Source: Gemmatimonadetes bacterium SCN 70-22 (lineage in GTDB: Bacteria; Gemmatimonadota; Gemmatimonadetes; Gemmatimonadales; Gemmatimonadaceae). From it: 64,000 bases of DNA. Positions 1 through 64,000 of the stretch are shown here, in pieces. The stretch covers positions 95,230-159,229 of the forward strand of contig MEDZ01000003.1 of assembly GCA_001724275.1 (NCBI GenBank), written 5' to 3'. Numbering within the stretch: the stretch's first letter is position 1; each line of letters opens with the position of its first letter. The notes beneath the pieces were generated by a model. The model was not told where the DNA came from and searched no databases. It was given only the letters and a program-made list of their open reading frames with translations. Both the position numbers and the translations under genes were made by a program.

Positions 1-2
1 TC

Positions 3-422
3 CGATACTTCGTCTCCATGAGTCGCCTGAATGCGATGCGGAATGCTGCTCCGGACGCCCGCGCGGCCTTGTGGGCGGCGTTCCTGCGCGAAACCGACCC
101 GGTGCCGCAAACCCCCCAAAATGAGGGATTGCGTGATTATTTCGCGCGAATCGCGCAGGCGAATGCACGGTTCCGTGAGGAAGGGGCAGCCGGTTGGCTG
201 ACGGACCGTGGACGGGCGTTTGTGGCCCTTGGTCCGCCCGACCAGATCATCGAGCCGAACCTGGCCGACCTGAACCAGCGTGGGAGGTCGCAGGTCTGGG
301 AGTACCGGCAGCACCGCCTGCAGATCGTGTTCATCGACCAGACGGGATTTGGTCGATGGCGGATGACGATGAGTTCGGAGACGGAATTCGAATCCGTGGT
401 GCGGCGGGTCCTTCCGCAGTGA
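3..422 (+). CDS. GWxTD domain-containing protein (C-terminal part, cut by window edge)
   Basis: The reading frame is open to the left edge, so the gene starts before this window; the ATG at 18 is probably internal. The visible 140 residues carry the hallmark GWLTDRG motif followed by FVALGPPDQI, and end in an aromatic and basic strand-rich segment (WEYRQHRLQIVFID). This matches the GWxTD domain, a family of unknown function common in Bacteroidota, Acidobacteriota and Gemmatimonadota, usually secreted or periplasmic. No catalytic role is established. A strong 13-bp hairpin lies 35 bases after the stop, so the gene probably ends its transcription unit before polA. The family assignment is fairly sure; the function is not known. 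Confidence 0.8.
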   Translation, partial: RYFVSMSRLNAMRNAAPDARAALWAAFLRETDPVPQTPQNEGLRDYFARIAQANARFREEGAAGWLTDRGRAFVALGPPDQIIEPNLADLNQRGRSQVWEYRQHRLQIVFIDQTGFGRWRMTMSSETEFESVVRRVLPQ

Positions 423-456
423 GCCGGAGACGAGTGATGGAAGGAAGTGAGCTTGC

Positions 457-486
457 AGACCGCCTGTCGCGTTCGACAGGCGGTCT
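457..486 (+). terminator. Hairpin after the GWxTD gene
   Basis: A perfect 13-bp inverted repeat (AGACCGCCTGTCG / CGACAGGCGGTCT) with a CGTT loop lies 35 bases downstream of the GWxTD stop. What follows is TGTCGTC, not a T-run, so this is either an atypical intrinsic terminator or a 3'-end stabilising hairpin. Confidence 0.6.
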
Positions 487-607
487 TGTCGTCCCGGGTT
501 CTCTCATGCCGAGAGGATTGTCACTAGAGTTGTCCATCAACCCCGGCCAGTCGGCGATGCTACCGCTGCTACCGGGACTCGATTCGCCCCCTCACTGAGC
601 AGCTGCT

Positions 608-3505
608 GTGCCTCCAGTCTCTTCAGCCTCACCTCCGTCCTCGCCGACGTTGTTCCTGGTCGACGGCTACGCGTTGATCTACCGGGCGTTCTTCGCGCTG
701 CTCTCACGCCCCCTGACTACCGCGCGCGGTGAGAACACATCGGCTGCGTGGGGAGTGGTGAACTTCCTGCAGCGGCTCATGACCAAGCATCGCCCCGACT
801 ATATCGGGTGGGTGCATGATTCCGGGCTGTCCTTTCGGCATGAGAAGTACCCCGCGTACAAGGCGACGCGGGAGAAGCTCACCGAGGAACTGCAGGCAGA
901 CTTCGACACGGGCGTCGAGCGGATCACCCAGCTTCTGGCGGCGTTCCGGGTTCCGATACTCGCGGTAGATGGGTTCGAGGCCGATGATGTGATTGGGACC
1001 CTGGCTGCGCAGGGGGTGGAGCGGGGGCTGAACGTCGTCATCGTCTCGGGCGACAAGGATTTCCAGCAGTTGGTGCGTCCGGGTGTCTGGCTCCTCAACC
1101 CTGGACGAGGAGGGCCGGCGTCCGTGGACGAGCAGTGGGTTGGCATGGAGAACGCGGGCGAGCGGCTTGGCGTCGCGCCGGCGTTCGTGACCGACTTCCT
1201 GGCCCTGGTCGGGGATTCGTCCGATAACGTTCCCGGGGTGCCCGGGATCGGAGAGAAGACCGCCAAGGAGCTGGTCGACGAGTACGGCAATCTGGAGTCG
1301 ATCCTCGATCACGCCTCCGAGGTGAGGAAGAAGCGGCCGCGGGAGGCACTCTTGGCGCACCCGGAGCAGGCGCGGCTGTCGAAGGATTTAGTAACTATTC
1401 GAGACAATGTTCCGATCGCGCTCGAACTCGAATCACTGGAGCGGCAGCAGCCGGATGCCACGCAGCTGCGGCAGTTGTACACGGAGCTCGAATTCACTTC
1501 GCTGATCCGGGACCTGGAAAGTCAGGAGCCGATCGAGCGCGAGCCGCGGCAGGATACGCGGTATACCGTGGTCGACACGCCGGCTGGGGTGGAAGCGTTG
1601 GTGAAGCGCATTCGGGAGGTGGGGCGATTCGCGTTCGATACGGAAACGGTCGCGGAGCCGGGAAGCCCGTCCAAGATCGACCCGCTGCGCGCATCCCTGG
1701 TCTCCATCTCGGTGGCGCTCGATGCCGGGGAGGCATACTACCTCCCGCTGGCTCACCGATCATGGGAGTCGGCGCAGGGGAGTCTGTCGCTGGGTGGTGG
1801 AGCGGGAGTGCACGGCGGGAGTGGTGGGGCGAATCGCGGTCCGGGGGGCGACAGCATTGCCGCGCGGGCACTCGCCGCGGGGGCCACCCCGGTGCGGAAT
1901 CTCCCGCCCCTGTCGAGCGATGCGATGCAGCCGCTGCGTGACGTTCTGGCGGATCCAGCGATTGCGAAGATCGGCCAGAACATGAAGTTCGACATCCTCG
2001 TCCTGAGGAACGCAGGGATCGCGGTGGGTGGAGCGGAGTTCGATACGATGCTTGCCAGCTACGTGCTGGACCCGGGGCGGCGCTCGCATTCGCTCGACGT
2101 GCTCGCTTTCGAGTTCCTCGAGCATGCAATGACGTCGTACGAAGCCCTCTGCGGGAGGGGGAAGCAGGAGTTGCCGTTCGATGTCGTGCCGATAGGGCCG
2201 GCGCGAGATTACTCCTGCGAGGATGCGGACATGACGTGGCGCCTGCGCACGGTGTTCGAGCCGCAGGTCGAGGGCGCGGGAATGTCGGCGCTGTTCCGCG
2301 ACATCGAGATGCCGCTCGTCGACGTTCTGGTGGAAATGGAGTGGCAGGGCGTGTCGATCGACGTGGAATGGTTTCGGTCGCTGAAGGCGCGGTTCCAGCG
2401 CGAGCGTGAACGGGTGGAGGAAGAGATCTACGCCGCGGCCGGGGAGCGGTTCAACATCAACTCGAATCCGCAGCTGCGGACCGTCTTGTTCGAGCGGTTG
2501 CAACTGCCGGTCAAGAAGCGAACCGCAACGGGTGCGTCGACCGACGCCAGCGTGCTGCAGGAGCTCGCCGACGAGGGACACGTCCTGCCCACGCTGCTCA
2601 TGGAGTACCGCGAGCTCGCCAAGCTCGAGTCGACGTACCTGGATACACTCCCCGCGTTGATCCATCCTCGCGATGGGCGGCTGCACACGTCGTACAACCA
2701 GACGGTGGCCGCGACGGGGCGGCTGTCGTCGAGCGATCCCAACCTCCAGAACATCCCCATTCGCCGCGAGCTTGGCCGCGATATCAGGCGGGGATTCGTG
2801 CCGCAACGGGGATGGAAGTTCGTTGGCGCGGACTACTCGCAGGTCGAACTGCGTCTCCTGGCCCACCTGTCGCACGACGAGGCCTTCGTTCGCGCATTCA
2901 AGGCCGGAGGCGACATCCACAAGGAGACCGCTGCGATCATCTTCGGCGTTGACGTCGAGGCGGTCACGCCGGAGATGCGGGCGCGCGCCAAGACGATCAA
3001 CTTCGCGACAATCTATGGACAGGGGGCACATGCCCTGTCGCGGCAGCTGAAGATCTCCAACGGCGAGGCGCGGGACTTCATCGCCACGTACTTCGAGCGG
3101 TTCCGCGGGGTGCGTGCCTACCTGGATTCGATGGTGGAAATCGCCAGGACCAGGGGATATGTGGAGACGATCTTTCATCGCCGGCGCTACATCCCGGAGC
3201 TGAAAGACCGGAACTTCAACATTCGCGCCTTTGGCGAGCGGGTGGCGACCAACGCCCCGATCCAGGGGTCCGCGGCGGACCTGATCAAGATCGCGATGAT
3301 TCGGATACACCGGGCCCTGACCCGGGAGGGAATGGCGAGCCGGATGCTGCTGCAGGTACACGACGAGCTGGTGTTCGAAGCGCCCCCAGACGAGGTGGAT
3401 TCGCTGTCGAGATTGGTAAAGTCGGAGATGGAATCGGCCGCCGACCTGGACGTTCCGCTCCTCGTCGAGCTGGGGGTCGGGGACAACTGGCTGGATACCA
3501 AGTGA
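608..3505 (+). CDS. polA: DNA polymerase I
   Basis: Replicative gap-filling and repair polymerase. All three domains of the 965-residue protein are visible: the 5'-3' FEN-type exonuclease (about 1-300, with GDSSDNVPGVPGIG near 200), the 3'-5' proofreading exonuclease starting at FDTET (about 342, so motif I is intact), and the family A polymerase with motif A DYSQVELR (about 744), the O-helix KTINFATIYGQG (about 796) and motif C VHDELVFE (about 916). It is slightly longer than the E. coli enzyme (928), partly because of a Gly/Ser-rich stretch at about 394-417 inside the proofreading domain. The start is a GTG; the next residues MPPVSSASPP are a short disordered tail before LFLVDGYALIYRAF, where the family usually begins. 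It appears to be transcribed alone. Confidence 0.97.
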   Translation: MPPVSSASPPSSPTLFLVDGYALIYRAFFALLSRPLTTARGENTSAAWGVVNFLQRLMTKHRPDYIGWVHDSGLSFRHEKYPAYKATREKLTEELQADFDTGVERITQLLAAFRVPILAVDGFEADDVIGTLAAQGVERGLNVVIVSGDKDFQQLVRPGVWLLNPGRGGPASVDEQWVGMENAGERLGVAPAFVTDFLALVGDSSDNVPGVPGIGEKTAKELVDEYGNLESILDHASEVRKKRPREALLAHPEQARLSKDLVTIRDNVPIALELESLERQQPDATQLRQLYTELEFTSLIRDLESQEPIEREPRQDTRYTVVDTPAGVEALVKRIREVGRFAFDTETVAEPGSPSKIDPLRASLVSISVALDAGEAYYLPLAHRSWESAQGSLSLGGGAGVHGGSGGANRGPGGDSIAARALAAGATPVRNLPPLSSDAMQPLRDVLADPAIAKIGQNMKFDILVLRNAGIAVGGAEFDTMLASYVLDPGRRSHSLDVLAFEFLEHAMTSYEALCGRGKQELPFDVVPIGPARDYSCEDADMTWRLRTVFEPQVEGAGMSALFRDIEMPLVDVLVEMEWQGVSIDVEWFRSLKARFQRERERVEEEIYAAAGERFNINSNPQLRTVLFERLQLPVKKRTATGASTDASVLQELADEGHVLPTLLMEYRELAKLESTYLDTLPALIHPRDGRLHTSYNQTVAATGRLSSSDPNLQNIPIRRELGRDIRRGFVPQRGWKFVGADYSQVELRLLAHLSHDEAFVRAFKAGGDIHKETAAIIFGVDVEAVTPEMRARAKTINFATIYGQGAHALSRQLKISNGEARDFIATYFERFRGVRAYLDSMVEIARTRGYVETIFHRRRYIPELKDRNFNIRAFGERVATNAPIQGSAADLIKIAMIRIHRALTREGMASRMLLQVHDELVFEAPPDEVDSLSRLVKSEMESAADLDVPLLVELGVGDNWLDTK

Positions 3506-3637
3506 GTGTGACGGTCATCGCTCCCTCGCCTTGCATCCTGCGCCAGGTCAGGCGAATCGAGGGGCGATCAGGGGTGTGCGTGACCTCACACGGTGATGCT
3601 AAGTCTATGTGATACATACCCTTGGTCTGGATCGGGC

Positions 3638-3690
3638 ACGGCGGCCCCGGCATTGCCTTGTCGGGGGAGAGCCGAACCCCCCTCCGGGGC
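3638..3690 (+). other. Two-tier inverted repeat in the pilin leader
   Basis: Between polA and the pilin gene, GCCCCGG (3644-3650) can pair with CCGGGGC (3684-3690), enclosing a second pairing GGGGG (3663-3667) with CCCCC (3677-3681). It could be the polA 3' end or a structured pilin leader. The rest of the 222-base gap shows nothing else I can name. Confidence 0.35.
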
Positions 3691-3727
3691 TGTTCCTGAT
3701 GGAGTGCACGCGAGCTGAGGTGCGCAG

Positions 3728-4111
3728 ATGCGCATGCGACGAAGCGGATTCACCTTGATCGAACTCCTGATCGTAGTCGTGATCATTGGTGTTCTGGCAG
3801 CCATTGCCATTCCAAAGTTCCAGAACACCAAGGGCAAGGCCAACCTGGCGGCGTTGAAGTCCGATCTTCGCAACCTGGCCACGGCGCAGGAGGCGTACTT
3901 CTACCAGAACTCGACGTATACCTCGAACCTGGCAGCGCTCAACCTGCAGCCCTCGCCCGGGGTGACGTTCACCTTCGGGACGGCCAACGCCGCGGGTTGG
4001 TCCGCGAGCGTGACACACCCGCAGGCCTTCCCGATCACCTGCGCCCTGTTCATGGGTGGTGCTCCCGCCTTGGCGCCAGCCGTGGTGGAAGGACTCATCA
4101 ACTGCCAGTAG
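3728..4111 (+). CDS. Type IV pilin-like protein (prepilin)
   Basis: A 127-residue protein with a textbook class III signal: seven residues MRMRRSG ending in Gly, then FTLIELLIVVVIIGVLAAIAIP, the N-methylated Phe, the conserved Glu at +5 and the hydrophobic helix that packs in the filament core. Prepilin peptidase should cut after Gly7. The rest contains a short helix with KGKANLAALKSDLRNL and a C-terminal globular part with two cysteines (ITCALFMG near 108 and the penultimate residue) that could form the usual D-loop disulfide. A Shine-Dalgarno-like GAGGTG precedes the ATG. No other pilus genes are visible nearby, so whether it is a major pilin, a minor pilin or a type II secretion pseudopilin cannot be decided here. 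Confidence 0.88.
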   Translation: MRMRRSGFTLIELLIVVVIIGVLAAIAIPKFQNTKGKANLAALKSDLRNLATAQEAYFYQNSTYTSNLAALNLQPSPGVTFTFGTANAAGWSASVTHPQAFPITCALFMGGAPALAPAVVEGLINCQ

Positions 4112-4137
4112 GGAGTGCGTTATTGTTCGGGGCTGGC

Positions 4138-4443
4138 ATGACCGAGCCCATCGTCGAATACCTCCTCTACATCGAGTTCGAGCGCCGTCGCGAGGGGATG
4201 ATCCACGCGATGGACGGTGGCTTGTGGCTGCATCGGCACGTGTGGAAGGGGCGAGCCATGGCCCATCTGGTCTCGACCGATCGGGATCGACTGCTGGCCT
4301 ATGGGCGCGCAGTGGGACTTCCTGAAGAGCGGCTCCAGTACAAGCCCCTGAAGGATCCGCGCACGACCGAACGCCGTGAGGCGTGGCACTGGGATCTCGT
4401 GGGTGTGTTCCTCCCGCCGAGACGATCAGGAGGGGAGGGGTGA
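4138..4443 (+). CDS. Small conserved protein, possibly DUF4031-like
   Basis: A 101-residue protein beginning MTEPIVEYLLYIEFERR, 26 bases after the pilin stop and on the same strand. An earlier in-frame start exists inside the pilin gene, but the ATG at 4138 gives a compact product. The central part (GRAMAHLVSTDRDRLLAYG, then AVGLPEERLQYKP) resembles the pattern of DUF4031 proteins, in which a Trp/His-rich N-terminus is followed by a SHL and a surface-loop motif; I assign it only tentatively. No signal peptide, membrane segment or cysteines. Function unknown. Confidence 0.6.
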   Translation: MTEPIVEYLLYIEFERRREGMIHAMDGGLWLHRHVWKGRAMAHLVSTDRDRLLAYGRAVGLPEERLQYKPLKDPRTTERREAWHWDLVGVFLPPRRSGGEG

Positions 4444-4493
4444 GGGTGCCCGCCCGCTCCTTGTTCGGGAGCGCGATCACGCCCTTCGTCAGC

Positions 4494-4520
4494 CCCCCCT
4501 CGCCCCCCTCGCCCCCCTCG
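4494..4520. repeat. Three tandem copies of CCCCCCTCG
   Basis: Three perfect 9-bp units lie just beyond the 3' end of the minus-strand transporter gene. Such short G/C-tract repeats arise by polymerase slippage and need not have a function. Confidence 0.8.
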
Positions 4521-4527
4521 GTCCTCC

Positions 4528-5928
4528 TCAGCCGCTGAGCGGGCTGGCGTCGGGCCGAACGAGGTTACGCTCTGCGTCTCGTGCCATTCTGCGCCCCTCG
4601 GCAACGTCGACGCGCGAGAGAATTGCCGCTCCCACGATGAAGAAGCCGATGACGCCGAGGACCGCGAGTCGGCTCTTTCCGGTGGCGGCGATCGTGATCG
4701 AGAAGAGAAGCGGACCGAAGACCGACGAGAACTTCTCGAAGACGGAGAAAAAGCCGAAATACTCCCCCGACTTGTGTGCGGGAATGAGTGTGGCAAAGAG
4801 CGACCGGGAGAGCGCCTGGGTACCGCCCTGTACCATGCCGACGAGGAAGGCCAGGAAGAAGAAATCGCGCGATGACTGCATGAAGTAGCCGACGATGCTG
4901 ATCCCGGTGTACGCGGCAAGGCCCAGGAAGATCGCCGTCTTGGTACCGATACGGCCCGCCAGCATTCCGAACAGGAAGGCGAACGGGATGCCGACGAACT
5001 GGACGATGAGTATGGCAATCGTGAGGTGGCCGGCGGGGATCCGCAGCTCGGTGGCGTAGCCGGTGGCCATACGGATGATGGTCTGGATGCCATCGTTGTA
5101 GATGAGGAACGCCAGCAGCATCAGGAAGGCTTGCTTGTAGGAGCGCAGTTCGCGCACCGTTTCGCCCATGCGGCGGAACGGTGTGATGAGGAGGCTGCGT
5201 CCTAGCGTTTCATCGGGCTCGAGCGTCCTGGCGGGCTCGCGGACGTGACGGAAGAGCGGGATCGAGAAGAGGAGCCACCACACGGAAACCGACAGGAACG
5301 CCAGTCGCACCGGGAGTGTCTTCTGCGCCGGCGTGAGGTTCTCGCCATGAGGGAGACCGAAGGCCTGCGGCGCCAGGATCCAGGCGGCGTTGAGGGCGAG
5401 GAGAACGCCCCCCCCGACATAGCCTAACGCGTAGCCTGCGCTGGAGACCCGGTCCATCTCGTCCGTGCGGCACAGATGGGGGAGGAGCGCCTCGTAGAAG
5501 ACGACGCTCGCGGTGGCCCCGATGGTCGCGAGGACGTAGAGCCAGGAGGCCAGGACCCACTCCCCGGTGTCGATGAAGAACATGGCTGCACAGGCTGCGG
5601 CGCCAAGTAGCATGAAGACGGCCAGCATGCGCTTCTTGGCGGCGGCCACGTCGGAAATGGCGCCGAGGACGGGCGAGATCACGGCGACGATGACCGAGGC
5701 AATGACGTTGGCGTTGGCCCAGGCCTGGAGTCGCTGGTTCTCCGGGAGCGTCGCGGCGGCGACGCTGACGAAGAAGATCTGGAAGACCGCGACCTGTATG
5801 GTGGTCTGGAACGATGACACGGCCCAGTCATACATCGCCCAGGCGCGCAGGTCGGGGCGGTTCAGGCCCAGTCGGCCGAGCAGGGTGAGCCTCGCGTCCG
5901 GTGGGAAGGTGGCGGCGTTGGGGGTCAT
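4528..5928 (-). CDS. MFS transporter, UMF1 (Atg22-like) family
   Basis: A 466-residue polytopic membrane protein with about 12 hydrophobic segments. The N-terminal motif RAWAMYDWAVSSFQTTIQVAVF is characteristic of the UMF1/Atg22-like branch of the major facilitator superfamily, whose yeast member exports amino acids from the vacuole; bacterial substrates are mostly unknown. Other family features are the loop SPVLGAISDVAAAKKRML between helices 2 and 3 and the paired GYVGGG and GTQALSRSLFA segments. It stands alone on the minus strand, divergent from the lipoprotein gene at 6007 with only 78 bases between them, so both promoters must lie in that short gap. The codons at 5422-5429 contain the recurrent CGTTAGGC word with a rare TTA leucine. 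Confidence 0.9.
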   Translation of the reverse strand: MTPNAATFPPDARLTLLGRLGLNRPDLRAWAMYDWAVSSFQTTIQVAVFQIFFVSVAAATLPENQRLQAWANANVIASVIVAVISPVLGAISDVAAAKKRMLAVFMLLGAAACAAMFFIDTGEWVLASWLYVLATIGATASVVFYEALLPHLCRTDEMDRVSSAGYALGYVGGGVLLALNAAWILAPQAFGLPHGENLTPAQKTLPVRLAFLSVSVWWLLFSIPLFRHVREPARTLEPDETLGRSLLITPFRRMGETVRELRSYKQAFLMLLAFLIYNDGIQTIIRMATGYATELRIPAGHLTIAILIVQFVGIPFAFLFGMLAGRIGTKTAIFLGLAAYTGISIVGYFMQSSRDFFFLAFLVGMVQGGTQALSRSLFATLIPAHKSGEYFGFFSVFEKFSSVFGPLLFSITIAATGKSRLAVLGVIGFFIVGAAILSRVDVAEGRRMARDAERNLVRPDASPLSG

Positions 5929-6006
5929 CGGGGCGAGGCTTCCGGGTGGGGATGCCTGGGGCGAGGGTCAGTTGACGCCGCGGAGGACGCGCGCAGATTT
6001 CGCCGC

Positions 6007-6957
6007 ATGAGCGGTCGAGTGGCGCGCCAGGTGGCGATCGGGATGTTGCTGGTGGTTGGCGTCGCCTGCGAGCGGGCGCCGCTGCCGGCGGGCAAGGATA
6101 CCGCCACGGGTTCGCCCCCGCCACCGGCAACAACGGAGAGCGCCGAGGTGGGCATGGAAGCGGCGTGGGATTCGTCGGCGGGGCCGGTCTTCCTCACCAT
6201 CGGTCCCAATGCGGGCGTGGCCGCCGTGGTGTTCCCGGCCCTCCCGCCCGATGCCGAGGTGGACGGATCGAAGCTGGATCCCGGATTTCTCAAAGGTTCA
6301 TCGTTCGAGCTATTTGCCGATGGACGAGTGGTGAGCGAGGCGACGGTCCGTGCCATCGTTCCCGTGGAGGCGCCGGAGGAGTGCACGGGCTGGCCGCTGG
6401 TGCAGCTGGCGGGAATGGGCGCGGACAGCGCCGGACGGAACTGGGCGGTGGGGTTCGTGAAGGGACGTGTCGCACCGGTCGCCTACGACTCGATCGTCGC
6501 CCTGGCATCCGCCGACTCGTCCAGGCTCGCGATGGACGTCGCGCGGATCGCCTCGAGCGTACCCGGCGACACAGTCGCCGAGATGGTCGGCCTCCCCTAT
6601 CAAGTACGGCGTGCCTATCGATTCACCGCCGCGCCGGGGGTCGATGCGCTCGTGGCCGAGGTGCTCCGCATGCTCAACCAGGAGGCGAATCCCAAACAGG
6701 AGCACCTGTTCATCATCGCCGAACGCGACAGCGCGAGTCGCGGACGATACGAGATTGCCTACTCCGAGCGTGCAGCTGGCGGCGAGGAGGTGCTCGAGTC
6801 GAGCGAGGTGCTCACGATCGCGCGGACGGTGCCACGGGGCGGGGTCGTCATGCTCCTTGCCCGGTACCTGGGGGATGGCGTCGTGTATTCGCTCTTCGAG
6901 CGGTCCGGAGTACGCCGCTGGCGTCTCCGCTGGAACAGCCCCTACGTGGGCTGCTGA
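6007..6957 (+). CDS. Putative lipoprotein of unknown function
   Basis: A 316-residue protein with a lipoprotein signal: MSGRVARQ, a hydrophobic run, then the lipobox-like VGVAC with Cys21 as the probable lipidation site, followed by a Pro/Thr/Ala-rich linker. The mature part has no motif I recognise; it is rich in short strands (for example PVFLTIGPNAGVAAVVFP) and ends PYVGC. It meets the convergent metallophosphoesterase gene 3 bases after its stop. No pathway can be inferred. Confidence 0.75.
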   Translation: MSGRVARQVAIGMLLVVGVACERAPLPAGKDTATGSPPPPATTESAEVGMEAAWDSSAGPVFLTIGPNAGVAAVVFPALPPDAEVDGSKLDPGFLKGSSFELFADGRVVSEATVRAIVPVEAPEECTGWPLVQLAGMGADSAGRNWAVGFVKGRVAPVAYDSIVALASADSSRLAMDVARIASSVPGDTVAEMVGLPYQVRRAYRFTAAPGVDALVAEVLRMLNQEANPKQEHLFIIAERDSASRGRYEIAYSERAAGGEEVLESSEVLTIARTVPRGGVVMLLARYLGDGVVYSLFERSGVRRWRLRWNSPYVGC

Positions 6958-6960
6958 GGG

Positions 6961-7866
6961 TCAGGCGGGCGAGGCCACGCGCCCTCGCTCGGCGGCAGGG
7001 AGGCGCAGGGTAAGCGCCACCACCTCGGGAGGCGCACCGAATCGCAACGGGACCTGCGCCCCGACCCCCCTCGTGACGAAGAGGGGCGCATGGGGATTGG
7101 CCACCCAGCCGGACGGCTGCCCGGGGGGACAGAGGCTGGAGCGTGTGACGGGCGCACCGATCCACGGCAGAACCACCTGCCCTCCGTGCGTGTGCCCGGC
7201 GAGCACGAAGCGTACGGCGGGAAACTGGCAATGCTGCGTCGCGTCGGGATGGTGCGACAGTACGATGGTTGGTGTGTCTTCGGCGAGAAGGGCGGCCACC
7301 TTTGCGGCGTCGATCTCGCCCTCCTCGAAGTCATCCACCCCCACGACTCGCAGTGACCCGCTGGTCGAGGGGAGCTCGAGCGCCTCTCCACGAAGGACCC
7401 GGATGCCGAGCCTCTGGAGCCACTCGATGGTCTCGCCCCCGCTGGCGTAGTAGTCGTGGTTGCCGATCACGGCAACGACGCCGTCGCGCGCGCGAAGCTG
7501 CTGCAGGACCGGTCCCAGTTGCTCGAAGGTCCGACGGTACCAGCGCCGCGACAGGGCGGGTGCGAACCACTCGGAGGTTCCATAGTCGCCGAGGAGAGCG
7601 ACGAGATGAGGCGCGTGCGAGTTCGCGAGTGCCACGGCGCGGCGCGCGCGCGAGATCGGCTGCTGTGGTCCGTGATGAAAGTCCCCGAGGACGGCGATCC
7701 GGTACTTATCGAAGGCGACGGGAAGGCCCGGGACTTCGACGTCGAGAACCGTCAGCTGCACATCCGACGGCGCCACGACGACGGCGTGCCAGATGAAGGC
7801 CGCGAGTGCCGCTGTCGCGGCAAGGGCGAGGAGCGCCAACACGACGTCAGGGAGGGCCCAGTTCAC
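6961..7866 (-). CDS. Metallophosphoesterase (YkuE/YaeI-like)
   Basis: A 301-residue calcineurin-like phosphoesterase anchored by an N-terminal membrane helix (about 5-30). All metal-binding motifs are present in order: GDFHHG, LLGDYG, IGNHDYY, LSHHPD and AGHTHGGQ, which together hold a di-metal centre. The GHTHGGQ ending places it in the YkuE/YaeI group, members of which act on lipid-linked phosphates such as UDP-diacylglucosamine, though this protein's substrate is unknown. It is the last gene of the BMP/ABC operon and overlaps the preceding permease by 20 bases, so it is probably co-translated with the importer. Confidence 0.9.
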   Translation of the reverse strand: MNWALPDVVLALLALAATAALAAFIWHAVVVAPSDVQLTVLDVEVPGLPVAFDKYRIAVLGDFHHGPQQPISRARRAVALANSHAPHLVALLGDYGTSEWFAPALSRRWYRRTFEQLGPVLQQLRARDGVVAVIGNHDYYASGGETIEWLQRLGIRVLRGEALELPSTSGSLRVVGVDDFEEGEIDAAKVAALLAEDTPTIVLSHHPDATQHCQFPAVRFVLAGHTHGGQVVLPWIGAPVTRSSLCPPGQPSGWVANPHAPLFVTRGVGAQVPLRFGAPPEVVALTLRLPAAERGRVASPA

Positions 7867-8767
7867 GCTGGCCGAGCGCGGCCGGGGGACGTACGCCAGA
7901 CGTGCCGCTCGCCAGCACGACGAGCGTCAGGACGTAGGGAAAGGCCAGGAACAACTGGTAGGGGAGCTGGGTGCCCGTGGACTGGAGGAGGAACTGGAGC
8001 GCACTGGCGCCTCCGAACAACAGGGCGGCGAGGGCAACACCGAGCGGGTGCCAGCGTCCGAGCGCCACGATCGCGATCGCGATGAAGCCACGCCCGGCCG
8101 ACATTCCCTCGGTGAAGGTCCCGACCTGTGCGAGGACGAGCGTGGCTCCCGCCAGGCCGCCAAGCGCTCCCGCTGCCAGGACCGCGCCCCCCTGCACCCG
8201 TGTCGCGTTGATGCCCGCCGCCTGTGCCGCCTCTGGGTTCTCCCCCACCGCACGCAGCCCGAGCCCGGCGTGAGTCCTGTAGAGGAACCACCAGGTGGCC
8301 AGGGTGAGGAGGTAAAGGGCGTAGGTGATCGGTGGCTGCCGGAACAAGGCTGGACCGAGTACGGGGATGTCGCTGAGCAAGGGCACGGGCAGTGGCCCCA
8401 TGGTCGCGGCATGAAGGGCGGCGCCCGTGGTGCCGAATGTCGCGCGGTACAGCGCGGCGGTGAGCCCCAGGGCACCAAGCGTGACCGCGGTGCCCGTGAT
8501 GATCTGATCGGCGCGCAGCCACACGACGAACAGTGCGAAGACGAGTGCGGCACCCACACCGGCGCCCATCCCGGACAGCATCCCTCCCACCACGCCGCCG
8601 CCCTGGGCGCCGACCACCGCCCCGAGGCAACCGCAGATGATGACGCCTTCGAGACCGACGTTGATGACTCCCGAGCGTTCGGCGATCGACTCGCCCAGTG
8701 CTGCGAGCGCCAACGGTGTGGCGGTGCGGATGGTGGCCTCGAGGAATGGCGTGACGATGTCCGTCAT
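7847..8767 (-). CDS. ABC transporter permease, nucleoside/BMP type (second subunit)
   Basis: A 306-residue inner-membrane permease of the RbsC/BPD_transp_2 superfamily. The N-terminal stretch SGVINVGLEGVIICGCLGAVVGA is typical of NupQ-like subunits that import nucleosides with a BMP-family lipoprotein. About eight hydrophobic segments are visible, plus the conserved cytoplasmic loop GLGLRAVGENPEAAQAAGIN that contacts the ATPase. Its start overlaps the stop of the upstream permease by four bases (ATGA), so the two halves of the channel are translationally coupled. Confidence 0.9.
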   Translation of the reverse strand: MTDIVTPFLEATIRTATPLALAALGESIAERSGVINVGLEGVIICGCLGAVVGAQGGGVVGGMLSGMGAGVGAALVFALFVVWLRADQIITGTAVTLGALGLTAALYRATFGTTGAALHAATMGPLPVPLLSDIPVLGPALFRQPPITYALYLLTLATWWFLYRTHAGLGLRAVGENPEAAQAAGINATRVQGGAVLAAGALGGLAGATLVLAQVGTFTEGMSAGRGFIAIAIVALGRWHPLGVALAALLFGGASALQFLLQSTGTQLPYQLFLAFPYVLTLVVLASGTSGVRPPAALGQRELGPP

Positions 8768-9843
8768 GCGCCCGCCTCACCGGCCGCGCGTCGCTTGCGC
8801 GAGAGCACGGCGCCGGCAGCCACAATCGCCAGAATGATGAGCGCCTCGACGACGCTCACTATCACGAGGGGGACGCCGGCGTCACGCTGCATCTCGGCGG
8901 CACCCGCCTCGAGCGCTCCAAGAAAGACGCCGCTGGCGAGGACGAGCCCCGGATGCAGCCCTGCCAGAAGGGCGACCGCGATGGCCGTGTAGCCGAAGCC
9001 CGGCGAAAGGTTCTCGTAGAGCGCATACGTCACCCCGCTGAGCTCGATCCCTCCGGCCAGCCCAGCCAGCGCTCCACTCAGCAGGAAGACACGCGTGCTC
9101 ACGGACGGGACATCGACGAGTCCCGCGCTCGTGGCGGCTGCGGGACTTGCGCCGACGACACGCAGGCGGAAGCCGGCGGCGCGCTGGCGGATGACGTACC
9201 ACGCGGCCAGCGACGCGACGACTGCGATGGCGAATCCCACGTGAAGGCGCGTGCCGGGGATCAGAACGGGGAGCTGCGCCTCGGGCGGGATCGCCGGTGA
9301 CTGCGGGTAGATGCGGGAGGGCTCCTGAAGCGGACCGCGCACAAGGTAGCCGACGGCGTAGAGGGCGACGAAGTTCATCATGATCGTGCTGATTACCTCG
9401 AGCACCCCGAATCGCCGTCGCAGCCAGGCGGGTATTGCGGCCCAGACCGCCCCCCCGACTGCAGCGGCCGGGAGCCCAACGAGCGGCGTGAAGATGCCTA
9501 ACGTCGTTCCCCACGCCAGCGCCACGGCTGCGCCTGCCGTGGCGCCCGCGAGGAGCTGCCCCTCTGCTCCGATGTTGAGGATTCCCCCCCGAAAGGCGAT
9601 CGCCACGGCAAGTCCGGTGAGGACGAGCGGGGTGGCGCGCACGAGGGTGGCCGAGAAGACGGCGTACGAACTACCGGCGGCGCCCCGCACGAGGGCGCCG
9701 AAGGCGGGAGCGACAGGGAAGCCGCTGGCTGCCAGGATCGCAGCCACAATGCCCACGACGATCAGCGCCATGAGCGAGGCGAGCAGGATGGGGCTGACGA
9801 GGGAATGGAGTCGATGTCGCTCCCGTGGATCCATGAGCCTCAC
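8764..9843 (-). CDS. ABC transporter permease, nucleoside/BMP type (first subunit)
   Basis: A 359-residue permease, the longer NupP-like partner. It has the GILNIGAEGQLLAGA motif and an extra long periplasmic loop (about 140-190) typical of this subunit. The ATPase-contacting loop FRLRVVGASPAAATSAGLVDV is visible. The GTG start overlaps the ATPase stop (GTGA); an internal ATG nine bases later (MDPRERH) is an alternative start. The gene carries one copy of the CGTTAGGC word (near 9496) encoding Thr-Leu-Gly with a TTA codon. Confidence 0.9.
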   Translation of the reverse strand: MRLMDPRERHRLHSLVSPILLASLMALIVVGIVAAILAASGFPVAPAFGALVRGAAGSSYAVFSATLVRATPLVLTGLAVAIAFRGGILNIGAEGQLLAGATAGAAVALAWGTTLGIFTPLVGLPAAAVGGAVWAAIPAWLRRRFGVLEVISTIMMNFVALYAVGYLVRGPLQEPSRIYPQSPAIPPEAQLPVLIPGTRLHVGFAIAVVASLAAWYVIRQRAAGFRLRVVGASPAAATSAGLVDVPSVSTRVFLLSGALAGLAGGIELSGVTYALYENLSPGFGYTAIAVALLAGLHPGLVLASGVFLGALEAGAAEMQRDAGVPLVIVSVVEALIILAIVAAGAVLSRKRRAAGEAGA

Positions 9844-11393
9844 CGGGGCGCTGCCGCGTCGGTCGACACGTCGGCCGGATGCGGACGTGTGACAGCGCCG
9901 AGCATTGCGCGCCCCACGCTCTCGCGGGTGGGCGATTCGATGTCGTACACACGTCCGCCATGCACCACCACGATGCGATCGGCGATGGCCAGGACTTCAT
10001 CGAGGTCGCTGGAGTAGAAAACGACAGCAGTCCCTCGATCTCGTGCAGACCGAAGTCGCGCTTGCACGGCCGTCGTGGCGCGAATGTCGAGGCCCCGCGT
10101 TGGATTCTCGGCGACCAGCATGGAGGGCTGGGTGCTGAGCTCCCGCCCGAGGATGAGCTTCTGCTGGTTTCCTCCCGAGAGCTCCCGTGCGCGTGCCTGC
10201 GGTCCCGGAGCGCGAACGTCGAACTCGATGAGCAGTTCCTCGGTGGCCGCGCGGAGGTCATTCCACGGCATGCGCCCCCGACGCCGGCCAAGATCCAGGA
10301 GGGCGACGTTCTCGACCAATGTCATGCCGAGGACGAGGGCGTCGCGGTGCCGGTCCTCGGGGATGAAGGCGACCAACTCGGGCAGCGCGACAGCGCCCTC
10401 GGTCGGCGCGCGGCGTCCTGCCAGGAGCCGGAGCAGCTCGTGCTGGCCGGAACCTTCCACGGCGGCAACGCCGACGATCTCGCCGCTGTGCACGTCGAGC
10501 GTGACATCGTCCAGGTGGCGACGACCCTGCGGGCCATGGATCGCGACATGGCGGAGCGAGGCGATGACCGCGCGCGGCGTCATCGCCCCTGACGGACGAG
10601 CTTCGCGCAGGGGACGAGGCTCCCCTTCAGTGTATCCGACGCCGGCTCCCCACGCGGATGCAACAACGCCCGGAACGGCCGCGGGGTCGGCTCCGATGAG
10701 CGCGGCGACGAGCCCAGACTCCTGGACGCTGCTGGTCGGTCCCGAAAGGATCGTCGCGCCCCGGCGAAGAACCGTGATGTCGTCGGCGACGGCCAGTGCC
10801 TCGCGCAACTTGTGGGTGATGAGGACGACGGAGTTGCCCTCGTCACGAAAACGGCCGACCCAGCGGAATAGCTCGTCCGCTTCCTGGGGTGGGAGGACGG
10901 CGGTTGGCTCGTCGAGGATCAGGATCCGGGCGTTGCGCGACAGGGCCTTGACGATCTCGAGGCGCTGTTGCGCCCCCACGGGAAGTGACGCCGCGCGCGC
11001 CTCGGGATCGAGGACGAGTCCGGTTGTCGCTCCCACCGTCCTCACCCTGGCGGCCGCGGCGGCCGCATCGTAGCGGCCGCGCATGCCTAACGCGACGTTC
11101 TCCGCCACGGTCATGCTGGGCACGAGGGCGAAGTGCTGGTGCACCATGCCGATGCCGCGGGAGATGGCGTCGGCGCTGGAGTGGAAGGAAACTTCCTCCC
11201 CCAGCACGTGCATACGCCCCGAGTCGGGACGGCACGCGCCGAACGCCACGCGCATCAGGGTGGTCTTGCCGGCGCCATTCTCGCCGAGCAGCGCGTGGAC
11301 CGTTCCGCGGCGGAGGGTGAACGAGGCGTCGCTGAGCGCCTCGATCGAACCGAAACGCTTCGAGATCCCCGTGAGCTCGAGCGCGGCGGTCAC
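9840..11393 (-). CDS. ABC transporter ATP-binding protein, nucleoside/BMP type
   Basis: A 517-residue protein with two fused ABC domains, the arrangement of RbsA/NupO. The first domain has Walker A GENGAGKTT (about 36-44), the signature-like LPVGAQQRLEIVKAL, and Walker B ILILDEPTAVL. The second domain has a degenerate P-loop region (VAAVEGSGQHEL) but an intact LSGGNQQKLILGREL signature, as is usual in this family. It should energise import through the two permeases encoded downstream. Its GTG start overlaps the Nif3-like gene's stop by four bases. Confidence 0.93.
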   Translation of the reverse strand: MTAALELTGISKRFGSIEALSDASFTLRRGTVHALLGENGAGKTTLMRVAFGACRPDSGRMHVLGEEVSFHSSADAISRGIGMVHQHFALVPSMTVAENVALGMRGRYDAAAAAARVRTVGATTGLVLDPEARAASLPVGAQQRLEIVKALSRNARILILDEPTAVLPPQEADELFRWVGRFRDEGNSVVLITHKLREALAVADDITVLRRGATILSGPTSSVQESGLVAALIGADPAAVPGVVASAWGAGVGYTEGEPRPLREARPSGAMTPRAVIASLRHVAIHGPQGRRHLDDVTLDVHSGEIVGVAAVEGSGQHELLRLLAGRRAPTEGAVALPELVAFIPEDRHRDALVLGMTLVENVALLDLGRRRGRMPWNDLRAATEELLIEFDVRAPGPQARARELSGGNQQKLILGRELSTQPSMLVAENPTRGLDIRATTAVQARLRSARDRGTAVVFYSSDLDEVLAIADRIVVVHGGRVYDIESPTRESVGRAMLGAVTRPHPADVSTDAAAPR

Positions 11394-12163
11394 GACCCCG
11401 TGGGGAGGTGCAGGAACTCGGCGGGGAGGGAATAGTGCTGGCCCACGGTCTCGGCCAGGGCGCGAACGCCGAGTGTCTCGGTGGCGTAGTGGCCGGCGTA
11501 GATGATGACGAGCCCTGCCTCGGGGGCGTCGACCGTCGTGTGGTGAGGCCCCTCGCCGACGATCAGCGTATCGATGTCACGCGCCTGGGCGTCCCGGATC
11601 TCCTTGGCGCCCGCACCAGCACCCGTTACCACCGCCCAACGGCGAGTGCGACGCCCCTGCTCCATCCAGCTGGCGCGTGCATGCCCTCCGAGCGACGCCG
11701 CAAATCGATCGGCTCGCGTAACGAGATCGGCGGTCGGGAGGTCCGACGTCCCGGCGACACCGATGGCGACACCCTCATACGTGCCGAAGCGCTCGGTGGG
11801 GTCGAGCGCCAAGGCCCGCGCGAACTGGGCATTGTTGCCGAGGGTCATGTGTGCGTCGAGGGGGAGGTGCGAGGCGTAGACCGCGATATCGTGGTGCATC
11901 AGGCGATGGAGTCGCTCGTAGGCGGCGCCGGTGATGTGTCGTGCGCCTCCCCAGAACATGCCGTGATGCACGATGAGCAGGTTCGCTCCGGCGGCGATCG
12001 TGGCGTCGATGGTCCGTGCCGAGAAGTCCACCGCCGCCGCGACGCGCCTGACGGGACCGCGGTGATCCAGCTGCAATCCGTTGAGTGCGCCCGGGTAATC
12101 GGGAAAGGCTCGAGATTCGAGGCGCTCGTCCAGGAAAGCAGCGATGTCAGCGGCGCGAGGCAT
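11390..12163 (-). CDS. Nif3-like dinuclear metal centre protein (DUF34)
   Basis: A 257-residue Nif3/DUF34 protein (YbgI type). Family marks are the start MPRAADIAAFLDERL, the segment ALNGLQLD, the metal-binding VHHGMFWG, the SHLPLDAH strand and the C-terminal GEGPHH and YAGHYATETLGV. These histidines and acids bind two metal ions; the biochemical role is unsettled, and the label GTP cyclohydrolase type 2 attached to some homologues is not well supported. The ATG at 12163 is chosen because the frame upstream runs into the BMP gene and has no Nif3 similarity. It sits two bases after the BMP gene and overlaps the ATPase gene, so it is embedded in the importer operon. Confidence 0.9.
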   Translation of the reverse strand: MPRAADIAAFLDERLESRAFPDYPGALNGLQLDHRGPVRRVAAAVDFSARTIDATIAAGANLLIVHHGMFWGGARHITGAAYERLHRLMHHDIAVYASHLPLDAHMTLGNNAQFARALALDPTERFGTYEGVAIGVAGTSDLPTADLVTRADRFAASLGGHARASWMEQGRRTRRWAVVTGAGAGAKEIRDAQARDIDTLIVGEGPHHTTVDAPEAGLVIIYAGHYATETLGVRALAETVGQHYSLPAEFLHLPTGS

Positions 12164-12165
12164 CG

Positions 12166-13197
12166 TCAGGGCGTGGGCGGTAGGGGGCGTCCGGGGGGGA
12201 TGACGATCGCTCCGGTGGCGATGGCCGTGCGGACGGAATCGAGGGCGCGCCGTGCCGCGGGCGGAATCCTCGACTCGAGTGTGGGGTTCAGCTCGAGGCG
12301 CACGGCGTCGGCGCTGGAACCCATCGCAACCACTCGAGGCGTGAAGGTGCCGGCTGCGATCTCGCGTGCGACGGTCAGGAACGCGTGCGGAACGTCGACG
12401 ACCACGCTTCCGATCGTGACCTCGGGGGCGACCGCGTTCTGGTTGGCGTTGGAACCGAAGATCAGGGCCTTTCCCGATTCGCGCGCGGCCTGGAAGACGC
12501 CGAGCCCTGCGGCATCGGCATTCTGGAAGATGACGTCGGCACCACGTGCAATCTGGGCGAGGGCCTGCTCCTTCCCCGTGCTCGCGTCTTCCCACGAGCC
12601 GACGTACGAGACGAGGACCCGAACGGACGGGTTGATCGACTTGGCGCCCCTGGTGAAGGCGTCGAACGAATCCCTGACGGGTGGAAGTTCGGTTCCGCCG
12701 ATGGCGCCGATGATGTTCGTGTGAGTCATGGCACCGGCGAGGACGCCCGCCAGGTACGATGGCTCCTCGAAGGCAAAGCGGATACCCGCGAGGTTGGGGC
12801 CGCTGCTGTTTCCGGAGGTGGTGATGAAGATCGACTTGGGGAACTCGGGAGCCACGCGGGCAGCCGCATCCTGGAACTCGAAGCCGTGGCCGAAGATGAT
12901 GCGGTAGCCCTGCGCGCCGTACTGCCGAAAGTTCTCCTCGAACTCGGCTGGAGTACGGGTCTGGATGTGGCTCACGGAGGCGCCGAGGGAATCGCGAATG
13001 CGGAGAAGTCCCGCATAGGCAGCGGCGTTCCACGACTGGTCTGAAACCGGCCCCGGAGTGAGGAGAGCGACCTTGAGGCTCGCTTCGGTGTTTCCTGGGG
13101 ACGGGTGTTCCTTCTCTGGCGTCGCCCGGTTGCAGGCGCTGGCGATCAAGGAGAGAAGGACAATGTGGACAGCTGTGGAGAAGCGGGAGAATGACAC
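12166..13197 (-). CDS. BMP-family substrate-binding lipoprotein
   Basis: A 343-residue periplasmic lipoprotein of the BmpA/Med family, which captures nucleosides for an ABC importer. The signal MSFSRFSTAVHIVLLSLIASAC ends in a lipobox with Cys22. The mature protein shows the family pattern: VALLTPGPVSDQSWNAAAYAG, then GYRIIFGHGFEFQDAA, IFITTSGNSSGPNLAG, IGGTELPPVRDSFDAF, and ADVIFQNADAAGLGVFQAA. It is the promoter-proximal gene of the six-gene operon. The GTG start lies in an AT-rich patch that may hold the operon promoter (see 13198-13307). Confidence 0.92.
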   Translation of the reverse strand: MSFSRFSTAVHIVLLSLIASACNRATPEKEHPSPGNTEASLKVALLTPGPVSDQSWNAAAYAGLLRIRDSLGASVSHIQTRTPAEFEENFRQYGAQGYRIIFGHGFEFQDAAARVAPEFPKSIFITTSGNSSGPNLAGIRFAFEEPSYLAGVLAGAMTHTNIIGAIGGTELPPVRDSFDAFTRGAKSINPSVRVLVSYVGSWEDASTGKEQALAQIARGADVIFQNADAAGLGVFQAARESGKALIFGSNANQNAVAPEVTIGSVVVDVPHAFLTVAREIAAGTFTPRVVAMGSSADAVRLELNPTLESRIPPAARRALDSVRTAIATGAIVIPPGRPLPPTP

Positions 13198-13307
13198 GAC
13201 GATATGCTCAGTAAGTGATTCGGAAATAATGAGTTACGTCGATGTCGACAAGTGTGGAGCGTTCTGCACACTTGCTCCCTGCGCTGGAGGTTGGCCGCGC
13301 TCGAAGG
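13198..13307 (-). promoter_or_regulatory. BMP operon upstream region with inverted repeat
   Basis: This 110-base gap between the bactofilin stop and the BMP start is unusually AT-rich around 13201-13240, as expected for a minus-strand promoter; TTGTCG and an A/T-rich box about 17 bases on could serve, but the match is weak. An 8-bp inverted repeat CAAGTGTG / CACACTTG (13249-13274) could be the bactofilin terminator stem or an operator. I see no purine riboswitch. Confidence 0.4.
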
Positions 13308-13757
13308 TCACCCGTCTTGGAGCGAACCGGAGCCCTGCTCGGTGATTCCTGCGGCAGCAATGCGTGCAACCTGCGGTTGGTCGCCCATCCTCACGGTACC
13401 GTTGATGGTACCTCCCTCGAAGACAACGATGCTCTTTGTATGGATGTCGCCTTCGACGGTCGAAGTTCCCTGAATCTCGACTCGCTCGCTGGCCACGACC
13501 GTGCCGACGACGGTGCCGCCGAGGACGGCATCCACCGCGTAGATGTCGCCGTGGACGGAGCCCGACTTGCCCAGCAGGAGCTGGCGAGCGCCGCGGACCG
13601 AGCCTTCGATGGATCCCTCGACCTTGATGACGCCGCTGCTCTCGACGTCGCCGACGATGCGCATCCCGCTGCCGATGACCGACATGGAGGGTTCGGCGTT
13701 GGGGGGATCGAGGCGGGTGACCGGACGATCGGAGGCGGGCTTGTTGAAGATGGCCAT
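13308..13757 (-). CDS. Bactofilin
   Basis: A 149-residue bactofilin, a self-polymerising cytoskeletal protein built as a right-handed beta-helix. The core (about 25-125) shows the repeating short-strand pattern with Gly/Val/Ile at regular spacing (SGVIKVEGSIEGSVRG, GDIYAVDAVLGGTVVG, STVEGDIHTKSIVVFEGG), flanked by disordered tails, which is the normal bactofilin plan. The start is the ATG at 13757 (MAIFNKPAS); a longer frame extends into parB without similarity. It follows parB by 22 bases on the same strand and is probably co-transcribed. In Myxococcus, bactofilins position ParABC, so the neighbourhood is suggestive. Confidence 0.9.
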   Translation of the reverse strand: MAIFNKPASDRPVTRLDPPNAEPSMSVIGSGMRIVGDVESSGVIKVEGSIEGSVRGARQLLLGKSGSVHGDIYAVDAVLGGTVVGTVVASERVEIQGTSTVEGDIHTKSIVVFEGGTINGTVRMGDQPQVARIAAAGITEQGSGSLQDG

Positions 13758-13779
13758 GACTGGTTCGCGGAGAAGGACG

Positions 13780-14727
13780 TTAGGCGTCGTCGAGCGGGCG
13801 TCCGAGGATGAGTTCGAGGAGGCGCTGCAGGTCGTCGGCGGAATAGAAGCGAACGCTGATCTCGCCGTTGGAGTCGCCCTCGAGGTGGATGCGAACGTCA
13901 GTTTGCAGGTGCCGGCGAAGAAGCTCGGTGAGGCGGCGCACCTCGGCCGAATGTTGGTCCCGCCCACGCTCCGTCGTGGGGCGAGTTCCCTTCTGGGGTC
14001 CTTCGGTGGGGCGGGCCGCCTGTGCGATTCGCTCGGCTTCGCGAACCGAGAGCCCGCGCTCGACGACCTGACGGGCGGTTTCGATCATGAGACGCTCGTT
14101 GGGCATGGCGAGGAGGGCGCGCGCGTGGCCTAACGAGATCTGCCCGTCGCGGAGGAGGCGCTTGATGCCGTCGGGGAGCTGGAGGACGCGCAGGAGGTTG
14201 GCGACGGTCGACCGGTCCTTGCCAACGGCATCCGCGACCTGTTGCTGCGTGAGGGAGAACTCCTCGATCAGTCGCTGGAAGCCCAGCGCTTCGTCGAGCG
14301 GATTGAGGTCAGCGCGTTGGAGGTTCTCGATGAGCGCGAGGGTGAGCATCTCGCGGTCGTCGAGGGCCTTGACGATGGCGGGGATCTCGGTCCAGCCCAG
14401 GCGGGAGGCCGCCCGGAAGCGTCGTTCGCCGGCGACGAGTTCGTAGGCTCCATCGGGGCGCGATCGCACGGTCACCGGTTGCAGGAGGCCACTGGCGCGG
14501 ATGGAATTCTCGAGGTCGACGAGTTCTTCCGGCTTGAAGTCGCGCCGGGGCTGGAAGGGGTTGGGGCGTATCTGGGCGATGGGGACGGATCGGAGCGGTG
14601 AGGCACTACCGGCGCCGGTGTCGGGTGGTGAGGCGGGTGCGGTGTGGCTTCCGGCTCCTGCGATGAGGGCTTCGAGACCGCGTCCGAGGCGGCGAGGTTT
14701 GTCAGTCACGGGGCCGTTCGTGGTCAT
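13780..14727 (-). CDS. parB: Chromosome-partitioning protein ParB
   Basis: A 315-residue ParB/Spo0J protein. Domains in order: a basic N-terminus PRRLGRGLEALIAG that stimulates the ParA ATPase, the CTP-binding domain with QIRPNPFQPRRDF and the GERRFRA motif, the helix-turn-helix that reads parS (TQQQVADAVGKDRSTVANLLR), and a C-terminal dimerisation segment ending in EISVRFYSADDLQRLLELI. The ATG at 14727 is used because it begins the conserved N-terminus; the upstream extension would overlap parA. Two parS sites lie upstream of parA. The stop codon TAA sits inside the recurrent GCCTAACG word. Confidence 0.96.
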   Translation of the reverse strand: MTTNGPVTDKPRRLGRGLEALIAGAGSHTAPASPPDTGAGSASPLRSVPIAQIRPNPFQPRRDFKPEELVDLENSIRASGLLQPVTVRSRPDGAYELVAGERRFRAASRLGWTEIPAIVKALDDREMLTLALIENLQRADLNPLDEALGFQRLIEEFSLTQQQVADAVGKDRSTVANLLRVLQLPDGIKRLLRDGQISLGHARALLAMPNERLMIETARQVVERGLSVREAERIAQAARPTEGPQKGTRPTTERGRDQHSAEVRRLTELLRRHLQTDVRIHLEGDSNGEISVRFYSADDLQRLLELILGRPLDDA

Positions 14728-14764
14728 GTGGAAAAGCTGGCGTCGACGGGTTGCAAACGTCTGT

Positions 14765-15574
14765 TCACGCGCTAGCGTCCTCGGCCGCTGCCGGAGCGGA
14801 AACGGGCGTTCCCAATCGTCTGATAAGTTCCTTCGCCGCATTGAGATATGCAGTCGATCCGACCGACCCTACGTCGTAGACGATGATGGGCTTGCCGAAA
14901 CTCGGTGCTTCGGCCAGACGAACGTTTCGAGGAATGACTGCTTCAAAGACCTGCGGGCCGAAATACTCTCGTGCGTCGGCAGCCACCTGGCGGGATAGGT
15001 TGAGGCGCGCGTCGTACATCGTGAGCAGGACGCCGTCGATCGCGAGGCGATCGTTCAACTGCCGTTGCACCAACTGAATGGTATTCAAGAGCTGGCTGAG
15101 CCCTTCCAGGGCGAAGTACTCGCACTGGAGCGGGATGAGAACTCCGTCGGCTGTCACGAGCATGTTGACCGTGATCAGGCCGAGCGACGGGGGACAGTCG
15201 ATCAGGATGAAGTCGTACTGGTCCCTGACCTGATCGAGCGCTCGGCGCATCGCGTGCTCCCGATCTTCGACATCGACGAGTTCCACTTCGGCCGCGGCAA
15301 GGTCGGCCGTTGCAGGGACCAGATCCAGCTTTCTGAACTGCACCTCGCGAAGTATGGCGTCGCTTGTCGGCGCGAGGTCGAGAAGGGCGTCGTATGTCGT
15401 TCTGTGAAGGTTGGCGCGCTCAATTCCAAGCCCACTGGTCGCGTTCCCTTGAGGGTCGGCGTCGACCAGGAGCGTTCGCTGCTCGGCTGCGGCGAGAGCG
15501 GCCGCCAGATTCACAGCAGTTGTGGTCTTGCCTACGCCACCCTTCTGGTTGGCTACAGCGATGATTCTGGCCAC
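14765..15574 (-). CDS. parA: Chromosome-partitioning ATPase ParA
   Basis: A 269-residue ParA/Soj ATPase. It has the deviant Walker A motif KGGVGKTTTAVNLAAALA near the N-terminus, the A' motif LLVDADPQGNATSGLG, and the B motif FILIDCPPSLGLITVNML. It drives movement of ParB-parS complexes over the nucleoid. It starts at an ATG with no clear Shine-Dalgarno sequence, 37 bases upstream of parB and 84 bases downstream of the nearest parS, so ParB bound at parS could also influence parAB expression. Confidence 0.96.
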   Translation of the reverse strand: MARIIAVANQKGGVGKTTTAVNLAAALAAAEQRTLLVDADPQGNATSGLGIERANLHRTTYDALLDLAPTSDAILREVQFRKLDLVPATADLAAAEVELVDVEDREHAMRRALDQVRDQYDFILIDCPPSLGLITVNMLVTADGVLIPLQCEYFALEGLSQLLNTIQLVQRQLNDRLAIDGVLLTMYDARLNLSRQVAADAREYFGPQVFEAVIPRNVRLAEAPSFGKPIIVYDVGSVGSTAYLNAAKELIRRLGTPVSAPAAAEDASA

Positions 15575-15657
15575 GGCGTGGGAGTTCGGGATGCGTCTCA
15601 GGGTGTCTGGCGGATGGGGGGCGGAATATCGCCTTCCAGGCGACCCGTTGCCAGCGT

Positions 15658-15673
15658 TGTTTCACGTGAAACG
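15658..15673. promoter_or_regulatory. parS: parS site 1
   Basis: TGTTTCACGTGAAACG: a palindrome with 15 of 16 bases in common with site 2 and with the widespread bacterial parS consensus (TGTTNCACGTGAAACA). It lies 84 bases upstream of the parA start. ParB should load here as a CTP-dependent clamp. Confidence 0.93.
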
Positions 15674-15750
15674 AAGATCCGCTCGGCCGACGGTCGGCCA
15701 CTGCCCGACTGTGAGCTCGAACTCCGCTATCCTGGGCGCCGAACGCGACT

Positions 15751-15766
15751 GTTTCACGTGAAACAG
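15751..15766. promoter_or_regulatory. parS: parS site 2
   Basis: TGTTTCACGTGAAACA: a perfect 16-bp palindrome, the canonical parS sequence, with its centre 93 bases from that of site 1. Confidence 0.95.
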
Positions 15767-15966
15767 CGAGGGGGACCGAGAGCGTTGCACGGCACCGGCG
15801 TATGGGCCGACCGTCCCCTCCCCTCCCCTCCCCACGAGACAAGCACTCCCCGGTCCGGACGCAGGCGGTCGGGGATCTGACACTGCGGGTGCGGGCGCGG
15901 CAAGCGTGCCTGTGCCCGGATTGGTGCACGACCGAAGGCAGGGGTCCGCACGAGCCAATCATAAGA

Positions 15967-15995
15967 AGCGCCGATGCATCGATGGCATCGGCGCT
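15967..15995 (-). terminator. Hairpin downstream of the SIMPL gene
   Basis: A perfect 11-bp stem AGCGCCGATGC / GCATCGGCGCT with a 7-base loop, 66 bases after the minus-strand SIMPL stop. On that strand it is followed by TTCTTATG, only weakly U-rich. Confidence 0.55.
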
Positions 15996-16060
15996 CCCGC
16001 AAAGAAGAAGATCCTCGGACCGGGTACTCCCGGGTCCTCCCGGGCACTCCGCGCGACCGA

Positions 16061-16813
16061 CTACTCCCTCTGGAGAAACGCCCAACGGGCAGTGACCGAG
16101 ACGGTGATCTTCTGCTCTCCCAGGCTGATCGGTGTCTCGGGAGCGCCCTCCATCGCGCGCGCGGCGAAGGCGACGTCGTACATCGGACGTGGGGTGCCGG
16201 CATCACTCGCGGCGATCTCCAGTGGCAAGCCGATGGCTCCCCCGGCAGCGCTTGCCATTACCTCAGCGTCGGCACGCGCCTTCGTGACAGCGCTTCGCAG
16301 CGCGATTCGGCGCACCTCCTCGAACTTCGTGCTGTAGTAACGGAGACCGCCAATGCTGTTGGCGCCCCCGCCGAGAGCGGCGTCGATAATCCCACCCAGC
16401 TGGTCGATCCTGTGCACGTCGACCACGATGCTGTTCCGGGCGATATAGCCGATCAACTTGCGCTGGCCACCATCGAAGCGCTCCTCGGGGCCGACGGAGT
16501 ACCCCGACGTCGTGACCTGCTCGGCGCGGACTCCCTTCGCACGAACCGCCGCGATCACGGCTGATTGCCGCCGCGCATTCTCGACACCCGCTTCCGCAGC
16601 CGTGGAAGCGCGCGTCTCTACAGCGAAAGAAATCGATGCGCGGTCCGGAATGATCGTCGCTTCGCCGACGGCGGTGGTGACGATCTGGGGCACGGTCCCG
16701 GAGGGCACTGCCTGACCGTACAGTGACACGGGCACCGCGAGCGGGGTCAGCGCAAAGAGAAGCGCGCGACCGAGGCGGTCAAGACCGGGAAAAGCCAACT
16801 CAACCCGAGGCAT
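16061..16813 (-). CDS. SIMPL domain-containing protein (DUF541)
   Basis: A 250-residue exported protein. The N-terminus (about 14-33, hydrophobic, ending SLYGQA) looks like a signal peptide. The body matches the SIMPL/DUF541 family: PQIVTTAVGEATIIPDRASISFAVETRA, then VRAKGVRAEQVTTSGYSVGPEE, IVVDVHRIDQLGGIIDAAL, and a late ITVSVTARW strand. Homologues are periplasmic or outer-membrane proteins of uncertain role, some linked to oxidative stress. The ATG at 16813 is chosen over one at 16888 because it has a good Shine-Dalgarno sequence (AGGAG, 6 bases before) and a TATAGT box upstream. Confidence 0.87.
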   Translation of the reverse strand: MPRVELAFPGLDRLGRALLFALTPLAVPVSLYGQAVPSGTVPQIVTTAVGEATIIPDRASISFAVETRASTAAEAGVENARRQSAVIAAVRAKGVRAEQVTTSGYSVGPEERFDGGQRKLIGYIARNSIVVDVHRIDQLGGIIDAALGGGANSIGGLRYYSTKFEEVRRIALRSAVTKARADAEVMASAAGGAIGLPLEIAASDAGTPRPMYDVAFAARAMEGAPETPISLGEQKITVSVTARWAFLQRE

Positions 16814-17131
16814 ATTAAGTCTCCTAGTGATACTATATATCTTTGCCAACGATGTTCGGGTCATCCACACGACCTTCCCCATCGGCACGGCACGAGGCCA
16901 CGCGACACGATCCTACACGGCGTGGCGGAGCCGATGGTGCAGCATCATGCACCATCCAAGACGTCAGCGCGAGTTTGTACCCCGGGCAATGGCAGTGATC
17001 CGGCGAGCCGAGCACCGGCAGCAACCGAGCCCCTGGTCGTTCCCACCCGCTGCGTGATCCTGATGGCCGCGAGCCATGAGATTGGGCGCCACGCGAGGAG
17101 GGACGCCGAGATCTGGAAGGATGCGGTGACG
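16814..17131. other. Gap between the GT-C-like gene and the SIMPL gene
   Basis: 318 bases without a credible gene. On the minus strand AGGAG precedes the SIMPL ATG and a TATAGT -10-like box sits at 16832-16837, which would give a leader of about 11 bases; no good -35 is visible. A perfect 9-bp inverted repeat GATGGTGCA / TGCACCATC lies at 16933-16956, purpose unknown. Confidence 0.5.
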
Positions 17132-19207
17132 CTACTCGCTCGCTGCGGCGCTGCTTGGAGGCGACCAGCGCCAGGCCTTGGCCAGCGAGTCCGGTCGCAG
17201 GCGCTCGAGCACCAGCGGCGCTCCGATCTCGCTGGACTCGGCGCGGAGCAGGTACAAGGGGCGTCCGGGATACTGGCGAAGCAGGAGTGTGTCACGCGCA
17301 TGCAAGTCGCGGGCAAAGATGTTGCTGCCCGGCGCCTGGGCCAGAACCGAGGTGCCGATCGTGAACCCGGCGCGATCCTCTGCAATGCGGTCGGCGCAGT
17401 CCCCGACGTATCGTGCGCCAGGAAGGGAGCGCAGGGTACGGTCTGGGGAGATGACATCCTTCTCGAGGCGTGCCGAGTCGCCAGTGAGGCGCTGCAGCTG
17501 TCGGTACGCCGCGGAATCACGGACTCCAGCCGTCTCGAGCTCGGCAATGGCGCGATCGAGCGTGCAGGCGTCGACCGTGCGGTAGAGGGACTCCGTCTCG
17601 CTCCGGGGAACGCCGAGTCCCCACATGCGCGCGATGAGCTGTGAGCCCCACGCTTCACGGACGAGGACGATTGCGCCGCGCACGCCGGAACGCTCCGCGA
17701 ATTCGCCGAGGTCGACCCGCATCGAACGGAAGCCGTTCCGGTAGACGGCGGCGCGATGCGGAATCGTCATGGTCGCGCCCAGCACGAGCGCACTGACCAC
17801 CGCGAAGCCGACGAACTTGTGCAGTTCGCCGCGGGAGGGGAATCGCTCGCGCACCGCTGCCGGGAAGCGAGCACTGAACAAGGCGAGGGCCGGTGCCAGC
17901 ACCAGGAAGAAGCGAGGCCCGAGGAAGACGCCATCGCCCCAATACGCGAAGTACAGCGCCACGATGAGCGACGCAGTCCAGAGCAGGTATCGATCGAAAC
18001 GCTCGACACGGCGCGTGAGTGCGAGCGCCGCGGCTGGCGCCAGCAGCGATGGTGCCGGGAGTTCGAACAGGTTCGACTGCAGGCGCAAGAAGTAGAGGTT
18101 GATCAACTCCACGCCACGTGCCGGCGTGTGGGGCTCGCCCCACGGCGACTTGTGGAAGCCCAAGGCATGGCTCTTCCCCCACAGCACTTCGTAGGGGAAG
18201 ATCAGGGGACTTCCCGTGGTCTGGGCGTTGTACCACAGGACGCCTGCAATCGGGAGCGCGATGGCGACACCCGCGGCGACGAGTTCTGGCAGGCGCGACG
18301 GACGCCGAATGGTACGCCATAGCATCCACAGTCCCGCCGGTAGCGCAAAGGCGATGGCGTCGAGCGGGCGAATCGCCGCGGCAATGCCGAGCGCTCCCCC
18401 ACATAGGGCCCCCCACCCCGGATGCGCGTCCTCGTCCGCCGTCTGACGGGTGAGTGCGTACATGGCGACGAGCAACGAGGTCAGGAGCGGCACGTGGTTC
18501 ATGTGCGAACCGGACAGGAACGCCACGAACGGCGAGAACGCAAAGAGGAGCGTCGCAGCGAGGGCGATGGCGGGACGAGATTCGATGCGCCGGACGAGTC
18601 CCCAGAAGACGACCGCCGAAACGGCACCGAAGACCGGGCCGACAATCCACGGCGCGCCGGTCATCACTGCCGGGAGCATGAGCAGCGATCCGCCCGGCGG
18701 AAAGTGCGTGTAGTACTTTCCCCCGAAGTCGATGACGTGGAGGGCGCTGAAGAACTCCGGATGCAGGGGCGGGTCGAGCCACAGGCGCCCCTGGGCGAAG
18801 ATCCGGGCCTGAAAGAGCTGCCCGATCTCGTCGATGAGGAGTGGGCGACCGGAGAGCACCAGGAGCGCGATGGCCACGTACGCGGCGAGCGCGGTGGCAA
18901 GGAGGACCATGCCCGTGCGCCGCGGGTGTGCGTGTCCCCACCGCACCAGGGGGTCGAGAGCGCCCGTGCGCCAGAGCGGGATGCGCCTGGAAAGGATGGT
19001 GAGGACGATCGCGCAGCCGACGGTGATCGCGGCGCCGTTCAGCCATTCGCTCAGGTACTGGTCGTACCCCTCGAATTCGTGCCCGCCCGTGATCCAGTTG
19101 GCCAACGGGACGAATCCGAAGACCAGGATCACGAGCGCAGCGGATCGCATCGCCGCAATTGTCAGTTTGGAAGCCGGCACTCGATCCGGCGGTGTCTCGT
19201 CAGGCAT
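17132..19207 (-). CDS. GT-C-type (family 39/ArnT-like) membrane protein
   Basis: A 691-residue integral membrane protein with at least ten hydrophobic helices in the first 480 residues and a soluble C-terminal domain of about 200 residues. The first large loop carries PLLIDEIGQLFQARIFAQGRL, the acidic DE pair expected of GT-C glycosyltransferases that use lipid-linked sugars, followed by YYTHFPPGGSLLMLPA, as in mannosyl- and ArnT-like enzymes. The substrate cannot be read from sequence. It begins 33 bases after the mnmG stop and probably shares its transcript. rsmG would usually occupy the position next to mnmG. Confidence 0.75.
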   Translation of the reverse strand: MPDETPPDRVPASKLTIAAMRSAALVILVFGFVPLANWITGGHEFEGYDQYLSEWLNGAAITVGCAIVLTILSRRIPLWRTGALDPLVRWGHAHPRRTGMVLLATALAAYVAIALLVLSGRPLLIDEIGQLFQARIFAQGRLWLDPPLHPEFFSALHVIDFGGKYYTHFPPGGSLLMLPAVMTGAPWIVGPVFGAVSAVVFWGLVRRIESRPAIALAATLLFAFSPFVAFLSGSHMNHVPLLTSLLVAMYALTRQTADEDAHPGWGALCGGALGIAAAIRPLDAIAFALPAGLWMLWRTIRRPSRLPELVAAGVAIALPIAGVLWYNAQTTGSPLIFPYEVLWGKSHALGFHKSPWGEPHTPARGVELINLYFLRLQSNLFELPAPSLLAPAAALALTRRVERFDRYLLWTASLIVALYFAYWGDGVFLGPRFFLVLAPALALFSARFPAAVRERFPSRGELHKFVGFAVVSALVLGATMTIPHRAAVYRNGFRSMRVDLGEFAERSGVRGAIVLVREAWGSQLIARMWGLGVPRSETESLYRTVDACTLDRAIAELETAGVRDSAAYRQLQRLTGDSARLEKDVISPDRTLRSLPGARYVGDCADRIAEDRAGFTIGTSVLAQAPGSNIFARDLHARDTLLLRQYPGRPLYLLRAESSEIGAPLVLERLRPDSLAKAWRWSPPSSAAASE

Positions 19208-19240
19208 GGGCGTCGGGTTCGCCCCGGGAAGGGCGCAGCC

Positions 19241-21175
19241 TCAAGACGCCTCGCCCGTACTCCCGGCAACCCGCCGATGCCGCTCGACCTCGAGGACGAG
19301 GTTCTGCAAGTCGCTTGGGGACACGCCCGGGATGCGAGCGGCCTGGGCCAGTGAACGCGGCCTCCGCTCGGCGAACTTCTGCCGCGCCTCGAACGCGATG
19401 GACTGCATGGACTCGTAAGGCAGGTCGACATCCAGCGTGAAGCTCCCCATCCGGCGCAGCTTGTCGGCCTGCACGCGTTCGCGCTCGAAGTATCCTGCGT
19501 ACTTGATCTGGAGCTCGGTCGTGACGACGGCGTCGAACGCGAGCCCGCTGCCAACCCCCGCCAGCTCGAAGAGCTCGTGCAACTGCACATCCTGACGGCG
19601 CGCGAGCTCGGTGATCTTGACCGAGTGTGGGATGGGAGCACTGCCGACCTGCGCCAGGCGTTCGTTGACCTGCTCCGGGCGAATACTCGTTTCCGCCGCG
19701 AGACGCGATGCGGCGTCCTCGTGCGCCAGCCGTTCGGCGATGACCTCGTCCTCGCGGGCGGTAAACAGGCCGAGCGCCTGGCCGAGGGGGGCGAGGCGGC
19801 GGAGGGCGTTGTCCTGGCGAACCGTGAGACGGAATTCGGAGCGCGACGTGAAAAGGCGGTATGGTTCGTCCACGCCGCGATGGACGAGGTCATCGACGAG
19901 CACACCGATGTACGAGGTCTCCCTTCCAGGGCAGAACGGCGGGCGCCCGCAGGCGGCGAGCGCGGCGTTGATCCCCGCGACGACCCCCTGCCCTGCGGCC
20001 TCCTCGTAGCCGGTGGTGCCATTGATCTGGCCAGCGAAGTAGAGCCCGGGAATGGCGCGCACTTGAAGCGAGGCGTCGAGCTGGGTCGGTGGGAAGTAGT
20101 CGTACTCGATCGCGTAGCCAGCCCGCGTCATCCGAACCTGCTCCAGACCGGGGATGGTCCGAAGGATGTCGAGCTGCACGGGAGCAGGGAGCGACGTGGA
20201 CATTCCGTTCACGTACAGCTCCGAGGTGTCGTGACCCTCCGGCTCGAGGAAGATCTGGTGCCGCTCTGCGGCCGGGAACTTCACGACCTTGTCCTCGACC
20301 GAGGGGCAGTAGCGCGGGCCGCGCGACGCGATCGCGCCTCCGTACATTGCGGAGCTGCGAATGTTGTCCTGGATCAGGCGCTTTCCTTTCTCCCCGAGAA
20401 AGGTGATCCAGCAATCGAGCTGTTCTGGGTGCCGAGTGACGCTATTCTGTCGTCTTGCTGTTTCCCAGAAGTGTGACCAAGAGTAGTCGAATGCCTCGAC
20501 TTCGCTCCCCTGCCGCTCGAGGGCCGCGAGGTTCACGCTTCGTCCGTCAACCCGAGGCGGCGTCCCGGTCTTGAAGCGCGCGACCTCGAGCCCTGCGCGT
20601 TCGAGCTGCTCGGCGAGATGCAGGGCCGGCGCCTCGCCCGCGCGCCCGCCCGCGATGCGGGTCTCGGTGCCGATGTGAATCCGTCCGCGGAGGAAGGTTC
20701 CGGCGGTGATGACAACCGCCTTGGCGCCAAAACGACGTCCCTCCAGGGTTTCGACGCCGAACACCGTGCGTCCCGTGTCGTCCATGAGGAGACGGGCGAC
20801 CGTTCCCTGGATGGTATGCAGTCGCGCGTGTTGTTCGAGCAGTGATCGCACCGCGCGCCGGTAGAGGCCGCGGTCGCACTGGGCGCGAGGGGCCCAGACT
20901 GCGGCTCCCTTGCCGCGATTGAGCATACGGAACTGGAGCATGGCCAGATCGGTGGCCCGCGCCATAATTCCCCCCAGCGCGTCGACCTCGCGCACGACCG
21001 TCCCCTTGGCCACGCCGCCAATGGCCGGATTGCACGACATCTGTCCGATCGTCTCGAGTGCGCTCGTGACGAGGGCGACGGACGCGCCGGCGCGAGCTGC
21101 CGCGACCGCCGCCTCGGTACCGGCGTGTCCGGCGCCGACGACGATGACATCGAAATCGTGCTCGTTGCTCGACAT
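19241..21175 (-). CDS. mnmG: tRNA uridine 5-carboxymethylaminomethyl modification enzyme MnmG
   Basis: A 644-residue MnmG (GidA), which with MnmE installs the cmnm5 group on wobble uridine 34 of certain tRNAs, using FAD. The N-terminal FAD motif DVIVVGAGHAGTEAAVAAARAG is intact, as are SCNPAIGGVAKG, the central FKTGTPPRVDGRSV, and the C-terminal helical domain with YAGYFERERVQADKL and IPGVSPSDLQNL. It heads a minus-strand series (mnmG, GT-C-like gene, SIMPL, parA, parB, bactofilin). MnmG next to parAB is typical near replication origins, but no dnaA or oriC is visible here. Confidence 0.96.
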   Translation of the reverse strand: MSSNEHDFDVIVVGAGHAGTEAAVAAARAGASVALVTSALETIGQMSCNPAIGGVAKGTVVREVDALGGIMARATDLAMLQFRMLNRGKGAAVWAPRAQCDRGLYRRAVRSLLEQHARLHTIQGTVARLLMDDTGRTVFGVETLEGRRFGAKAVVITAGTFLRGRIHIGTETRIAGGRAGEAPALHLAEQLERAGLEVARFKTGTPPRVDGRSVNLAALERQGSEVEAFDYSWSHFWETARRQNSVTRHPEQLDCWITFLGEKGKRLIQDNIRSSAMYGGAIASRGPRYCPSVEDKVVKFPAAERHQIFLEPEGHDTSELYVNGMSTSLPAPVQLDILRTIPGLEQVRMTRAGYAIEYDYFPPTQLDASLQVRAIPGLYFAGQINGTTGYEEAAGQGVVAGINAALAACGRPPFCPGRETSYIGVLVDDLVHRGVDEPYRLFTSRSEFRLTVRQDNALRRLAPLGQALGLFTAREDEVIAERLAHEDAASRLAAETSIRPEQVNERLAQVGSAPIPHSVKITELARRQDVQLHELFELAGVGSGLAFDAVVTTELQIKYAGYFERERVQADKLRRMGSFTLDVDLPYESMQSIAFEARQKFAERRPRSLAQAARIPGVSPSDLQNLVLEVERHRRVAGSTGEAS

Positions 21176-21318
21176 GGGAGGGGGAAACTAACGGAACCCG
21201 GCCTTACTCGTACCGGAGGGTCGCATTAGAGTGCCAGACGGCCCTGCTCGGACCGAGCCGATAGGAACCAGGGTCTTCACCCGGGCGGTTGATCCGCTCG
21301 ACCGACTCCTTCTTTCCC

Positions 21319-21615
21319 ATGCCCATCTTCCTCCCCGCCGGTCGTCCGACCCTCCTGATCCGCAAGCCGGCGTTCGAGCGGAGCGGGATCACGCGTCACG
21401 CCCTGGACGAGCGACTCGGGCTGACGGCGGACGAGTTTCGCGTCGAGAATGAGCTGGTGTGTCTCGGGCCGATCGCGGAGGAGGACGCGATGCAGGCGGT
21501 GATCGCGGAGCTCGAGGGGGCGGGGCTGACGTACTTCGAGGACTTCTTCGAGCTGTCGGGAAACTGGCCGGAGTGGCTCGCGATCCACGTGATGGGCTTG
21601 CGCGGCAGCGCCTAA
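21319..21615 (+). CDS. Small conserved hypothetical protein
   Basis: A 98-residue soluble, acidic protein starting MPIFLPAGRPTLLIRKPAFERSG (another ATG lies 30 bases upstream). The middle reads LDERLGLTADEFRVENELVCLGPIAEEDAMQAVIAELE, then GLTYFEDFFELSGNWPEWLAIHV. Codon use and composition fit a real gene, and it is divergent from mnmG. I do not recognise a domain. The stop codon TAA falls inside a GCCTAACG word, and the next gene on the opposite strand ends within it. Confidence 0.65.
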   Translation: MPIFLPAGRPTLLIRKPAFERSGITRHALDERLGLTADEFRVENELVCLGPIAEEDAMQAVIAELEGAGLTYFEDFFELSGNWPEWLAIHVMGLRGSA

Positions 21616-21935
21616 CGCCTACCCGAGAGATGCCCCGACGACGTCGGCTCGGAGACGTCGCCACGCCTGAGCAATCCGTGCCATCCGCAGGAGAGGCACC
21701 AGCTCTTGCGCAAGTGCGGAACGACGCGGTCGAAGACGACCCACTCCATCCAGAGCGTCGGGTGATCGCAGTTCGGGCAGCGATCGCCGCATGGGAGGGT
21801 GAGAAAGAATCCCACGGTCGCGACGATGAAGAGGAAGACGAAGATCCCCACGAAGATCGCCACGAAGGCTTGCGCGTCGGACACGTGACTATGCGGTAGA
21901 CGACGGGAGAACGTGGTGCCGCTGCGCGGGGCCAC
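21612..21935 (-). CDS. Small membrane protein with zinc-ribbon motif
   Basis: Up to 107 residues. One strongly hydrophobic helix (AFVAIFVGIFVFLFIVATVGFFLTL) is followed by CPNC and, about 25 residues later, CLSC, two knuckles that should bind one zinc ion on the cytoplasmic side or in a soluble tail. The GTG at 21935 has an AGGA box upstream but overlaps the YheT-like gene by 47 bases; a second GTG at 21884 (VSDAQAF) avoids the overlap. Function unknown. Confidence 0.65.
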   Translation of the reverse strand: MAPRSGTTFSRRLPHSHVSDAQAFVAIFVGIFVFLFIVATVGFFLTLPCGDRCPNCDHPTLWMEWVVFDRVVPHLRKSWCLSCGWHGLLRRGDVSEPTSSGHLSGRR

Positions 21936-23016
21936 CGTCTGATCCTAACTCCGTGCGCGGGTACGCTCCATGGCGTTCGTCGGGGAGTGGCCCGCTGGCG
22001 GCGAGCTGAGCCGTGCCGAAATCGATGATCCGGCGCTCGACATAGTAGGAGGCGTGGGCCGGGCTGCGTCCCTCCACGAAGCCGACGTGACCTCCGCGCG
22101 GCGGGAATTCCACGTGGAGGGCGGCGTTTCCCTCCGCGATGCGACGGACGTCATCGAGAACCTCGGGGGGGTGAAAGGGATCGTCGCGGGCACTGAGCAG
22201 CAGGGTGGGGACCCTGATGCGATGCAGGTAGCGGATGGACGACGACCGGAAGTAGTAGTCCGCCGCGTCGATGAAGCCGTGCACGACGGAGGTGAAGGCG
22301 TCATCGAAGGACCACAGCGTGTCGGCAGCGGCGACGCGCACGGGGTCGGCGATGCCGGGGTGTTGCGCGATCTTGTCGAGGGCCTTGGCCCTGAGCGTTC
22401 GCAGGAAGTTGCGGGCGTAGAGCCGTGTGAAACCGCGATCGATGTGGGCGGAGGAACGCGCGAGGTCGTAGGGCGCGGACACGGCGATGGCGGCGGCGAC
22501 CCGCCCCTGCAGCGCCTCGCCATGCTCTCCAAGCCACTTGAGGAGGACGTTGCCGCCTAACGAGATGCCGGCGAGCACGAGGGGGGCACCGGGGCGCTCT
22601 TCGGCCAGCCGACGGACCACGAAATCGAGATCGGTGGTCTCGCCCGAGTGATACGACCGTGGCGTTCGATTGAGCTCGCCGTTGCAGGTACGGAAGAGGA
22701 GTAGATTGGCCTGCCACCCGCCCTCCCTGGCGGCGCGGAGGGTGCCCGTCGCGTAATGAGAGCGAATCGATCCCTCCAGACCGTGCAGGAGGAGGAAGAT
22801 TGGCGACCTGTCAGGCGCTGGGGCACGAATGACATCCAGCACGTCGCCGTCGGGCGTGTCCCACCGCTCGACGCGTGCGTCGATGGCCCGGGGGCGGCGG
22901 AAGAACTTCCCCCACACGGTGGTGAGATGCGGCCCGGGGAGCCACCACGCCGGGAGAAACGGCCGGGGAGGGCGGGACGCGGGCGCTGGGTCGGGAAACG
23001 CGGTGTCCGGCGGCAT
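21889..23016 (-). CDS. Alpha/beta hydrolase, YheT family
   Basis: A 375-residue alpha/beta hydrolase of the YheT (UPF0017) group, a family of esterases with poorly known substrates. The start region FLPAWWLPGPHLTTVWGKFFRR is diagnostic. The oxyanion loop LLHGLEGS, the nucleophile elbow GISLGGN (Ser), the acid in SARDDPFHP and the histidine in GGHVGFVEG complete the triad. The ATG at 23016 (MPPDTAF) is preferred; a GTG at 23058 is possible. It carries one copy of the CGTTAGGC word at the elbow itself, encoding Ser-Leu-Gly-Gly with a TTA codon. Confidence 0.88.
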   Translation of the reverse strand: MPPDTAFPDPAPASRPPRPFLPAWWLPGPHLTTVWGKFFRRPRAIDARVERWDTPDGDVLDVIRAPAPDRSPIFLLLHGLEGSIRSHYATGTLRAAREGGWQANLLLFRTCNGELNRTPRSYHSGETTDLDFVVRRLAEERPGAPLVLAGISLGGNVLLKWLGEHGEALQGRVAAAIAVSAPYDLARSSAHIDRGFTRLYARNFLRTLRAKALDKIAQHPGIADPVRVAAADTLWSFDDAFTSVVHGFIDAADYYFRSSSIRYLHRIRVPTLLLSARDDPFHPPEVLDDVRRIAEGNAALHVEFPPRGGHVGFVEGRSPAHASYYVERRIIDFGTAQLAASGPLPDERHGAYPRTELGSDGGPAQRHHVLPSSTA

Positions 23017-23184
23017 GGGACGAACGGACGGAAAGCGTGCGGGCGAGGCGGAAGCCACGCAAGGCGGGGGGCGCGCGGGGCCCGCGGTGGATCACGGTTA
23101 CCAAGCCTCCACGCCGTGTCGGGAGTTCCCGCGATGCCGCATCTGGCTGGAGGAGCGCCCCATGGCCCTGTTAGACTCCACCTC

Positions 23185-23532
23185 ATGATGGAAGTGCAGA
23201 TCTTCGGCACGAGGAAGAGCGCGGACACTCGCAAGGCCCTGCGGTTCTTTGCCGAGCGGCGCGTCAAGACACACTTCGTGGACCTGAACGAGCGAGCGGC
23301 AGCGCTCGGCGAGTTGAGGCGTTTCGCCCAGAAGTTCGGGGTGGAGGCGCTGATCGATCGTGACTCGAAGCGCTTCCAGGAACTGGGGCTTGGGGTGGCG
23401 CGCTACTCGGACGACCGCTGGCTGGAGAAGCTGGCCGACGAGCCGATGATGCTTCGCGTCCCGCTGACCCGCTACCAGCACAAGCTGACCATCGGCCTGG
23501 CCGAATCGACGTGGAAGGAGTGGGTGGCCTGA
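23185..23532 (+). CDS. ArsC/Spx-family thioredoxin-fold protein lacking the catalytic cysteine
   Basis: A 115-residue protein starting MMEVQIFGTRKSADTRKALRFF. The overall pattern (first strand, KALRFF helix, VDLNERAAALGELRRF, then RVPLTRYQHKLTIGL) matches the ArsC/YffB/Spx family. At the position where those proteins have the active cysteine (YGIKNCDT in YffB) this one has serine (FGTRKSAD), and the whole protein contains no cysteine, so thiol-based arsenate or disulfide chemistry is impossible. It ends one base before the start of the ABC-F gene, so the two are translationally linked. An unrelated longer frame upstream is ignored. Confidence 0.8.
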   Translation: MMEVQIFGTRKSADTRKALRFFAERRVKTHFVDLNERAAALGELRRFAQKFGVEALIDRDSKRFQELGLGVARYSDDRWLEKLADEPMMLRVPLTRYQHKLTIGLAESTWKEWVA

Positions 23533-23533
23533 G

Positions 23534-25486
23534 ATGACCCAGTTCTCCTTCAACGGAATCGGGGTGTCGTTCGGCGCCACCACGATCCTTCGCGACGTCA
23601 CCTTCACTGTCGCCGCTGGCGAGAAGTGGGGGGTGATCGGGCGGAACGGATCGGGGAAGACGACGCTCTTCCGCCTGCTCACCAGCGAGCAGAGCCCTAC
23701 CACGGGGACGATTGCCAGGACGCCGGGGCTGCGCTTCGCGTTGCTCGACCAGCACCGGGAGTTCGCCGGTGCCACGACAGTCTGGGGGGCGGTAGCCGAT
23801 GCGTTCCGCGACCTCATCGACCTGGAGGGAGACCTGGCGCGGCAGGCCGACGCGCTGGCCCATGCAGGCGACAACGTCACCGGGCAACAGCTCGACCGCT
23901 ATGCCCGCGATCTCGAGCGGTTCGAGCACGCGGGGGGCTACACGTATGCCTCGCGAGTGGACGCGGTGTTGTCGGGACTGGGGTTCGACCCCGACGCGGC
24001 GCGGCACGAGGCGGTCTCGCACCTCAGCGGTGGAGAGCGCGGACGCGTGGCGCTCGCCCGCCAATTGGTGATCCCCGCCGACGTGATGCTCCTGGACGAG
24101 CCGACCAACCACCTCGACCTCGAGACGACGCGTTGGCTGGAGGAGTACCTGCGCAACACAAATGAAACGGTGCTCGTGATCTCGCACGACCGCGCGTTCC
24201 TGGATCGCGTCGTCGACCATGTGCTGCACCTCGAAGACCTCACCGCGTCGTCGTATGCAGGCGGTTACGCGCACTTCGTGCGCCAGCGTGCAGAACGGCG
24301 CCTGTCGCAACAGCGCGCCTTCGACAGGCAGGCCAAGGCCATCGCGAAGGAAGAGGACTACATCCGCCGAAACATCGCGGGGACCAACTCCAGGCAGGCC
24401 AAGGGGCGGCGCAGGCGGCTGGAGTGGCTCCCGCGCCTGAGTCCCCCTCCGGACGACGAGACGGCGATGGCGGTGCGCTTCCCGGCGGGGGAGCGCGGCG
24501 GTGACCAGGTGGCCGTGTTCGAGCACGTGACGGTGACGATCGGCGACCGCGTGCTGCTGCGCGATTTCTCCGAGTGGATCCGCCGGGGAGACGTGGTCGG
24601 CCTCATCGGGCCCAACGGATCCGGCAAGTCGACCTTGCTGAAGGCGCTCTTCGGTGAACGTCAGCTCGCTTCGGGCGAAATCCGCCTGGGGGGCGGGATC
24701 GCGGCAACGATGTACCGGCAGGATTTCGCGAACGTTCCGCGGGACAAGTCGCTCTACGACATCATCGCCGATCTGCGCCCGAGCTGGGAGCGGGGGGCGG
24801 TCCAGGGGCATCTGGGAATGGTGCAGTTCTCCGGCGACGAAGTCATGCGATCGGCCTCGTCGCTCTCCGGCGGCGAGCTGGCTCGCGTGGCGCTGGCGAT
24901 GATGATGCTCCAGGGGGCGAATCTTCTCGTCTTCGACGAACCGACGAACCACCTGGACGTGGAGTCGATCGAGCAACTCGAGGACGCGATCGAGGGCTTC
25001 CCCGGGACGGTGGTGCTGGTGAGTCACGATCGTGAACTCCTGCGGAAACTGGTGACGCGCGTGTGGGAGCTGCGCGACGGCAGGATCCGCATCTTCGACG
25101 GCGACTACGTGGAATTCGAGGAGCTGCGCGAGCGCGAGGAGACGGCGCGGGCGGCGCGCCAGGCGTCGGTGGCGGCGGAGCGAAAGGCCCAGGAGAAGGC
25201 CGACGCCAGGAAGCGCGCGGCGAGCGAGTCGAAGGGCCGGGGCAACGCGCGCGACATCCGCCGGAGCGCCGAGCGGGCCGAGACGCGTGTCACGGACCTC
25301 GAGCGACAAGTCGCCGAACTCGATGCCGCCCTCGCCGACCCGGCGCTATACAACGACGCGAACGGCCACGCGCACGCGGCAGCATTGTCGCGGGAACTGG
25401 CCGAGGCCCACGCCGCGTTGGCCGAGGCGTTGGCCACGTGGGAGGACGCGCTGGCTGCAGCAGAGGCGCTCGACGCCGCTACCTAA
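23534..25486 (+). CDS. ABC-F family ATPase (Uup-like)
   Basis: A 650-residue soluble protein with two ABC domains and no membrane segments. Domain 1 has GRNGSGKTTLFRLL and LSGGERGRVALARQL; domain 2 has GPNGSGKSTLLKALFG and LSGGELARVALAMMM, with intact Walker B motifs MLLDEPTNHLDLE and LLVFDEPTNHLDVE. The linker and the long, Arg/Ala-rich C-terminal coiled coil (about 525-645) fit Uup-type ABC-F proteins, which act on ribosomes or on DNA intermediates rather than in transport. It lies between the ArsC-like gene (1 base) and terC (about 20 bases). A second Uup-like gene is present at 32700-34601. Confidence 0.92.
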   Translation: MTQFSFNGIGVSFGATTILRDVTFTVAAGEKWGVIGRNGSGKTTLFRLLTSEQSPTTGTIARTPGLRFALLDQHREFAGATTVWGAVADAFRDLIDLEGDLARQADALAHAGDNVTGQQLDRYARDLERFEHAGGYTYASRVDAVLSGLGFDPDAARHEAVSHLSGGERGRVALARQLVIPADVMLLDEPTNHLDLETTRWLEEYLRNTNETVLVISHDRAFLDRVVDHVLHLEDLTASSYAGGYAHFVRQRAERRLSQQRAFDRQAKAIAKEEDYIRRNIAGTNSRQAKGRRRRLEWLPRLSPPPDDETAMAVRFPAGERGGDQVAVFEHVTVTIGDRVLLRDFSEWIRRGDVVGLIGPNGSGKSTLLKALFGERQLASGEIRLGGGIAATMYRQDFANVPRDKSLYDIIADLRPSWERGAVQGHLGMVQFSGDEVMRSASSLSGGELARVALAMMMLQGANLLVFDEPTNHLDVESIEQLEDAIEGFPGTVVLVSHDRELLRKLVTRVWELRDGRIRIFDGDYVEFEELREREETARAARQASVAAERKAQEKADARKRAASESKGRGNARDIRRSAERAETRVTDLERQVAELDAALADPALYNDANGHAHAAALSRELAEAHAALAEALATWEDALAAAEALDAAT

Positions 25487-25509
25487 CCCCGAGACGCAGG
25501 GCTATTCCC

Positions 25510-26532
25510 ATCAATCCCGAACTGTGGGCGTGGGGCGGATTTCTCGCCTTCGTGCTGTTGGTCCTCGCCATCGACCTGGGCGTCCTGAACAGAAAGGCCC
25601 ACGTCGTAGGCATCCGCGAAGCCCTGCGCTTCACGGTGGTGCTCGCGTTCCTGGCCGTGTGCTTCAACGGCGTGATCTATGCGCTGTACGAGAATCACTG
25701 GTTGGGGCTGGGGATGCACGTCGATCGGCTGGACGGGATGGTGAACGACGGCCGCCTCGCGGCGGTCAAGTTCTTCACCGGCTACGTGATCGAGCTGTCG
25801 CTCAGCGCCGACAACGTGTTCGTGATCGCGATGATCTTCCAGTACATGCGGGTCCCGCCGCAGTACCAGCATCGCGTCCTCTTCTGGGGAATCCTCGGTG
25901 CGCTCCTGATGCGTGGGGCGATGATTCTCCTCGGCGCGTCCCTCATCTCCAGGTATCACTGGATCCTGTACGTGTTCGGGCTCTTCCTCGTGTACACGGC
26001 CATCAAGATGCTGATGGCGCGCGAGGATCACGAAGGGGAGGCGCCGGGGGAGGGCTTTGCCCTGCGACAACTGCGCCGCGCCTTCCCGATCACGCCGACG
26101 TATCACGAGGAGCACTTCGCCATCAAGCAAGACGGGAAGTGGATCCTGACCCCGCTGGCGGTGGCACTGGTGCTGGTGGAGACGACGGACCTGATCTTCG
26201 CGGTGGATTCGATTCCGGCGATCTTCGCGATCACCACCGACCCGTTCCTCGTGTTCACGAGCAACGTCTTCGCGATCCTCGGCTTGCGTTCTCTCTATTT
26301 CGCGCTGGCTGGCGCGATCGACAAGTTCCGCTACCTCAAGGTGTCGTTGGCGGCGATCCTCGGGCTGGTTGGGGTGAAGATGCTGGTCGCCGACCTGCTC
26401 AAGGAGTATCTGGGCCCCAGCTTCAATTTCTGGCTCCTCGGAATGGTCGCGATGATCCTGGCGGCCGGGATCGTGGCATCGTGGCTTCGGGCGCGCGATG
26501 GCGAGGCGCGCGAGGAGATGCCCTCGGATTGA
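25510..26532 (+). CDS. TerC family membrane protein
   Basis: About 340 residues with eight or nine hydrophobic helices. Family marks are ELWAWGGFLAFVLLVLAIDLGVLNRKAHVV, ELSLSADNVFVIAMIF, ETTDLIFAVDSIPAIFAIT and SLYFALAGAIDKFRYLK; the paired acidic residues in these helices are conserved in TerC/Alx proteins, which are implicated in manganese export. There is no ATG, GTG or TTG at the expected start: the frame reads ...RRRAIPINPELWAW. ATC at 25510 has AGGG eight bases upstream and is my choice; ATT at 25504 is the alternative. It follows the ABC-F gene by 23 bases. Confidence 0.87.
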   Translation: MNPELWAWGGFLAFVLLVLAIDLGVLNRKAHVVGIREALRFTVVLAFLAVCFNGVIYALYENHWLGLGMHVDRLDGMVNDGRLAAVKFFTGYVIELSLSADNVFVIAMIFQYMRVPPQYQHRVLFWGILGALLMRGAMILLGASLISRYHWILYVFGLFLVYTAIKMLMAREDHEGEAPGEGFALRQLRRAFPITPTYHEEHFAIKQDGKWILTPLAVALVLVETTDLIFAVDSIPAIFAITTDPFLVFTSNVFAILGLRSLYFALAGAIDKFRYLKVSLAAILGLVGVKMLVADLLKEYLGPSFNFWLLGMVAMILAAGIVASWLRARDGEAREEMPSD

Positions 26533-26546
26533 GGAGCTGGGTGACT

Positions 26547-26576
26547 GCCGGGGAGCGCCGGGGAGCGCCGGGGAGC
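26547..26576. repeat. Three tandem copies of GCCGGGGAGC
   Basis: Three perfect 10-bp units fill most of the gap between the convergent terC and kinase genes. No hairpin terminator is evident here. Confidence 0.85.
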
Positions 26577-26577
26577 G

Positions 26578-28866
26578 TCAGCCGCGCGGGAGCATCATTC
26601 GGCGCGCCAACGCCTTGAACCGATCCTCGCCGCGTAGCGGGTCGAAGATCGGATTCACGTTGAGATAGACGACCCAACCCCGGCGCTCTGCGTGTGCGCG
26701 CTCGAGCCAGTCGAGGGCCGCTCCTCGGTCGCCGCAGGCCAGATGGGCTGTGGCGATGGCCGTCGACGAGATGTACTCGCGCTTCGCGCGCTCCTCGAGC
26801 GACGCGCGAATCGCGGCGGCTTCCATGTGTTCTCCGGCGCGGTCGAGGGCATAGGCGAGGGCTCCCGCCGTCAGGCTCCCCGCCTCCGGCATGGCCGCGG
26901 CGTCACGCAGCGTCGCAACGGCCTCGGCCGCACGTCCTTCCACGGCCAGCGACAGCCCGAGAATGCGGTATGACTCCTCGGAGGTGGGGTTCATCTCGAT
27001 GGCGCGCTCGAGGTGGTACCGCGCGCGTTCGTAGCGCCGGGAGTAGTAGTACAGCCATCCCACGGTACGCCGGATCGAGACCGACGCCGGATCGAGTTCC
27101 TGCGCCGTGTGTCCTTCGACCAACCCTTCATCGAGCCGGCCGCACGCCGTGAGATAGAACGCGTACCACTGGTGCGCCGTCGGATACCGCGGGTCGAGCT
27201 CGAGGGCGCGACGGAACTCCTCGCCGGCTGCCTGGAATTCCCAGAAGTAGATGAAGAGCGACCACGCCAGCGACGTGTGCGCCTCCGCCAGTCGGTCATC
27301 CAGCCGCAACGCCTCGCGCGCATATTGCACGGCGCGCTCCAGTCCCACGCTGGAGGGGACACTGCGATAGTCGACGTGCAATGCGTAGGCGTCCGCAAGG
27401 CCGGTGTAGGCCAGCGCGTAGCGGGGATCCTCGGCGATAGCGCGCTCGAAGTGCTCGATGGCCTCTCTGGTGGCGGCATCAGTGCGCTGGTTCATCGACC
27501 ACCGTCCCCGCAGGTAATGCCCGTAGGCGGCGACACTGTCCGTCCCGCGCTTGGGTGCGGGATCGCCGAGCTCGGCGAGCCAGGTTGCGCGCAGGGTGGT
27601 CACGATCGTCCGCGCGAGCTCGTCCTGCACGGCAAAGACATCCCTGACGTCACGGTCGTAGCGTTGCGACCAGAGGAGGCGTCCGTCGTCCGTCGCCGTG
27701 AGCTGTGCGGTGACGCGTAGGCGGTCGCCGTGGCGTCGCACACTTCCCTCGAGCACGACCGAGACACCCAGAAGGGCACCAATCGCGCGCACGTCGAGCG
27801 AGCGACCCTTGAGGGCAGAGACCGACGTCCGAGAGGCGACGCGCAGCGAGCCGATCTTGGTGAGGGCGTCGACCAATTCGTCGGTGATGCCATCGCTCAG
27901 GTATTCGTTGTCGGGGTCCGGGCTGGCGTTGACGAAGGGGAGAACGGCGATACTCTGGGCGGCTCGGCGCGCCAGGGCGCGCCGGAACCCGCTGGGGGCG
28001 TCGACCGCGATCTCGTTCGACATGGCGAGCACGAACTCTCCGGGCGAGGCGAACCGGTGCGACGGTTCCTTGGCCAGCGCTCGCGTCACCGCTGCTTCGA
28101 GCGCGCGGGGCGCGTCCGGCCTGGACGGGCGGAGGAGAGGCGGATCTTCGGTTACGTGGCGCATCATGACTGACTGCGGCGATCCCCCCACGAAGGGGGG
28201 GTGGCCAACGAGCATCTCGTAGACCACGGCGGCAAGGCTGTAAACGTCGCTGGCGGCGCCGATATCGCGATCTCCCGCCGCCTGCTCGGGGCTCATGTAT
28301 GCCGGCGTTCCGAGCACGAGCCCCGGCGAGGTCACCTCTCCCGATACGCGGGCGTCGCGCGCCGTTGTCTCCACCAGCGCGCAGGCGCGCGCCACACCGA
28401 AGTCGGTGAGCAGTGCCATGCCAACGGCGAAGAGGATGTTTTCCGGCTTGACGTCGCGATGCACGAACCCTGCGTGATGGGCATGGTCGAGCGCTGCTCC
28501 GACTTCGTGCGCGATGCGAAGGGCCTCCTCGAGGGCGAGGGGGCCCCGCTTGAGCAGTCGCTCACGCAGCGATCCGCCGCGCAGGTACGGCGTGACGTAA
28601 TACAGGAGTCCGTCGGCCTCGCCGGAGTCGATCAGGGGGACGACGTGTGGGTGGGCGAGCCGGGCGACGATCCCGATCTCGCGCAGGAAGCGCTCGGGGC
28701 CAAGCGAAGCCGCAAGGTCGGGACGGAGCACCTTGATGGCGACGGCGCGCCGATGCTTCCGCTCCTCGGCGAGATAGACCTTGGCCATCCCGCCGCGGCC
28801 GAGCTCGCGCTCGACCACATAACGAGCCGCCAGGGCATGCGACGATCTCACGGCCTCGTCGAGCAT
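26578..28866 (-). CDS. Serine/threonine protein kinase with TolB-like and TPR regions
   Basis: A 762-residue protein. The kinase domain (about 15-275) is complete: glycine loop LGRGGMAKVYLAEE, ATP lysine in AVAIKVL, catalytic HRDVKPENIL, metal-binding TDFGVARA and the SPEQAAGDRDI activation segment. Next comes a region (about 305-430) starting SIAVLPFVNASPDPDNEYLSDGITDELVDAL, the TolB/FlgO-like fold often fused to such kinases, then TPR repeats to the end (for example AIEHFERAIAEDPRYALAYTGLADAYA). Unlike many relatives it has no transmembrane segment between kinase and sensor, so it is probably cytoplasmic. Substrates unknown. Confidence 0.93.
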   Translation of the reverse strand: MLDEAVRSSHALAARYVVERELGRGGMAKVYLAEERKHRRAVAIKVLRPDLAASLGPERFLREIGIVARLAHPHVVPLIDSGEADGLLYYVTPYLRGGSLRERLLKRGPLALEEALRIAHEVGAALDHAHHAGFVHRDVKPENILFAVGMALLTDFGVARACALVETTARDARVSGEVTSPGLVLGTPAYMSPEQAAGDRDIGAASDVYSLAAVVYEMLVGHPPFVGGSPQSVMMRHVTEDPPLLRPSRPDAPRALEAAVTRALAKEPSHRFASPGEFVLAMSNEIAVDAPSGFRRALARRAAQSIAVLPFVNASPDPDNEYLSDGITDELVDALTKIGSLRVASRTSVSALKGRSLDVRAIGALLGVSVVLEGSVRRHGDRLRVTAQLTATDDGRLLWSQRYDRDVRDVFAVQDELARTIVTTLRATWLAELGDPAPKRGTDSVAAYGHYLRGRWSMNQRTDAATREAIEHFERAIAEDPRYALAYTGLADAYALHVDYRSVPSSVGLERAVQYAREALRLDDRLAEAHTSLAWSLFIYFWEFQAAGEEFRRALELDPRYPTAHQWYAFYLTACGRLDEGLVEGHTAQELDPASVSIRRTVGWLYYYSRRYERARYHLERAIEMNPTSEESYRILGLSLAVEGRAAEAVATLRDAAAMPEAGSLTAGALAYALDRAGEHMEAAAIRASLEERAKREYISSTAIATAHLACGDRGAALDWLERAHAERRGWVVYLNVNPIFDPLRGEDRFKALARRMMLPRG

Positions 28867-28940
28867 CGTTCATCCCTTGTTCAAGACGAGGCGCCGCACG
28901 GTGCGCCCCGGATCGTGTCGACCTTCCAGGCGGATCTCGG

Positions 28941-30308
28941 CTATGGCTGCACCCGAGCGTCGCCGACCAGGAAGTCGACGGCGACGCTGGACATGAGGCG
29001 CACGCCGATGGGCAGGGCGGCCTCGTCTGCGAAGAACAACGGTGAGTGATTGGACGCGACGGTGCGCGGATCGCGATCGCTCGGGGTGACGCCGAGGCCG
29101 AAGAAGAATCCCGGGACCTTCTCGAGGTAGCGGGAGAAATCCTCGCCCGCGGTGCCGGGCTGGGACTCGTAGAGCTGGTCCGCTCCCACCACGCGCTGCA
29201 GCGACGGCGCCATCCGGCGGGCGAGGGCGGCGGAGTTCATCGTCACGGGGTACCCCAGCTCGATGTGGACCTCCGCCGTGGCCCCTGCGCTCTGGGCAAT
29301 GGACTCCGCGGTACGCGTCAGGCGCTGGTGGATGTCGGTGCGCATGGCCGCGTCGAGCGTGCGAATGGTGCCGATCATCCACGCGCTGTCAGGAATGATG
29401 TTCTCGCGCAACCCGGCATGGAAGGCACCGACCGTCAGGACGGCCGGCGCGGTGACGAGGTTGGACTGGCGACTAATGATCGTCTGCAACCCGAGGACGA
29501 TCTGTGATCCGACGACGATGGGGTCGATCCCCGCCGAGGGGTAGGCGCCATGCGTCTGCCGGCCGCGCACGACGATGCGGAATTGGTCGGCGGCGGCCGC
29601 GATCGCGCCGGGACGCCAGCCGACGCTCCCCAGGCGCCCCGGACCGACGTGCAGACCGAAGATGGCATCGACCTTCGGGTTCTCGAGCACGCCGGCCTCG
29701 ATCATCGGGCCCGCGCCGCCCACCGGCGGTGCCTCCTCTGCCGGCTGGAAGATGAACTTGACGGTTCCCGGAAGCTGCGCCCTCATCCCCGCGAGGACCT
29801 CAGCGGTCCCCATCAGGATGGCCACGTGGTTGTCGTGCCCGCAGGCGTGCATGACACCCGTCTCCTGACCGTTGTAGACGGCGCGCACCGTGCTCTTGAA
29901 GGGGAGGTCGACCAGCTCGGTCACCGGGAGGGCGTCCATGTCGGCTCGTAGGGCGACGACCGGGCCGGGCTTGCCGCCGCGCAGGATGCCGAGCACTCCG
30001 TTCCCCCCGACTCCCGTCTGCACCTCGATCCCCAGCGCCCGCAGGTGATCGGCGACGAGCCGTGCGGTTCGCACCTCCTGGAACGACAGCTCGGGGTGCT
30101 GATGGATGTCGCGCCTCCATGCGACGACCTTCTCCTCGATGTCGAGGGCCTTGCGGTCTATGACGGAGTGGAGGCGGGCGAGCTCGGTCGACTGCGCGAC
30201 GCTCGCGACGGGCGATGCCAGGAGCATCGCGAACACAGCGATGGGAAGGAGGCGGAGCAGGGACGGCACCATGTGGGCAGTGCTGGCAGGTAGGGACGAG
30301 GGGTGCAT
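28941..30308 (-). CDS. M20 family amidohydrolase (hippurate hydrolase-like), exported
   Basis: A 455-residue M20D metallopeptidase of the IAA-amino-acid/N-acyl-amino-acid hydrolase group. A signal peptide (hydrophobic LLPIAVFAMLLASPVASVAQ) precedes the mature enzyme. Motifs: RRDIHQHPELSFQE, VALRADMDALPV, HACGHDNHVA (metal ligands), QPAEEAPPVGGAGPMI (catalytic Glu pair) and GTAGEDFSRYLEKVPGFFFGLG. It should cleave an amide bond of an N-acylated amino acid or peptide in the periplasm. The first ATG (MHPSSLP) is used; an internal ATG 12 codons later is equally plausible. Confidence 0.92.
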   Translation of the reverse strand: MHPSSLPASTAHMVPSLLRLLPIAVFAMLLASPVASVAQSTELARLHSVIDRKALDIEEKVVAWRRDIHQHPELSFQEVRTARLVADHLRALGIEVQTGVGGNGVLGILRGGKPGPVVALRADMDALPVTELVDLPFKSTVRAVYNGQETGVMHACGHDNHVAILMGTAEVLAGMRAQLPGTVKFIFQPAEEAPPVGGAGPMIEAGVLENPKVDAIFGLHVGPGRLGSVGWRPGAIAAAADQFRIVVRGRQTHGAYPSAGIDPIVVGSQIVLGLQTIISRQSNLVTAPAVLTVGAFHAGLRENIIPDSAWMIGTIRTLDAAMRTDIHQRLTRTAESIAQSAGATAEVHIELGYPVTMNSAALARRMAPSLQRVVGADQLYESQPGTAGEDFSRYLEKVPGFFFGLGVTPSDRDPRTVASNHSPLFFADEAALPIGVRLMSSVAVDFLVGDARVQP

Positions 30309-30409
30309 TCGTGAGGGCGCTCCCTCAAGTTAGAGCAGTCATTCCCCGGGGCGCGAGCGCCGGCGCCGGCTCGTCCACCGGTCCAGCCCGGTACCGTCAC
30401 CTGTCCAGG

Positions 30410-32632
30410 ATGCACGTATTGGCCCTCTTCCTCGCCTCCCAGTTCGCCGCGGTGCAGGATCCGCGCGCTGGCGCCGGCGACTCGATCTACGCCTCCGCAT
30501 CGGTGCGCGCGCTGGTGAGCGAGGCGGCGCGACTGAATCGTCGCGTGCCCGAGACGCTCGCGGGCTATCGGGCCTCGGCGGAGAGCGAGATGGCGATCAT
30601 CGCCCGGCGGAGCGAGGGGCATGAAGGGGTCGTCTCGATCGAGCAGACCCGGAACGAGGTGCGCTGGGCCCGTCCAGGCGCGTACGAGCAGCACGTCGTC
30701 GGGTATCGCGCCGAGTCCATGGGCCTGCAGTTCTCATCGCTTTCCTACTTTCGGCAGGCGTGGACGGTGCCCGTGCTGTACGGGAACCGACTCACGCTCC
30801 TGTTCGGGCGCGACACGACGCGCCAGGGCCGTGGAGGAAGTCGCAGGCCGCAACGCCTGGTCGCGGTGCACCCACTCGCGGACGACCGTGACCGGATCTA
30901 TCGCTTTTCCGGGGGAGACACCCTGGTGCGGCTGCGCGTGGATGGTCGAGAGATCCCGATCGTGCGCATCGTGGCCGAGCCCAGGGGAGAGGTACCCGAG
31001 GGAGTGATCGCATTCCAGGGAGAGCTCGACCTGGACGCTTCGCGGCACGTGCTGGTGCGCATGCGCGGCCAATTCGTCCGTCATCGCCCGCCGCCCTCAC
31101 TGGCGGGTCGTCTCGCCGCGTTGGGCCGGGTCGAGGTGGTGGCCTACCTGGAGCTGGAGAATGGGGAGGTCGCGGGGCGGTACTGGCTCCCGACGTACCA
31201 GCGCTTCGAGGCGCAGCTGGGAGTCACGGCGGCGACGGCGTCGCGCTCGGTATTCCGCATCATCACGCGATTCCGCGACCATCGCGTGGTGGAGTCATCG
31301 CTGGCCGAGGCGGCTGACACGCTGGTCGCGCAACCGTTCGCCCTGACCTACGCGACCCCGGATAGCCTGGCCCGGGACGCTGGCTGGCGCACGGCGATCG
31401 GCGACGCGACCGGGAGCGTCCACAGCGACGACTTCAACGACATTGGCCCAGACGCATGGCGCCCGACCGGACGCCCGCTCCTGGTCTGGCGGGTGCAACG
31501 CGTCATGGACGCCGTGCACTTCAACCGTGTCGAGGGGCTGTACACCGGGTATGGCGCGGAGTGGCGACTCCGCGACGCCGTTCCCGGGCTCGTCGTGCGC
31601 GGAAACGCGGGATGGGCCTGGCGAGAGTCAACGCTTCGGGGGCGCGTGGGAGGAGACTGGGTGCGCGGTGCCAACACCTACATCGTGAGAGCAGGGCGCA
31701 CGCTCGACATCACGAACGACTTCCGGCAGGTGTTCGACAGCGGGAGCATCGTGGGGCCGCTGTTCACCTCGGACAACTACGATTATGTCGACCGCCGGCT
31801 GGCGGCGCTTGGCTACTGGCGGCAGCTGGGGAAGGGGCGCACCGCGATCCTGCGGCTGGAGACGGGGCCGGCCAGCGATCGCATGGTGCGGCGGAGGGTG
31901 TCTCACGGCCTGTTCACGGGCGATTCGGCCTTTCGCGAGAACCGCGGCGTGCGCGAAGGGAACTACTGGCGGTCCTGGGGATCGCTGGAGTGGCACCCTG
32001 ACGTGAGCGCAGAGTTCGTGCGAAGCGGCATCGGTGGACGCGTGAGTGCCGAGGTGGCGCGGGGCTCGCTGCGCTATGCGCGCCTGGAGGGGCGACTGAC
32101 TGCGCGGAAGAGCGCGGGACGGTGGACGGTCGCGGCGCGCAGCGACGTCGGCACGGTCCTGGGCTCCTCGCCGCCGCCGCAGCAGCTCTTCGAGCTCGGC
32201 CGGTCCCAGCATCTCCCCGGCTATCGCTACAAGGAGTTTGCGGGAACCGAGGCGGCGCAGGCACGTGCCCTGCTCATGTACCGACTGGGCGTGATGCAGT
32301 CGCCGATTCGCGTGCGGCGCTGGTACTTTCCGCCCATTGCCCCAGCACTGGCGGCAGGGGTTCAGAGCGGATGGACGCAGGTACGAGGGGCGGGCGGATG
32401 GGCGGCGATGCGCGAGCTCGGGTGGAGTGGGGAGGGACCGGCGCCGTCGAGTGCCGGGGACACCGGCGGCTCGCCTACCACGCGATCGCCGTCGCGCACG
32501 ACGGGAGGGGTGCGAACTTCGGTGACCCTGGGCATGCGTTTCTTCGGAGGCGCCGTGGGAGCGGGCTTTGCACGGGCGGTCGACCGAGGATCGAAGTGGG
32601 GACTCCTCTTCGACTTCTCGCAAGGGTTCTGA
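30410..32632 (+). CDS. Outer-membrane beta-barrel protein, DUF5686/surface-antigen-like
   Basis: A 740-residue exported protein. A short hydrophobic leader (MHVLALFLASQFAAVQ) is followed by an N-terminal soluble part and then many alternating amphipathic strands rich in Tyr, Trp and Arg. The C-terminal third resembles the BamA/TamA surface-antigen barrel: LFELGRSQHLPGYRYKEFAG, then the final strands VTLGMRFFGGAVGAGFARAV and GLLFDFSQGF, ending in Phe as outer-membrane proteins do. This matches the DUF5686-type architecture. The ATG at 30410 is chosen because upstream residues show no signal or similarity. Cargo or partner is unknown. Confidence 0.78.
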   Translation: MHVLALFLASQFAAVQDPRAGAGDSIYASASVRALVSEAARLNRRVPETLAGYRASAESEMAIIARRSEGHEGVVSIEQTRNEVRWARPGAYEQHVVGYRAESMGLQFSSLSYFRQAWTVPVLYGNRLTLLFGRDTTRQGRGGSRRPQRLVAVHPLADDRDRIYRFSGGDTLVRLRVDGREIPIVRIVAEPRGEVPEGVIAFQGELDLDASRHVLVRMRGQFVRHRPPPSLAGRLAALGRVEVVAYLELENGEVAGRYWLPTYQRFEAQLGVTAATASRSVFRIITRFRDHRVVESSLAEAADTLVAQPFALTYATPDSLARDAGWRTAIGDATGSVHSDDFNDIGPDAWRPTGRPLLVWRVQRVMDAVHFNRVEGLYTGYGAEWRLRDAVPGLVVRGNAGWAWRESTLRGRVGGDWVRGANTYIVRAGRTLDITNDFRQVFDSGSIVGPLFTSDNYDYVDRRLAALGYWRQLGKGRTAILRLETGPASDRMVRRRVSHGLFTGDSAFRENRGVREGNYWRSWGSLEWHPDVSAEFVRSGIGGRVSAEVARGSLRYARLEGRLTARKSAGRWTVAARSDVGTVLGSSPPPQQLFELGRSQHLPGYRYKEFAGTEAAQARALLMYRLGVMQSPIRVRRWYFPPIAPALAAGVQSGWTQVRGAGGWAAMRELGWSGEGPAPSSAGDTGGSPTTRSPSRTTGGVRTSVTLGMRFFGGAVGAGFARAVDRGSKWGLLFDFSQGF

Positions 32633-32699
32633 CGCGCGAACCCATCAGTGCACGATCGGTGACCGAAGGGTGCGTCATGGGCGGCGACTCGGCCACGGC

Positions 32700-34601
32700 T
32701 CACATCCCGCTGGCGATGCGTTCCAACTCCTCCCAGCGAGCCATGGCCGCTGCGAGCGCGTCGTCGACTGCGGCAAGCCGGGCCTTCGCAGTCGCGACGC
32801 CGGCACCGTCGCGCAGCACGGTGGGATCGGCGAGGCGCCCATAGAGGGCCGTTCTTTCCTGCTCCAGGGCGTCGATGTGTTCGGGGAGCGTGTCCAGTTC
32901 CTTCTGTTCCTTGAAGGAGAGCTTCCGCGGCTTGTCGCGGCGCCGTGCTGCGGGCGGCGAGGGAGAGTTGGCCGCCGGCTTGGGGGCAGGAGGAGGGTTT
33001 GCCGGTGCCGGGCGCTGGCGGACCCAGTCGGAATAGCCGCCCGCGAACTCCCCCACCACTCCCCTCCCCTGCATGACCAGCGTGCTGGTGACGACGTGGT
33101 CGAGGAAGGCACGATCGTGACTCACGACGAGGAGCGTCCCGCTGAAGTCGAGGAGGAGCTCCTCCAGGAGGTCGAGCGTCTCGATGTCGAGGTCGTTCGT
33201 GGGTTCGTCGAGCGCCAGGACATTGAAGGGGCGCGTGAAGAGGCGCGCGAGCAGGAGACGATTGCGCTCACCGCCCGAAAGGGCGCGCACCGGCGTCCGC
33301 GCGCGTTCGGGCGTGAAGAGAAAGTCCTGCAGGTAGCCATGCACGTGTCGTGGCCCGGCGGCAAGCCGCACGAAGTCGGCGCCATCGGCGATGCTGTCGA
33401 AGACGGTTCGGTCGGGATCGAGCGCCTCGCGCAGCTGGTCGAAGTAGGCGACCTGCAAGCCCGATCCGTGTCGTACCGTGCCGCTGCCGGGGGTGAGCTC
33501 ACCCAGGAGCAAACGCAGGAGCGTGGTCTTGCCGGAGCCATTGGGGCCGACGAGCCCGACGCGATCGCCCCGCATGATGGTGGCGGAGAAATCGCGCACG
33601 ATGGTGCGTTCGCCGTGGGCAAAACAGACGTCACGCGCCTCGACCACGAGGCGTCCTGATCGCTCGGCCTCCTGTGCGGCGAGCTTGGCGGTTCCCGTGC
33701 GATCGCGGCGCTCACCGCGCTCGCGCCGCATCGACTCGAGGGCGCGCACGCGACCCTCATTCCGGGTTCGCCGCGCCTGGATGCTGGTGCGAATCCATCG
33801 CTCCTCGATGGCGAGCCTGCGGTCGAACTCGTCCCACGCCTTCTGCTCCACCTCGAGCGCTGCGTCCTTGCGCGCGAGATACGTGTCGTAGTCGCTACCC
33901 CAGTCGTACAGGCGCCCGCGGTCCAGTTCGAGGATGCGTGTGGCGAGTCGCCGGAGGAAGGCGCGGTCGTGGGTCACGAAGAGGAGGGTGATGCCGCGCT
34001 CGATCAGGTAGCCTTCCATCCACTCGATCGCCTCGATGTCGAGGTGATTCGTCGGCTCGTCCAGCAGGAGGAGGTCGGGCTGCCTGACGAGGGCGCGCGC
34101 CAGCAGCGCCTGTCGCTTGCGCCCGCCGCTCGCGTCGGCAAACCGGGCGTCGGGATCGAGGGCGAGATGCTGGAGCACCGTCGCGACCCGGGTGTGCAGC
34201 TGCCAGGCGTCGGCGACGTCGAGGGCATGATGCAGCCGATCGAGCGCCTTCAGGTTGGCTGGCGAAGGATCGACGCCGACGCGCAGCGACGCCTCGTGAT
34301 ATCGGGAGAGCAACCTTCCATCGTCGCCCAGCCCCTCGGCGACGATCTCGAACATGGAGCCGTCGAGCATGTCGGGAACGTCCTGCTCCAGGCGCGCGAT
34401 ACTCACCCCGCCCTGTCGCACGATGTCTCCCGCGTCGGGGAGGACCGTTCCGTCGAGGAGCTTCATCAGCGTGCTCTTCCCCGCCCCGTTTCGACCAAGC
34501 AGGCAGACGCGCTCGCCGCGCTCGATGGAGAAGGACGCCCCGTCGAGTATGGGCGGCCCACCGAATGCGATGGTGACGGACTGGAAGGAGACGAGGGACA
34601 C
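32700..34601 (-). CDS. ABC-F family ATPase (Uup)
   Basis: A 633-residue soluble twin-ABC protein. Domain 1 has GRNGAGKSTLMKLLDG and a degenerate signature ASGGRKRQALLARAL; domain 2 has GPNGSGKTTLLRLLLG and LSGGERNRLLLARLF. Both LLLDEPTNHLDIE and LALDEPTNDLDIE Walker B motifs are intact. The C-terminus (after a Pro-rich linker near 530) is a coiled coil starting KPRKLSFKEQKELDTLPEHID, the hallmark DNA-binding domain of Uup. The GTG at 34601 (VSLVSFQSVTIAFGG) fits the family start better than the longer frame. Confidence 0.92.
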   Translation of the reverse strand: MSLVSFQSVTIAFGGPPILDGASFSIERGERVCLLGRNGAGKSTLMKLLDGTVLPDAGDIVRQGGVSIARLEQDVPDMLDGSMFEIVAEGLGDDGRLLSRYHEASLRVGVDPSPANLKALDRLHHALDVADAWQLHTRVATVLQHLALDPDARFADASGGRKRQALLARALVRQPDLLLLDEPTNHLDIEAIEWMEGYLIERGITLLFVTHDRAFLRRLATRILELDRGRLYDWGSDYDTYLARKDAALEVEQKAWDEFDRRLAIEERWIRTSIQARRTRNEGRVRALESMRRERGERRDRTGTAKLAAQEAERSGRLVVEARDVCFAHGERTIVRDFSATIMRGDRVGLVGPNGSGKTTLLRLLLGELTPGSGTVRHGSGLQVAYFDQLREALDPDRTVFDSIADGADFVRLAAGPRHVHGYLQDFLFTPERARTPVRALSGGERNRLLLARLFTRPFNVLALDEPTNDLDIETLDLLEELLLDFSGTLLVVSHDRAFLDHVVTSTLVMQGRGVVGEFAGGYSDWVRQRPAPANPPPAPKPAANSPSPPAARRRDKPRKLSFKEQKELDTLPEHIDALEQERTALYGRLADPTVLRDGAGVATAKARLAAVDDALAAAMARWEELERIASGM

Positions 34602-34771
34602 GGGAGAGGGGCAGAAGACGAGAAGACGAGCAGACGAGAAGTGGGGCGTGTCGTCGGCTCGAGTTGCGAAGATACAGCCGGACGGGCGGTTGCCGGCGTG
34701 CGAGGGGACCGATTGCTTTCGGGTGCGGTGAACGCCCGACGTACGTGCCACCTCCTGAAGCCCCACTTCCG

Positions 34772-36004
34772 ATGCCCGACACGCCGCCGGCTCACGTTCC
34801 CCACGGGGGCCATGTGCCCCACGGGGCCCACATCGCCAACCGAGTGCGACTCACCGACCCGTTCTACGCCGTCGCCATCTTCCGCGAGGCGATGGAGCTG
34901 GCGCGAGATGGGCGGACCATCTTCATGTCGGTCGGGGAACCGGACTTCCCCACCCCGGAACGGGTGGTGGAGTCCGCGGTGGCGGCGCTGCGGCGCGGTG
35001 AGACGCATTACACGGTTCCCATGGGGATTCCCGAACTGCGCCGTGCGATCGCGGCGCAGTACCGCGAACGCTACGGCATCGAGGTCCCGTCCGAGCGAAT
35101 CATGGTCACCGTGGGGGCGTCCGGAGCGCTGACGCTCACGTTCGGCGTCCTCGCCGAGCCGGGCGACGAGTTCATCATGGCCGATCCCGGGTACCCGTCG
35201 AACCGGGCACTGATGACCTTCTGCGGCGCGACTCCCCGCCTCGTCCCCGTGGGCGCGGCCGAGCGATTCCAACTGACGGCGGAGCTCGTGGACCGACACT
35301 GGTCCCCGAAGACGCGCGGGGTGCTGGTCGCCTCGCCGGCAAACCCGACGGGGACGACGATTCCCGATGGAGAGTTGCGTGCCATCCACGAGGTGGTGCG
35401 CGCCCGGGGCGGGACGCTCATCGTCGACGAGATCTACCACGGGCTGACCTACGACACGCACCCGCAGACCGGGGCGGCGCTGGGCGACGATGTCTTCATC
35501 GTCAACTCCTTCTCGAAGTTCCACTGCATGACCGGGTGGCGCCTGGGGTGGATGGTCGTGCCCGAGCCGTACCTGGATGCCGTGGAGCGCCTGTCGCAGC
35601 ACCTGTTCATCGCGCCACCGGCACCATCGCAGTGGGCGGCGGTCGCGGCGCTGGAGCCGGAGAGCATCGCGATCTACGACCGGCAGCGCGCGGAGCTGCA
35701 TCGTCGGCGCGATTTCGTCGTGCCGGCGCTGGCCGCGCGCGGGCTGGAGGTGGCGTGCACGCCGGACGGTGCCTTCTACGTGTACGTGAACTGCAGCGCG
35801 TATACGAACGATTCCTGGCAGTTCGTCCGCGACCTCCTGCATGCCACCGGGGTGGCGGTGACGCCGGGTCGAGACTTCGGACGACACCGCGCCAACGAGT
35901 TCCTCCGGCTGTCGTACACGGCGCCCATCGGGGAGTTGGAGGAGGCGCTGGGGCGCATCGCCGCGTTCCTGGACGGCAGGAGGCGGGAAGGGAGTACTCG
36001 TTAG
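34772..36004 (+). CDS. PLP-dependent aminotransferase, class I/II
   Basis: A 410-residue fold-type I aminotransferase. The ATG at 34772 starts MPDTPPAHVPHGGHVPHG, a His/Pro/Gly-rich tail before the conserved core. Markers: SVGEPDFPTP near the start, GASGALTLTFGVLAEPGDE, ADPGYPSNRAL, SPANPTGTTIP, DEIYHGLTYD (the Asp that holds the pyridine nitrogen) and NSFSKFHCMTGWRLGWMV, in which the Lys forms the Schiff base. The arginine near the end (RLSYTAPI) would bind the substrate carboxylate. Similar to aspartate/alanine-type aminotransferases; the exact substrate is unknown. It is convergent with murB, 16 bases apart. Confidence 0.92.
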   Translation: MPDTPPAHVPHGGHVPHGAHIANRVRLTDPFYAVAIFREAMELARDGRTIFMSVGEPDFPTPERVVESAVAALRRGETHYTVPMGIPELRRAIAAQYRERYGIEVPSERIMVTVGASGALTLTFGVLAEPGDEFIMADPGYPSNRALMTFCGATPRLVPVGAAERFQLTAELVDRHWSPKTRGVLVASPANPTGTTIPDGELRAIHEVVRARGGTLIVDEIYHGLTYDTHPQTGAALGDDVFIVNSFSKFHCMTGWRLGWMVVPEPYLDAVERLSQHLFIAPPAPSQWAAVAALEPESIAIYDRQRAELHRRRDFVVPALAARGLEVACTPDGAFYVYVNCSAYTNDSWQFVRDLLHATGVAVTPGRDFGRHRANEFLRLSYTAPIGELEEALGRIAAFLDGRRREGSTR

Positions 36005-36020
36005 GTGCGCCTCCCCGCGC

Positions 36021-36977
36021 TCAGAACTCTCCGACGAAGCCGACCTCCGGGTCGAGGTGCAAGCCGTGTCGCGCCTCGACCGCCTGCTGCACGTGGGCGA
36101 TGAGCGCGCGCACGTCCGCTGCCGTGGCGCCGCCCAGGTTGACCATGATGTTGGCGTGGATGTGCGAGACCTGTGCCCCGCCGATGCGGAACCCCTTGAG
36201 GCCGCACTGGTCGATGAGTCGCCCTGCGCCCACGCCCTCGATCTTCTTGAAGATCGAGCCGGCGCTGGGGTGAATGTCGAGCCAGGGGTGTCGCGCGCCG
36301 CGCCAGCTCAGGTTCTCCTGCAGGATACGGTGCATCACGAAAGGATCGCCGGGCGTCAGGCGGAAGGTCACGGCGAGCGCGACGTCGCGCGTGTGATGGA
36401 GGCGCGATGTGTCGTATCCGAAGGCCATGGCCCCCTGGTCGACCGTCGAACGTTCCCCCTTCTCGGTGAGGAGCTCCACCGACTCGACCACCTCGGCGAT
36501 GAACATCGTCCGCTCTCGTCCGGGGGCCGGCGAGAGGAAGTGCAGGTTCTGCCAGACCGCTCCTCCCACGGTGCTCGGAATGCCGATGTAGTGCTCGAGC
36601 CCGGAGAGTCCCCGACCGATGGCGATGAAGATCAGGTCCCGGATCGTCGCCCCGCTCTCGGCGCGCAGCCCGGTTTCGCCGACGGGGGAGTGCGCCGCCG
36701 CGCGGTTGCGGATCACGACACCCCGAAAGCCCTTGTCGCCGACGAGGATGTTGGCGCCCAGTCCGAGGATGAAGTATGGCGTGGCCGTGGCGCGCGCGAG
36801 CAGCACCGCCTCTGCCAGATCGTCGGCCGACGTGGCATCGTACATCACGTCGGCCGGACCGCCGATCTTGAATGTGGTGTATGGAGCGAGCACCTCGTCG
36901 CGCCTCAGGTGCTCGCAGTCGAGGGTTCGGCGTGCCGCATCGACGAACGCGGCGACGGTGGCAGGCGTTTTCGTCAT
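36021..36977 (-). CDS. murB: UDP-N-acetylenolpyruvoylglucosamine reductase
   Basis: A 318-residue MurB, the FAD enzyme that reduces the enolpyruvyl group to make UDP-MurNAc for peptidoglycan. Motifs: YTTFKIGGPADVMY and LGLGANILVGDKGFRGVVI (FAD binding), GIPSTVGGAVWQNL, and HPSAGSIFKKIEG, where the serine is the proton donor. The C-terminal VSHIHANIMVNLGGATAADV is typical. It is not in a mur cluster; its neighbours are an aminotransferase (convergent) and an M16 protease (divergent, 68 bases). Confidence 0.95.
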   Translation of the reverse strand: MTKTPATVAAFVDAARRTLDCEHLRRDEVLAPYTTFKIGGPADVMYDATSADDLAEAVLLARATATPYFILGLGANILVGDKGFRGVVIRNRAAAHSPVGETGLRAESGATIRDLIFIAIGRGLSGLEHYIGIPSTVGGAVWQNLHFLSPAPGRERTMFIAEVVESVELLTEKGERSTVDQGAMAFGYDTSRLHHTRDVALAVTFRLTPGDPFVMHRILQENLSWRGARHPWLDIHPSAGSIFKKIEGVGAGRLIDQCGLKGFRIGGAQVSHIHANIMVNLGGATAADVRALIAHVQQAVEARHGLHLDPEVGFVGEF

Positions 36978-37045
36978 GGTAGCGCGAAAGAAAGCCGCTC
37001 GGGGAATCGCCCGCCAGCGGACAGGATGCCTTCAGTCGACAGGGA

Positions 37046-38488
37046 ATGAGCGCAACGCGATCCGCAAACCGTCCCCGCAAGCCTGCTCGCCCCCCGGCCT
37101 TCACCCCTTCGGTCGTCCTCGCGTGTATGGCGGTGGCGATGGTGGCAACCGTGGCGACGGGCGCTCAGGCGCAGCGGGTGAACCTGGAGAAGTTCGTTCA
37201 CCAAAAGGTGCTCGCCAACGGGATGGAGGTCATCGTGGCCGAGAACCATGGCGTGCCGCTGGCCACGGTGGAAATCAACGTGCGGAACGGCTCGTTCACG
37301 CAGCCCCCGGGATACGAGGGGTTGGCGCACATGTACGAGCACATGTTCTTCAAGGCCAACGCGCAGCTACCGCGCCCGGACCAGTTCATCGAGCGGGCCT
37401 CCGAGCTGGGGGCCGTGTTCAACGGGACGACGCAGGAGGAGCGCGTCAACTACTACATGACGCTCCCCAAGGATTCGCTGGAGGGCGGGATGCGCCTCGT
37501 GGCTGCGGCGTTGCGCGAGCCACTCTTCCTTCGCGAGGAGCTGGAGCGCGAGCGTCAGGTGGTCTTGGGGGAATACGACCGGAACGAGGCCTCCCCCTTC
37601 TTCGCGCTCACCGAGACCATGGGCAAGCGGCTGTATCCGGGGCAGTGGAGCCGCAAGAACATCATCGGCGAGCGCACGGTGTTGCAGACCGTCGGACCCG
37701 ACAAGATGCGCGAGATCCAGCTGAAGTACTACGTGCCGAACAACGCGGCCCTCATCGTGGCCGGCGACGTGGATCCCGCGCAGGTGTTTCAGCTGGCGGA
37801 GTCGGTGTTCGGTGACTGGCAGCGCGGCGAGGATCCCTTCGCGAAGAATCCGGTGCCGCCGATTCCCGACCTCGCCCGGAGCGAGGCGGTGATCGTGGAA
37901 CAGCCGGTGAATGCGGTGACGGTGATGATCGAGTGGCAGGGGCCGAGCGTACGACAGGATCCGGCGGCGACGTACGCGGCCGATGTGTTCTCGGACGCGC
38001 TCAACCAGCCGGTTTCCACCCTGCAGCAGCGCCTGGTCGACACGGGGCTGTTCCAGTCGGTGGGCGTCAACTACTACACGCTGAACCAGAAGGGCCCGAT
38101 CTCGATCCTGGGACAGACGACGCCGGAGCGGGTGAAGGAAGCGATTGCGGCGCTCGATCGCGAGATCGGCCGTTTCGCGGATCCCGGCTACATCACGCCG
38201 GAGCAGCTCGTGAACGTGAAGGCCCAGCGGGCGGTGAGCACGGCGTACGGGGAGGACCGCGCCAGCGGCTTCGCCCACACGCTGGGGTTCTGGTGGAGCG
38301 TGTCGGGGCTGGACTACTACATGGGATACATCGACGGCATGGCGAAGCAGACGCTGCGCGACCTGCAGGGGTACGCGCGCAAGTACATCGTGGGGAAGCC
38401 GCGCGTCATCGGAGTCCTCATCGATCCGGAGTCGCGTAGGCGCATCGGACTGACGGAGGAAGACCTGAAGCCGAGGGCGGTGCAGTGA
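37046..38488 (+). CDS. M16 family zinc metallopeptidase, catalytic subunit
   Basis: A 480-residue protein with an N-terminal membrane or signal segment (VLACMAVAMVATVATGAQAQ). The inverted zinc motif HMYEH is present in GLAHMYEHMFFKA near residue 94, followed by the downstream Glu region (ERERQVVLGEYDRNE), so it should be active. The second M16 domain includes VEQPVNAVTVMIEWQGPS and a C-terminal GYARKYIVGKPRVIGVLI. Such periplasmic proteases degrade peptides and work as a pair with an inactive homologue. Its stop overlaps the next gene's GTG start (GTGA). Confidence 0.92.
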   Translation: MSATRSANRPRKPARPPAFTPSVVLACMAVAMVATVATGAQAQRVNLEKFVHQKVLANGMEVIVAENHGVPLATVEINVRNGSFTQPPGYEGLAHMYEHMFFKANAQLPRPDQFIERASELGAVFNGTTQEERVNYYMTLPKDSLEGGMRLVAAALREPLFLREELERERQVVLGEYDRNEASPFFALTETMGKRLYPGQWSRKNIIGERTVLQTVGPDKMREIQLKYYVPNNAALIVAGDVDPAQVFQLAESVFGDWQRGEDPFAKNPVPPIPDLARSEAVIVEQPVNAVTVMIEWQGPSVRQDPAATYAADVFSDALNQPVSTLQQRLVDTGLFQSVGVNYYTLNQKGPISILGQTTPERVKEAIAALDREIGRFADPGYITPEQLVNVKAQRAVSTAYGEDRASGFAHTLGFWWSVSGLDYYMGYIDGMAKQTLRDLQGYARKYIVGKPRVIGVLIDPESRRRIGLTEEDLKPRAVQ

Positions 38489-39921
38489 GGGCCGAAGCGG
38501 TGCGAGGGTGGCCGAGCATTGGACCGCGCGTTCGACCGGGCGCCGTCAGCGCCAAGGCTGCCGCCAGCTGGTCTTGGTGTCGCCGCGTTCCGTGGATCGT
38601 GATGACCCTTTCGCTGGCGCTCGCCGGACCTCGTCACACGGCGCGCGCACAGGCGTCGCCGACGAGCGCGACGATGGAATCGGCGGCCGACACCGGCACG
38701 GTGACGTACGTGAGCGGTGGGATCCGGGTCATCCACCGGCGTGCACCTGGCGACATCGCCGTCGCGAACCTGTACCTGCTGGGTGGCGTGCGGCAGGTGA
38801 CGGTGGGCAATGCGGGGATCGAGCCATTCCTGCTCGAAGCGAGCGAACGGGGGACGAGGGCCTACTCCAGGGACCGGCTGCGGCGTGCCATGGCTCGACT
38901 GGGCACGGGGATCGTGGTGGACGCCGACCCGGACTGGACGGTGTTCGGGATTCGGGCGACACGCGCCACCTTCGACAGCACGTGGGCGATCTTCGCCTCG
39001 CGGCTCATGCAGCCGACCCTCGATTCGGCGGAAGTGGAGTTGGTGCGCCAGCAGTTCCTGCTGGGGGTGAGCCAGCGACAGGACTCGCCCGACGCGCTGC
39101 TGGAGTACCTGGCCGACTCCGTGGCGTTCGCCGGGCATCCGTACGCCATCTCTCCCACCGGAACGGAGGCGTCACTCTCCCGCATCACGCTGAGGGGGCT
39201 GCGGCGGTACCACGCCGAGCAGATGGTGAAATCGCGAATGCTCCTGGTGGTGGTGGGGGACCTGTCGCGGGCGAAGCTGGAGCGGCTGATTGGCCAGACG
39301 CTGGGCCGGCTGCCCGATGGGCACTACACCTGGACGCTCCCCGACACGCTGCCGCGCACCAGGGCGACGTCGTTCACCGTGGAGCGCTCGCTTCCGACGA
39401 ACTACATCCTGGGACGCTACGCGGGGCCGCGAGCGGGGACGAAGGACTACCACGCCCTGCGTATCGCGGCGGCGGTGCTGGCGGGGCAGCTGTTCGCCGA
39501 GATCCGCTCGAGGCGGAACCTGACGTATGCGGTCGATGCCCCCTTTCTGGAGCGGGCCGTTGCGTCTGGCGGGCTGTACGTCACGACGGTACAGCCCGAG
39601 CTCACGGTCGACCTGATGCGACAGCAGCTGGCGGCACTCCGCACGGGGACCATCAACGAGGAGGGGCTGGGGCGGCTGGTGCAACAGTTCCTGACGCAGT
39701 TCTACCTCGACAACGAGACCAACGCCAACCAGGCCGACTTCCTGGCGCGATCCTATCTCTTCGAGGGCGACATCCGGGCGGTGGCCCGGTTCGAGCAGGA
39801 ACTTCGCTCGGTGACGCCACAGGACATCCAGCGGGCCGCGCAGCAATACATTCGCGACGTGCGGTGGGTGTACGTGGGCGACGGGCGTCGCGCGCCGACG
39901 CGGTCGTTCGAGCGCTTCTAG
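38485..39921 (+). CDS. M16 family protein, non-catalytic partner
   Basis: A 478-residue M16-fold protein. Its N-terminus has a hydrophobic segment (WIVMTLSLALAGPRHTARAQA), probably a signal. At the place where the zinc motif should be, the sequence reads VGNAGIEPFLLEASERG, with no HxxEH, so it cannot be a peptidase itself. The remaining fold is conserved, including LFAEIRSRRNLTYAVDAPF with the arginine and tyrosine residues that non-catalytic M16 partners supply to the active site. Four-base overlap with the catalytic subunit implies coupled synthesis of a heterodimer. Confidence 0.9.
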   Translation: MRAEAVRGWPSIGPRVRPGAVSAKAAASWSWCRRVPWIVMTLSLALAGPRHTARAQASPTSATMESAADTGTVTYVSGGIRVIHRRAPGDIAVANLYLLGGVRQVTVGNAGIEPFLLEASERGTRAYSRDRLRRAMARLGTGIVVDADPDWTVFGIRATRATFDSTWAIFASRLMQPTLDSAEVELVRQQFLLGVSQRQDSPDALLEYLADSVAFAGHPYAISPTGTEASLSRITLRGLRRYHAEQMVKSRMLLVVVGDLSRAKLERLIGQTLGRLPDGHYTWTLPDTLPRTRATSFTVERSLPTNYILGRYAGPRAGTKDYHALRIAAAVLAGQLFAEIRSRRNLTYAVDAPFLERAVASGGLYVTTVQPELTVDLMRQQLAALRTGTINEEGLGRLVQQFLTQFYLDNETNANQADFLARSYLFEGDIRAVARFEQELRSVTPQDIQRAAQQYIRDVRWVYVGDGRRAPTRSFERF

Positions 39922-39934
39922 GGATCGAGGGACG

Positions 39935-39977
39935 GACAACGGCGCCGGGCGAACGTAAGTCGCCGGGCGCCGTTGTC
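39935..39977 (+). terminator. Terminator after the M16 pair
   Basis: A 12-bp perfect stem (GACAACGGCGCC / GGCGCCGTTGTC), a G-G mismatch, then five more pairs around a 7-base loop, 14 bases after the stop. No T-run follows (GCTTGCC). Confidence 0.7.
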
Positions 39978-40049
39978 GCTTGCCTCGAAGGGTGAGAGGG
40001 CGGAGGAGGTCAACCGGGACGGCGGCGTCCCGGCCCCCTCGGCACCGAC

Positions 40050-40607
40050 TCAGTTCCCCGGCTTCACGATCTCGACCTCGAGCGAAATCTTGACGTCCGG
40101 CGCCACCACGAGCCCACCGGTCTCGAGCGCGGCATTCCAGGCCAGCCCGTAGTCGAAGCGATTCAGCTTCCCCGTGGCGCTGAAGCCCGCGCGATCCATC
40201 CCCCAGGGATCACGGAGCATCCCGTGCGACTCGGCGGCGAGGGTGATCTCCTTCGTCGTGCCCCGGATGGTGAGGAGTCCCACGATCGTGAACGCGTTGT
40301 CCTTCCCGGGGGTGATGCTGGTGCTCTTGAAGGTGAGCGCCGGGAAGCTCGCCGCATCGAAGAAGTCCGGCGACTTGAGGTGCGTGTCGCGCTGCTCGTT
40401 CCTCGTATCGATGCTCTCGATGGGGATCTCGACATCGATGGACGCCGTCGACAGGTCCGTTCCGTCGAACTGGACCGTTCCCTTGACGTCGGAGAAGCGA
40501 CCCTTGACCGTCGCGACCATCATGTGGCGAACGGCGAACTCCACGTGCGAGTGTGCGGCGTCGATGGACCAGGTAGCGAGGCCGGGTTGCGGGGCGATGG
40601 CAGTCAT
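40050..40607 (-). CDS. YceI family protein
   Basis: A 185-residue lipocalin-like YceI protein starting MTAIAPQPGLATWSIDAAHSHVEFAVRHM. Markers: the opening SIDAAHSHVEFAVRH, VKGRFSDVKGTVQFDGTDL, IESIDTRNEQRDTHLKSPDFFDAA and the closing strand VKISLEVEIVK. Family members bind polyisoprenoid lipids; this one has no signal peptide, so it is probably cytoplasmic. A strong Shine-Dalgarno AAGGAG precedes the ATG at 40607. Expression is probably controlled by the divergent HxlR-type repressor through operators that flank its promoter. Confidence 0.93.
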   Translation of the reverse strand: MTAIAPQPGLATWSIDAAHSHVEFAVRHMMVATVKGRFSDVKGTVQFDGTDLSTASIDVEIPIESIDTRNEQRDTHLKSPDFFDAASFPALTFKSTSITPGKDNAFTIVGLLTIRGTTKEITLAAESHGMLRDPWGMDRAGFSATGKLNRFDYGLAWNAALETGGLVVAPDVKISLEVEIVKPGN

Positions 40608-40700
40608 TGCTGTAACTCCTTTAAGATCATCTACTTGAGTTGGTACGGCTCGTGCCTTCGGCGCGGTTCTCCCGGACGCCGTGAGCCGGGCAGGCAAGCA

Positions 40701-40715
40701 CTTACTTCTGGTAAG
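40701..40715. promoter_or_regulatory. Proximal HxlR-type operator
   Basis: CTTACTTCTGGTAAG, an imperfect palindrome CTTA-N7-TAAG, covering about -4 to +11 of the predicted yceI transcript. It shares the pattern CTTAnTTnnnGTAAG with the site at 40751, exactly 50 bp away. Confidence 0.65.
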
Positions 40716-40717
40716 AG

Positions 40718-40746
40718 AGTTTACAGCACACGTCAATTATTGTCAA
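40718..40746 (-). promoter_or_regulatory. yceI promoter
   Basis: On the minus strand TTGACA (40746-40741), a 17-base spacer and TAAACT (40723-40718) form a good sigma-70 type promoter. The predicted start near 40711 gives a leader of about 104 bases. Confidence 0.7.
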
Positions 40747-40750
40747 GTCG

Positions 40751-40765
40751 CTTATTTCATGTAAG
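40751..40765. promoter_or_regulatory. Distal HxlR-type operator
   Basis: CTTATTTCATGTAAG, the same palindrome as at 40701, lying directly upstream of the yceI -35 box and 8 bases before the hxlR-type gene start. Confidence 0.65.
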
Positions 40766-40773
40766 TTCATAGC

Positions 40774-41112
40774 ATGATCGAATCGCACACGCGTCCGCTG
40801 TGCCCTCGCTTTCATCGCGCCGTGGAGTTGATCGGCCGGCGCTGGACGGGAGCGATCCTCCGGGTGCTACAGGGAGGGGGCGCGCGCTTCGGCAGTATCG
40901 CGGCGGCGATCCCCGAGATGAGCGATCGGATGCTCGCCGAGCGGCTCCGTGAACTCGAACACGAGGGGATCGTCACCCGGAACGTGACGGCAGGGGGATC
41001 GCCACACGTGGAGTACGCGCTCACGGAGAAGGGGCGCGCGCTGGACGAGACGTTCTGCGCCATCGCCCGCTGGGCGGAGGCCTGGGGCGACGACCCGCGT
41101 GGAGGTGGTTAG
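40774..41112 (+). CDS. HxlR family transcriptional regulator
   Basis: A 112-residue winged-helix repressor of the HxlR family: CPRFHRAVELIGRRWTGAILRVL, then FGSIAAAIPEMSDRMLAERLRELEHEGIVTRN, the recognition helix and wing (HVEYALTEKGRAL). The cysteine in the N-terminal LCPRF is the one often used for redox or electrophile sensing in this family (for example YodB, HypR). It is divergent from yceI and is its likely regulator. There is no Shine-Dalgarno sequence; a possible promoter (TTGTCA, 16 bases, TAAGTT) would start transcription on the ATG itself. Confidence 0.93.
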   Translation: MIESHTRPLCPRFHRAVELIGRRWTGAILRVLQGGGARFGSIAAAIPEMSDRMLAERLRELEHEGIVTRNVTAGGSPHVEYALTEKGRALDETFCAIARWAEAWGDDPRGGG

Positions 41113-41118
41113 CGCCAA

Positions 41119-41151
41119 CGCGCCGTCACTCCGATAGAGAGTGACGGCGCG
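41119..41151. terminator. Bidirectional hairpin between hxlR-type gene and metS-like gene
   Basis: A perfect 13-bp stem CGCGCCGTCACTC / GAGTGACGGCGCG with loop CGATAGA, 6 bases after the regulator stop and 26 bases from the stop of the convergent small gene. No T-run on either side. Confidence 0.7.
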
Positions 41152-41177
41152 CTCGAGTCGACGAAGCCGGCGGAGCC

Positions 41178-41345
41178 TTACTTCTTCTTTTCTGCCTTTC
41201 CCTTGACGGGCGGCGACGCGGGCCCGACTCCATCCGGATCGAAGTGCTTCTTGCCCTCGTCGGAGAGGAGACGCTTGAACGACCACCCGGTGAGGCCGAG
41301 TACGAAGGCCCAGCTCACCGCCCAGAAGATCACCCACGGTTTCAT
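41178..41345 (-). CDS. MetS-like small subunit of NSS transporter
   Basis: A 55-residue protein: MKPWVIFWAVSWAFVLGLTG, one membrane helix, then WSFKRLLSDEGKKHFDPDG and a Lys-rich tail ending KAEKKK. It starts two bases after the stop of the NSS transporter gene on the same strand. Tiny single-helix MetS/NSS-associated proteins occur in exactly this position in other bacteria; in Corynebacterium MetS is needed with MetP for methionine uptake. Assignment rests on size, topology and position. Confidence 0.75.
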   Translation of the reverse strand: MKPWVIFWAVSWAFVLGLTGWSFKRLLSDEGKKHFDPDGVGPASPPVKGKAEKKK

Positions 41346-41347
41346 GA

Positions 41348-42985
41348 TCAGCCCTCCGCGCGGTTGGTGGCGAGTTCCACGAAGCCCTTCCTGTCGTCGT
41401 ACCTGTTACGCTTCCACGCCATTCGCACCAGGACCGCGGCGATGACGACGAAGAGGAGCAGGATAGACCGCGAGGCCGCGACATAGGGCCACGAGGCCGC
41501 GGCGACGGGCGACGAGCCTCCCGCCGAACGTTCGTTGAAGAGGATCGGGAGCGCCTCGGTCGTGCCCCACCACCCCAGCAGGACGAAGAGGTACAGGGGG
41601 GTGACGTAGGTCATGATGAACTTGAAGATGATGGGGATCTGGATGTCCGCTCCCTGATGGATCGACTTCCATGCCTCGTTTGGCTTGAAGATCCACATGA
41701 AGACAATCGTCTCGACGACGGCGACGAGGACCAGGCCGAAGGTTCCCGCCCAGTAGTCCCACTCGTCCAGGAAGCCGTGCTGCAGCCAGTGCACGTGCAT
41801 CATCCCGAAGACGAGGCAGAACCCACCGAGAGCCCAGGCGACCGTCTCGCGCTTGGCCCCGAACTCTTCGCGGAAGAAGGCGACGATCGGGGTAAGCATC
41901 GAAACCGACGAGGTGATTCCCGCGAAGAAGAGGAGCCCGAACCACATGAAGCCGAGAAGCGGGCCGATGGGGAGCGTCTTGTCGATCTGCTGGAAGACCA
42001 CCGGCATGGTGGCGAAGCCGAGGTCGAACGAGCCACCGTTGGCGATCGCCATGGCGCCACTGACCCCGAAGAACGTCACTGCCGCCGGAATGGCGATCGA
42101 GCCGCCGAGCACGACCTCCGCGGTCTCGTTGGTGGCCGACGTCGCAAGACCGTTGAGCGCGATATCGTCCTTGGTGCTGAGGTACGAGGCGTATGCCTGC
42201 AGCGACCCCATGCCGACGGAGAGGGTGAAGAAGATCTGTCCGGCGGCGGCAAGCCACACCCCCGCTTCCCCAAGTTTGCTGAAGTCCGGCGTGTAGAGGA
42301 AGGCGAGACCGTCGCTGATGGGGTTGGTCCCGATGCCGGCCTGTTCAGGCATGAAGAGGACGACTCCGGCGAGGATCATCGCAAAGAGGAACAGGATCGG
42401 CATCCCGATCTTGGCGAGCTTCTCGATCCCTCCGGAGATCCCCTTGGAGAGGACCCAGATGTTGAGCGCGAGCGTTCCCGCATAGAACAGGTAGGGAGTC
42501 CACGTGCTGTGATAGACGGTGGCCCCTTCTGCGTGAATCGCCTGGAACGAGCGCAGGTAGCCGATCATCCCTTCCTGCGTGGTGAGCCCCCAGTAGTCCT
42601 TCGTGAGCGAGAAGATGGCGAAGGCCGCGGTCCAGCTCTCGAGGTAGGTGTAGTAGATCATCACGGCGAGCGGGATGACCATCCCGACGACGCCGACGTA
42701 CTTCGCGGCGGGGTGCTTCCAGATGGCGGCGAGCATCCCGGGAAAGTGCCCCTTCCGGTAGCGTCCGCCGTTGCGTCCGATGCCCCACTCGATCCACATC
42801 AACGGAATGCCGATGACGAGGAGCGCGATGAAGTACGGGACCATGAACGATCCGCCGCCATTGGCGGCAGCCTGGCGCGGGAAGCGCAGGAAGTTGCCGA
42901 GTCCGACCGCATTCCCCGCCATGGCGAGGATCAGGCCGATACGACTACCCCACGCTTCGTTCGACGACGACGCGTTGGACGACAA
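41348..42985 (-). CDS. Sodium-dependent transporter, NSS (SNF) family
   Basis: A 545-residue neurotransmitter:sodium symporter homologue with about 12 helices. The start of helix 1 reads GLILAMAGNAVGLGNFLRFPRQAAANGGGSFMVPY, the Na+ and substrate-binding unwound region of this family; GMGSLQAYASYLS and the helix 8 segment SSVSMLTPIVAFF are also recognisable. It probably imports an amino acid, perhaps methionine or alanine, with the small partner encoded next. The TTG at 42985 (LSSNASSSNEAWGSRIG) is a better start than the longer frame, which runs into promoter sequence. Confidence 0.9.
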   Translation of the reverse strand: MSSNASSSNEAWGSRIGLILAMAGNAVGLGNFLRFPRQAAANGGGSFMVPYFIALLVIGIPLMWIEWGIGRNGGRYRKGHFPGMLAAIWKHPAAKYVGVVGMVIPLAVMIYYTYLESWTAAFAIFSLTKDYWGLTTQEGMIGYLRSFQAIHAEGATVYHSTWTPYLFYAGTLALNIWVLSKGISGGIEKLAKIGMPILFLFAMILAGVVLFMPEQAGIGTNPISDGLAFLYTPDFSKLGEAGVWLAAAGQIFFTLSVGMGSLQAYASYLSTKDDIALNGLATSATNETAEVVLGGSIAIPAAVTFFGVSGAMAIANGGSFDLGFATMPVVFQQIDKTLPIGPLLGFMWFGLLFFAGITSSVSMLTPIVAFFREEFGAKRETVAWALGGFCLVFGMMHVHWLQHGFLDEWDYWAGTFGLVLVAVVETIVFMWIFKPNEAWKSIHQGADIQIPIIFKFIMTYVTPLYLFVLLGWWGTTEALPILFNERSAGGSSPVAAASWPYVAASRSILLLFVVIAAVLVRMAWKRNRYDDRKGFVELATNRAEG

Positions 42986-43263
42986 GGGTTTACTGGGATG
43001 AGGGAGAAGGTCAGCCCCTCGCGCTACGACGCGAGGCGGGCCCGCAGGCGCCTGGCCAAGGACTCCGGGGCCGCGGGCGGCGAGGAAGATACAGCCGGAG
43101 CGGCGTTCGTCGATCCACCCCCCCAGGCCTTGGCATTGGCACAAGGGGGCTCGCCGAAGGTCGATCCGGGGCCTACCCTGGCTTCTCCCCGGAGCCTCCC
43201 GGGTGGGGTGACGACGGATCGATGCGACTGGCGTTCGCGACTACCGGGACCATCTTCCCCGGC

Positions 43264-44130
43264 ATGACGCCACTTGCCCTCCCGACACCGCTCGTCACCA
43301 CCGCCTGGCTTGCCGAACACCTCGGAAGTCCGGGGCTGAAGGTCGTGGATGCCACGACGCACCTCGTGACCGCCAATCGTGATGCCCACGGCGAGTACCT
43401 GGCGGGGCACATCCCGGGTGCGGTATTCGCGGACATCGACTGGCTGAGTGACGAGACGTCGTCGCTCCCCCATACGTTTCCGACGCCGGAGCAGTTCGCC
43501 GCGCGCATGAGCACGCTCGGGATCGAGAACGACGACGCGGTGGTCGTCTACGACAGCTCGGGGCAGAACTTCAGCGCGCCACGCCTGTGGTTCATGCTGC
43601 GTGCCTTTGGGCATGAACGGGTGGCGGTGCTGGATGGTGGGCTGCGCCGATGGGCGCTGGACGGTCGCGCGATCGAGACGGGGCCGGTGGCCCAGACGCC
43701 GTCGCACTTCGTTCCCCACCTCGACGCGTCACGACTCCGCGATCGCGCGGCGGTTGAGGCAAACCTGCGCGCGAGGCGCGAGCAGGTGGTGGACGCTCGA
43801 TCGCCGGGGCGCTTCGCGGCGACCGAACCGGAGCCACGGCCGGGGATTCGTGGCGGCCACATCCCGGGGAGCCGCAACGTGCACTACGCACGCCTCGTGC
43901 AGCCGGACGGGACGCTGCGTCCGGCGGCCGAGCTTCGGGCGATCATGGAGGAAGCGGGCGTCGCCGTCGACCGTCCGGTCGTCGCCAGCTGCGGATCAGG
44001 GGTGACGGCGTGTGCGGTGGTCCTGGCGCTCGAGGTACTCGGAGCGCGGGAGACGGCGGTGTACGACGGGAGCTGGACGGAGTGGGGCGGGCGGAGCGAC
44101 ACGCCGGTCGAGACGGGGGAGGCGCAGTAG
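43264..44130 (+). CDS. Thiosulfate/3-mercaptopyruvate sulfurtransferase
   Basis: A 288-residue protein with two rhodanese domains. The N-terminal, non-catalytic domain has VVDATTHLV and GHIPGAVFADIDWLSD; the C-terminal domain has VVDARSPGRF, RGGHIPGSRNVHY and the active-site loop ASCGSGVTAC. CGSGVTA is the loop typical of 3-mercaptopyruvate sulfurtransferases, whereas thiosulfate-specific enzymes usually have CRKGVTA. It moves sulfur to cyanide or thiols. The ATG at 43264 (MTPLALP) fits the family; an upstream ATG at 43222 is possible. Confidence 0.92.
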   Translation: MTPLALPTPLVTTAWLAEHLGSPGLKVVDATTHLVTANRDAHGEYLAGHIPGAVFADIDWLSDETSSLPHTFPTPEQFAARMSTLGIENDDAVVVYDSSGQNFSAPRLWFMLRAFGHERVAVLDGGLRRWALDGRAIETGPVAQTPSHFVPHLDASRLRDRAAVEANLRARREQVVDARSPGRFAATEPEPRPGIRGGHIPGSRNVHYARLVQPDGTLRPAAELRAIMEEAGVAVDRPVVASCGSGVTACAVVLALEVLGARETAVYDGSWTEWGGRSDTPVETGEAQ

Positions 44131-44159
44131 GGCGGGGCGTGCGAGGGTAGAGCGACGAG

Positions 44160-44188
44160 GGCGGGGCGAGCGGGACGACGCCCCGTCG
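44160..44188. terminator. Possible bidirectional terminator between sulfurtransferase and his operon
   Basis: CGGGGCG (44162-44168) can pair with CGCCCCG (44179-44185), extendable by a G-T and a G-C pair. It sits in the 64-base gap between two convergent stops. No T-run. Confidence 0.4.
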
Positions 44189-44194
44189 CTGCCG

Positions 44195-44885
<691 letters not shown>

Positions 44886-44893
<8 letters not shown>

Positions 44894-45674
44894 GGTCGCG
44901 ATCCTCCGGGATCCCCAAGGCCTCGCGGAAGGGCGCGGCGAGTACGGCATTGCTCGCCACGCCGTCCCCGCCATCCACCTTGCCCCCCCCACGCCAGTCG
45001 GTGTACACCCCTCCGGCCTCCCGAACGATGGGGATCAGCGCCGCCGCATCCCACGGGCTCAGCCGATCGTCGACCATCAGCTCCGCCCGCCCGGTGGCCA
45101 CCTGCACGTAGCCGTAACAGTCTCCCCAGGTGCGCGAGACGGCCACGCGCCCGCCTAACGCGGCCCACTTGGCCCCCCGCTGCGGGTTGTATGGAAAGCG
45201 CGCATCGGTCACCAGGATCGTGGCGGCGTCGAGCGACGACACGGTCGACACGTGGCAACGGCTCGCATTGAACCAGCACCCTTCCCCGGCCGCAGCCGCG
45301 ACGAGTTCGCCCACCGCCGGACAGTAGATGGCCCCCGCCAGCACCTCGTCGCCTTGGGCCACGCCGATCATCGTTCCCCACAGGGGAACACCACGCACGA
45401 ACGTCTTGGTGCCGTCAATCGGGTCGATGAACCAGCGGCGCTGCCGATCGTCGCCGGAGGCGCCGAACTCCTCGCCGAGCACGGCGTCGTCGGGAAAGCG
45501 TTCGGCGATCCAACGACGCGCCACCTCCTCTGCGGTGCGGTCGGCAATGGTGACGGGGCTGCCATCGCCCTTGGTGTCGACAGCGAGCCCGCTCTTGAAA
45601 TAGCGCAGCGCGACGTCGCCGGCGACGCGGGCAACATCGGCGACCGCCTCGAGGAGAAGCGACGGTGTGGTCAT
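44886..45674 (-). CDS. hisN: Histidinol-phosphatase, inositol monophosphatase type
   Basis: A 262-residue magnesium phosphatase of the IMPase superfamily. Motifs: GEEFGASG (metal Glu), [24 protein letters not shown] (the DPIDGT metal loop) and [18 protein letters not shown] (the C-terminal WDxAA metal Asp). Its place between hisF and hisIE indicates the histidinol-phosphate phosphatase step, which HisB here cannot do because it lacks the N-terminal phosphatase domain. GTGA/ATGA-type four-base overlap with hisF. Confidence 0.92.
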
Positions 45675-46477
45675 GAGGCGCTCCTCCGGGGTGCCCGATC
45701 CTCGACGAGGCTCGACGCCGGGACCAGGCGGACGGGGAGGCCGCTGTCTTGCATGGCCCGCTTGAGCGCGGCCACGGTCGTGATCTCATCGTGCAGGATG
45801 CCCGCGACCAGCGCCGCGTCCGCCCCGCCGGGGCCGAGCGCTTCGCACACATGCGCCGCGCTCCCGGCGCCGCCCGATGCGATCACCGGAACATTGACGG
45901 CGTCGCTGATCGCACGCGTGAGGGGGATGTCGTAGCCCGCTCGCACGCCGTCGCGGTCGATGCTGGTGAGCAGGATCTCCCCTGCACCGCGCCGTTCGCA
46001 TTCCTGCGCCCACGCGACGGCCTCGAGCTCCGTCGGGACCTTCCCTCCCTTCACGAAGACCCGGTAGGTGCCGTCGATGAGGGCGGCGTCGATGCTGGCC
46101 ACGACACATTGCGCCCCGAAACGATGCGCGGCCTCGGAGAGGACCTCGGGGCGCTCCACGGCCGCCGTGTTGAGGCTGACCTTGTCGGCTCCGGCCCTTA
46201 GTGCACGCGCGACATCGTCTGCCGAACGGATGCCGCCGCCGATGGTGAGGGGGATGAACAGGCGTTCTGCGGTCCGTCTCGCGAGGTCGAGGAAGGTGGC
46301 ACGCTCCTCGGCGCTGGCGGAGATGTCGAGGTAGACGATCTCGTCCGCTCCCTCGCGTTCATACCGCTCGGCGAGCGCGACCGGATCTCCCACGTCGCGC
46401 AGCGACTCGAAGTTCACGCCCTTCACCACGCGCCCCCCCTTCACGTCGAGGCAGACGATCAAGCGCCGCGTGAGCAT
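45671..46477 (-). CDS. hisF: Imidazole glycerol phosphate synthase subunit HisF
   Basis: A 268-residue (beta-alpha)8 cyclase that with HisH makes IGP and AICAR from PRFAR. Motifs: the start [20 protein letters not shown] with catalytic Asp11, [13 protein letters not shown] and the second half-barrel [15 protein letters not shown] with Asp near 130. Its ATG overlaps the hisB stop by one base (TAATG). Confidence 0.96.
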
Positions 46478-47019
46478 TACTGGCCCCCCCGCTTGAGGGA
46501 GACGCTGCCCTTGGTGGAGAAGACCGCACCGCTGTCGACCAGGGCGTCACGCAGGGCCAGGCCGAGCGCCTTGAATGCGGCTTCGACGATGTGGTGCCGA
46601 TCGGTGCCGCGCAGCACCCGCAGGTGCAACGTGGTGCCGGCGTGCTCGGCGAACGAGCGCATGAAGTGATCGTAGAGCGAGCTGGGGAGCGGCCCCTCGT
46701 AGTAGAAGCGCCCGCCGATGTCGAGGGCGCACTCCACCACCGCCTCGTCCATGGGGACGACGCGGTGCCCGTAGCGCGCCGCGGTCGCGGGGATCTCACC
46801 CTTGAACGCCGCCCCGAGCGCGATGGCCACGTCCTCGATGAGGTGGTGGCGCAGGTCGCCGCGCGCGTGCAGCTCCAGTGCCACCCCGGCGTACCGGGCC
46901 CACGTGAGGAGCATGTGGTCGAGGAAGGGGAGCGAGGTGTCGACGGCGATGTCACCGCCGCCACGCGTGACGGTCACGCGAATGGACGTCTCGCGGGTTT
47001 CGCGCTCGATGGTACTCAT
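46477..47019 (-). CDS. hisB: Imidazoleglycerol-phosphate dehydratase
   Basis: A 180-residue monofunctional HisB. Conserved histidine and acid motifs that bind two manganese ions: LPFLDHMLLTWARYAG, DLRHHLIEDVAIALGAAF, DHFMRSFAEHAG and TDRHHIVEAAFKALGLAL. It lacks the histidinol-phosphatase domain found in E. coli HisB; that activity is supplied by HisN. The ATG at 47019 overlaps the hisA stop (ATGA). Confidence 0.96.
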   Translation of the reverse strand: MSTIERETRETSIRVTVTRGGGDIAVDTSLPFLDHMLLTWARYAGVALELHARGDLRHHLIEDVAIALGAAFKGEIPATAARYGHRVVPMDEAVVECALDIGGRFYYEGPLPSSLYDHFMRSFAEHAGTTLHLRVLRGTDRHHIVEAAFKALGLALRDALVDSGAVFSTKGSVSLKRGGQ

Positions 47020-47729
47020 GCGGCAAACTCCTCGACGATGGCACGCGGGTCGATCGCGCCGGTATACAGGGCCATTCCGATGACCGCGCCAGCGACTCCC
47101 CGATCCTGCAAGGCGTAGAGGTCGCCGGTGCTCGACACGCCGCCAGCCGCGAAGACGGGGAAGGCGGCGGCTTCCACCACGTCCTCCATCAGCGGGAGGT
47201 CGGTGCCTTGCAGCTGTCCTTCCCGGTGCACCGCCGTCACCAGGAGGGCGGCGAGGGGGAGGCCACTCATCTCCTCGACCATGTCGAGGACGTTGCGCGG
47301 GAGGGTGCGCTGCCAGCCGCGCGTGGTCACGCGTCGATCCCGCACGTCGGCCGCGACGATGACCTGGCCCGGATTGTCGTGTGCCAGCTCGGCGAGCCAG
47401 TCCAGGTCCTCGAGCGCCCGCGTCCCGACGATGGCGCAGCGCGCGCCGTCGTCGAGGATGTCGCGAACGGCATCGGTCGTCCGGAGCCCGCCCCCCACCT
47501 GCACCTCCGCCAGCTGCTCGCGGAGCATCTCGCGTATGAGCGGAAGGTTGCTCCCCTTCTCGAGGGCTGCATCGAGGTCGACGACGTGCAGGCGCGCGAA
47601 GCCGAGGCGGGCCCACTCACGCGCCACGGCCAACGGGTCATCGAGCCGGACGCGTTCCTCGGCGTACTCCCCTCCCACCAGCTGCACGCACGCCCCCTCA
47701 CGCAGGTCTACCGCGGGGATAGCGATCAT
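47016..47729 (-). CDS. hisA: ProFAR isomerase
   Basis: A 237-residue (beta-alpha)8 isomerase, step 4 of the pathway. Motifs: start MIAIPAVDLREGACVQLVGG with the catalytic Asp, HVVDLDAALE, VQVGGGLRTTDAV, and the late FAAGGVSSTGDL phosphate-binding loop. The central VIVAADVRDRRVTTRGW provides the second Asp. Overlaps hisH and hisB by four bases each. Confidence 0.95.
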   Translation of the reverse strand: MIAIPAVDLREGACVQLVGGEYAEERVRLDDPLAVAREWARLGFARLHVVDLDAALEKGSNLPLIREMLREQLAEVQVGGGLRTTDAVRDILDDGARCAIVGTRALEDLDWLAELAHDNPGQVIVAADVRDRRVTTRGWQRTLPRNVLDMVEEMSGLPLAALLVTAVHREGQLQGTDLPLMEDVVEAAAFPVFAAGGVSSTGDLYALQDRGVAGAVIGMALYTGAIDPRAIVEEFAA

Positions 47730-48331
47730 CGAAGCGCCTCCGCCAGGAACGCGTGAATGAAGGCCACGCCGGCGCCCGACGACTTCTCCGGGTGAAACTG
47801 GACACCGACGGTGCGACCGCGCCGCACGGACGCGGGGAAGCGATCGCCTTCGTGCGTACTCCATGCCGTGACGAGCGTGGGGTCGTCGGGACGGCAGACG
47901 TACGAGTTGGCGTAGTACACGTGCCGCAGCCCCGACGTGGTGAACAAGGGATCGGCGGCGTCGTCGACCGAGTTCCAACCGATCTGCGGGAGCCGATGGG
48001 CGGCAAGGCGCGACACGCGCCCGGGGATGATCCCGAGCCCCTCCCCCGGCCCCTCTTCACTTCCGTCGAACAGGAGCTGCATGCCGAGACAGATGCCGAG
48101 GCAGGGAAGGCCGTCCTCGAGCGCGCGTCGCATCGCGTCGCGTCCAGGTTGCAGGCGCTCCGCAGCGGGCGTGAATGCGCCAACGCCCGGGAGCAGGAGG
48201 ACGTCGGTCCTTGCGGCGCGCACGGGGTCGGGCTCGATCACCGGCGTAGTGCCGGCGCTGGCCACCGCCTTGGCCAGCGAGTGGAGGTTGCCAGCGCCGT
48301 AGTCGAAGATCGTGATCCGCGGTTCACGCAT
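47726..48331 (-). CDS. hisH: Imidazole glycerol phosphate synthase glutaminase subunit HisH
   Basis: A 201-residue class I glutamine amidotransferase. The nucleophile cysteine is in CLGICLGMQLLFDGS, the catalytic His and Glu in GVQFHPEKSSGAG, and the N-terminal IFDYGAGNLHSLAKA is typical. It channels ammonia to HisF. The ATG at 48331 is chosen by alignment and overlaps the hisC stop by eight bases. Confidence 0.96.
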   Translation of the reverse strand: MREPRITIFDYGAGNLHSLAKAVASAGTTPVIEPDPVRAARTDVLLLPGVGAFTPAAERLQPGRDAMRRALEDGLPCLGICLGMQLLFDGSEEGPGEGLGIIPGRVSRLAAHRLPQIGWNSVDDAADPLFTTSGLRHVYYANSYVCRPDDPTLVTAWSTHEGDRFPASVRRGRTVGVQFHPEKSSGAGVAFIHAFLAEALR

Positions 48332-49415
48332 CGCCCGCTCCCCTTGCCGTGACGACGCGTGCTTCGTCGGGAACGATCTCGGCCAGCGCCGCCAGCACGC
48401 GTTCCATCGACGGCCAGTCGGCGATGCTGATGCGCAGGGCGTCGCCAATGCCGGGAAGTCCGGTGAAGTGGCGCACCAGGATGCCGCGTTCACGCAGGCC
48501 GAGCATGGCCGCGCGCGCGTCGCGCACGGGAAGCAGGACGAAGTTTGCCGCGCTGGGAAGCGGCCGGAAGCCCGTCGCCTGCAACGCCGCGGTGAAGCGA
48601 TCACGCGATGCGATGATGCGGGCGACGCTTGCGCGCGTCCAGCCCAGGTCCTCGGTCACGGCGGCCAGCGCCGCGAGCTCACCCAACGCGGTGACGGTGA
48701 ACGGACCGCGTGCCTTCTCCAGCTCGGCGATGAGGGGGCGGGCGCCCACCGCGTAGCCGACACGCATCCCCGCCAGCCCGAACGCCTTGGAGAAGGTCCG
48801 GAAGACGAGCGATCGGCCGTGCGCCGGCGCCTCGCGCGCGAGGTTGGATCCCGCGAATTCGGCGTACGCCTCGTCCACGAAGACGACCCCCGCGCACCGT
48901 TCGAGGAGGTGCTGCAGCGTGGCGTGCGCCACCGGCAGGCCCGTGGGGTTGTTGGGCGTGCAGAGGTACGTGATGGGTGCCTGCGCGGCAACGAGCCGCT
49001 CTCCGTCGGCGTCGAGCGTCGCGGCAACGGGGACGGGGACCGGGACGAGCGAGTTGGAGACGGCGAAGACGCGCGCCATGACGAAGGTGGGGTCCATGTA
49101 CGCCACGCGCGCCCCGGGCTCGCCGAGCGCGCGGAAGGCGCAGCTCATGACCTCGTCGGACCCGCATCCCACCATCACCTCGTCCGGCGCGACGCCGATG
49201 TAGGCGGCAATCGCCTCTCGCAGCAGGTGCGAGTAGGTGGATGGGTAACGCGCCAGCCGGTTGTCGACGCCGCCCGCGATGGCTCGCAATGCGGCTGGCG
49301 GGACGCCGAAGGGCGAGGTGTTGTCGGCCAGCTCGAGCTCGCAGGGCGTGGGATCCACGTCGTAGGCGCGCAGCTCGCGATATGCCGGGCGCGGCGACCA
49401 GGGGCGTGCGCTCAT
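48324..49415 (-). CDS. hisC: Histidinol-phosphate aminotransferase
   Basis: A 363-residue PLP enzyme. Motifs: LADNTSPFGVPPAAL at the N-terminus, GCGSDEVM, TPNNPTGLPV, VFVDEAYAEFAGS (Asp for the cofactor ring) and FSKAFGLAGMRVGYAVG (Schiff-base Lys). It transaminates imidazole-acetol phosphate. ATGA overlap with hisD. Confidence 0.95.
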   Translation of the reverse strand: MSARPWSPRPAYRELRAYDVDPTPCELELADNTSPFGVPPAALRAIAGGVDNRLARYPSTYSHLLREAIAAYIGVAPDEVMVGCGSDEVMSCAFRALGEPGARVAYMDPTFVMARVFAVSNSLVPVPVPVAATLDADGERLVAAQAPITYLCTPNNPTGLPVAHATLQHLLERCAGVVFVDEAYAEFAGSNLAREAPAHGRSLVFRTFSKAFGLAGMRVGYAVGARPLIAELEKARGPFTVTALGELAALAAVTEDLGWTRASVARIIASRDRFTAALQATGFRPLPSAANFVLLPVRDARAAMLGLRERGILVRHFTGLPGIGDALRISIADWPSMERVLAALAEIVPDEARVVTARGAGDA

Positions 49416-50731
49416 GTCGGTTCACCCTTCGCGATCCACCCGCGCGCCGCCCGTGCGTGACCATCGAGCCCCTCGGCGTCGGCGAAGACCCCGACGTCGC
49501 GGGCCAGCCGCGCAGAGGCGTCCGGCGTGACACGCTGATACGTCGTGAAGCGAACGAAATCCAGGGTCGAGAGCCCCGAGTAGGAGCGGGCCAGTCCGTT
49601 GGTGGGGAGCGTGTGATTGGCGCCGGTCATGTAGTCGCCAAACGAGACCGACGCCGACTCGCCGACGAAGATGGTCCCGGCGTTCCGCAGCTGGCCGAGG
49701 AGCCGGTCCGCGTCGGCCGGGTCGACCGCCAGCAGGAGATGCTCAGGGGCGTACGCATTGGCGAAGATCACCGCGTCGTCGAGCGATCCCACCGAGACGA
49801 CGCCACCGTTCGCTTCCAGTGCCTGCCGGATGATGTTTGCCCGTGCATAGCCGCCCACCATGGTGTCCAGCGCGGTCTCGAGCTGGGCAGCGATGTCGTC
49901 GCCGACGGCCACGGCCACCACGCACGCCTGGGGGTCGTGCTCGGCCTGGGCGAGCATCTCGCGAGCCACCTGCCCGGTGTCGGCGTTCCCGTCGAGAATC
50001 ACCAGAAGCTCGCTGGGGCCGGCCGGAGAATCGATGGCGCACGACCGGCCGACCTGCACCTTGGCCTCGGCGACCCAGGCGTTGCCCGGACCCACGATGC
50101 GATCGACACGGGGTACGCTTTGCGTGCCATAGGCCATGGCTCCGACCGCCCCAGCGCCGCCGATCGCGAACACCTTGTCGACGCCGGCGATGGCGCAGGC
50201 GGCCAGGACCACCATGGACGGGATTCCGTTGCTCCCCGGCGGCGAGCAGACGATGACGTCTCGGACCCCCGCCACCTTGGCCGGGATCGCGCCCATGAGG
50301 ACGGAGCTCGGATACGCGGCGCGGCCGCCGGGGGCGTACACCCCCACCCGGCCCAACGGGTCGGGGCGGCGCCCGATGACGATGCCGGCCTCCGTCTCGA
50401 CCTCCGTCAGGACCGGCAGGAAGGCCCTGTGGGCCGCTTCGATGTTGCGGGCGGCGCGCTCCATTGCGGTGCGCACCGCGGGGTCGATCGCCTCCAGCGC
50501 CTTCGTCCACTCGTTCTTCGGGACTTCGAGGCGCTTGAGCGTGACCCCGTCATACTCCCGGGCGAGCGACCGGAGGACGCTGTCTCCCTCGCGACGGACG
50601 GCGTCGAGGATGGCGGCCACCGTGTCGCGCAACACGTCGTCCTCGGCCGTCGACCGGTCGAGGAGGGCGCGCCGAGCATCGGGATCCAAGGACGACACCG
50701 CGCCCTGAAAACGCAGCTTGAGCGTGCTCAC
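49412..50731 (-). CDS. hisD: Histidinol dehydrogenase
   Basis: A 439-residue zinc- and NAD-dependent enzyme for the last two oxidations. Motifs: GVYAPGGRAAYPSSVLMGAI, VDRIVGPGNAWVAEAK, DSPAGPSELLVI, QAEHDPQA and NAYAPEHLLLAV, with the zinc-binding and catalytic Glu/His residues in the last two. Its GTG start overlaps the hisG stop (GTGA). Confidence 0.96.
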   Translation of the reverse strand: MSTLKLRFQGAVSSLDPDARRALLDRSTAEDDVLRDTVAAILDAVRREGDSVLRSLAREYDGVTLKRLEVPKNEWTKALEAIDPAVRTAMERAARNIEAAHRAFLPVLTEVETEAGIVIGRRPDPLGRVGVYAPGGRAAYPSSVLMGAIPAKVAGVRDVIVCSPPGSNGIPSMVVLAACAIAGVDKVFAIGGAGAVGAMAYGTQSVPRVDRIVGPGNAWVAEAKVQVGRSCAIDSPAGPSELLVILDGNADTGQVAREMLAQAEHDPQACVVAVAVGDDIAAQLETALDTMVGGYARANIIRQALEANGGVVSVGSLDDAVIFANAYAPEHLLLAVDPADADRLLGQLRNAGTIFVGESASVSFGDYMTGANHTLPTNGLARSYSGLSTLDFVRFTTYQRVTPDASARLARDVGVFADAEGLDGHARAARGWIAKGEPT

Positions 50732-51594
50732 GGCATCAGCCTCTCGATTCGAGTGACGAGGATTCCTTCCGCTCCGAGCGACTTGAGCGAGGCGATCGTG
50801 CGGTAGATGGATGTGGCGGGGACGACGGCGTGGACCGCGACGTGGCTTCCGCCGTTCAAGATGTCGATCACCGTTGGGCCGTTGAGCCCCGGGATGATCT
50901 CCTTCACCCGCGCAAGCGACTGGCGCGGCACGTTCGCCATCAGGTATCGCTGCCCCCGGGCTCGCAGCACCGACTCGAGCGCCGATGTGAGCTCCCGGAG
51001 TGCCTGCCCTTTCCCTGCGTCGCGCTCAGCCGCCTCCGGGGCCGTGACGAGACGGGCCGTGGAGGTCATGACGGTCTGGACCTCACGCAGTCCGTTCATC
51101 TTGAGCGTCGAGCCGGTGGAAGTGAGGTCGACGACAACGTCGGCGATGCCGAGGTGTGGCGCAATCTCGGCCGCACCGCTGACGGGAACCACTTCCACGT
51201 CAATGGAGTGCGATTCGAAAAAGGCCCGCGTGATGCGCGGAAAGACCGTCGCGACGCGGGTGCCACGCGTCAGGTCGGAGATGAGCTTGACGCGGGACTC
51301 CTCCCGAACCGCCACCACCAGCCTGCATTTCCCGAAGCCGAGGTCGAGGCGCGAGTCGAGGGGGCGCTCGGATTCGCTGACGAGGTCCCACCCGGTGACG
51401 CCGGCATCGGCGGCGCCGTCGGCCACGAACTCGGGGATGTCCTGGGCCCGGACGAAGATGGCCTCGAACTCGCCGCCGAGCGATGCGGTCAGGGCCCGAT
51501 CGCCCTGGGCGCGCACTTCGAGTCCTGCATCGTTGAAGAGCTCTCGCGCTTCGTCGGAGAGCCGCCCCTTGTTGGGCAGTGCGATCTTCAGCAT
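50728..51594 (-). CDS. hisG: ATP phosphoribosyltransferase, long form
   Basis: A 288-residue HisG, the committed and feedback-controlled first step. Catalytic region: KIALPNKGRLSDEA, VTGWDLVSES, VEVVPVSGAAEIAPHLGIADVVVDLTSTGSTLKMNGL with the phosphoribosyl loop. The C-terminal ACT-like regulatory domain (about 215-288, ending ILVTRIERLMP) marks the long form, which is inhibited by histidine and does not need HisZ. No Shine-Dalgarno sequence precedes its ATG; the start is 16 bases after the attenuator's U-run. Confidence 0.96.
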   Translation of the reverse strand: MLKIALPNKGRLSDEARELFNDAGLEVRAQGDRALTASLGGEFEAIFVRAQDIPEFVADGAADAGVTGWDLVSESERPLDSRLDLGFGKCRLVVAVREESRVKLISDLTRGTRVATVFPRITRAFFESHSIDVEVVPVSGAAEIAPHLGIADVVVDLTSTGSTLKMNGLREVQTVMTSTARLVTAPEAAERDAGKGQALRELTSALESVLRARGQRYLMANVPRQSLARVKEIIPGLNGPTVIDILNGGSHVAVHAVVPATSIYRTIASLKSLGAEGILVTRIERLMP

Positions 51595-51610
51595 GGAACG
51601 AAAGAAGGGC

Positions 51611-51644
51611 GAAAAAGAAAAAGGCCCGTCCGGTGGACGGGCCT
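51611..51644 (-). terminator. his attenuator terminator
   Basis: On the minus strand a 10-bp stem AGGCCCGTCC / GGACGGGCCT with a 3-base loop is followed by TTTTTCTTTTTC, a proper intrinsic terminator placed between the leader peptide and hisG. The left arm can instead pair with ACGGGCCT in the leader coding region (see finding). Confidence 0.9.
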
Positions 51645-51683
51645 CGGCACTCAGGCGTACGCTGCTGGCGCTATGGCTGCCAA

Positions 51684-51767
51684 CTACCGCACGCGAAAGA
51701 CGCCCAGGCCCGTGAGGGCATGGCCGTGGTGCGCGTGATGGTGGTGGCCTGACAGGAGGTGGAGCAT
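51684..51767 (-). CDS. hisL: his operon leader peptide
   Basis: A 27-residue peptide, MLHLLSG, then HHHHAHHGH (seven His in nine residues), then ALTGLGVFRVR and a TAG stop, 40 bases before the attenuator hairpin. This is the classic arrangement of histidine-operon attenuation: scarce charged His-tRNA stalls the ribosome on the His run and prevents the terminator. It has no Shine-Dalgarno sequence; the predicted transcription start coincides with the ATG, suggesting leaderless translation. Confidence 0.9.
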   Translation of the reverse strand: MLHLLSGHHHHAHHGHALTGLGVFRVR

Positions 51768-51773
51768 GGGCGG

Positions 51774-51802
51774 AACGTAGCCGCGGCAGCGCGGGGCGTC
51801 AA
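51774..51802 (-). promoter_or_regulatory. his operon promoter
   Basis: Minus-strand TTGACG (51802-51797), a 17-base spacer and TACGTT (51779-51774). Counting seven bases from the -10 box puts +1 at 51767, the A of the hisL ATG. Confidence 0.65.
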
Positions 51803-51949
51803 CTCGAGGCCCTCTACACCAGGACTTCTGGGGACCATAGCTTGCGGCCAGCCACGGCGCGGCGATCGACGCGGGCGCCGTGGACCCGCTCGAGGTACGC
51901 CCGCGGCCTTCGGCCGTCGTGGAATCCACGTAGCCAGCGACTTTCGATC

Positions 51950-52471
51950 ATGCGATATCGGACCCTGACCTCGCTCTACGTTCTCCTGATCCTCGTTGCC
52001 TGCAGCGGCGGCGAGAAGGCGCCGGCCGACACCGCGGTCGCCTCGGCGGCTCCGGACGCTCCCCCTCCGGCACTCTCGACGCCTGCCACCTCGCCGGCTC
52101 AGGTTCCACTCCAGCCGGGGACGGCGGCCGCCATCACCGGGGCGATCATCGAGGTGAGGATGATTGGAGATGCGAAGGGGTATCGTTTTGAGCCGCAACA
52201 CATTACGGCGAAGTCAGGTGATGGCGTCAAGTTCGTCGTGGTATCGGGCGGACCTCATGAGATCGCCTTCGATCTCGCATCGGTGCCGGCGGAGAGTCGG
52301 GATCGGTTGCAGTGGAACATGCCGAATGCGACAAACGGACGTTCCCCGCTGCTGGTCGCCGAGAACGAGACGTGGACCGTTTCGCTCGGGGGACTGAAGC
52401 CAGGTCGGTATCCCTTTGTCTCCACGCCGCGACTCCCCCAAGGGATGAAGGGAGAGATCGAGGTCCGGTAG
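51950..52471 (+). CDS. Cupredoxin-like lipoprotein
   Basis: A 173-residue lipoprotein: signal MRYRTLTSLYVLLILVAC with Cys18 as the lipidation site, a Pro/Ala-rich linker to about 65, then a beta-rich domain. The pattern YRFEPQHITAKSGDGVKFVVVSGGPHEIAFDL, followed by LKPGRYPFVSTPRLPQGMKGEIEV, resembles plastocyanin/azurin domains, including the first His ligand and the C-terminal strand. The usual Cys of the second ligand loop is replaced (PFVSTPRLPQGM has Met but neither Cys nor His), so blue-copper binding is doubtful. It is followed 10 bases on by the Wzz/BY-kinase-like gene. Confidence 0.75.
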   Translation: MRYRTLTSLYVLLILVACSGGEKAPADTAVASAAPDAPPPALSTPATSPAQVPLQPGTAAAITGAIIEVRMIGDAKGYRFEPQHITAKSGDGVKFVVVSGGPHEIAFDLASVPAESRDRLQWNMPNATNGRSPLLVAENETWTVSLGGLKPGRYPFVSTPRLPQGMKGEIEVR

Positions 52472-52481
52472 GCGGGACTAT

Positions 52482-54182
52482 ATGCGCCACTCCGGAACGT
52501 ACTCTCGCGCGGCGCTCGCGACGCGTCGGTTCCGGTTCATTCCGCGTTCGGCCTGGCTGGGCGCACGTGCGCGGAATGCCCTGTCACGGCCTTGGCGTCT
52601 TATCGGCGTGGGTCTGGTGATCTTCGTCGTGGTCCTGACCGGATACCTCCTCCTGCCAGCGGGCGTACGTGGCGTCATGACCATGGTGCGCGCGCCGCGT
52701 GTGGAGTGGCGGGACACGACGATCCTCATTCAGTCGGAACGGGTGCGGAGGGCGAGTCTGGACGCGGCCGAGGCGTCATTGGCGCGATTGCGTTCGATTG
52801 ATGCTTCGTTGTTGGCGCCACATACGCCCGTCGCGCTCAGTGCCGAGGAGGCACTTCGGCGCGACTCGCTTCGGGCCGTGGCCTCGTCGCTGAGCGAACT
52901 GCTTCGCCGTGCGGACAACGCGCCGCTCCCCGAGTCGTTCCGGGGGGTGGCGAGCCTTTCCGTCCTTCGTGACGATGCGCGAATCCGGGCGCTCGCCGAC
53001 ACACTCGCCGATGTCGAGCGAGAGCGCGATGCTCTGGGGGCGGGTGCGACGGTCGATCCCGTCTTCGTGGCACTCACGACCCAACTCAATGAAATCGGCC
53101 GCCGAATCACGGCCATCGGCGACGAGCGCCTGGCTCAGCTGCGTCAAGCCATACAATCGCTCGAGTCGCCTCACGAACGCGGCGCGGCGGACGCGGGGCT
53201 GCGCGCACTCCCCGATTCGGAGCCCCTGCTGGACGCGCGTCGCGAGGCACAGCAGAGGTACGACGAGGCGCGGCGTGCACTCCAGGCGGCGCGAGCCGAG
53301 AATGCAGCTGCCGATTCGATGGCGGCCCGGGCACGTGCCCGGAGCCAGCTTGCGCCGCTTCCGATCCTGGTGCTTGGCGCCGCGACCATCGCCGCCTTCC
53401 TCGCCTTCGGGCTCGCCATGTTCGACGAGATGCGCAGCCCCCGTGTGGCCGATGTCGTCGAAGCGGAACGACTCACCGGACTTCGCGTGCTCGCCGTGGC
53501 TCGCCTGCGGGAGGTGCCGCCCGAGCGCAGCCGTCGAGCTGCCGACCAGCAGGTGCCGGCGCTGCTGGATCCGACCTACGACGGGTATCGCGTCCTGGCG
53601 TGGCACCTCACGTCGCAGTGGCCGCGTGATGGCATTGTGACCGTGACGGGCGACGAATCGATCGTGGTGGCGACGGTGGCGGCGAACCTGGCGGCCATCC
53701 TGGCCAACGATGCCCGCACCACCCTCCTGATCGATGCGGACCTGGCGGCCGAGCCCGTGCGCACCGTGCTCGCGCTGCCGCAAACGCCCGGACTGGCTGC
53801 GGTGGTGGAGAACCGCCGCAAGTGGTCCGAGGCGCTCGTGGGGGTGATCGTGGGACGGGGGCGCTCCATCGACGTCCTTCCCGGGGGCGGGCGTCAGTCG
53901 GCACTGGGACCGGCCGAGTCGCAGGTGCTGGTCGACGAGGTACGGCGAGCGGCGCGGCGACACGACGCGACCATCGTCGTCACCTCGCTGGCGGGAGTCA
54001 AACGATTCCGTGCAGGAGATGACGTCGTGGTCTGTGCCACGCAATCGAAGACCCGCCTATTCACGCTGGAGCGCACCGTGGCCACGCTGGTCGACGAGGG
54101 GGCGCGCGTACGGGGCGTCGTCTTGTGGGAGGGGCCGCTGCCCGCCTCCGTGTCCGACAACGTCGGCGCCGACGCCGCGTAG
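52482..54182 (+). CDS. Wzz/BY-kinase-like fusion with degenerate P-loop
   Basis: A 566-residue protein. A first membrane helix (about 42-62), a long periplasmic Ala/Arg/Glu-rich coiled coil (about 80-285), a second helix (about 292-315) and a cytoplasmic MinD-like ATPase domain (about 330-566) form the Wzz-CpsD plan of polysaccharide co-polymerases and bacterial tyrosine kinases. The Walker A region reads VTGDESIVVATVAANLAAIL, without the GKT/S lysine, while the A' motif TLLIDADLAAEPV survives. The C-terminal tyrosine cluster is absent. It is therefore probably not an active kinase. No polysaccharide cluster is adjacent. Confidence 0.75.
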   Translation: MRHSGTYSRAALATRRFRFIPRSAWLGARARNALSRPWRLIGVGLVIFVVVLTGYLLLPAGVRGVMTMVRAPRVEWRDTTILIQSERVRRASLDAAEASLARLRSIDASLLAPHTPVALSAEEALRRDSLRAVASSLSELLRRADNAPLPESFRGVASLSVLRDDARIRALADTLADVERERDALGAGATVDPVFVALTTQLNEIGRRITAIGDERLAQLRQAIQSLESPHERGAADAGLRALPDSEPLLDARREAQQRYDEARRALQAARAENAAADSMAARARARSQLAPLPILVLGAATIAAFLAFGLAMFDEMRSPRVADVVEAERLTGLRVLAVARLREVPPERSRRAADQQVPALLDPTYDGYRVLAWHLTSQWPRDGIVTVTGDESIVVATVAANLAAILANDARTTLLIDADLAAEPVRTVLALPQTPGLAAVVENRRKWSEALVGVIVGRGRSIDVLPGGGRQSALGPAESQVLVDEVRRAARRHDATIVVTSLAGVKRFRAGDDVVVCATQSKTRLFTLERTVATLVDEGARVRGVVLWEGPLPASVSDNVGADAA

Positions 54183-54270
54183 AGAATCCGGCAGCCGGTC
54201 TCCTCGCCTCGTCCGGCGCAGACGGATACCTTTCCAGTCTGGCGCTCTCGCTTTCCCGGTCGTTTTCCGC

Positions 54271-54885
54271 ATGTCTGCTCCCGGCTACTCGGACCGCATC
54301 AACCACGCGCTGGCCTTCGCGGCCAAGCATCACGACCAGCAGGTGCGGAAGGGGACGCGTCTCCCCTATCTCACCCATCCTGCCAGCGTGGCCATCATCC
54401 TCACCCGTTACGGGCAGGATGACGACACGATCATCGCCGGGATCCTGCACGACGTGATCGAGGACACGGTGAGCGAGGCCTACTCGCGGGAGATGCTCGT
54501 CCAGCGCATCCGGGACAAGTTCGGCGAGAGCGTGCTGGAGTCGGTGCTGCAGGTGACGCACCGGAATGTCGACGACGAGGGGGTAGAGCTGTCACCGGTC
54601 GACCGCAAAGCCGACTACCTCGAGCGTCTCGCGTCGGCGTCGGAGCGCGCCCGCTGGGTCTGCGCGGCGGACAAGCTGCACAACGCGGCCTCGCTCGCGG
54701 CGGATCTCGGGCGCACGGTCGACCCCGGCGCCGTGTGGGGGCGGTTCAAGCTCGGCAAGGAGGGGACCGTGCGCTGGTACCGAGATGTGTACAACCGCCT
54801 GGAAGCGCTCGGCTTCAAGGCCGCCATCATGCCGGAACTGGGCGCCACGGTCGACGAACTGGAGTCGCTCGCGCGCGCCTCCTGA
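54271..54885 (+). CDS. HD domain protein, (p)ppGpp-hydrolase-like
   Basis: A 204-residue soluble phosphohydrolase. The metal-binding residues lie in THPASVAIILTRYGQDD, IIAGILHDVIEDT (the HD pair and downstream ED) and CAADKLHNAASLAADL, the pattern of the RelA/SpoT-Mesh1 hydrolase domain. There is no synthetase, TGS or ACT domain, so it could be a small alarmone hydrolase, though other nucleotide substrates are possible. It is convergent with ispG, 18 bases apart. Confidence 0.85.
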   Translation: MSAPGYSDRINHALAFAAKHHDQQVRKGTRLPYLTHPASVAIILTRYGQDDDTIIAGILHDVIEDTVSEAYSREMLVQRIRDKFGESVLESVLQVTHRNVDDEGVELSPVDRKADYLERLASASERARWVCAADKLHNAASLAADLGRTVDPGAVWGRFKLGKEGTVRWYRDVYNRLEALGFKAAIMPELGATVDELESLARAS

Positions 54886-54903
54886 GGGAGCGCCCGGTCG
54901 CGC

Positions 54904-56157
54904 TCAGCGGTCGATATGCACGGTCGATGCTCCGTCGCCTGCGCTGGGGGCGTAGCGCGTGGCGACGTAGTCCTCGAGGATCACGAGGAACTCCTGGACG
55001 ATGCGATCGCCCTTGAGCGTCGTCATGAGCTTGCCGTCCACGTACACGGGCGCCTTCGGCTCCTCGAACGTCCCCGGGAGGGAGATCCCGATGTTGGCGT
55101 GCTTCGACTCGCCCGGGCCGTTCACCACGCATCCCATCACGGCCACCTTGAGCTCCTCCACGCCGGGACGCGTCGAGCGCCACACTGGCATCTGCTCGCG
55201 CAGGTAGCCCTGGATGTCCTCGGCCATGTGCTGGAAGAAGGTCGAGGTCGTGCGCCCGCACCCCGGGCAGGCCGTCACCTGCGGGGTGAACGATCGCAGG
55301 CCGAGCGACTGCAGGATCTGCTGCGCTACCTGCACCTCTTCCGTGCGGTCGCCGTTGGGGCGGGGCGTGAGCGAGACGCGAATGGTGTCGCCGATTCCCT
55401 CGGCGAGGAGAATCGACAGCCCGGCCGTGCTGGCGATGATTCCCTTGCTCCCGAGCCCCGCCTCCGTCAGCCCCAGGTGCAAGGGGTAATCGCAACGCGA
55501 TGCAAGGCGGCGGTAGGTTTCCACCAGGTCCTGCACTTGCGAGACCTTGGCGGAGAGGATGATCCGATCGTGCGCGAGTCCGGTATCCTCGGCGAGCGCC
55601 GCCGAGCGGAGCGCGCTCTCGAGCATGGCGTCGATGTAGACGTCGCGGGCGTCGCGGGGGGCGGTGGCGCGGGCGTTGGCGTCCATCATGTCCGTCAGGA
55701 GGTCCTGGTCGAGCGACCCCCAGTTCACGCCGATACGCACCGGCTTGCCGTGGTCGACCGCCACCTGCACGATGGCCCGGAAGTTCTCGTCGCGCCGCTT
55801 GCTCCCCACGTTTCCGGGGTTGATCCGGTACTTGGCGAGCACCCGGGCACAGGCGGGATGCCTGGTGAGGAGGAGATGGCCGTTGTAGTGGAAGTCGCCG
55901 ACGATCGGGACGTCGACGCCCAGGTCCGCGAGCCGGCTTGCCAGCTCGGGGATGGCCTGCGCCGCCTCGTCGTTGTTGACCGTCACCCGCACGACCTGCG
56001 AGCCGGCGCGCGCCAGGGCGGCGACCTGCTCGGCGGTGGCGGCGGCATCGGCGGTATCCGTATTGGTCATCGACTGCACGACGACCGGATGTGGGGAACC
56101 GACCTTGACCCCGCCCACCGAGGCGACCACCGTCTTTCTACGAGCTGCAAACGTCAC
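54904..56157 (-). CDS. ispG: 4-hydroxy-3-methylbut-2-enyl diphosphate synthase
   Basis: A 417-residue IspG (GcpE), the iron-sulfur enzyme of the non-mevalonate isoprenoid pathway. Markers: [20 protein letters not shown] at the N-terminus, the TIM-barrel segments [13 protein letters not shown] and [10 protein letters not shown], and the C-terminal cluster domain with ACPGCGRT (two Cys) and [13 protein letters not shown] (third Cys) that hold the [4Fe-4S] cluster. The start is a GTG (MTFAARRK). It is divergent from the gene at 56238. Confidence 0.96.
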
Positions 56158-56237
56158 TCTGTCAGATCCGTCAGGGGACGCATAAAGTTATCGCTATCCG
56201 GCCACCGTCTCCCATCCCCCGCATCGAGCGAGCCAGA

Positions 56238-56792
56238 ATGCCCGATTCCGAGATTCCCGACCGCGGTTACAACACACGGGACGTCGCCGAAGTGACGGCG
56301 CCGAAGCGGAAAAGCTTCGCGAGGCGCCATTGGGGGAAGTTGACGATCGCCGCCCTCGTCGGCATCCCGACGCTCGTGCAAGTGGCCCGGTCGTACCTTG
56401 CGCTGGCGTACACGTACTCGACGGGTGATCGAGTCGGTTACGTGCAGAAGCTCTCTCGGAAGGGGTGGGTATGCAAAACCTGGGAGGGGGAGCTCCAGAT
56501 CTCCAACATCCCGGGGAGCGCCCCGGTTCTCTTCAATTTCACCGCCAGGACCGATTCCATCGCGCGGGCGATCCAGGCCGCCGAAGGGAAGCAAGTGGCG
56601 CTGACATTCGAGCAGCACCCCGGGATCCCCCTGTCGTGCTTCGGGGAGACGGAGTACTTCGTGACGGCGGTCCGGGTGATCTATCCTCAGCCAGGGTATC
56701 CCGGCCTCCCGGCCCCCGCTGCCCATGAGTCGACGCCGGCTCCGCCGGCGACCTCCGCGCCCGGGGTTCCCCCAGCCGTCCCCAAGCGGTAG
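56238..56792 (+). CDS. Membrane-anchored conserved hypothetical protein
   Basis: A 184-residue protein with a basic N-terminus (PKRKSFARRHWGK), one membrane helix (about 36-58), and a soluble domain with GDRVGYVQKLSRKGWVCKTWEGELQ and VALTFEQHPGIPLSCFGETEYFVTAV, ending in a Pro/Ala-rich tail. Similar small proteins occur in Bacteroidota, sometimes mislabelled as 6-phosphogluconate dehydrogenase; their function is unknown. Two cysteines in the soluble domain could pair. Confidence 0.75.
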   Translation: MPDSEIPDRGYNTRDVAEVTAPKRKSFARRHWGKLTIAALVGIPTLVQVARSYLALAYTYSTGDRVGYVQKLSRKGWVCKTWEGELQISNIPGSAPVLFNFTARTDSIARAIQAAEGKQVALTFEQHPGIPLSCFGETEYFVTAVRVIYPQPGYPGLPAPAAHESTPAPPATSAPGVPPAVPKR

Positions 56793-56883
56793 CCCAGTCC
56801 GTCCGGTCGGCGAATCCTGCCCCCCTCTCCACCCAAAGGGGTGGGTGACGGGGGTGGTAACCGACGCCCGCGCATATCCGGCA

Positions 56884-56950
56884 TTGTTCAGGTAGCCCGT
56901 CAGTCCTATATTCGTCGCGCTCGAACGCGCCCTGTGGTTCGGGGCGCGTT
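56884..56950 (+). promoter_or_regulatory. Cold-shock gene promoter and leader hairpin
   Basis: TTGTTC (56884-56889), a 17-base spacer and TATATT (56907-56912) predict a start near 56919 and a leader of about 143 bases. Directly downstream AACGCGCCC (56924-56932) can pair with GGGCGCGTT (56942-56950). Confidence 0.55.
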
Positions 56951-57061
56951 GCCGTTCCGGTGCGGATGGACGGCGCTCGTCGAGCGGAATGTCCGCTGGA
57001 TGGCTTTTGCCTGGGTCGGCGTGATGCGCGCTTCCCGGCAAGCATACCTCAGGAGTGCAGC

Positions 57062-57271
57062 ATGCGTACGACCGGAAAGGTGAAGTGGTTCAACGACGCG
57101 AAGGGGTTCGGCTTCATCACCCCTGACAACGGCTCCAAGGACTGTTTCGTGCACTACAGCGCGATCCAGGGCTCGGGCTTCAAGTCGCTCGCCGAAGGCG
57201 ATGCGGTGGAGTTCGAGATCACGCAGGGCGAGAAGGGCCCGGCGGCCGAAGGAGTCGTGAAGATCGGCTAA
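57062..57271 (+). CDS. Cold-shock protein, CspA family
   Basis: A 69-residue OB-fold nucleic-acid chaperone. The RNA-binding motifs KGFGFIT (RNP1) and CFVHYSAI (RNP2) are intact, along with GKVKWFND and the closing [11 protein letters not shown] Shine-Dalgarno AGGAG precedes the ATG. The long structured leader is typical of genes in this family whose mRNA is temperature-responsive. A strong hairpin follows the gene. Confidence 0.96.
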
Positions 57272-57310
57272 GCGGCGAAACCACCCAGCCTAACGGCAGG
57301 GCGAAGGCCG

Positions 57311-57338
57311 ACAGGGCGTCCCGTAAGGGGCGCCCTGT
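57311..57338 (+). terminator. Terminator after the cold-shock gene
   Basis: A 12-bp stem ACAGGGCGTCCC / GGGGCGCCCTGT (one T-G pair) closed by a GTAA tetraloop of the stable GNRA class, 39 bases after the stop. GTCGTTGG follows, with no T-run. Confidence 0.7.
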
Positions 57339-57383
57339 GTCGTTGGTGGCAGGCCTGCTGGCGCCACGGCACTCGCTCGGTGA

Positions 57384-60300
57384 TCAGCGCCTCGCGTTCC
57401 CTCCGTCCGTCGCCCGGTCCGTCGCGGCACCCACTTCCACGACCCGCAGCAGGTGCGGCTCTCCACCCTTGGGTTGCACCTGAATCGCCACGCCGGCGAA
57501 GGGAGTGCGCCCGGCCGGAATCGTCGCCTGCCACGCGTTCGCCCTGGCATTCCAGCGCGCCCCCATGCCCCGCTCGGCCGGCTGGTCGGTCACGCCCACG
57601 TACCCATACGCGGGGTTGAAGACCACGTCCTCGTAGTCAAGAGAGACCGGCGTCGATGCAGGCCCGCTGTGGTCCACCACGGCCTTCCACTTGCCCGCTG
57701 CCGGGTTGCGGATGACGAGCGTTTCCTCGCCCTGGGTGTCACCGTCGGCGCGCGAGGCCACGCACTCCTTCCCCGTACAGTCGAACAGGTACAGGTCCAG
57801 GTCCTCGCCGACCGGCGACGCTGCCCCCTTCCCCGCCACCCGCGCACGTACCGTGAGCAGCGTCGTCCCCGCCGGGACATCGATGTCGAAGACGCGCTGC
57901 TCACGCGCGGCCAAGTCGGCCCGTGCGCGTCGCGACGCCCCCATCGGAATCCCGATTGCTCCCCCGTGGAAGGCGCCGAGCGCGTTGCCGAGCGAGATCT
58001 CGGTTCCGTGGTCGCCGTTTCCGGCGATCGCGGCGCCGCTCAGGTCGGCGCCTAACGCCGTGATCGTGACCGTCGCCTCAGTGGGCGGCACCGCCGAGTC
58101 CCCCTTGGCCTGCTGCCAGTCGAAGGTTCGCGTATCCTCAACGTCCTGCAGTCGCACCTCCCACGTTCCCGGCACGGGGTCGGAGATCCAGTACACCTGG
58201 TTGGCGGCGGGCGGCGGGGCGCCGAATCCGCCGATGCCCGTGACACCACGCGTGTCGGGGCGCATGATGGCCACCGTCGGGCGGCGCTTGGGCGCGCTCA
58301 CCTCCACCTTCAGTGCCGAGACCCCCGAGGGAACCCGGTAGTACAGGTGCGTCATCCCCGGGCGCGGGATCGACACGCGGTTCACCACCTTGAAGCTGTC
58401 GGCGGGCATCGTCTGTGCTGCCACGATGGTCGCCGCGGTGCGGAACTCGACACCGGGGGCGCCGGCGTAATCGAGCGTCAGGATCGCCGAGTGGACCCCG
58501 GCCGTGGCCGGCGCCACGCGCACCGGGAGTTCTATCGGGCGATTGAGTGGCAGGGTGACGGTCGTCGTCGCGGCGGCGAAGGTTCCCGCGTCGTTCCCCA
58601 GCCACCCTAACGTGAACGGGAGGGCGCCGCGCGGTCCCGACGTGCGGATGAGCGTGAAGATACGGGTCCCGGTGTCGCCTGGGGCCCATCCCTCGCGCTC
58701 GAACAGGCCCACGCCGGCGTTTGGCTCGGCCAGCAGGTGGCTCGTCGCATGCCGCACCGGTGCCTTCGACGCGATGGCGATGGTCGTCCTCGATGAATCC
58801 ATCGCCTTCAGCGCCTCCCACGCTCCGGCGATGTTCACCACGCCGTTCCCCTGCTTGTACGACGGCAGGTGCGCAACCCAGCGTCCGCTGGTCATGAGCG
58901 CCTGCCGCAGGCGATAGGCATCGTATGTCACCCCTGCCTGCTTGGCGGCGCTGATGAGGAGCGCCACCGCCCCAGCCGTGGTGGGTGTCGCAGTCGACGT
59001 TCCTCCGGCGATGTTGTACCCCGGCGGGAGCTGCATCAGCCCCGGGATTGCCGTCCCCTCCAGGAAGCCTCGCCCGGTGCTGACGTAGTTGGACGGGGCG
59101 ATGATGTCGGGCTTGGCCGCCCCGTTCCCCATGGGGCCATAACCGCCGGTGATGAGCAGGTTGTCGTCGTGCTCCACCCGTACCCCGTGGTTGGCCAGGA
59201 AGTTGGCCTTGCTCTCGTGCCCCCCCACCGAGATCGCCCCCGGCGCCAGCGCGTAGTCGTCGACGGCTGCCAGTACCGCGTAGTTGTGCGTGGGGATCAC
59301 GATCGGCTTCCTGTACTTCGCGATGAGCCGCCCGTAGATGACGGTGGGGACGAGCCGTCCGTCGAACAGCAGGTAGTTGCGCGCGATCAGCGAGCTCTGT
59401 TCCAGGAAGATGACGTCCACCGCCGGGTGCTTGGCGGCGATGATCACCGCCTCGGTCTGGCCATACGCCGAGCCCCCTTCAGCGACATTCACGAGCTTGG
59501 CCCCCGGTGCCATCCCGTCGAACCGCCCGGCCGTTCCGCGACTGGCCACCGCCGCTCCCACCACCAGCGAGGCGTGGCTCTGCACGCCGAAATTCAGGGC
59601 GACGAGCCGGCGTGCCTTGTCGATCTGGATCGCGTAGCTCACGCTCTCGCGCACCGGCGTCGACGGGTTGTCCTGACCCAGCACGCCGAACTCGTGACGT
59701 GCGGCGAAGTCGACATACGCCTTCTCGTCGCCGAAGTCGCGGTCCTGGTCGGTGTCGAGCCAGACCTCGCCCCTCGCCTCATTCCACAGCACGGCGAACA
59801 GCCGGCTCGACCCCTTGGGGTTGCCGTCGCGGTTGAGGTCCTTGTCGATGCCCGCGCGATTGAGCGAGTCGAACACCGCTTCGTCGAGGATGGCGATGCG
59901 ATACGTGCCCGACGCGGGCGCCGTGTAGGTGGAGCCCCGATACGAGAAGGTGCCATCGGTGCCGGCGGTGACCTCGTCCTTCATCCGCAACCACTGCCCG
60001 TCGTCTTCCTCGTCGATGTCCACGGCGGTCATGTAGCCCACGATCTTCTGCGTCGGCTGGCCATCGGCGGTCAGCGCCACCTGCAACTCCGGGAGGAGCG
60101 CGTCAAGGCTCTGATCGATGATGGCGATCCCCGTCCCCCGGCCGTCGAAGGTGGGATTGGCGCGCCGCCACTCCACCCCGCCCATGTCGGTGATGGGGTC
60201 GTAGCGGTCGATGAGCGGCGTTTCCGGGAGCGCTGGGGGCCAGGGCCTTCTCGTCGTGTCGGCGACCCCCACCACGTCCCGGCTGAAGGGCGACGAGAAT

Positions 60301-60791
60301 GCGGACGTGAACGGGAGTGCCCCGGACGTTGCGGCTGACGAGAGGCGCCCCGCGGCGTCGGGCGCCTCGCCCCCCGTCGTCGGATCGCCTCCCGCCAGCC
60401 CCAGCGCGCGGCTGAGCCGCGAGATGGAGACATCGGCGCTGTGGACCAGCACGTGCCCCACCAGCCGGTCCACGCTGTCCACGGGGAGCCGCACTCGCAA
60501 GTAATCCACGTCGTCGTCGCGATAGCCGATCGTCCCGCCCAACCTGCTCACCAGCGCCGCCACCTTCGCGTTCTGTCCCGGCATCGACGCGACGACGAGG
60601 GTGACGGTCGTGTCGCCGCGCGCGCGTGCGGCCGCGAGCTCACCCCGGGCGTCCTTGAACAGGAAGGGGCGCCGCGGAGGATCGCCGCGCAATGCGTCAC
60701 CCCGCGGCTGCGCCGCGACAGGGAGGGAGACGAGGATAGCCTGCGCAAGGGCGGCCACGACGAAGGTGCGAACGACTGAACGTGCGAGCAT
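57384..60791 (-). CDS. Large secreted S8 (subtilisin-like) serine peptidase
   Basis: A 1135-residue exported protease. A signal peptide (VVRTFVVAALAQAILVSLPVAAQ) is followed by a propeptide-like region (about 30-190). The catalytic triad is split over a long domain: Asp in GTGIAIIDQSLD, His in NFGVQSHASLVVGAAVASRG and Ser in IAGGTSTATPTTAGAVALLISA. The His motif deviates from the usual HGTHVAG. A long insert lies between the Asp and the His. After about residue 640 come beta-rich domains, including IFTLIRTSGPRGALPFTLGW and a late pre-peptidase-like domain with DLDLYLFDCTGKECVASRADGD. It probably acts at the surface or outside the cell. Confidence 0.88.
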   Translation of the reverse strand: MLARSVVRTFVVAALAQAILVSLPVAAQPRGDALRGDPPRRPFLFKDARGELAAARARGDTTVTLVVASMPGQNAKVAALVSRLGGTIGYRDDDVDYLRVRLPVDSVDRLVGHVLVHSADVSISRLSRALGLAGGDPTTGGEAPDAAGRLSSAATSGALPFTSAFSSPFSRDVVGVADTTRRPWPPALPETPLIDRYDPITDMGGVEWRRANPTFDGRGTGIAIIDQSLDALLPELQVALTADGQPTQKIVGYMTAVDIDEEDDGQWLRMKDEVTAGTDGTFSYRGSTYTAPASGTYRIAILDEAVFDSLNRAGIDKDLNRDGNPKGSSRLFAVLWNEARGEVWLDTDQDRDFGDEKAYVDFAARHEFGVLGQDNPSTPVRESVSYAIQIDKARRLVALNFGVQSHASLVVGAAVASRGTAGRFDGMAPGAKLVNVAEGGSAYGQTEAVIIAAKHPAVDVIFLEQSSLIARNYLLFDGRLVPTVIYGRLIAKYRKPIVIPTHNYAVLAAVDDYALAPGAISVGGHESKANFLANHGVRVEHDDNLLITGGYGPMGNGAAKPDIIAPSNYVSTGRGFLEGTAIPGLMQLPPGYNIAGGTSTATPTTAGAVALLISAAKQAGVTYDAYRLRQALMTSGRWVAHLPSYKQGNGVVNIAGAWEALKAMDSSRTTIAIASKAPVRHATSHLLAEPNAGVGLFEREGWAPGDTGTRIFTLIRTSGPRGALPFTLGWLGNDAGTFAAATTTVTLPLNRPIELPVRVAPATAGVHSAILTLDYAGAPGVEFRTAATIVAAQTMPADSFKVVNRVSIPRPGMTHLYYRVPSGVSALKVEVSAPKRRPTVAIMRPDTRGVTGIGGFGAPPPAANQVYWISDPVPGTWEVRLQDVEDTRTFDWQQAKGDSAVPPTEATVTITALGADLSGAAIAGNGDHGTEISLGNALGAFHGGAIGIPMGASRRARADLAAREQRVFDIDVPAGTTLLTVRARVAGKGAASPVGEDLDLYLFDCTGKECVASRADGDTQGEETLVIRNPAAGKWKAVVDHSGPASTPVSLDYEDVVFNPAYGYVGVTDQPAERGMGARWNARANAWQATIPAGRTPFAGVAIQVQPKGGEPHLLRVVEVGAATDRATDGGNARR

Positions 60792-60876
60792 GGGTCATCC
60801 GGAGCTGAGGGACAATTCCGATCATGTACCGTGATCCTGCCACCGCCGGGAGCCGTGCAACCACGTGTCCGCGTGC

Positions 60877-60895
60877 GGCTGGCGTGCAGCCAGCC
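60877..60895 (-). terminator. Hairpin downstream of the GltS-type gene
   Basis: GGCTGGC / GCCAGCC with loop GTGCA, about 35 bases past the minus-strand symporter stop. No T-run. Confidence 0.4.
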
Positions 60896-60928
60896 ACGGC
60901 ACTTGCTCTCGTCGGCGAGGTGCGCGTG

Positions 60929-62161
60929 CTACCCCTTCACCATGTTGATGAAGGTCGTGATGATCACCGCGTTGCTGAAGTCGATGAAGAACGCCCCCAC
61001 CATCGGGAGGACGAGAAACGCGCGGGGCGCGTCGCCGAAGCGTTCCACGAGCGACTTCATGTTGGCCACCGCCGTTGGCGTGGCCCCCATCCCGAAGCCG
61101 CAGTGTCCGCTGGCCATCACCGCCGCATCGTAGTCGCGTCCCATGAGGCGGAACGTGATCCACCTGGCAAACGCGGCCATCACGACCACCTGCGCGGCGA
61201 GGATCACCAGCATCGGAACGGCGAGGTCGAAGAGCTCCCACAGCCGCAGCGTCATCAGCGCCATGGTGAGGAACAGTGCCAGGGCGATCGTTCCAAGGTC
61301 GTCGATCGTCCTGGCGGAGATGCGCACCAGGCGGGACGTCTCGAACACGTTGCGCGCGACCGCCGCGACCAGCATTGCGCCGATGTACGCCGGCAGCGTG
61401 ACGTACTGCGCCGCCCACTGTGACACCACGCCTCCGAGCGCCATGCACCCCAGGATGACCGCGATCATCTGCAACAGGCTGTAGGCGGTGGGCGCCTCGC
61501 CGGCCGGCTCGGTGTCGATCTCGGCGTCGAGCGCTGCCGCCTCGACGGCGGAAACCGCGACGTCACCGGTCGGTGCCGGCGCCGAGCGGAGGCCGTGCCG
61601 GTGCATCAGGCGTGTCCCGACGGGACCGCCCAGGAGGCCGCCCGCGACGAGGCCGAACGTTGCAGCTGCCATCGCCAGCGCCATGGCGCCGGAGAGCTGG
61701 TACTGCTCCTCCAGCAGCTTGCCGAAGGCCGCTCCCGTGCCATGCCCGCCCGTCATCGTGATGGAGCCGGCGATGAGCCCGAAGCGCAGATCGACGCCGA
61801 GCAGCTGCGCGATCCCGATTCCGACGCCGTTCTGTACGATGGCCAGGAGCGATGCCAGCAGCCAGAAGACGAGGACCTGCGGACCGCCGCGCCGCAGCAA
61901 GGCCACCGACGCACCCAGCCCGATGGTGGTGAAGAAGGCGATCATGAAGGGCGTCTGCAGCGCCGCGTCGAACTCGATCGTGAGCAGCCCCGACTGGCGC
62001 AGCGCCAGCGCCAGGAGCGCGAAGGCGAATCCACCGATGACCGGCGCCGGGATGTTGAAGCGGTCGAGGAGGGTCACGCGACGGCGGATGCCGTACCCGA
62101 CGAAGAGGACGACGGCGGCGAGTGCCACGGTCTGGATCGGATCGAGCTGCAATGTGGGCAC
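60929..62161 (-). CDS. Sodium/glutamate symporter, GltS type
   Basis: A 410-residue membrane protein with about ten helices and the two re-entrant-type glycine-rich loops of the GltS/ESS family: GSITMTGGHGTGAAFGKLLEE in the first half and MASGHCGFGMGATPTAVANMKSL in the second. Other segments are NIPAPVIGGFAFALLAL and FFIDFSNAVIITTFINM. It should take up glutamate or a related acid with sodium. The GTG at 62161 (VPTLQLDPIQTVAL) gives the usual length; the longer frame adds 32 residues without similarity. Confidence 0.9.
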   Translation of the reverse strand: MPTLQLDPIQTVALAAVVLFVGYGIRRRVTLLDRFNIPAPVIGGFAFALLALALRQSGLLTIEFDAALQTPFMIAFFTTIGLGASVALLRRGGPQVLVFWLLASLLAIVQNGVGIGIAQLLGVDLRFGLIAGSITMTGGHGTGAAFGKLLEEQYQLSGAMALAMAAATFGLVAGGLLGGPVGTRLMHRHGLRSAPAPTGDVAVSAVEAAALDAEIDTEPAGEAPTAYSLLQMIAVILGCMALGGVVSQWAAQYVTLPAYIGAMLVAAVARNVFETSRLVRISARTIDDLGTIALALFLTMALMTLRLWELFDLAVPMLVILAAQVVVMAAFARWITFRLMGRDYDAAVMASGHCGFGMGATPTAVANMKSLVERFGDAPRAFLVLPMVGAFFIDFSNAVIITTFINMVKG

Positions 62162-62505
62162 GCGCGACGGGAGATCGGGGACGACAGCTGCCGGAAGTCT
62201 GGCGGGCGGAAGTCCGCGCAATATGGGCGCATGCACGCACAACCGGCGAGGCCCCAACGGCCGATGGGGACGATCTGCGCCGAGGGTGCGAGGGCGACGC
62301 GCGTCGGAGCGGCATTCGAGGCCTCTCCGACGCTGCCGTCCGCCGACGGGAATGTCGCGTCCCCGCTGCGTCCCGACGACGCGCTCGGTCGGGCGCGCCG
62401 TGACGTGCGCCGTGACGCACGCCGCCGCTAGGCGGATGCAAGCCGGGCCGATGCCCGTGCGTGCTCGAACGAGTCAAGCACGCACGAGCGGCCTGCGTTC
62501 GGACG
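62162..62505. other. Gap between the GltS-type and fasciclin genes
   Basis: 344 bases with only a hairpin (62456-62486) that I can name. Open frames on the plus strand here are Arg/Ala-rich and look like chance. Confidence 0.6.
62456..62486 (-). terminator. Hairpin after the fasciclin gene
   Basis: A perfect 10-bp stem CGTGCGTGCT / AGCACGCACG with an 11-base loop, 20 bases past the stop; no T-run. Confidence 0.55.
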
Positions 62506-63068
62506 CTACTTGGCTGCCGGGAGGATCACCGCGTCGACGACATGCACGATCCCGTTGGAACCGCGCACCGACGCCACGATCTTGGCGCCATCGACGGTGA
62601 TCTCGTTGCCCGACTTCTTGATCGTCACCGATCCGCCGTCGGCCATGCTGAGGGTCATCCCTTGGTGAGATCCGCGGCCTCGAACACCGAGGTCGTCACG
62701 TGGTGCTGCAGGATGCCGCGCAGCTTGTCGACGTTGGCAGGCTTGAGCAGGTCTTCCACCGTCCCCTTGGGGAGCTTGTCGAAGGCCGCGTTGGTGGGGG
62801 CGAAGACGGTGAATGGTCCTGCATTTGCCAGCGCGTTCACGAGGTCGGCCGCCTTGAGGGCGGTGACGAGGGTGGTGTGATCGGCGGAGCCGACGGCGAT
62901 CTTCACCACGTCCTTCTGTGATTCGTCATCCTGGACGGCCGCTTGACCGCCAACAGGGGCAGCGTCCGGCGTGGCAGCGGCGGGCGTTCCTCCTTCCTCC
63001 TTCGCGGGGGAACAGGCGAGGGTGAGGGCCGTCGTCAGGAGGAGCGTGAGGAAGGGGCGCGTTGTCAT
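62506..63068 (-). pseudogene. Fasciclin-domain lipoprotein split by a frameshift
   Basis: The 5' part (63068 to 62655) encodes a 137-residue lipoprotein start: MTTRPFLTLLLTTALTLAC lipobox, a linker, then a fasciclin domain (VDLLKPANVDKLRGILQHHV type) up to AADLTKG and a TGA. The rest of the domain continues in another frame from the overlapping ATG at 62658 (MTLSMADGGSVTIKKSGNEI... ending VVDAVILPAAK, stop at 62506). One missing base after AAGG would explain it, since AAG GGN ATG would read through. The homologous reading is unbroken otherwise, so this is a recent mutation, a sequencing error, or, less likely, coupled translation of two pieces. Confidence 0.8.
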
Positions 63069-63230
63069 GAGGGTTCTGTCCTGTGGGCGGGAATGCCGCG
63101 CAAGCCATGCAGTATTGCGCGCAATGGCGATGATGTACCGGCCGCATCGCTGCGTCCGTAGGGGACTCCACGTAGCGGATGTCGGCGCGGAGGCGCGGCC
63201 ATGGCCGGGAGATCCCCTGCGTGAAAGCGA

Positions 63231-63260
63231 ACCGGCCACCCGCGTAAATGGGTGGCCGGT
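63231..63260 (-). terminator. Hairpin after argH
   Basis: A perfect 11-bp stem ACCGGCCACCC / GGGTGGCCGGT with an 8-base loop, 39 bases beyond the argH stop; no T-run on the minus strand. Confidence 0.55.
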
Positions 63261-63299
63261 ATGGCAGCTTTTCTGGAGTTAGGGTGGTCGTGGCGCACC

Positions 63300-64000
63300 C
63301 TATCGATGGTGTGGCTCTCCCTGCGATGACGAGGTGTCGAGCGCTGCGCGTGCCCGTTCGATCTGTGTCCTGACCGCGCCCGGGCCGGTTCCTCCTTCGA
63401 CGTCGCGCCGCACAAGGGACCGCTCGGGAGACAACGCATCGTACACGTCGTCGCCGAACGCGGCATGTGCGCGAGCGTATGCGGCACGCGGGAGCGCGTG
63501 CAGCTCGAGCCCGGTGGCCTCGCACTCGCGCACGAGCGCGCCGACCGCCTTGTGCGCTTCGCGAAACGCGACCCCCTTCTCCACCAGGTAGTCGGCCAGG
63601 TCGGTCGCCATCATGGCGCTCGAGACCGCGGCACGCATGCGTTCCCGGTCGAAGGTGAGTTCCTCCACCGCGCCGGCGACGGCCGGCAGGACAAGGAGCA
63701 GGGTGTCCACGGCGCCGAACATCGCGCGCTTGTCGTCCTGCAGGTCCTTGTTGTATCCGCTGGGGAGTCCCTTCAGCGTGCCCAACAGGGAGACGAGGTC
63801 ACCCATCAGGCGTCCTGCCGAGCCTCGCGCGATCTCGAGGGCGTCGGGGTTGCGCTTCTGGGGCATCATGCTCGAGCCCGTGGAGTAGCCGTCGCCGAAC
63901 CTCACGAAGGCGAACTCGCTCGACCCGAACAGGATGAGGTCTTCCGCCAGCTTCGAGAGATGTGTTGCCATCATCGAGCAGGCAAAGACGACCTCGACCA
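63300..64000 (-). CDS. argH: Argininosuccinate lyase (C-terminal part, cut by window edge)
   Basis: The frame is open to the right edge; the ATG pair near 63974 is internal (preceded by VEVVFACS). About 233 residues are visible, including the superfamily signature GSSMMPQKRNPD with the mobile catalytic serine loop, then GLPSGYNKDLQDDKRAMFGAVD and the C-terminal helices VEKGVAFREAHKAVGALV. The enzyme splits argininosuccinate to arginine and fumarate. No other arg genes are in the window. Confidence 0.95.
   Translation of the reverse strand, partial: VEVVFACSMMATHLSKLAEDLILFGSSEFAFVRFGDGYSTGSSMMPQKRNPDALEIARGSAGRLMGDLVSLLGTLKGLPSGYNKDLQDDKRAMFGAVDTLLLVLPAVAGAVEELTFDRERMRAAVSSAMMATDLADYLVEKGVAFREAHKAVGALVRECEATGLELHALPRAAYARAHAAFGDDVYDALSPERSLVRRDVEGGTGPGAVRTQIERARAALDTSSSQGEPHHR

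Follow-up and report, generated by a model that had tools for sequence, protein, structure and literature searches.

What protein reads the two palindromes that bracket the promoter of the yceI gene, and is it the product of the HxlR-type regulator gene that lies divergently beside them? The window, by which we mean the whole 64,000-nucleotide stretch that was analysed, carries the following features at this locus.

40050–40607, minus strand: yceI, 185 aa, with its ATG at 40607 and a Shine-Dalgarno-like AAGGAG upstream.
40701–40715, strand not given: site C, putative operator palindrome CTTACTTCTGGTAAG, from an exact pattern match and homologous pairs.
40718–40746, minus strand: yceI promoter, sigma-70-type, TTGACA-17-TAAACT, with hexamers conserved in homologous pairs.
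40733–40747, minus strand: site M register, a third, degenerate position (CTTGAC...) overlapping the -35 and scoring 4/10 at the window locus.
40751–40765, strand not given: site A, putative operator palindrome CTTATTTCATGTAAG, from a 9/10 consensus match and homologous pairs.
40774–41112, plus strand: hxlR-type regulator, 112 aa, Pfam PF01638, with Cys10 at the position of YodB Cys6.

Two palindromes at the yceI promoter

The yceI promoter consists of a -35 TTGACA (40746–40741), a 17-bp spacer and a -10 TAAACT (40723–40718). With 10/12 matches its hexamers are near consensus, and it is, as predicted from sequence, a strong promoter. Both 15-mers reported in the first-pass annotation were recovered where it had placed them, flanking this promoter with their starts 50 bp apart. 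Site C lies just past the -10; because it begins 2 bp downstream of that hexamer it covers the predicted yceI transcription start, as had been claimed. Site A, which had been said to abut the -35, is indeed near it on the upstream side, but does not touch it, a gap of 4 bp intervening. The regulator gene does begin 8 bases beyond this second palindrome, which ends at 40765, with its ATG at 40774.

The pattern common to the two sites, CTTANTTNNNGTAAG, is found twice in the 64-kb window at up to one mismatch, against no occurrence in 100 shuffles, and has exactly two exact matches, sites C and A, in the searched genome of 4,697,473 bases. Comparison of relatives gives CTTAC-N5-GTAAG as the real consensus, with half-site centres 10 bp apart within one palindrome; the TT at positions 6–7, common to sites A and C, was rejected as part of the motif, being without conservation in relatives. 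Allowing one mismatch, this consensus occurs at four places in the genome, namely sites A and C and two further ones, and in six relatives it occurs at 1 to 21 places each.

Conservation of register in homologous pairs

Homologous loci were drawn from three sources: 179 family genomes, of which 25 gave a match at E ≤1e-20; 395 phylum genomes, of which 28 did so at E ≤1e-22; and a species-level genome collection, from which the best 80 of 252 loci were taken. L001 and L002 were dropped as the same place as L003. A divergent yceI within 800 bp was present at 42 listed loci. Three of these share their intergenic DNA with another locus (L057 with L004, L059 with L033, L094 with L012) and were removed before counting, leaving 39 distinct pairs, while L058, L071 and L079, where yceI is further off or not divergent, were left out. 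The 39 pairs comprise 3 from the genus of the window, 20 from the rest of its family and 16 from elsewhere, the latter mostly in records titled Chloroflexi, Thermomicrobiales or Dehalococcoidia; overall they represent Gemmatimonadota and mostly Chloroflexota-titled records. Sites were scored as matches to the ten bases of CTTAC-N5-GTAAG, in registers anchored on the yceI hexamers.

The motif search in homologous hxlR/yceI pairs that the first-pass annotation had proposed shows the palindromes to be conserved, site C most of all. At exactly 2 bp past the -10, 32 of the 39 listed pairs score at least 7/10, compared with 0.28% of background windows (3/3 in the genus, 16/20 in the other family members and 13/16 elsewhere); in the remaining 7 of 39 a site of this quality is absent from the register. 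After clustering at 80% HxlR identity the count is 27/33, while no offset other than the named registers exceeds 4/33. When base-pair symmetry alone is scored with the -10 as anchor, the peak falls at the C register, with 3.58 of 7 pairs as compared with a mean of 1.84 (sd 0.39) over offsets. With the -35 as anchor, the top offset is -4 (3.36 of 7) and the C register comes second (2.91); the peak at -4 corresponds to the -35 region, where CTTGACAAG comes close to being self-complementary.

The register of site A, which precedes the -35 by 4 bp, is occupied at 7/10 or better in 15 of the 39 listed pairs, distributed as 3/3 in the genus, 0/20 in the rest of the family and 12/16 elsewhere. Register M, which takes the -35 as its left half, reaches this score in 13/39 listed pairs, 2 of the 10 matches being built in by the TTGACA anchor, and register B, in the spacer and -10, in 6/39. 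These counts indicate that site C is the constant element, and that the second site moves.

The yceI promoters of L011, L012, L035 and L037, all of one genus, have a weak site C, and direct repeats like AGTTACTTATCTA extend across their spacers and the region of the start, giving the impression of a rebuilt array.

At rather less than even odds, these registers could reflect a promoter grammar held across phyla, in which a quinone-sensing DUF24 repressor acts on the gene of a quinone-binding lipocalin through one site fixed at 2 bp past the -10 and a second that can move, lying either 4 bp before the -35 or in the -35 and spacer, with the -35 box CTTGACA-N3-GTAAC/G serving as half an operator. 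Under such a grammar, RNA polymerase and the repressor would read the same letters.

Origin of the 50-bp spacing

The first-pass annotation interpreted the 50-bp distance as five helical turns, allowing cooperative binding on one face or a small loop. That the spacing is itself functional, with two dimers on one face cooperating or looping over the promoter, gains something from its recurrence at 50 or 51 bp in the 14 listed pairs in which both A and C are good, and from the paired sites beside an FMN-reductase-type gene at L060 and L073, which are also 51 bp apart. However, the distance varies with the promoter. Nine of the 14 pairs combine a 17-bp spacer with a 50-bp spacing and four an 18-bp spacer with 51 bp, so that spacing tracks spacer length in 13/14; the exception is L082, where an assigned spacer of 18 bp goes with 50 bp. 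The 18/51 combination is also seen at L060, L061, L064 and L073, loci at which yceI was not found and of which L060 and L073 have a divergent gene of FMN-reductase/flavodoxin type. Since the A–C spacing follows spacer length, each site appears tied to its own hexamer; such an attachment predicts 50 with 17 and 51 with 18.

The geometry also argues against phasing: with 10.5 bp to the turn, a distance of 50 bp amounts to 4.76 turns and leaves the two sites about 86 degrees out of phase; five turns would require 10 bp per turn. Furthermore, the family outside the genus keeps site C (16/20) without site A (0/20), and the proposal of one face or a small loop is not supported. Helical phasing was rejected as the main cause of the spacing, which follows spacer length, and a function of the distance as such is unlikely, though the two dimers may still cooperate. 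Promoter geometry, and not helical phasing, can thus be the source of an apparently exact 50-bp spacing.

The regulator and its proposed mode of action

The regulator matches Pfam PF01638 with 92.2 bits (cut-off 20.8) over profile positions 1–88 of 91, and its nearest solved chain is YodB, 5hs7 (E 6.4e-21). Its C10 aligns with YodB Cys6 and is invariant, at 112/112 homologues among the matches listed. Nearly as constant is the segment SDRMLAERLRELE, with D51 in 111/112 and R52, L54 and R57 in 112/112 of the listed matches; this near-invariance fits a single operator motif across phyla, and by analogy with YodB and QsrR the segment probably reads DNA. The best reading of the sequence is that of a YodB-like redox repressor.

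A second, C-terminal Cys at the position of YodB Cys101 is absent from the window protein, which has no Cys after residue 95. Without this counterpart the YodB disulfide switch could not be copied exactly, and modification of C10 by a quinone, or its engagement in a mixed disulfide, seems likelier than the YodB pair. The protein (40774–41109) does have C95, a residue placed differently from YodB Cys101 and present in only 3 of 39 listed yceI-linked homologues, those of the window genus; C95 could pair with C10.

The YceI product scores 169.4 bits against Pfam PF04264 (curated cut-off 23.7), has TT1927b, 1wub, as its nearest solved chain, and shows no evident signal peptide when the sequence is inspected by eye. 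YceI lipocalins are described in PMC9113575, as excerpted, with octaprenyl compounds or ubiquinone-8 as ligand, and by analogy the ligand here may be an isoprenoid or quinone.

We propose the following mechanism. An HxlR/DUF24 dimer would contact two successive major grooves, reading CTTAC in one and GTAAG in the other. On site C it would cover the start region just past the yceI -10, and on site A it would sit beside the -35 and ahead of the start codon of hxlR; dimers on both sites together would shut the yceI promoter, while hxlR would be repressed mainly through A, probably with C. Modification of Cys10 by an oxidant or electrophile, for which a quinone is a plausible candidate, would release the dimer, and YceI would be made. 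Such a circuit would produce a quinone or isoprenoid carrier upon quinone or thiol stress. By analogy with characterized DUF24 proteins, we give a quinone or thiol signal an even chance. Taking the Cys chemistry of DUF24 proteins and the ligands of YceI together, a quinone/thiol sensor that switches on an isoprenoid-quinone carrier is the most economical interpretation. In this way a redox or quinone sensor would be connected with a YceI lipocalin, which suggests what switches such genes on; no report of HxlR-type control of a YceI gene was found in the limited literature searched.

The opposite polarity, with the regulator an activator and site A its activating site, would suit a site A placed shortly before the -35, and Bacillus subtilis HxlR is named a transcriptional activator in the PDB. 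It is nevertheless quite improbable: the most conserved site, C, occupies a repressor position over the start region, the yceI -35 and -10 are already near consensus, and among solved chains the regulator is nearest to the repressor YodB, with HxlR a much weaker match (E 7.5e-10).

Repression of yceI by its neighbour would probably be accompanied by self-repression of hxlR, judging from the position of the sites. No hxlR promoter was found convincingly: among divergent candidates sharing the -35 region, scored at the 39 listed loci, the -10 has on average 3.13 matches, versus 2.75 in shuffles. Autoregulation is accordingly argued from site position. One candidate in the window, TTGTCA-16-TAAGTT (40740–40767, plus strand), has a poor -10 and no clear conservation; it would start hxlR transcription from the gene's own ATG, giving a leaderless message, with a -35 region in common with yceI. 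No Shine-Dalgarno-like stretch was seen by eye before the hxlR ATG.

Do the sites belong to the adjacent regulator?

As the palindromes are located in yceI promoters, they could be a general feature of these promoters that is read by another protein. A control set of the 30 best-scoring family yceI loci, 8 with hxlR adjacent and 22 without, speaks strongly against this. A site of at least 8/10 lies upstream of yceI in 6 of the 8 with hxlR and in 0 of the 22 without (hypergeometric 4.7e-5 for these best 30 loci, the eight hxlR-adjacent ones not being independent of the 39 pairs, among which they are also counted). The sites are thus conserved where the regulator gene is present and absent where it is missing. 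Moreover, the same palindrome accompanies related hxlR genes that have neighbours other than yceI: a site of at least 9/10 is present upstream of hxlR (at least 48% identity) at 28 of 73 such listed loci and absent at the other 45, these 73 including duplicates such as L054/L103 and L055/L106. Upstream of distant HxlR paralogues it occurs in 0 of 18. We consider a general yceI element very improbable. Sites arising by chance have a negligible probability: AT-rich intergenic DNA often contains short palindromes, but the only two exact matches in the genome both lie at the yceI promoter, and a register fixed across phyla already refutes this explanation.

The same arrangement in relatives of another phylum makes the palindromes very probably docking sites of the neighbouring regulator. 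We estimate the probability that sites A and C are operators of the adjacent HxlR-type protein, as predicted from comparative sequence evidence, at roughly 0.8, and the claim to that effect in the first-pass annotation stands as a prediction strongly supported by conservation in homologous pairs. The window genome encodes one full-length HxlR-domain protein and one weak match (25.8 bits). For a large clade of HxlR-type regulators, the analysis supplies a testable operator, CTTAC-N5-GTAAG.

Among the loci without yceI, 20 upstream reading frames were scanned; DoxX, FMN reductase, nitroreductase, HlyD-type and phenol-degradation-type genes were among them, and several of the 20 gave no family assignment. 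L054, L055, L103 and L106 have a perfect CTTACCCTTTGTAAG directly before hxlR, located 22 bp ahead of the hxlR match; it is a possible autoregulatory site, and at L054 a phenol-degradation-type gene (PF13557) lies immediately before it. In L101, L085 and L115 (Paenibacillus, Thermoflavimicrobium), the region upstream of hxlR carries CTTGACAAAAGTAAG over TTGACA and a second palindrome 31–33 bp further along, an arrangement close to registers M and C at yceI. The DoxX neighbour was tested in L101 and L085, and in the DoxX-linked L101 one site lies 2 bp past the -10 and another on the -35.

Comparison with known systems

On the target side, the window YceI belongs to PF04264 together with the YceI lipocalins TT1927b, BcnA/BcnB and meningococcal GNA1030, with TT1927b the closest solved chain.

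On the regulator side, the extract of PMC6798810 describes YodB, CatR and QsrR as DUF24 repressors that respond to quinones via an N-terminal Cys. YodB, the quinone and diamide repressor of Bacillus subtilis, is the closest solved relative and shares the N-terminal Cys in an MCP/LCP context and a palindromic operator. It differs in its target, azoR1, and in also using Cys101. Its palindrome is given in PMC8063818, in the portion available, as TACT-N7-AGTA, read in two successive major grooves. The window sites, CTTAC-N5-GTAAG, do not conform to that formula; TAC/GTA cores are common to both, but they are 5 bp apart at the window and 9 in YodB.

CatR at catDE of Bacillus subtilis resembles the window locus in that a DUF24 repressor has two boxes within a single promoter. 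According to the part of PMC6212828 consulted, the catDE promoter has YodB and Fur boxes in addition to the two CatR boxes, in which it differs from the yceI promoter. QsrR of Staphylococcus aureus, a DUF24 quinone sensor acting via one N-terminal Cys (PMC6798810, extract), is less similar to the window protein (E ~2e-10), and its targets are reductases and dioxygenases; a QsrR–DNA structure is mentioned in the same portion of PMC8063818. Set beside these systems, the yceI/hxlR locus is, as far as sequence can indicate, a further case of HxlR/DUF24 repressors at redox-related genes.

Follow-up and report, generated by a model that had tools for sequence, protein, structure and literature searches.

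Is the histidine operon of Gemmatimonadetes bacterium SCN 70-22 regulated by a ribosome that reads histidine codons ahead of hisG? The 64,000-nucleotide stretch of DNA analyzed here (the window) raises this question, and a preliminary description of its sequence had read the region upstream of hisG as a complete attenuator. We predict that it is very probably a ribosome-mediated his attenuator, which would sense charged His-tRNA and whose leader frame probably starts with the first bases of the transcript. The anatomy is classical except for this predicted translation start. HisG-based relatives place the genome in the Gemmatimonadota. All coordinates given below are on the minus strand of the window.

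Leader frame, terminator and operon

The leader frame (51767-51684) has 27 codons, eight of which encode histidine, and ends in a TAG stop; the product is MLHLLSGHHHHAHHGHALTGLGVFRVR. The regulatory histidine codons are codons 8-11, 13, 14 and 16 (51720..51746), which give the run HHHHAHHGH, and codon 3 is one further histidine codon. Across all six frames of the 64 kb window, this frame is the sole site with at least six histidines per 10 stop-free codons. An intrinsic terminator hairpin with 11 pairs and a 3-nt loop (51645-51621) lies 38 nt past the leader stop and is followed by a T-rich tail, TTTCTTTTTC (51611..51620). One such terminator was found here, compared to 0.2 expected in shuffled sequences. 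The next gene, hisG (50728..51594), encodes ATP phosphoribosyltransferase with HisG and HisG_C domains and is the first gene of the operon. The order that had been described, a 27-codon frame with eight histidines, then a terminator, then hisG (starting at 51594), was located in full.

The remainder of the operon (45671..50731) contains hisD, hisC, hisH, hisB, and hisA or hisF, based on domains for histidinol dehydrogenase (hisD), an aminotransferase (taken as hisC), GATase, IGPD, and a His_biosynth protein. A gene for an inositol-phosphatase family protein follows the His_biosynth gene, and a divergent plastocyanin-like gene is found upstream of the leader. Shine-Dalgarno-like tetramers are rare at the hisG starts of the window and its relatives (11 of 96), although hisG would have to be initiated within a long transcript.

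To compare leaders, hisG loci of two kinds were used, those of a collection of named genomes and those of genomes related to the window's; once identical sequences had been removed, 98 upstream regions were left. These come from Gemmatimonadota, from the families Myxococcaceae and Archangiaceae, with Myxococcus xanthus included, and from Eisenbacteria. A histidine-rich frame, defined as a stop-free stretch behind a start codon with at least four histidine codons in 10, is present ahead of hisG in 97 of the 98. As in known attenuators, then, a short frame is rich in codons for the amino acid that the operon makes (8 of 27 codons in the window), and an intrinsic terminator stands between it and the first structural gene. 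The terminator occurs in 96 of the 98 regions, almost always as GGCCCGTCC-loop-GGACGGGCC. Relatives that keep hisG and lack the frame had been named as the finding that would count against an attenuator; a single one was found (L104, genome G032, with a similar HisG), which favors the attenuator.

Promoter and predicted translation from the RNA 5′ end

The preliminary description overlooked that the leader has no ribosome-binding site and begins where transcription is expected to start. A -35 element, TTGACG (51797..51802), is separated by a 17-nt spacer from a putative -10 element, TACGTT (51774..51779), which ends 6 nt before the ATG. From this arrangement, we predict that transcription starts at or next to the A of the leader ATG. 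The arrangement recurs among relatives: promoter scores of at least 8 are found in 69% of them, compared to 2% of shuffled sequences. Among the promoters that pass a strict rule, the -35 element is TTGAC plus any base in 65 of 68, the spacer is 17 or 18 nt in 66 of 68, and in 66 of 68 the distance from the end of the -10 element to the start codon is 5-11 nt. Shine-Dalgarno-like tetramers are absent from the leader of the window. The frame is probably leaderless or nearly so, judging by these sequences. The pattern TTGAC-N17,18-TANNNT-N5,9-ATG occurs nine times in the whole genome and not once for a reversed control; several of the nine matches start long frames (e.g., 258 amino acids).

The same attenuator could have a longer 5′ UTR, transcribed from a promoter further upstream, in which case it would not be leaderless. 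The strict promoter rule is unmet in 28 of 96 relatives, and a spacing of 9-10 nt in some relatives would give a 5′ UTR of a few bases. We consider the longer 5′ UTR unlikely, given that TTGAC and TAnnnT are fixed in position relative to the start codon in the other 68 of 96, that most of the remaining upstream regions show TTGAC at the matching place (including the GTG-starting ones of Myxococcaceae), and that a Shine-Dalgarno-like tetramer precedes the leader in just 6 of 96. With a leaderless frame, attenuation would be coupled to initiation at the 5′ end and the first ribosome would have to load as the transcript emerges, so the timing of leaderless initiation would be directly testable.

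Pairing and folding of the leader RNA

Pairing was evaluated on an alignment of 73 leaders from relatives. The terminator core (segments 3 and 4) is paired in 73 of 73 sequences. Segment 3, AGGCCCGT (51637..51644), is both the 5′ arm of the terminator and the 3′ arm of an antiterminator, in which its partner is segment 2, ACGGGCCT (51706..51713), as identified by alignment and folding. The core 2:3 pairs are present in 71-73 of the 73 sequences, and 88.7% of all 2:3 cells are paired, compared to 26-46% when the partner is slid along the alignment. An antiterminator that excludes the terminator is thus kept among the relatives. Its covariation is weak (the score was reached by 27 of 500 shuffles) because the stem is nearly invariant.

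The 1:2 hairpin is composed of the histidine-codon region and a short arm just 3′ of it. RNAalifold identified a hairpin, GGCCC(GAC)GGGYC, on segment 2 and directly 3′ of the last histidine codon. In the window, the inner arm of segment 1 is GCCC (51716..51719) and its partner is GGGC (51711-51708). This inner hairpin is 90.7% paired, with a covariation score above those of all 500 shuffles. In folds of single sequences, it extends outward as the central histidine codons (CAYGCGCA) pair with TGCGCRTG, 10-20 nt past segment 2; the corresponding arms in the window are CACGCG (51732..51737, histidine and alanine codons) and CGCGTG (51690..51695). Of 88 leaders, 85 show such pairing of the histidine-codon region with RNA past segment 2; after shuffling of the 3′ parts, the figure is 48%. 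The codon flanked by histidine codons covaries with its partner (GCG:CGC, GTG:CAC, GTC:GAC, and CCC:GGG), and duplexes with a leader's own partner beat swapped ones in all 5000 permutations, a figure to which kinship of the sequences contributes. By pairing and geometry, this is a protector hairpin that a ribosome stalled on the regulatory codons would open.

The attenuator proposed earlier therefore stands in its conserved histidine frame and its 2:3 and 3:4 pairings, with segments 2, 3 and 4 at the same positions, and changes in the identity of the 1:2 hairpin. Segment 1 had been given as CAGGCC pairing with GGCCTG. These motifs are present in the window, but the pairing is not conserved: 51.6% of cells are paired across the 73 relatives, no better than in shuffled or slid versions. 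The comparison of hisG upstream regions that had been called for thus yielded conserved histidine runs and a covarying inner 1:2 stem.

Relative to the leader, the CGGG core of segment 2 is in reading frame 1 in 62 cases, frame 2 in 23 and frame 0 in 9, and the peptide past the histidine run varies (GPTGRG, GPDGTV, GSRAGA) while the nucleotides are kept. Conservation across three frames indicates that it is the RNA that is conserved there, not the peptide. This bears on the idea that the frame encodes a functional histidine-rich, metal-binding peptide and that the terminator merely sets its ratio to hisG. HHHHAHHGH could bind metal, and an attenuator peptide with a function in trans, peTrpL, has been reported (PMC7298713). 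We find this very improbable, as the C terminus is not conserved, the frame past the histidine run differs where the nucleotides do not, and versions with tyrosine codons exist.

For folding, the RNA was cut off after segment 3 and a ribosome was modeled as approximately 30 masked nt. About 7.9 pairs of 2:3 form before segment 4 exists if the A site of this ribosome is on any histidine codon at nt 22-40 of the window's leader; if it is on the last one (nt 46), the mask extends over segment 2. When 94 relatives were folded, four or more 2:3 pairs formed in a fraction of 0.88 of them if a ribosome was stalled at the first histidine codon. The fraction was 0.40 without a ribosome and 0.46 if the ribosome stood at the stop codon, a position at which folding still allows 2:3. 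In the window and in 40% of relatives, 2:3 thus needs no ribosome to form in RNA that lacks segment 4, so the basal state is not cleanly predicted. The full-length free RNA of the window folds as the 1:2 hairpin plus terminator (-70.5 kcal/mol). The masked folding suggested earlier produces the expected 2:3 pairing before segment 4, but at equilibrium the terminator prevails as soon as segment 4 is included, even with the mask. Equilibrium folding is uninformative as a test of the switch, since the terminator wins in every such case, and the switch would depend on kinetics, with 2:3 forming before segment 4 is transcribed, as the textbook mechanism also has it.

From these elements, we infer the following sequence of events. 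Transcription would start at the ATG of the 27-codon frame or a few bases upstream, and translation of the frame would begin at the RNA 5′ end, with no Shine-Dalgarno site involved. If His-tRNA is plentiful, the ribosome would clear the histidine codons, and the 1:2 hairpin (the histidine-codon region and GCCC with GGGC and CGCGTG) would close behind it or refold after its release; segment 3 would then pair with segment 4 and transcription would end before hisG. Under a shortage of His-tRNA, the ribosome may stall on the first histidine codons (nt 22-42) and keep segment 1 open. Segment 2 could then pair with segment 3 before segment 4 is made, and RNA polymerase would read on into hisG.

The terminator by itself would give premature termination, and folding alone does not show ribosome-driven switching. 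Both would also fit a real terminator set by a protein, a tRNA or a metabolite, with the histidine-rich frame a bystander. The retention of a frame with cognate codons in nearly all relatives argues against such a switch, as do sister loci that swap to tyrosine codons ahead of tyrosine-related genes and keep the layout. No Rfam family matched the window at gathering score, including T-box and His_leader. Within 51560-51860, the T-box model was likewise not matched and His_leader was not among matches up to E 10. Weak matches fell far below their thresholds; the best, rnk_pseudo (21 bits against a threshold of 55), was taken as chance. We judge this explanation improbable and retain the ribosome-mediated attenuator.

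Related leaders and known systems

A covariance model built from 73 hisG leaders was searched in three phyla. It matched 107 of 249 genomes of Gemmatimonadota, 7 of 47 genomes in the phylum of an Eisenbacteria genome, and 10 of 58 genomes in the phylum to which M. xanthus belongs (one with a weak match); these counts are approximate, as strict filters were used and the weak matches include chance hits and attenuators of other kinds. The genome of the window itself yielded a second match (G000:C54:2616, E 7e-4), which contains histidine codons and has no terminator tail, and was taken as chance. In a HisG tree, Myxococcota sequences are placed among those of Gemmatimonadota. This suggests transfer between phyla, although the sequences had been sampled by their similarity to the query and support is weak for the branches that would decide the matter. 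Two sequences carry labels at odds with their hisG type: L020, labeled Comamonas sp. KCTC 72670, has a hisG of Myxococcus type, and L034, labeled Candidatus Kuenenia stuttgartiensis, one of Gemmatimonadaceae type. Wrong labels or mixed assemblies are the probable cause. One contig of genome G115 has two histidine leaders about 9.5 kb apart (L126 and L127), one ahead of hisG and the other ahead of a different frame (MTPFPRDLYAPLVPYAPDRRPVEVDLSDNTNRWGTH...) that is possibly a histidinol-phosphate aminotransferase.

Enterobacterial hisL (Rfam His_leader) shares with the window a short leader with a histidine run, mutually exclusive antiterminator and terminator, and a his operon starting with hisG. 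The window leader differs in having no Shine-Dalgarno site and a compact 1:2/2:3/3:4 layout; the enteric his attenuator has six segments. Firmicutes leaders also combine histidine codons with an antiterminator and terminator ahead of his genes, in another phylum and with runs of 3-5 histidine codons (PMC2965389, PMC9413887); neither paper mentions Gemmatimonadota or Myxococcota. The predicted 5′-end start has a counterpart in Sinorhizobium meliloti trpL, a leaderless frame with ribosome-mediated attenuation (PMC7298713), which is from an alphaproteobacterium, uses tryptophan rather than histidine codons, and is likened here by layout. Mycobacterial polycysteine attenuators (Canestrari et al. 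2020, cited in the review PMC9031893) likewise have their regulatory codons side by side in a leaderless short frame that precedes a cognate operon; they use cysteine and are described in that review as regulating translation of downstream genes.

In the open-access papers searched, histidine attenuators are described for gamma-proteobacteria and some Firmicutes, with no case from Gemmatimonadota or Myxococcota, and we found no description of the present one there, in line with the earlier remark that none was known for this phylum. An earlier mention in subscription literature is possible, above all for Myxococcus. The leaders found here would extend histidine-codon attenuation to Gemmatimonadota, Eisenbacteria, and Myxococcota, including M. 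xanthus, which can be grown and manipulated.

Weak secondary matches of the his covariance model led to leaders with tyrosine runs. Four Gemmatimonadaceae genomes (L182 = L124, L185, L186, L187) have leaderless-looking ones with the same layout ahead of genes for biopterin-dependent aromatic amino acid hydroxylases (Pfam Biopterin_H), which we infer to be phenylalanine 4-hydroxylase. In five Gemmatimonadaceae genomes (L139, L152, L155, L156, L177), tyrosine-run leaders and terminators of this same kind precede DAHP synthase genes (DAHP_snth_FXD). Examples of the leader peptides are MSIRRRYYAYSYAYAPRPTGRDRWRMRG and MTRAQSYAYYYYYTTHTTGRSWRTR, and most of the terminators are GGCCCGTGG..CCACGGGCC or near it. 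The DAHP-synthase-like locus of the window's own genome (L170) has no tyrosine-rich leader. No paper on tyrosine-codon attenuators of this type was found in the open-access literature; the nearest is Corynebacterium glutamicum aroR, with Phe-Tyr-Phe codons, which is reported to be unresponsive to tyrosine (PMC11802643).

The histidine and tyrosine leaders may form one homologous leaderless family in Gemmatimonadota, some Myxococcota, and Eisenbacteria, with exchangeable codons and a his version that moved between phyla with its operon; we give this proposal an even chance. If it is true, the leaders ahead of phenylalanine 4-hydroxylase and DAHP synthase would be tyrosine-sensing, ribosome-mediated attenuators, and such sister loci would put tyrosine among the amino acids sensed by attenuation. 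A further leader (L181), ahead of a DAHP-synthase-like gene, has a TTGAC..TATACT promoter and a frame, MQHLVTLNLWWWPWRNSAVGRASV, with four tryptophan codons, and is a possible tryptophan attenuator.
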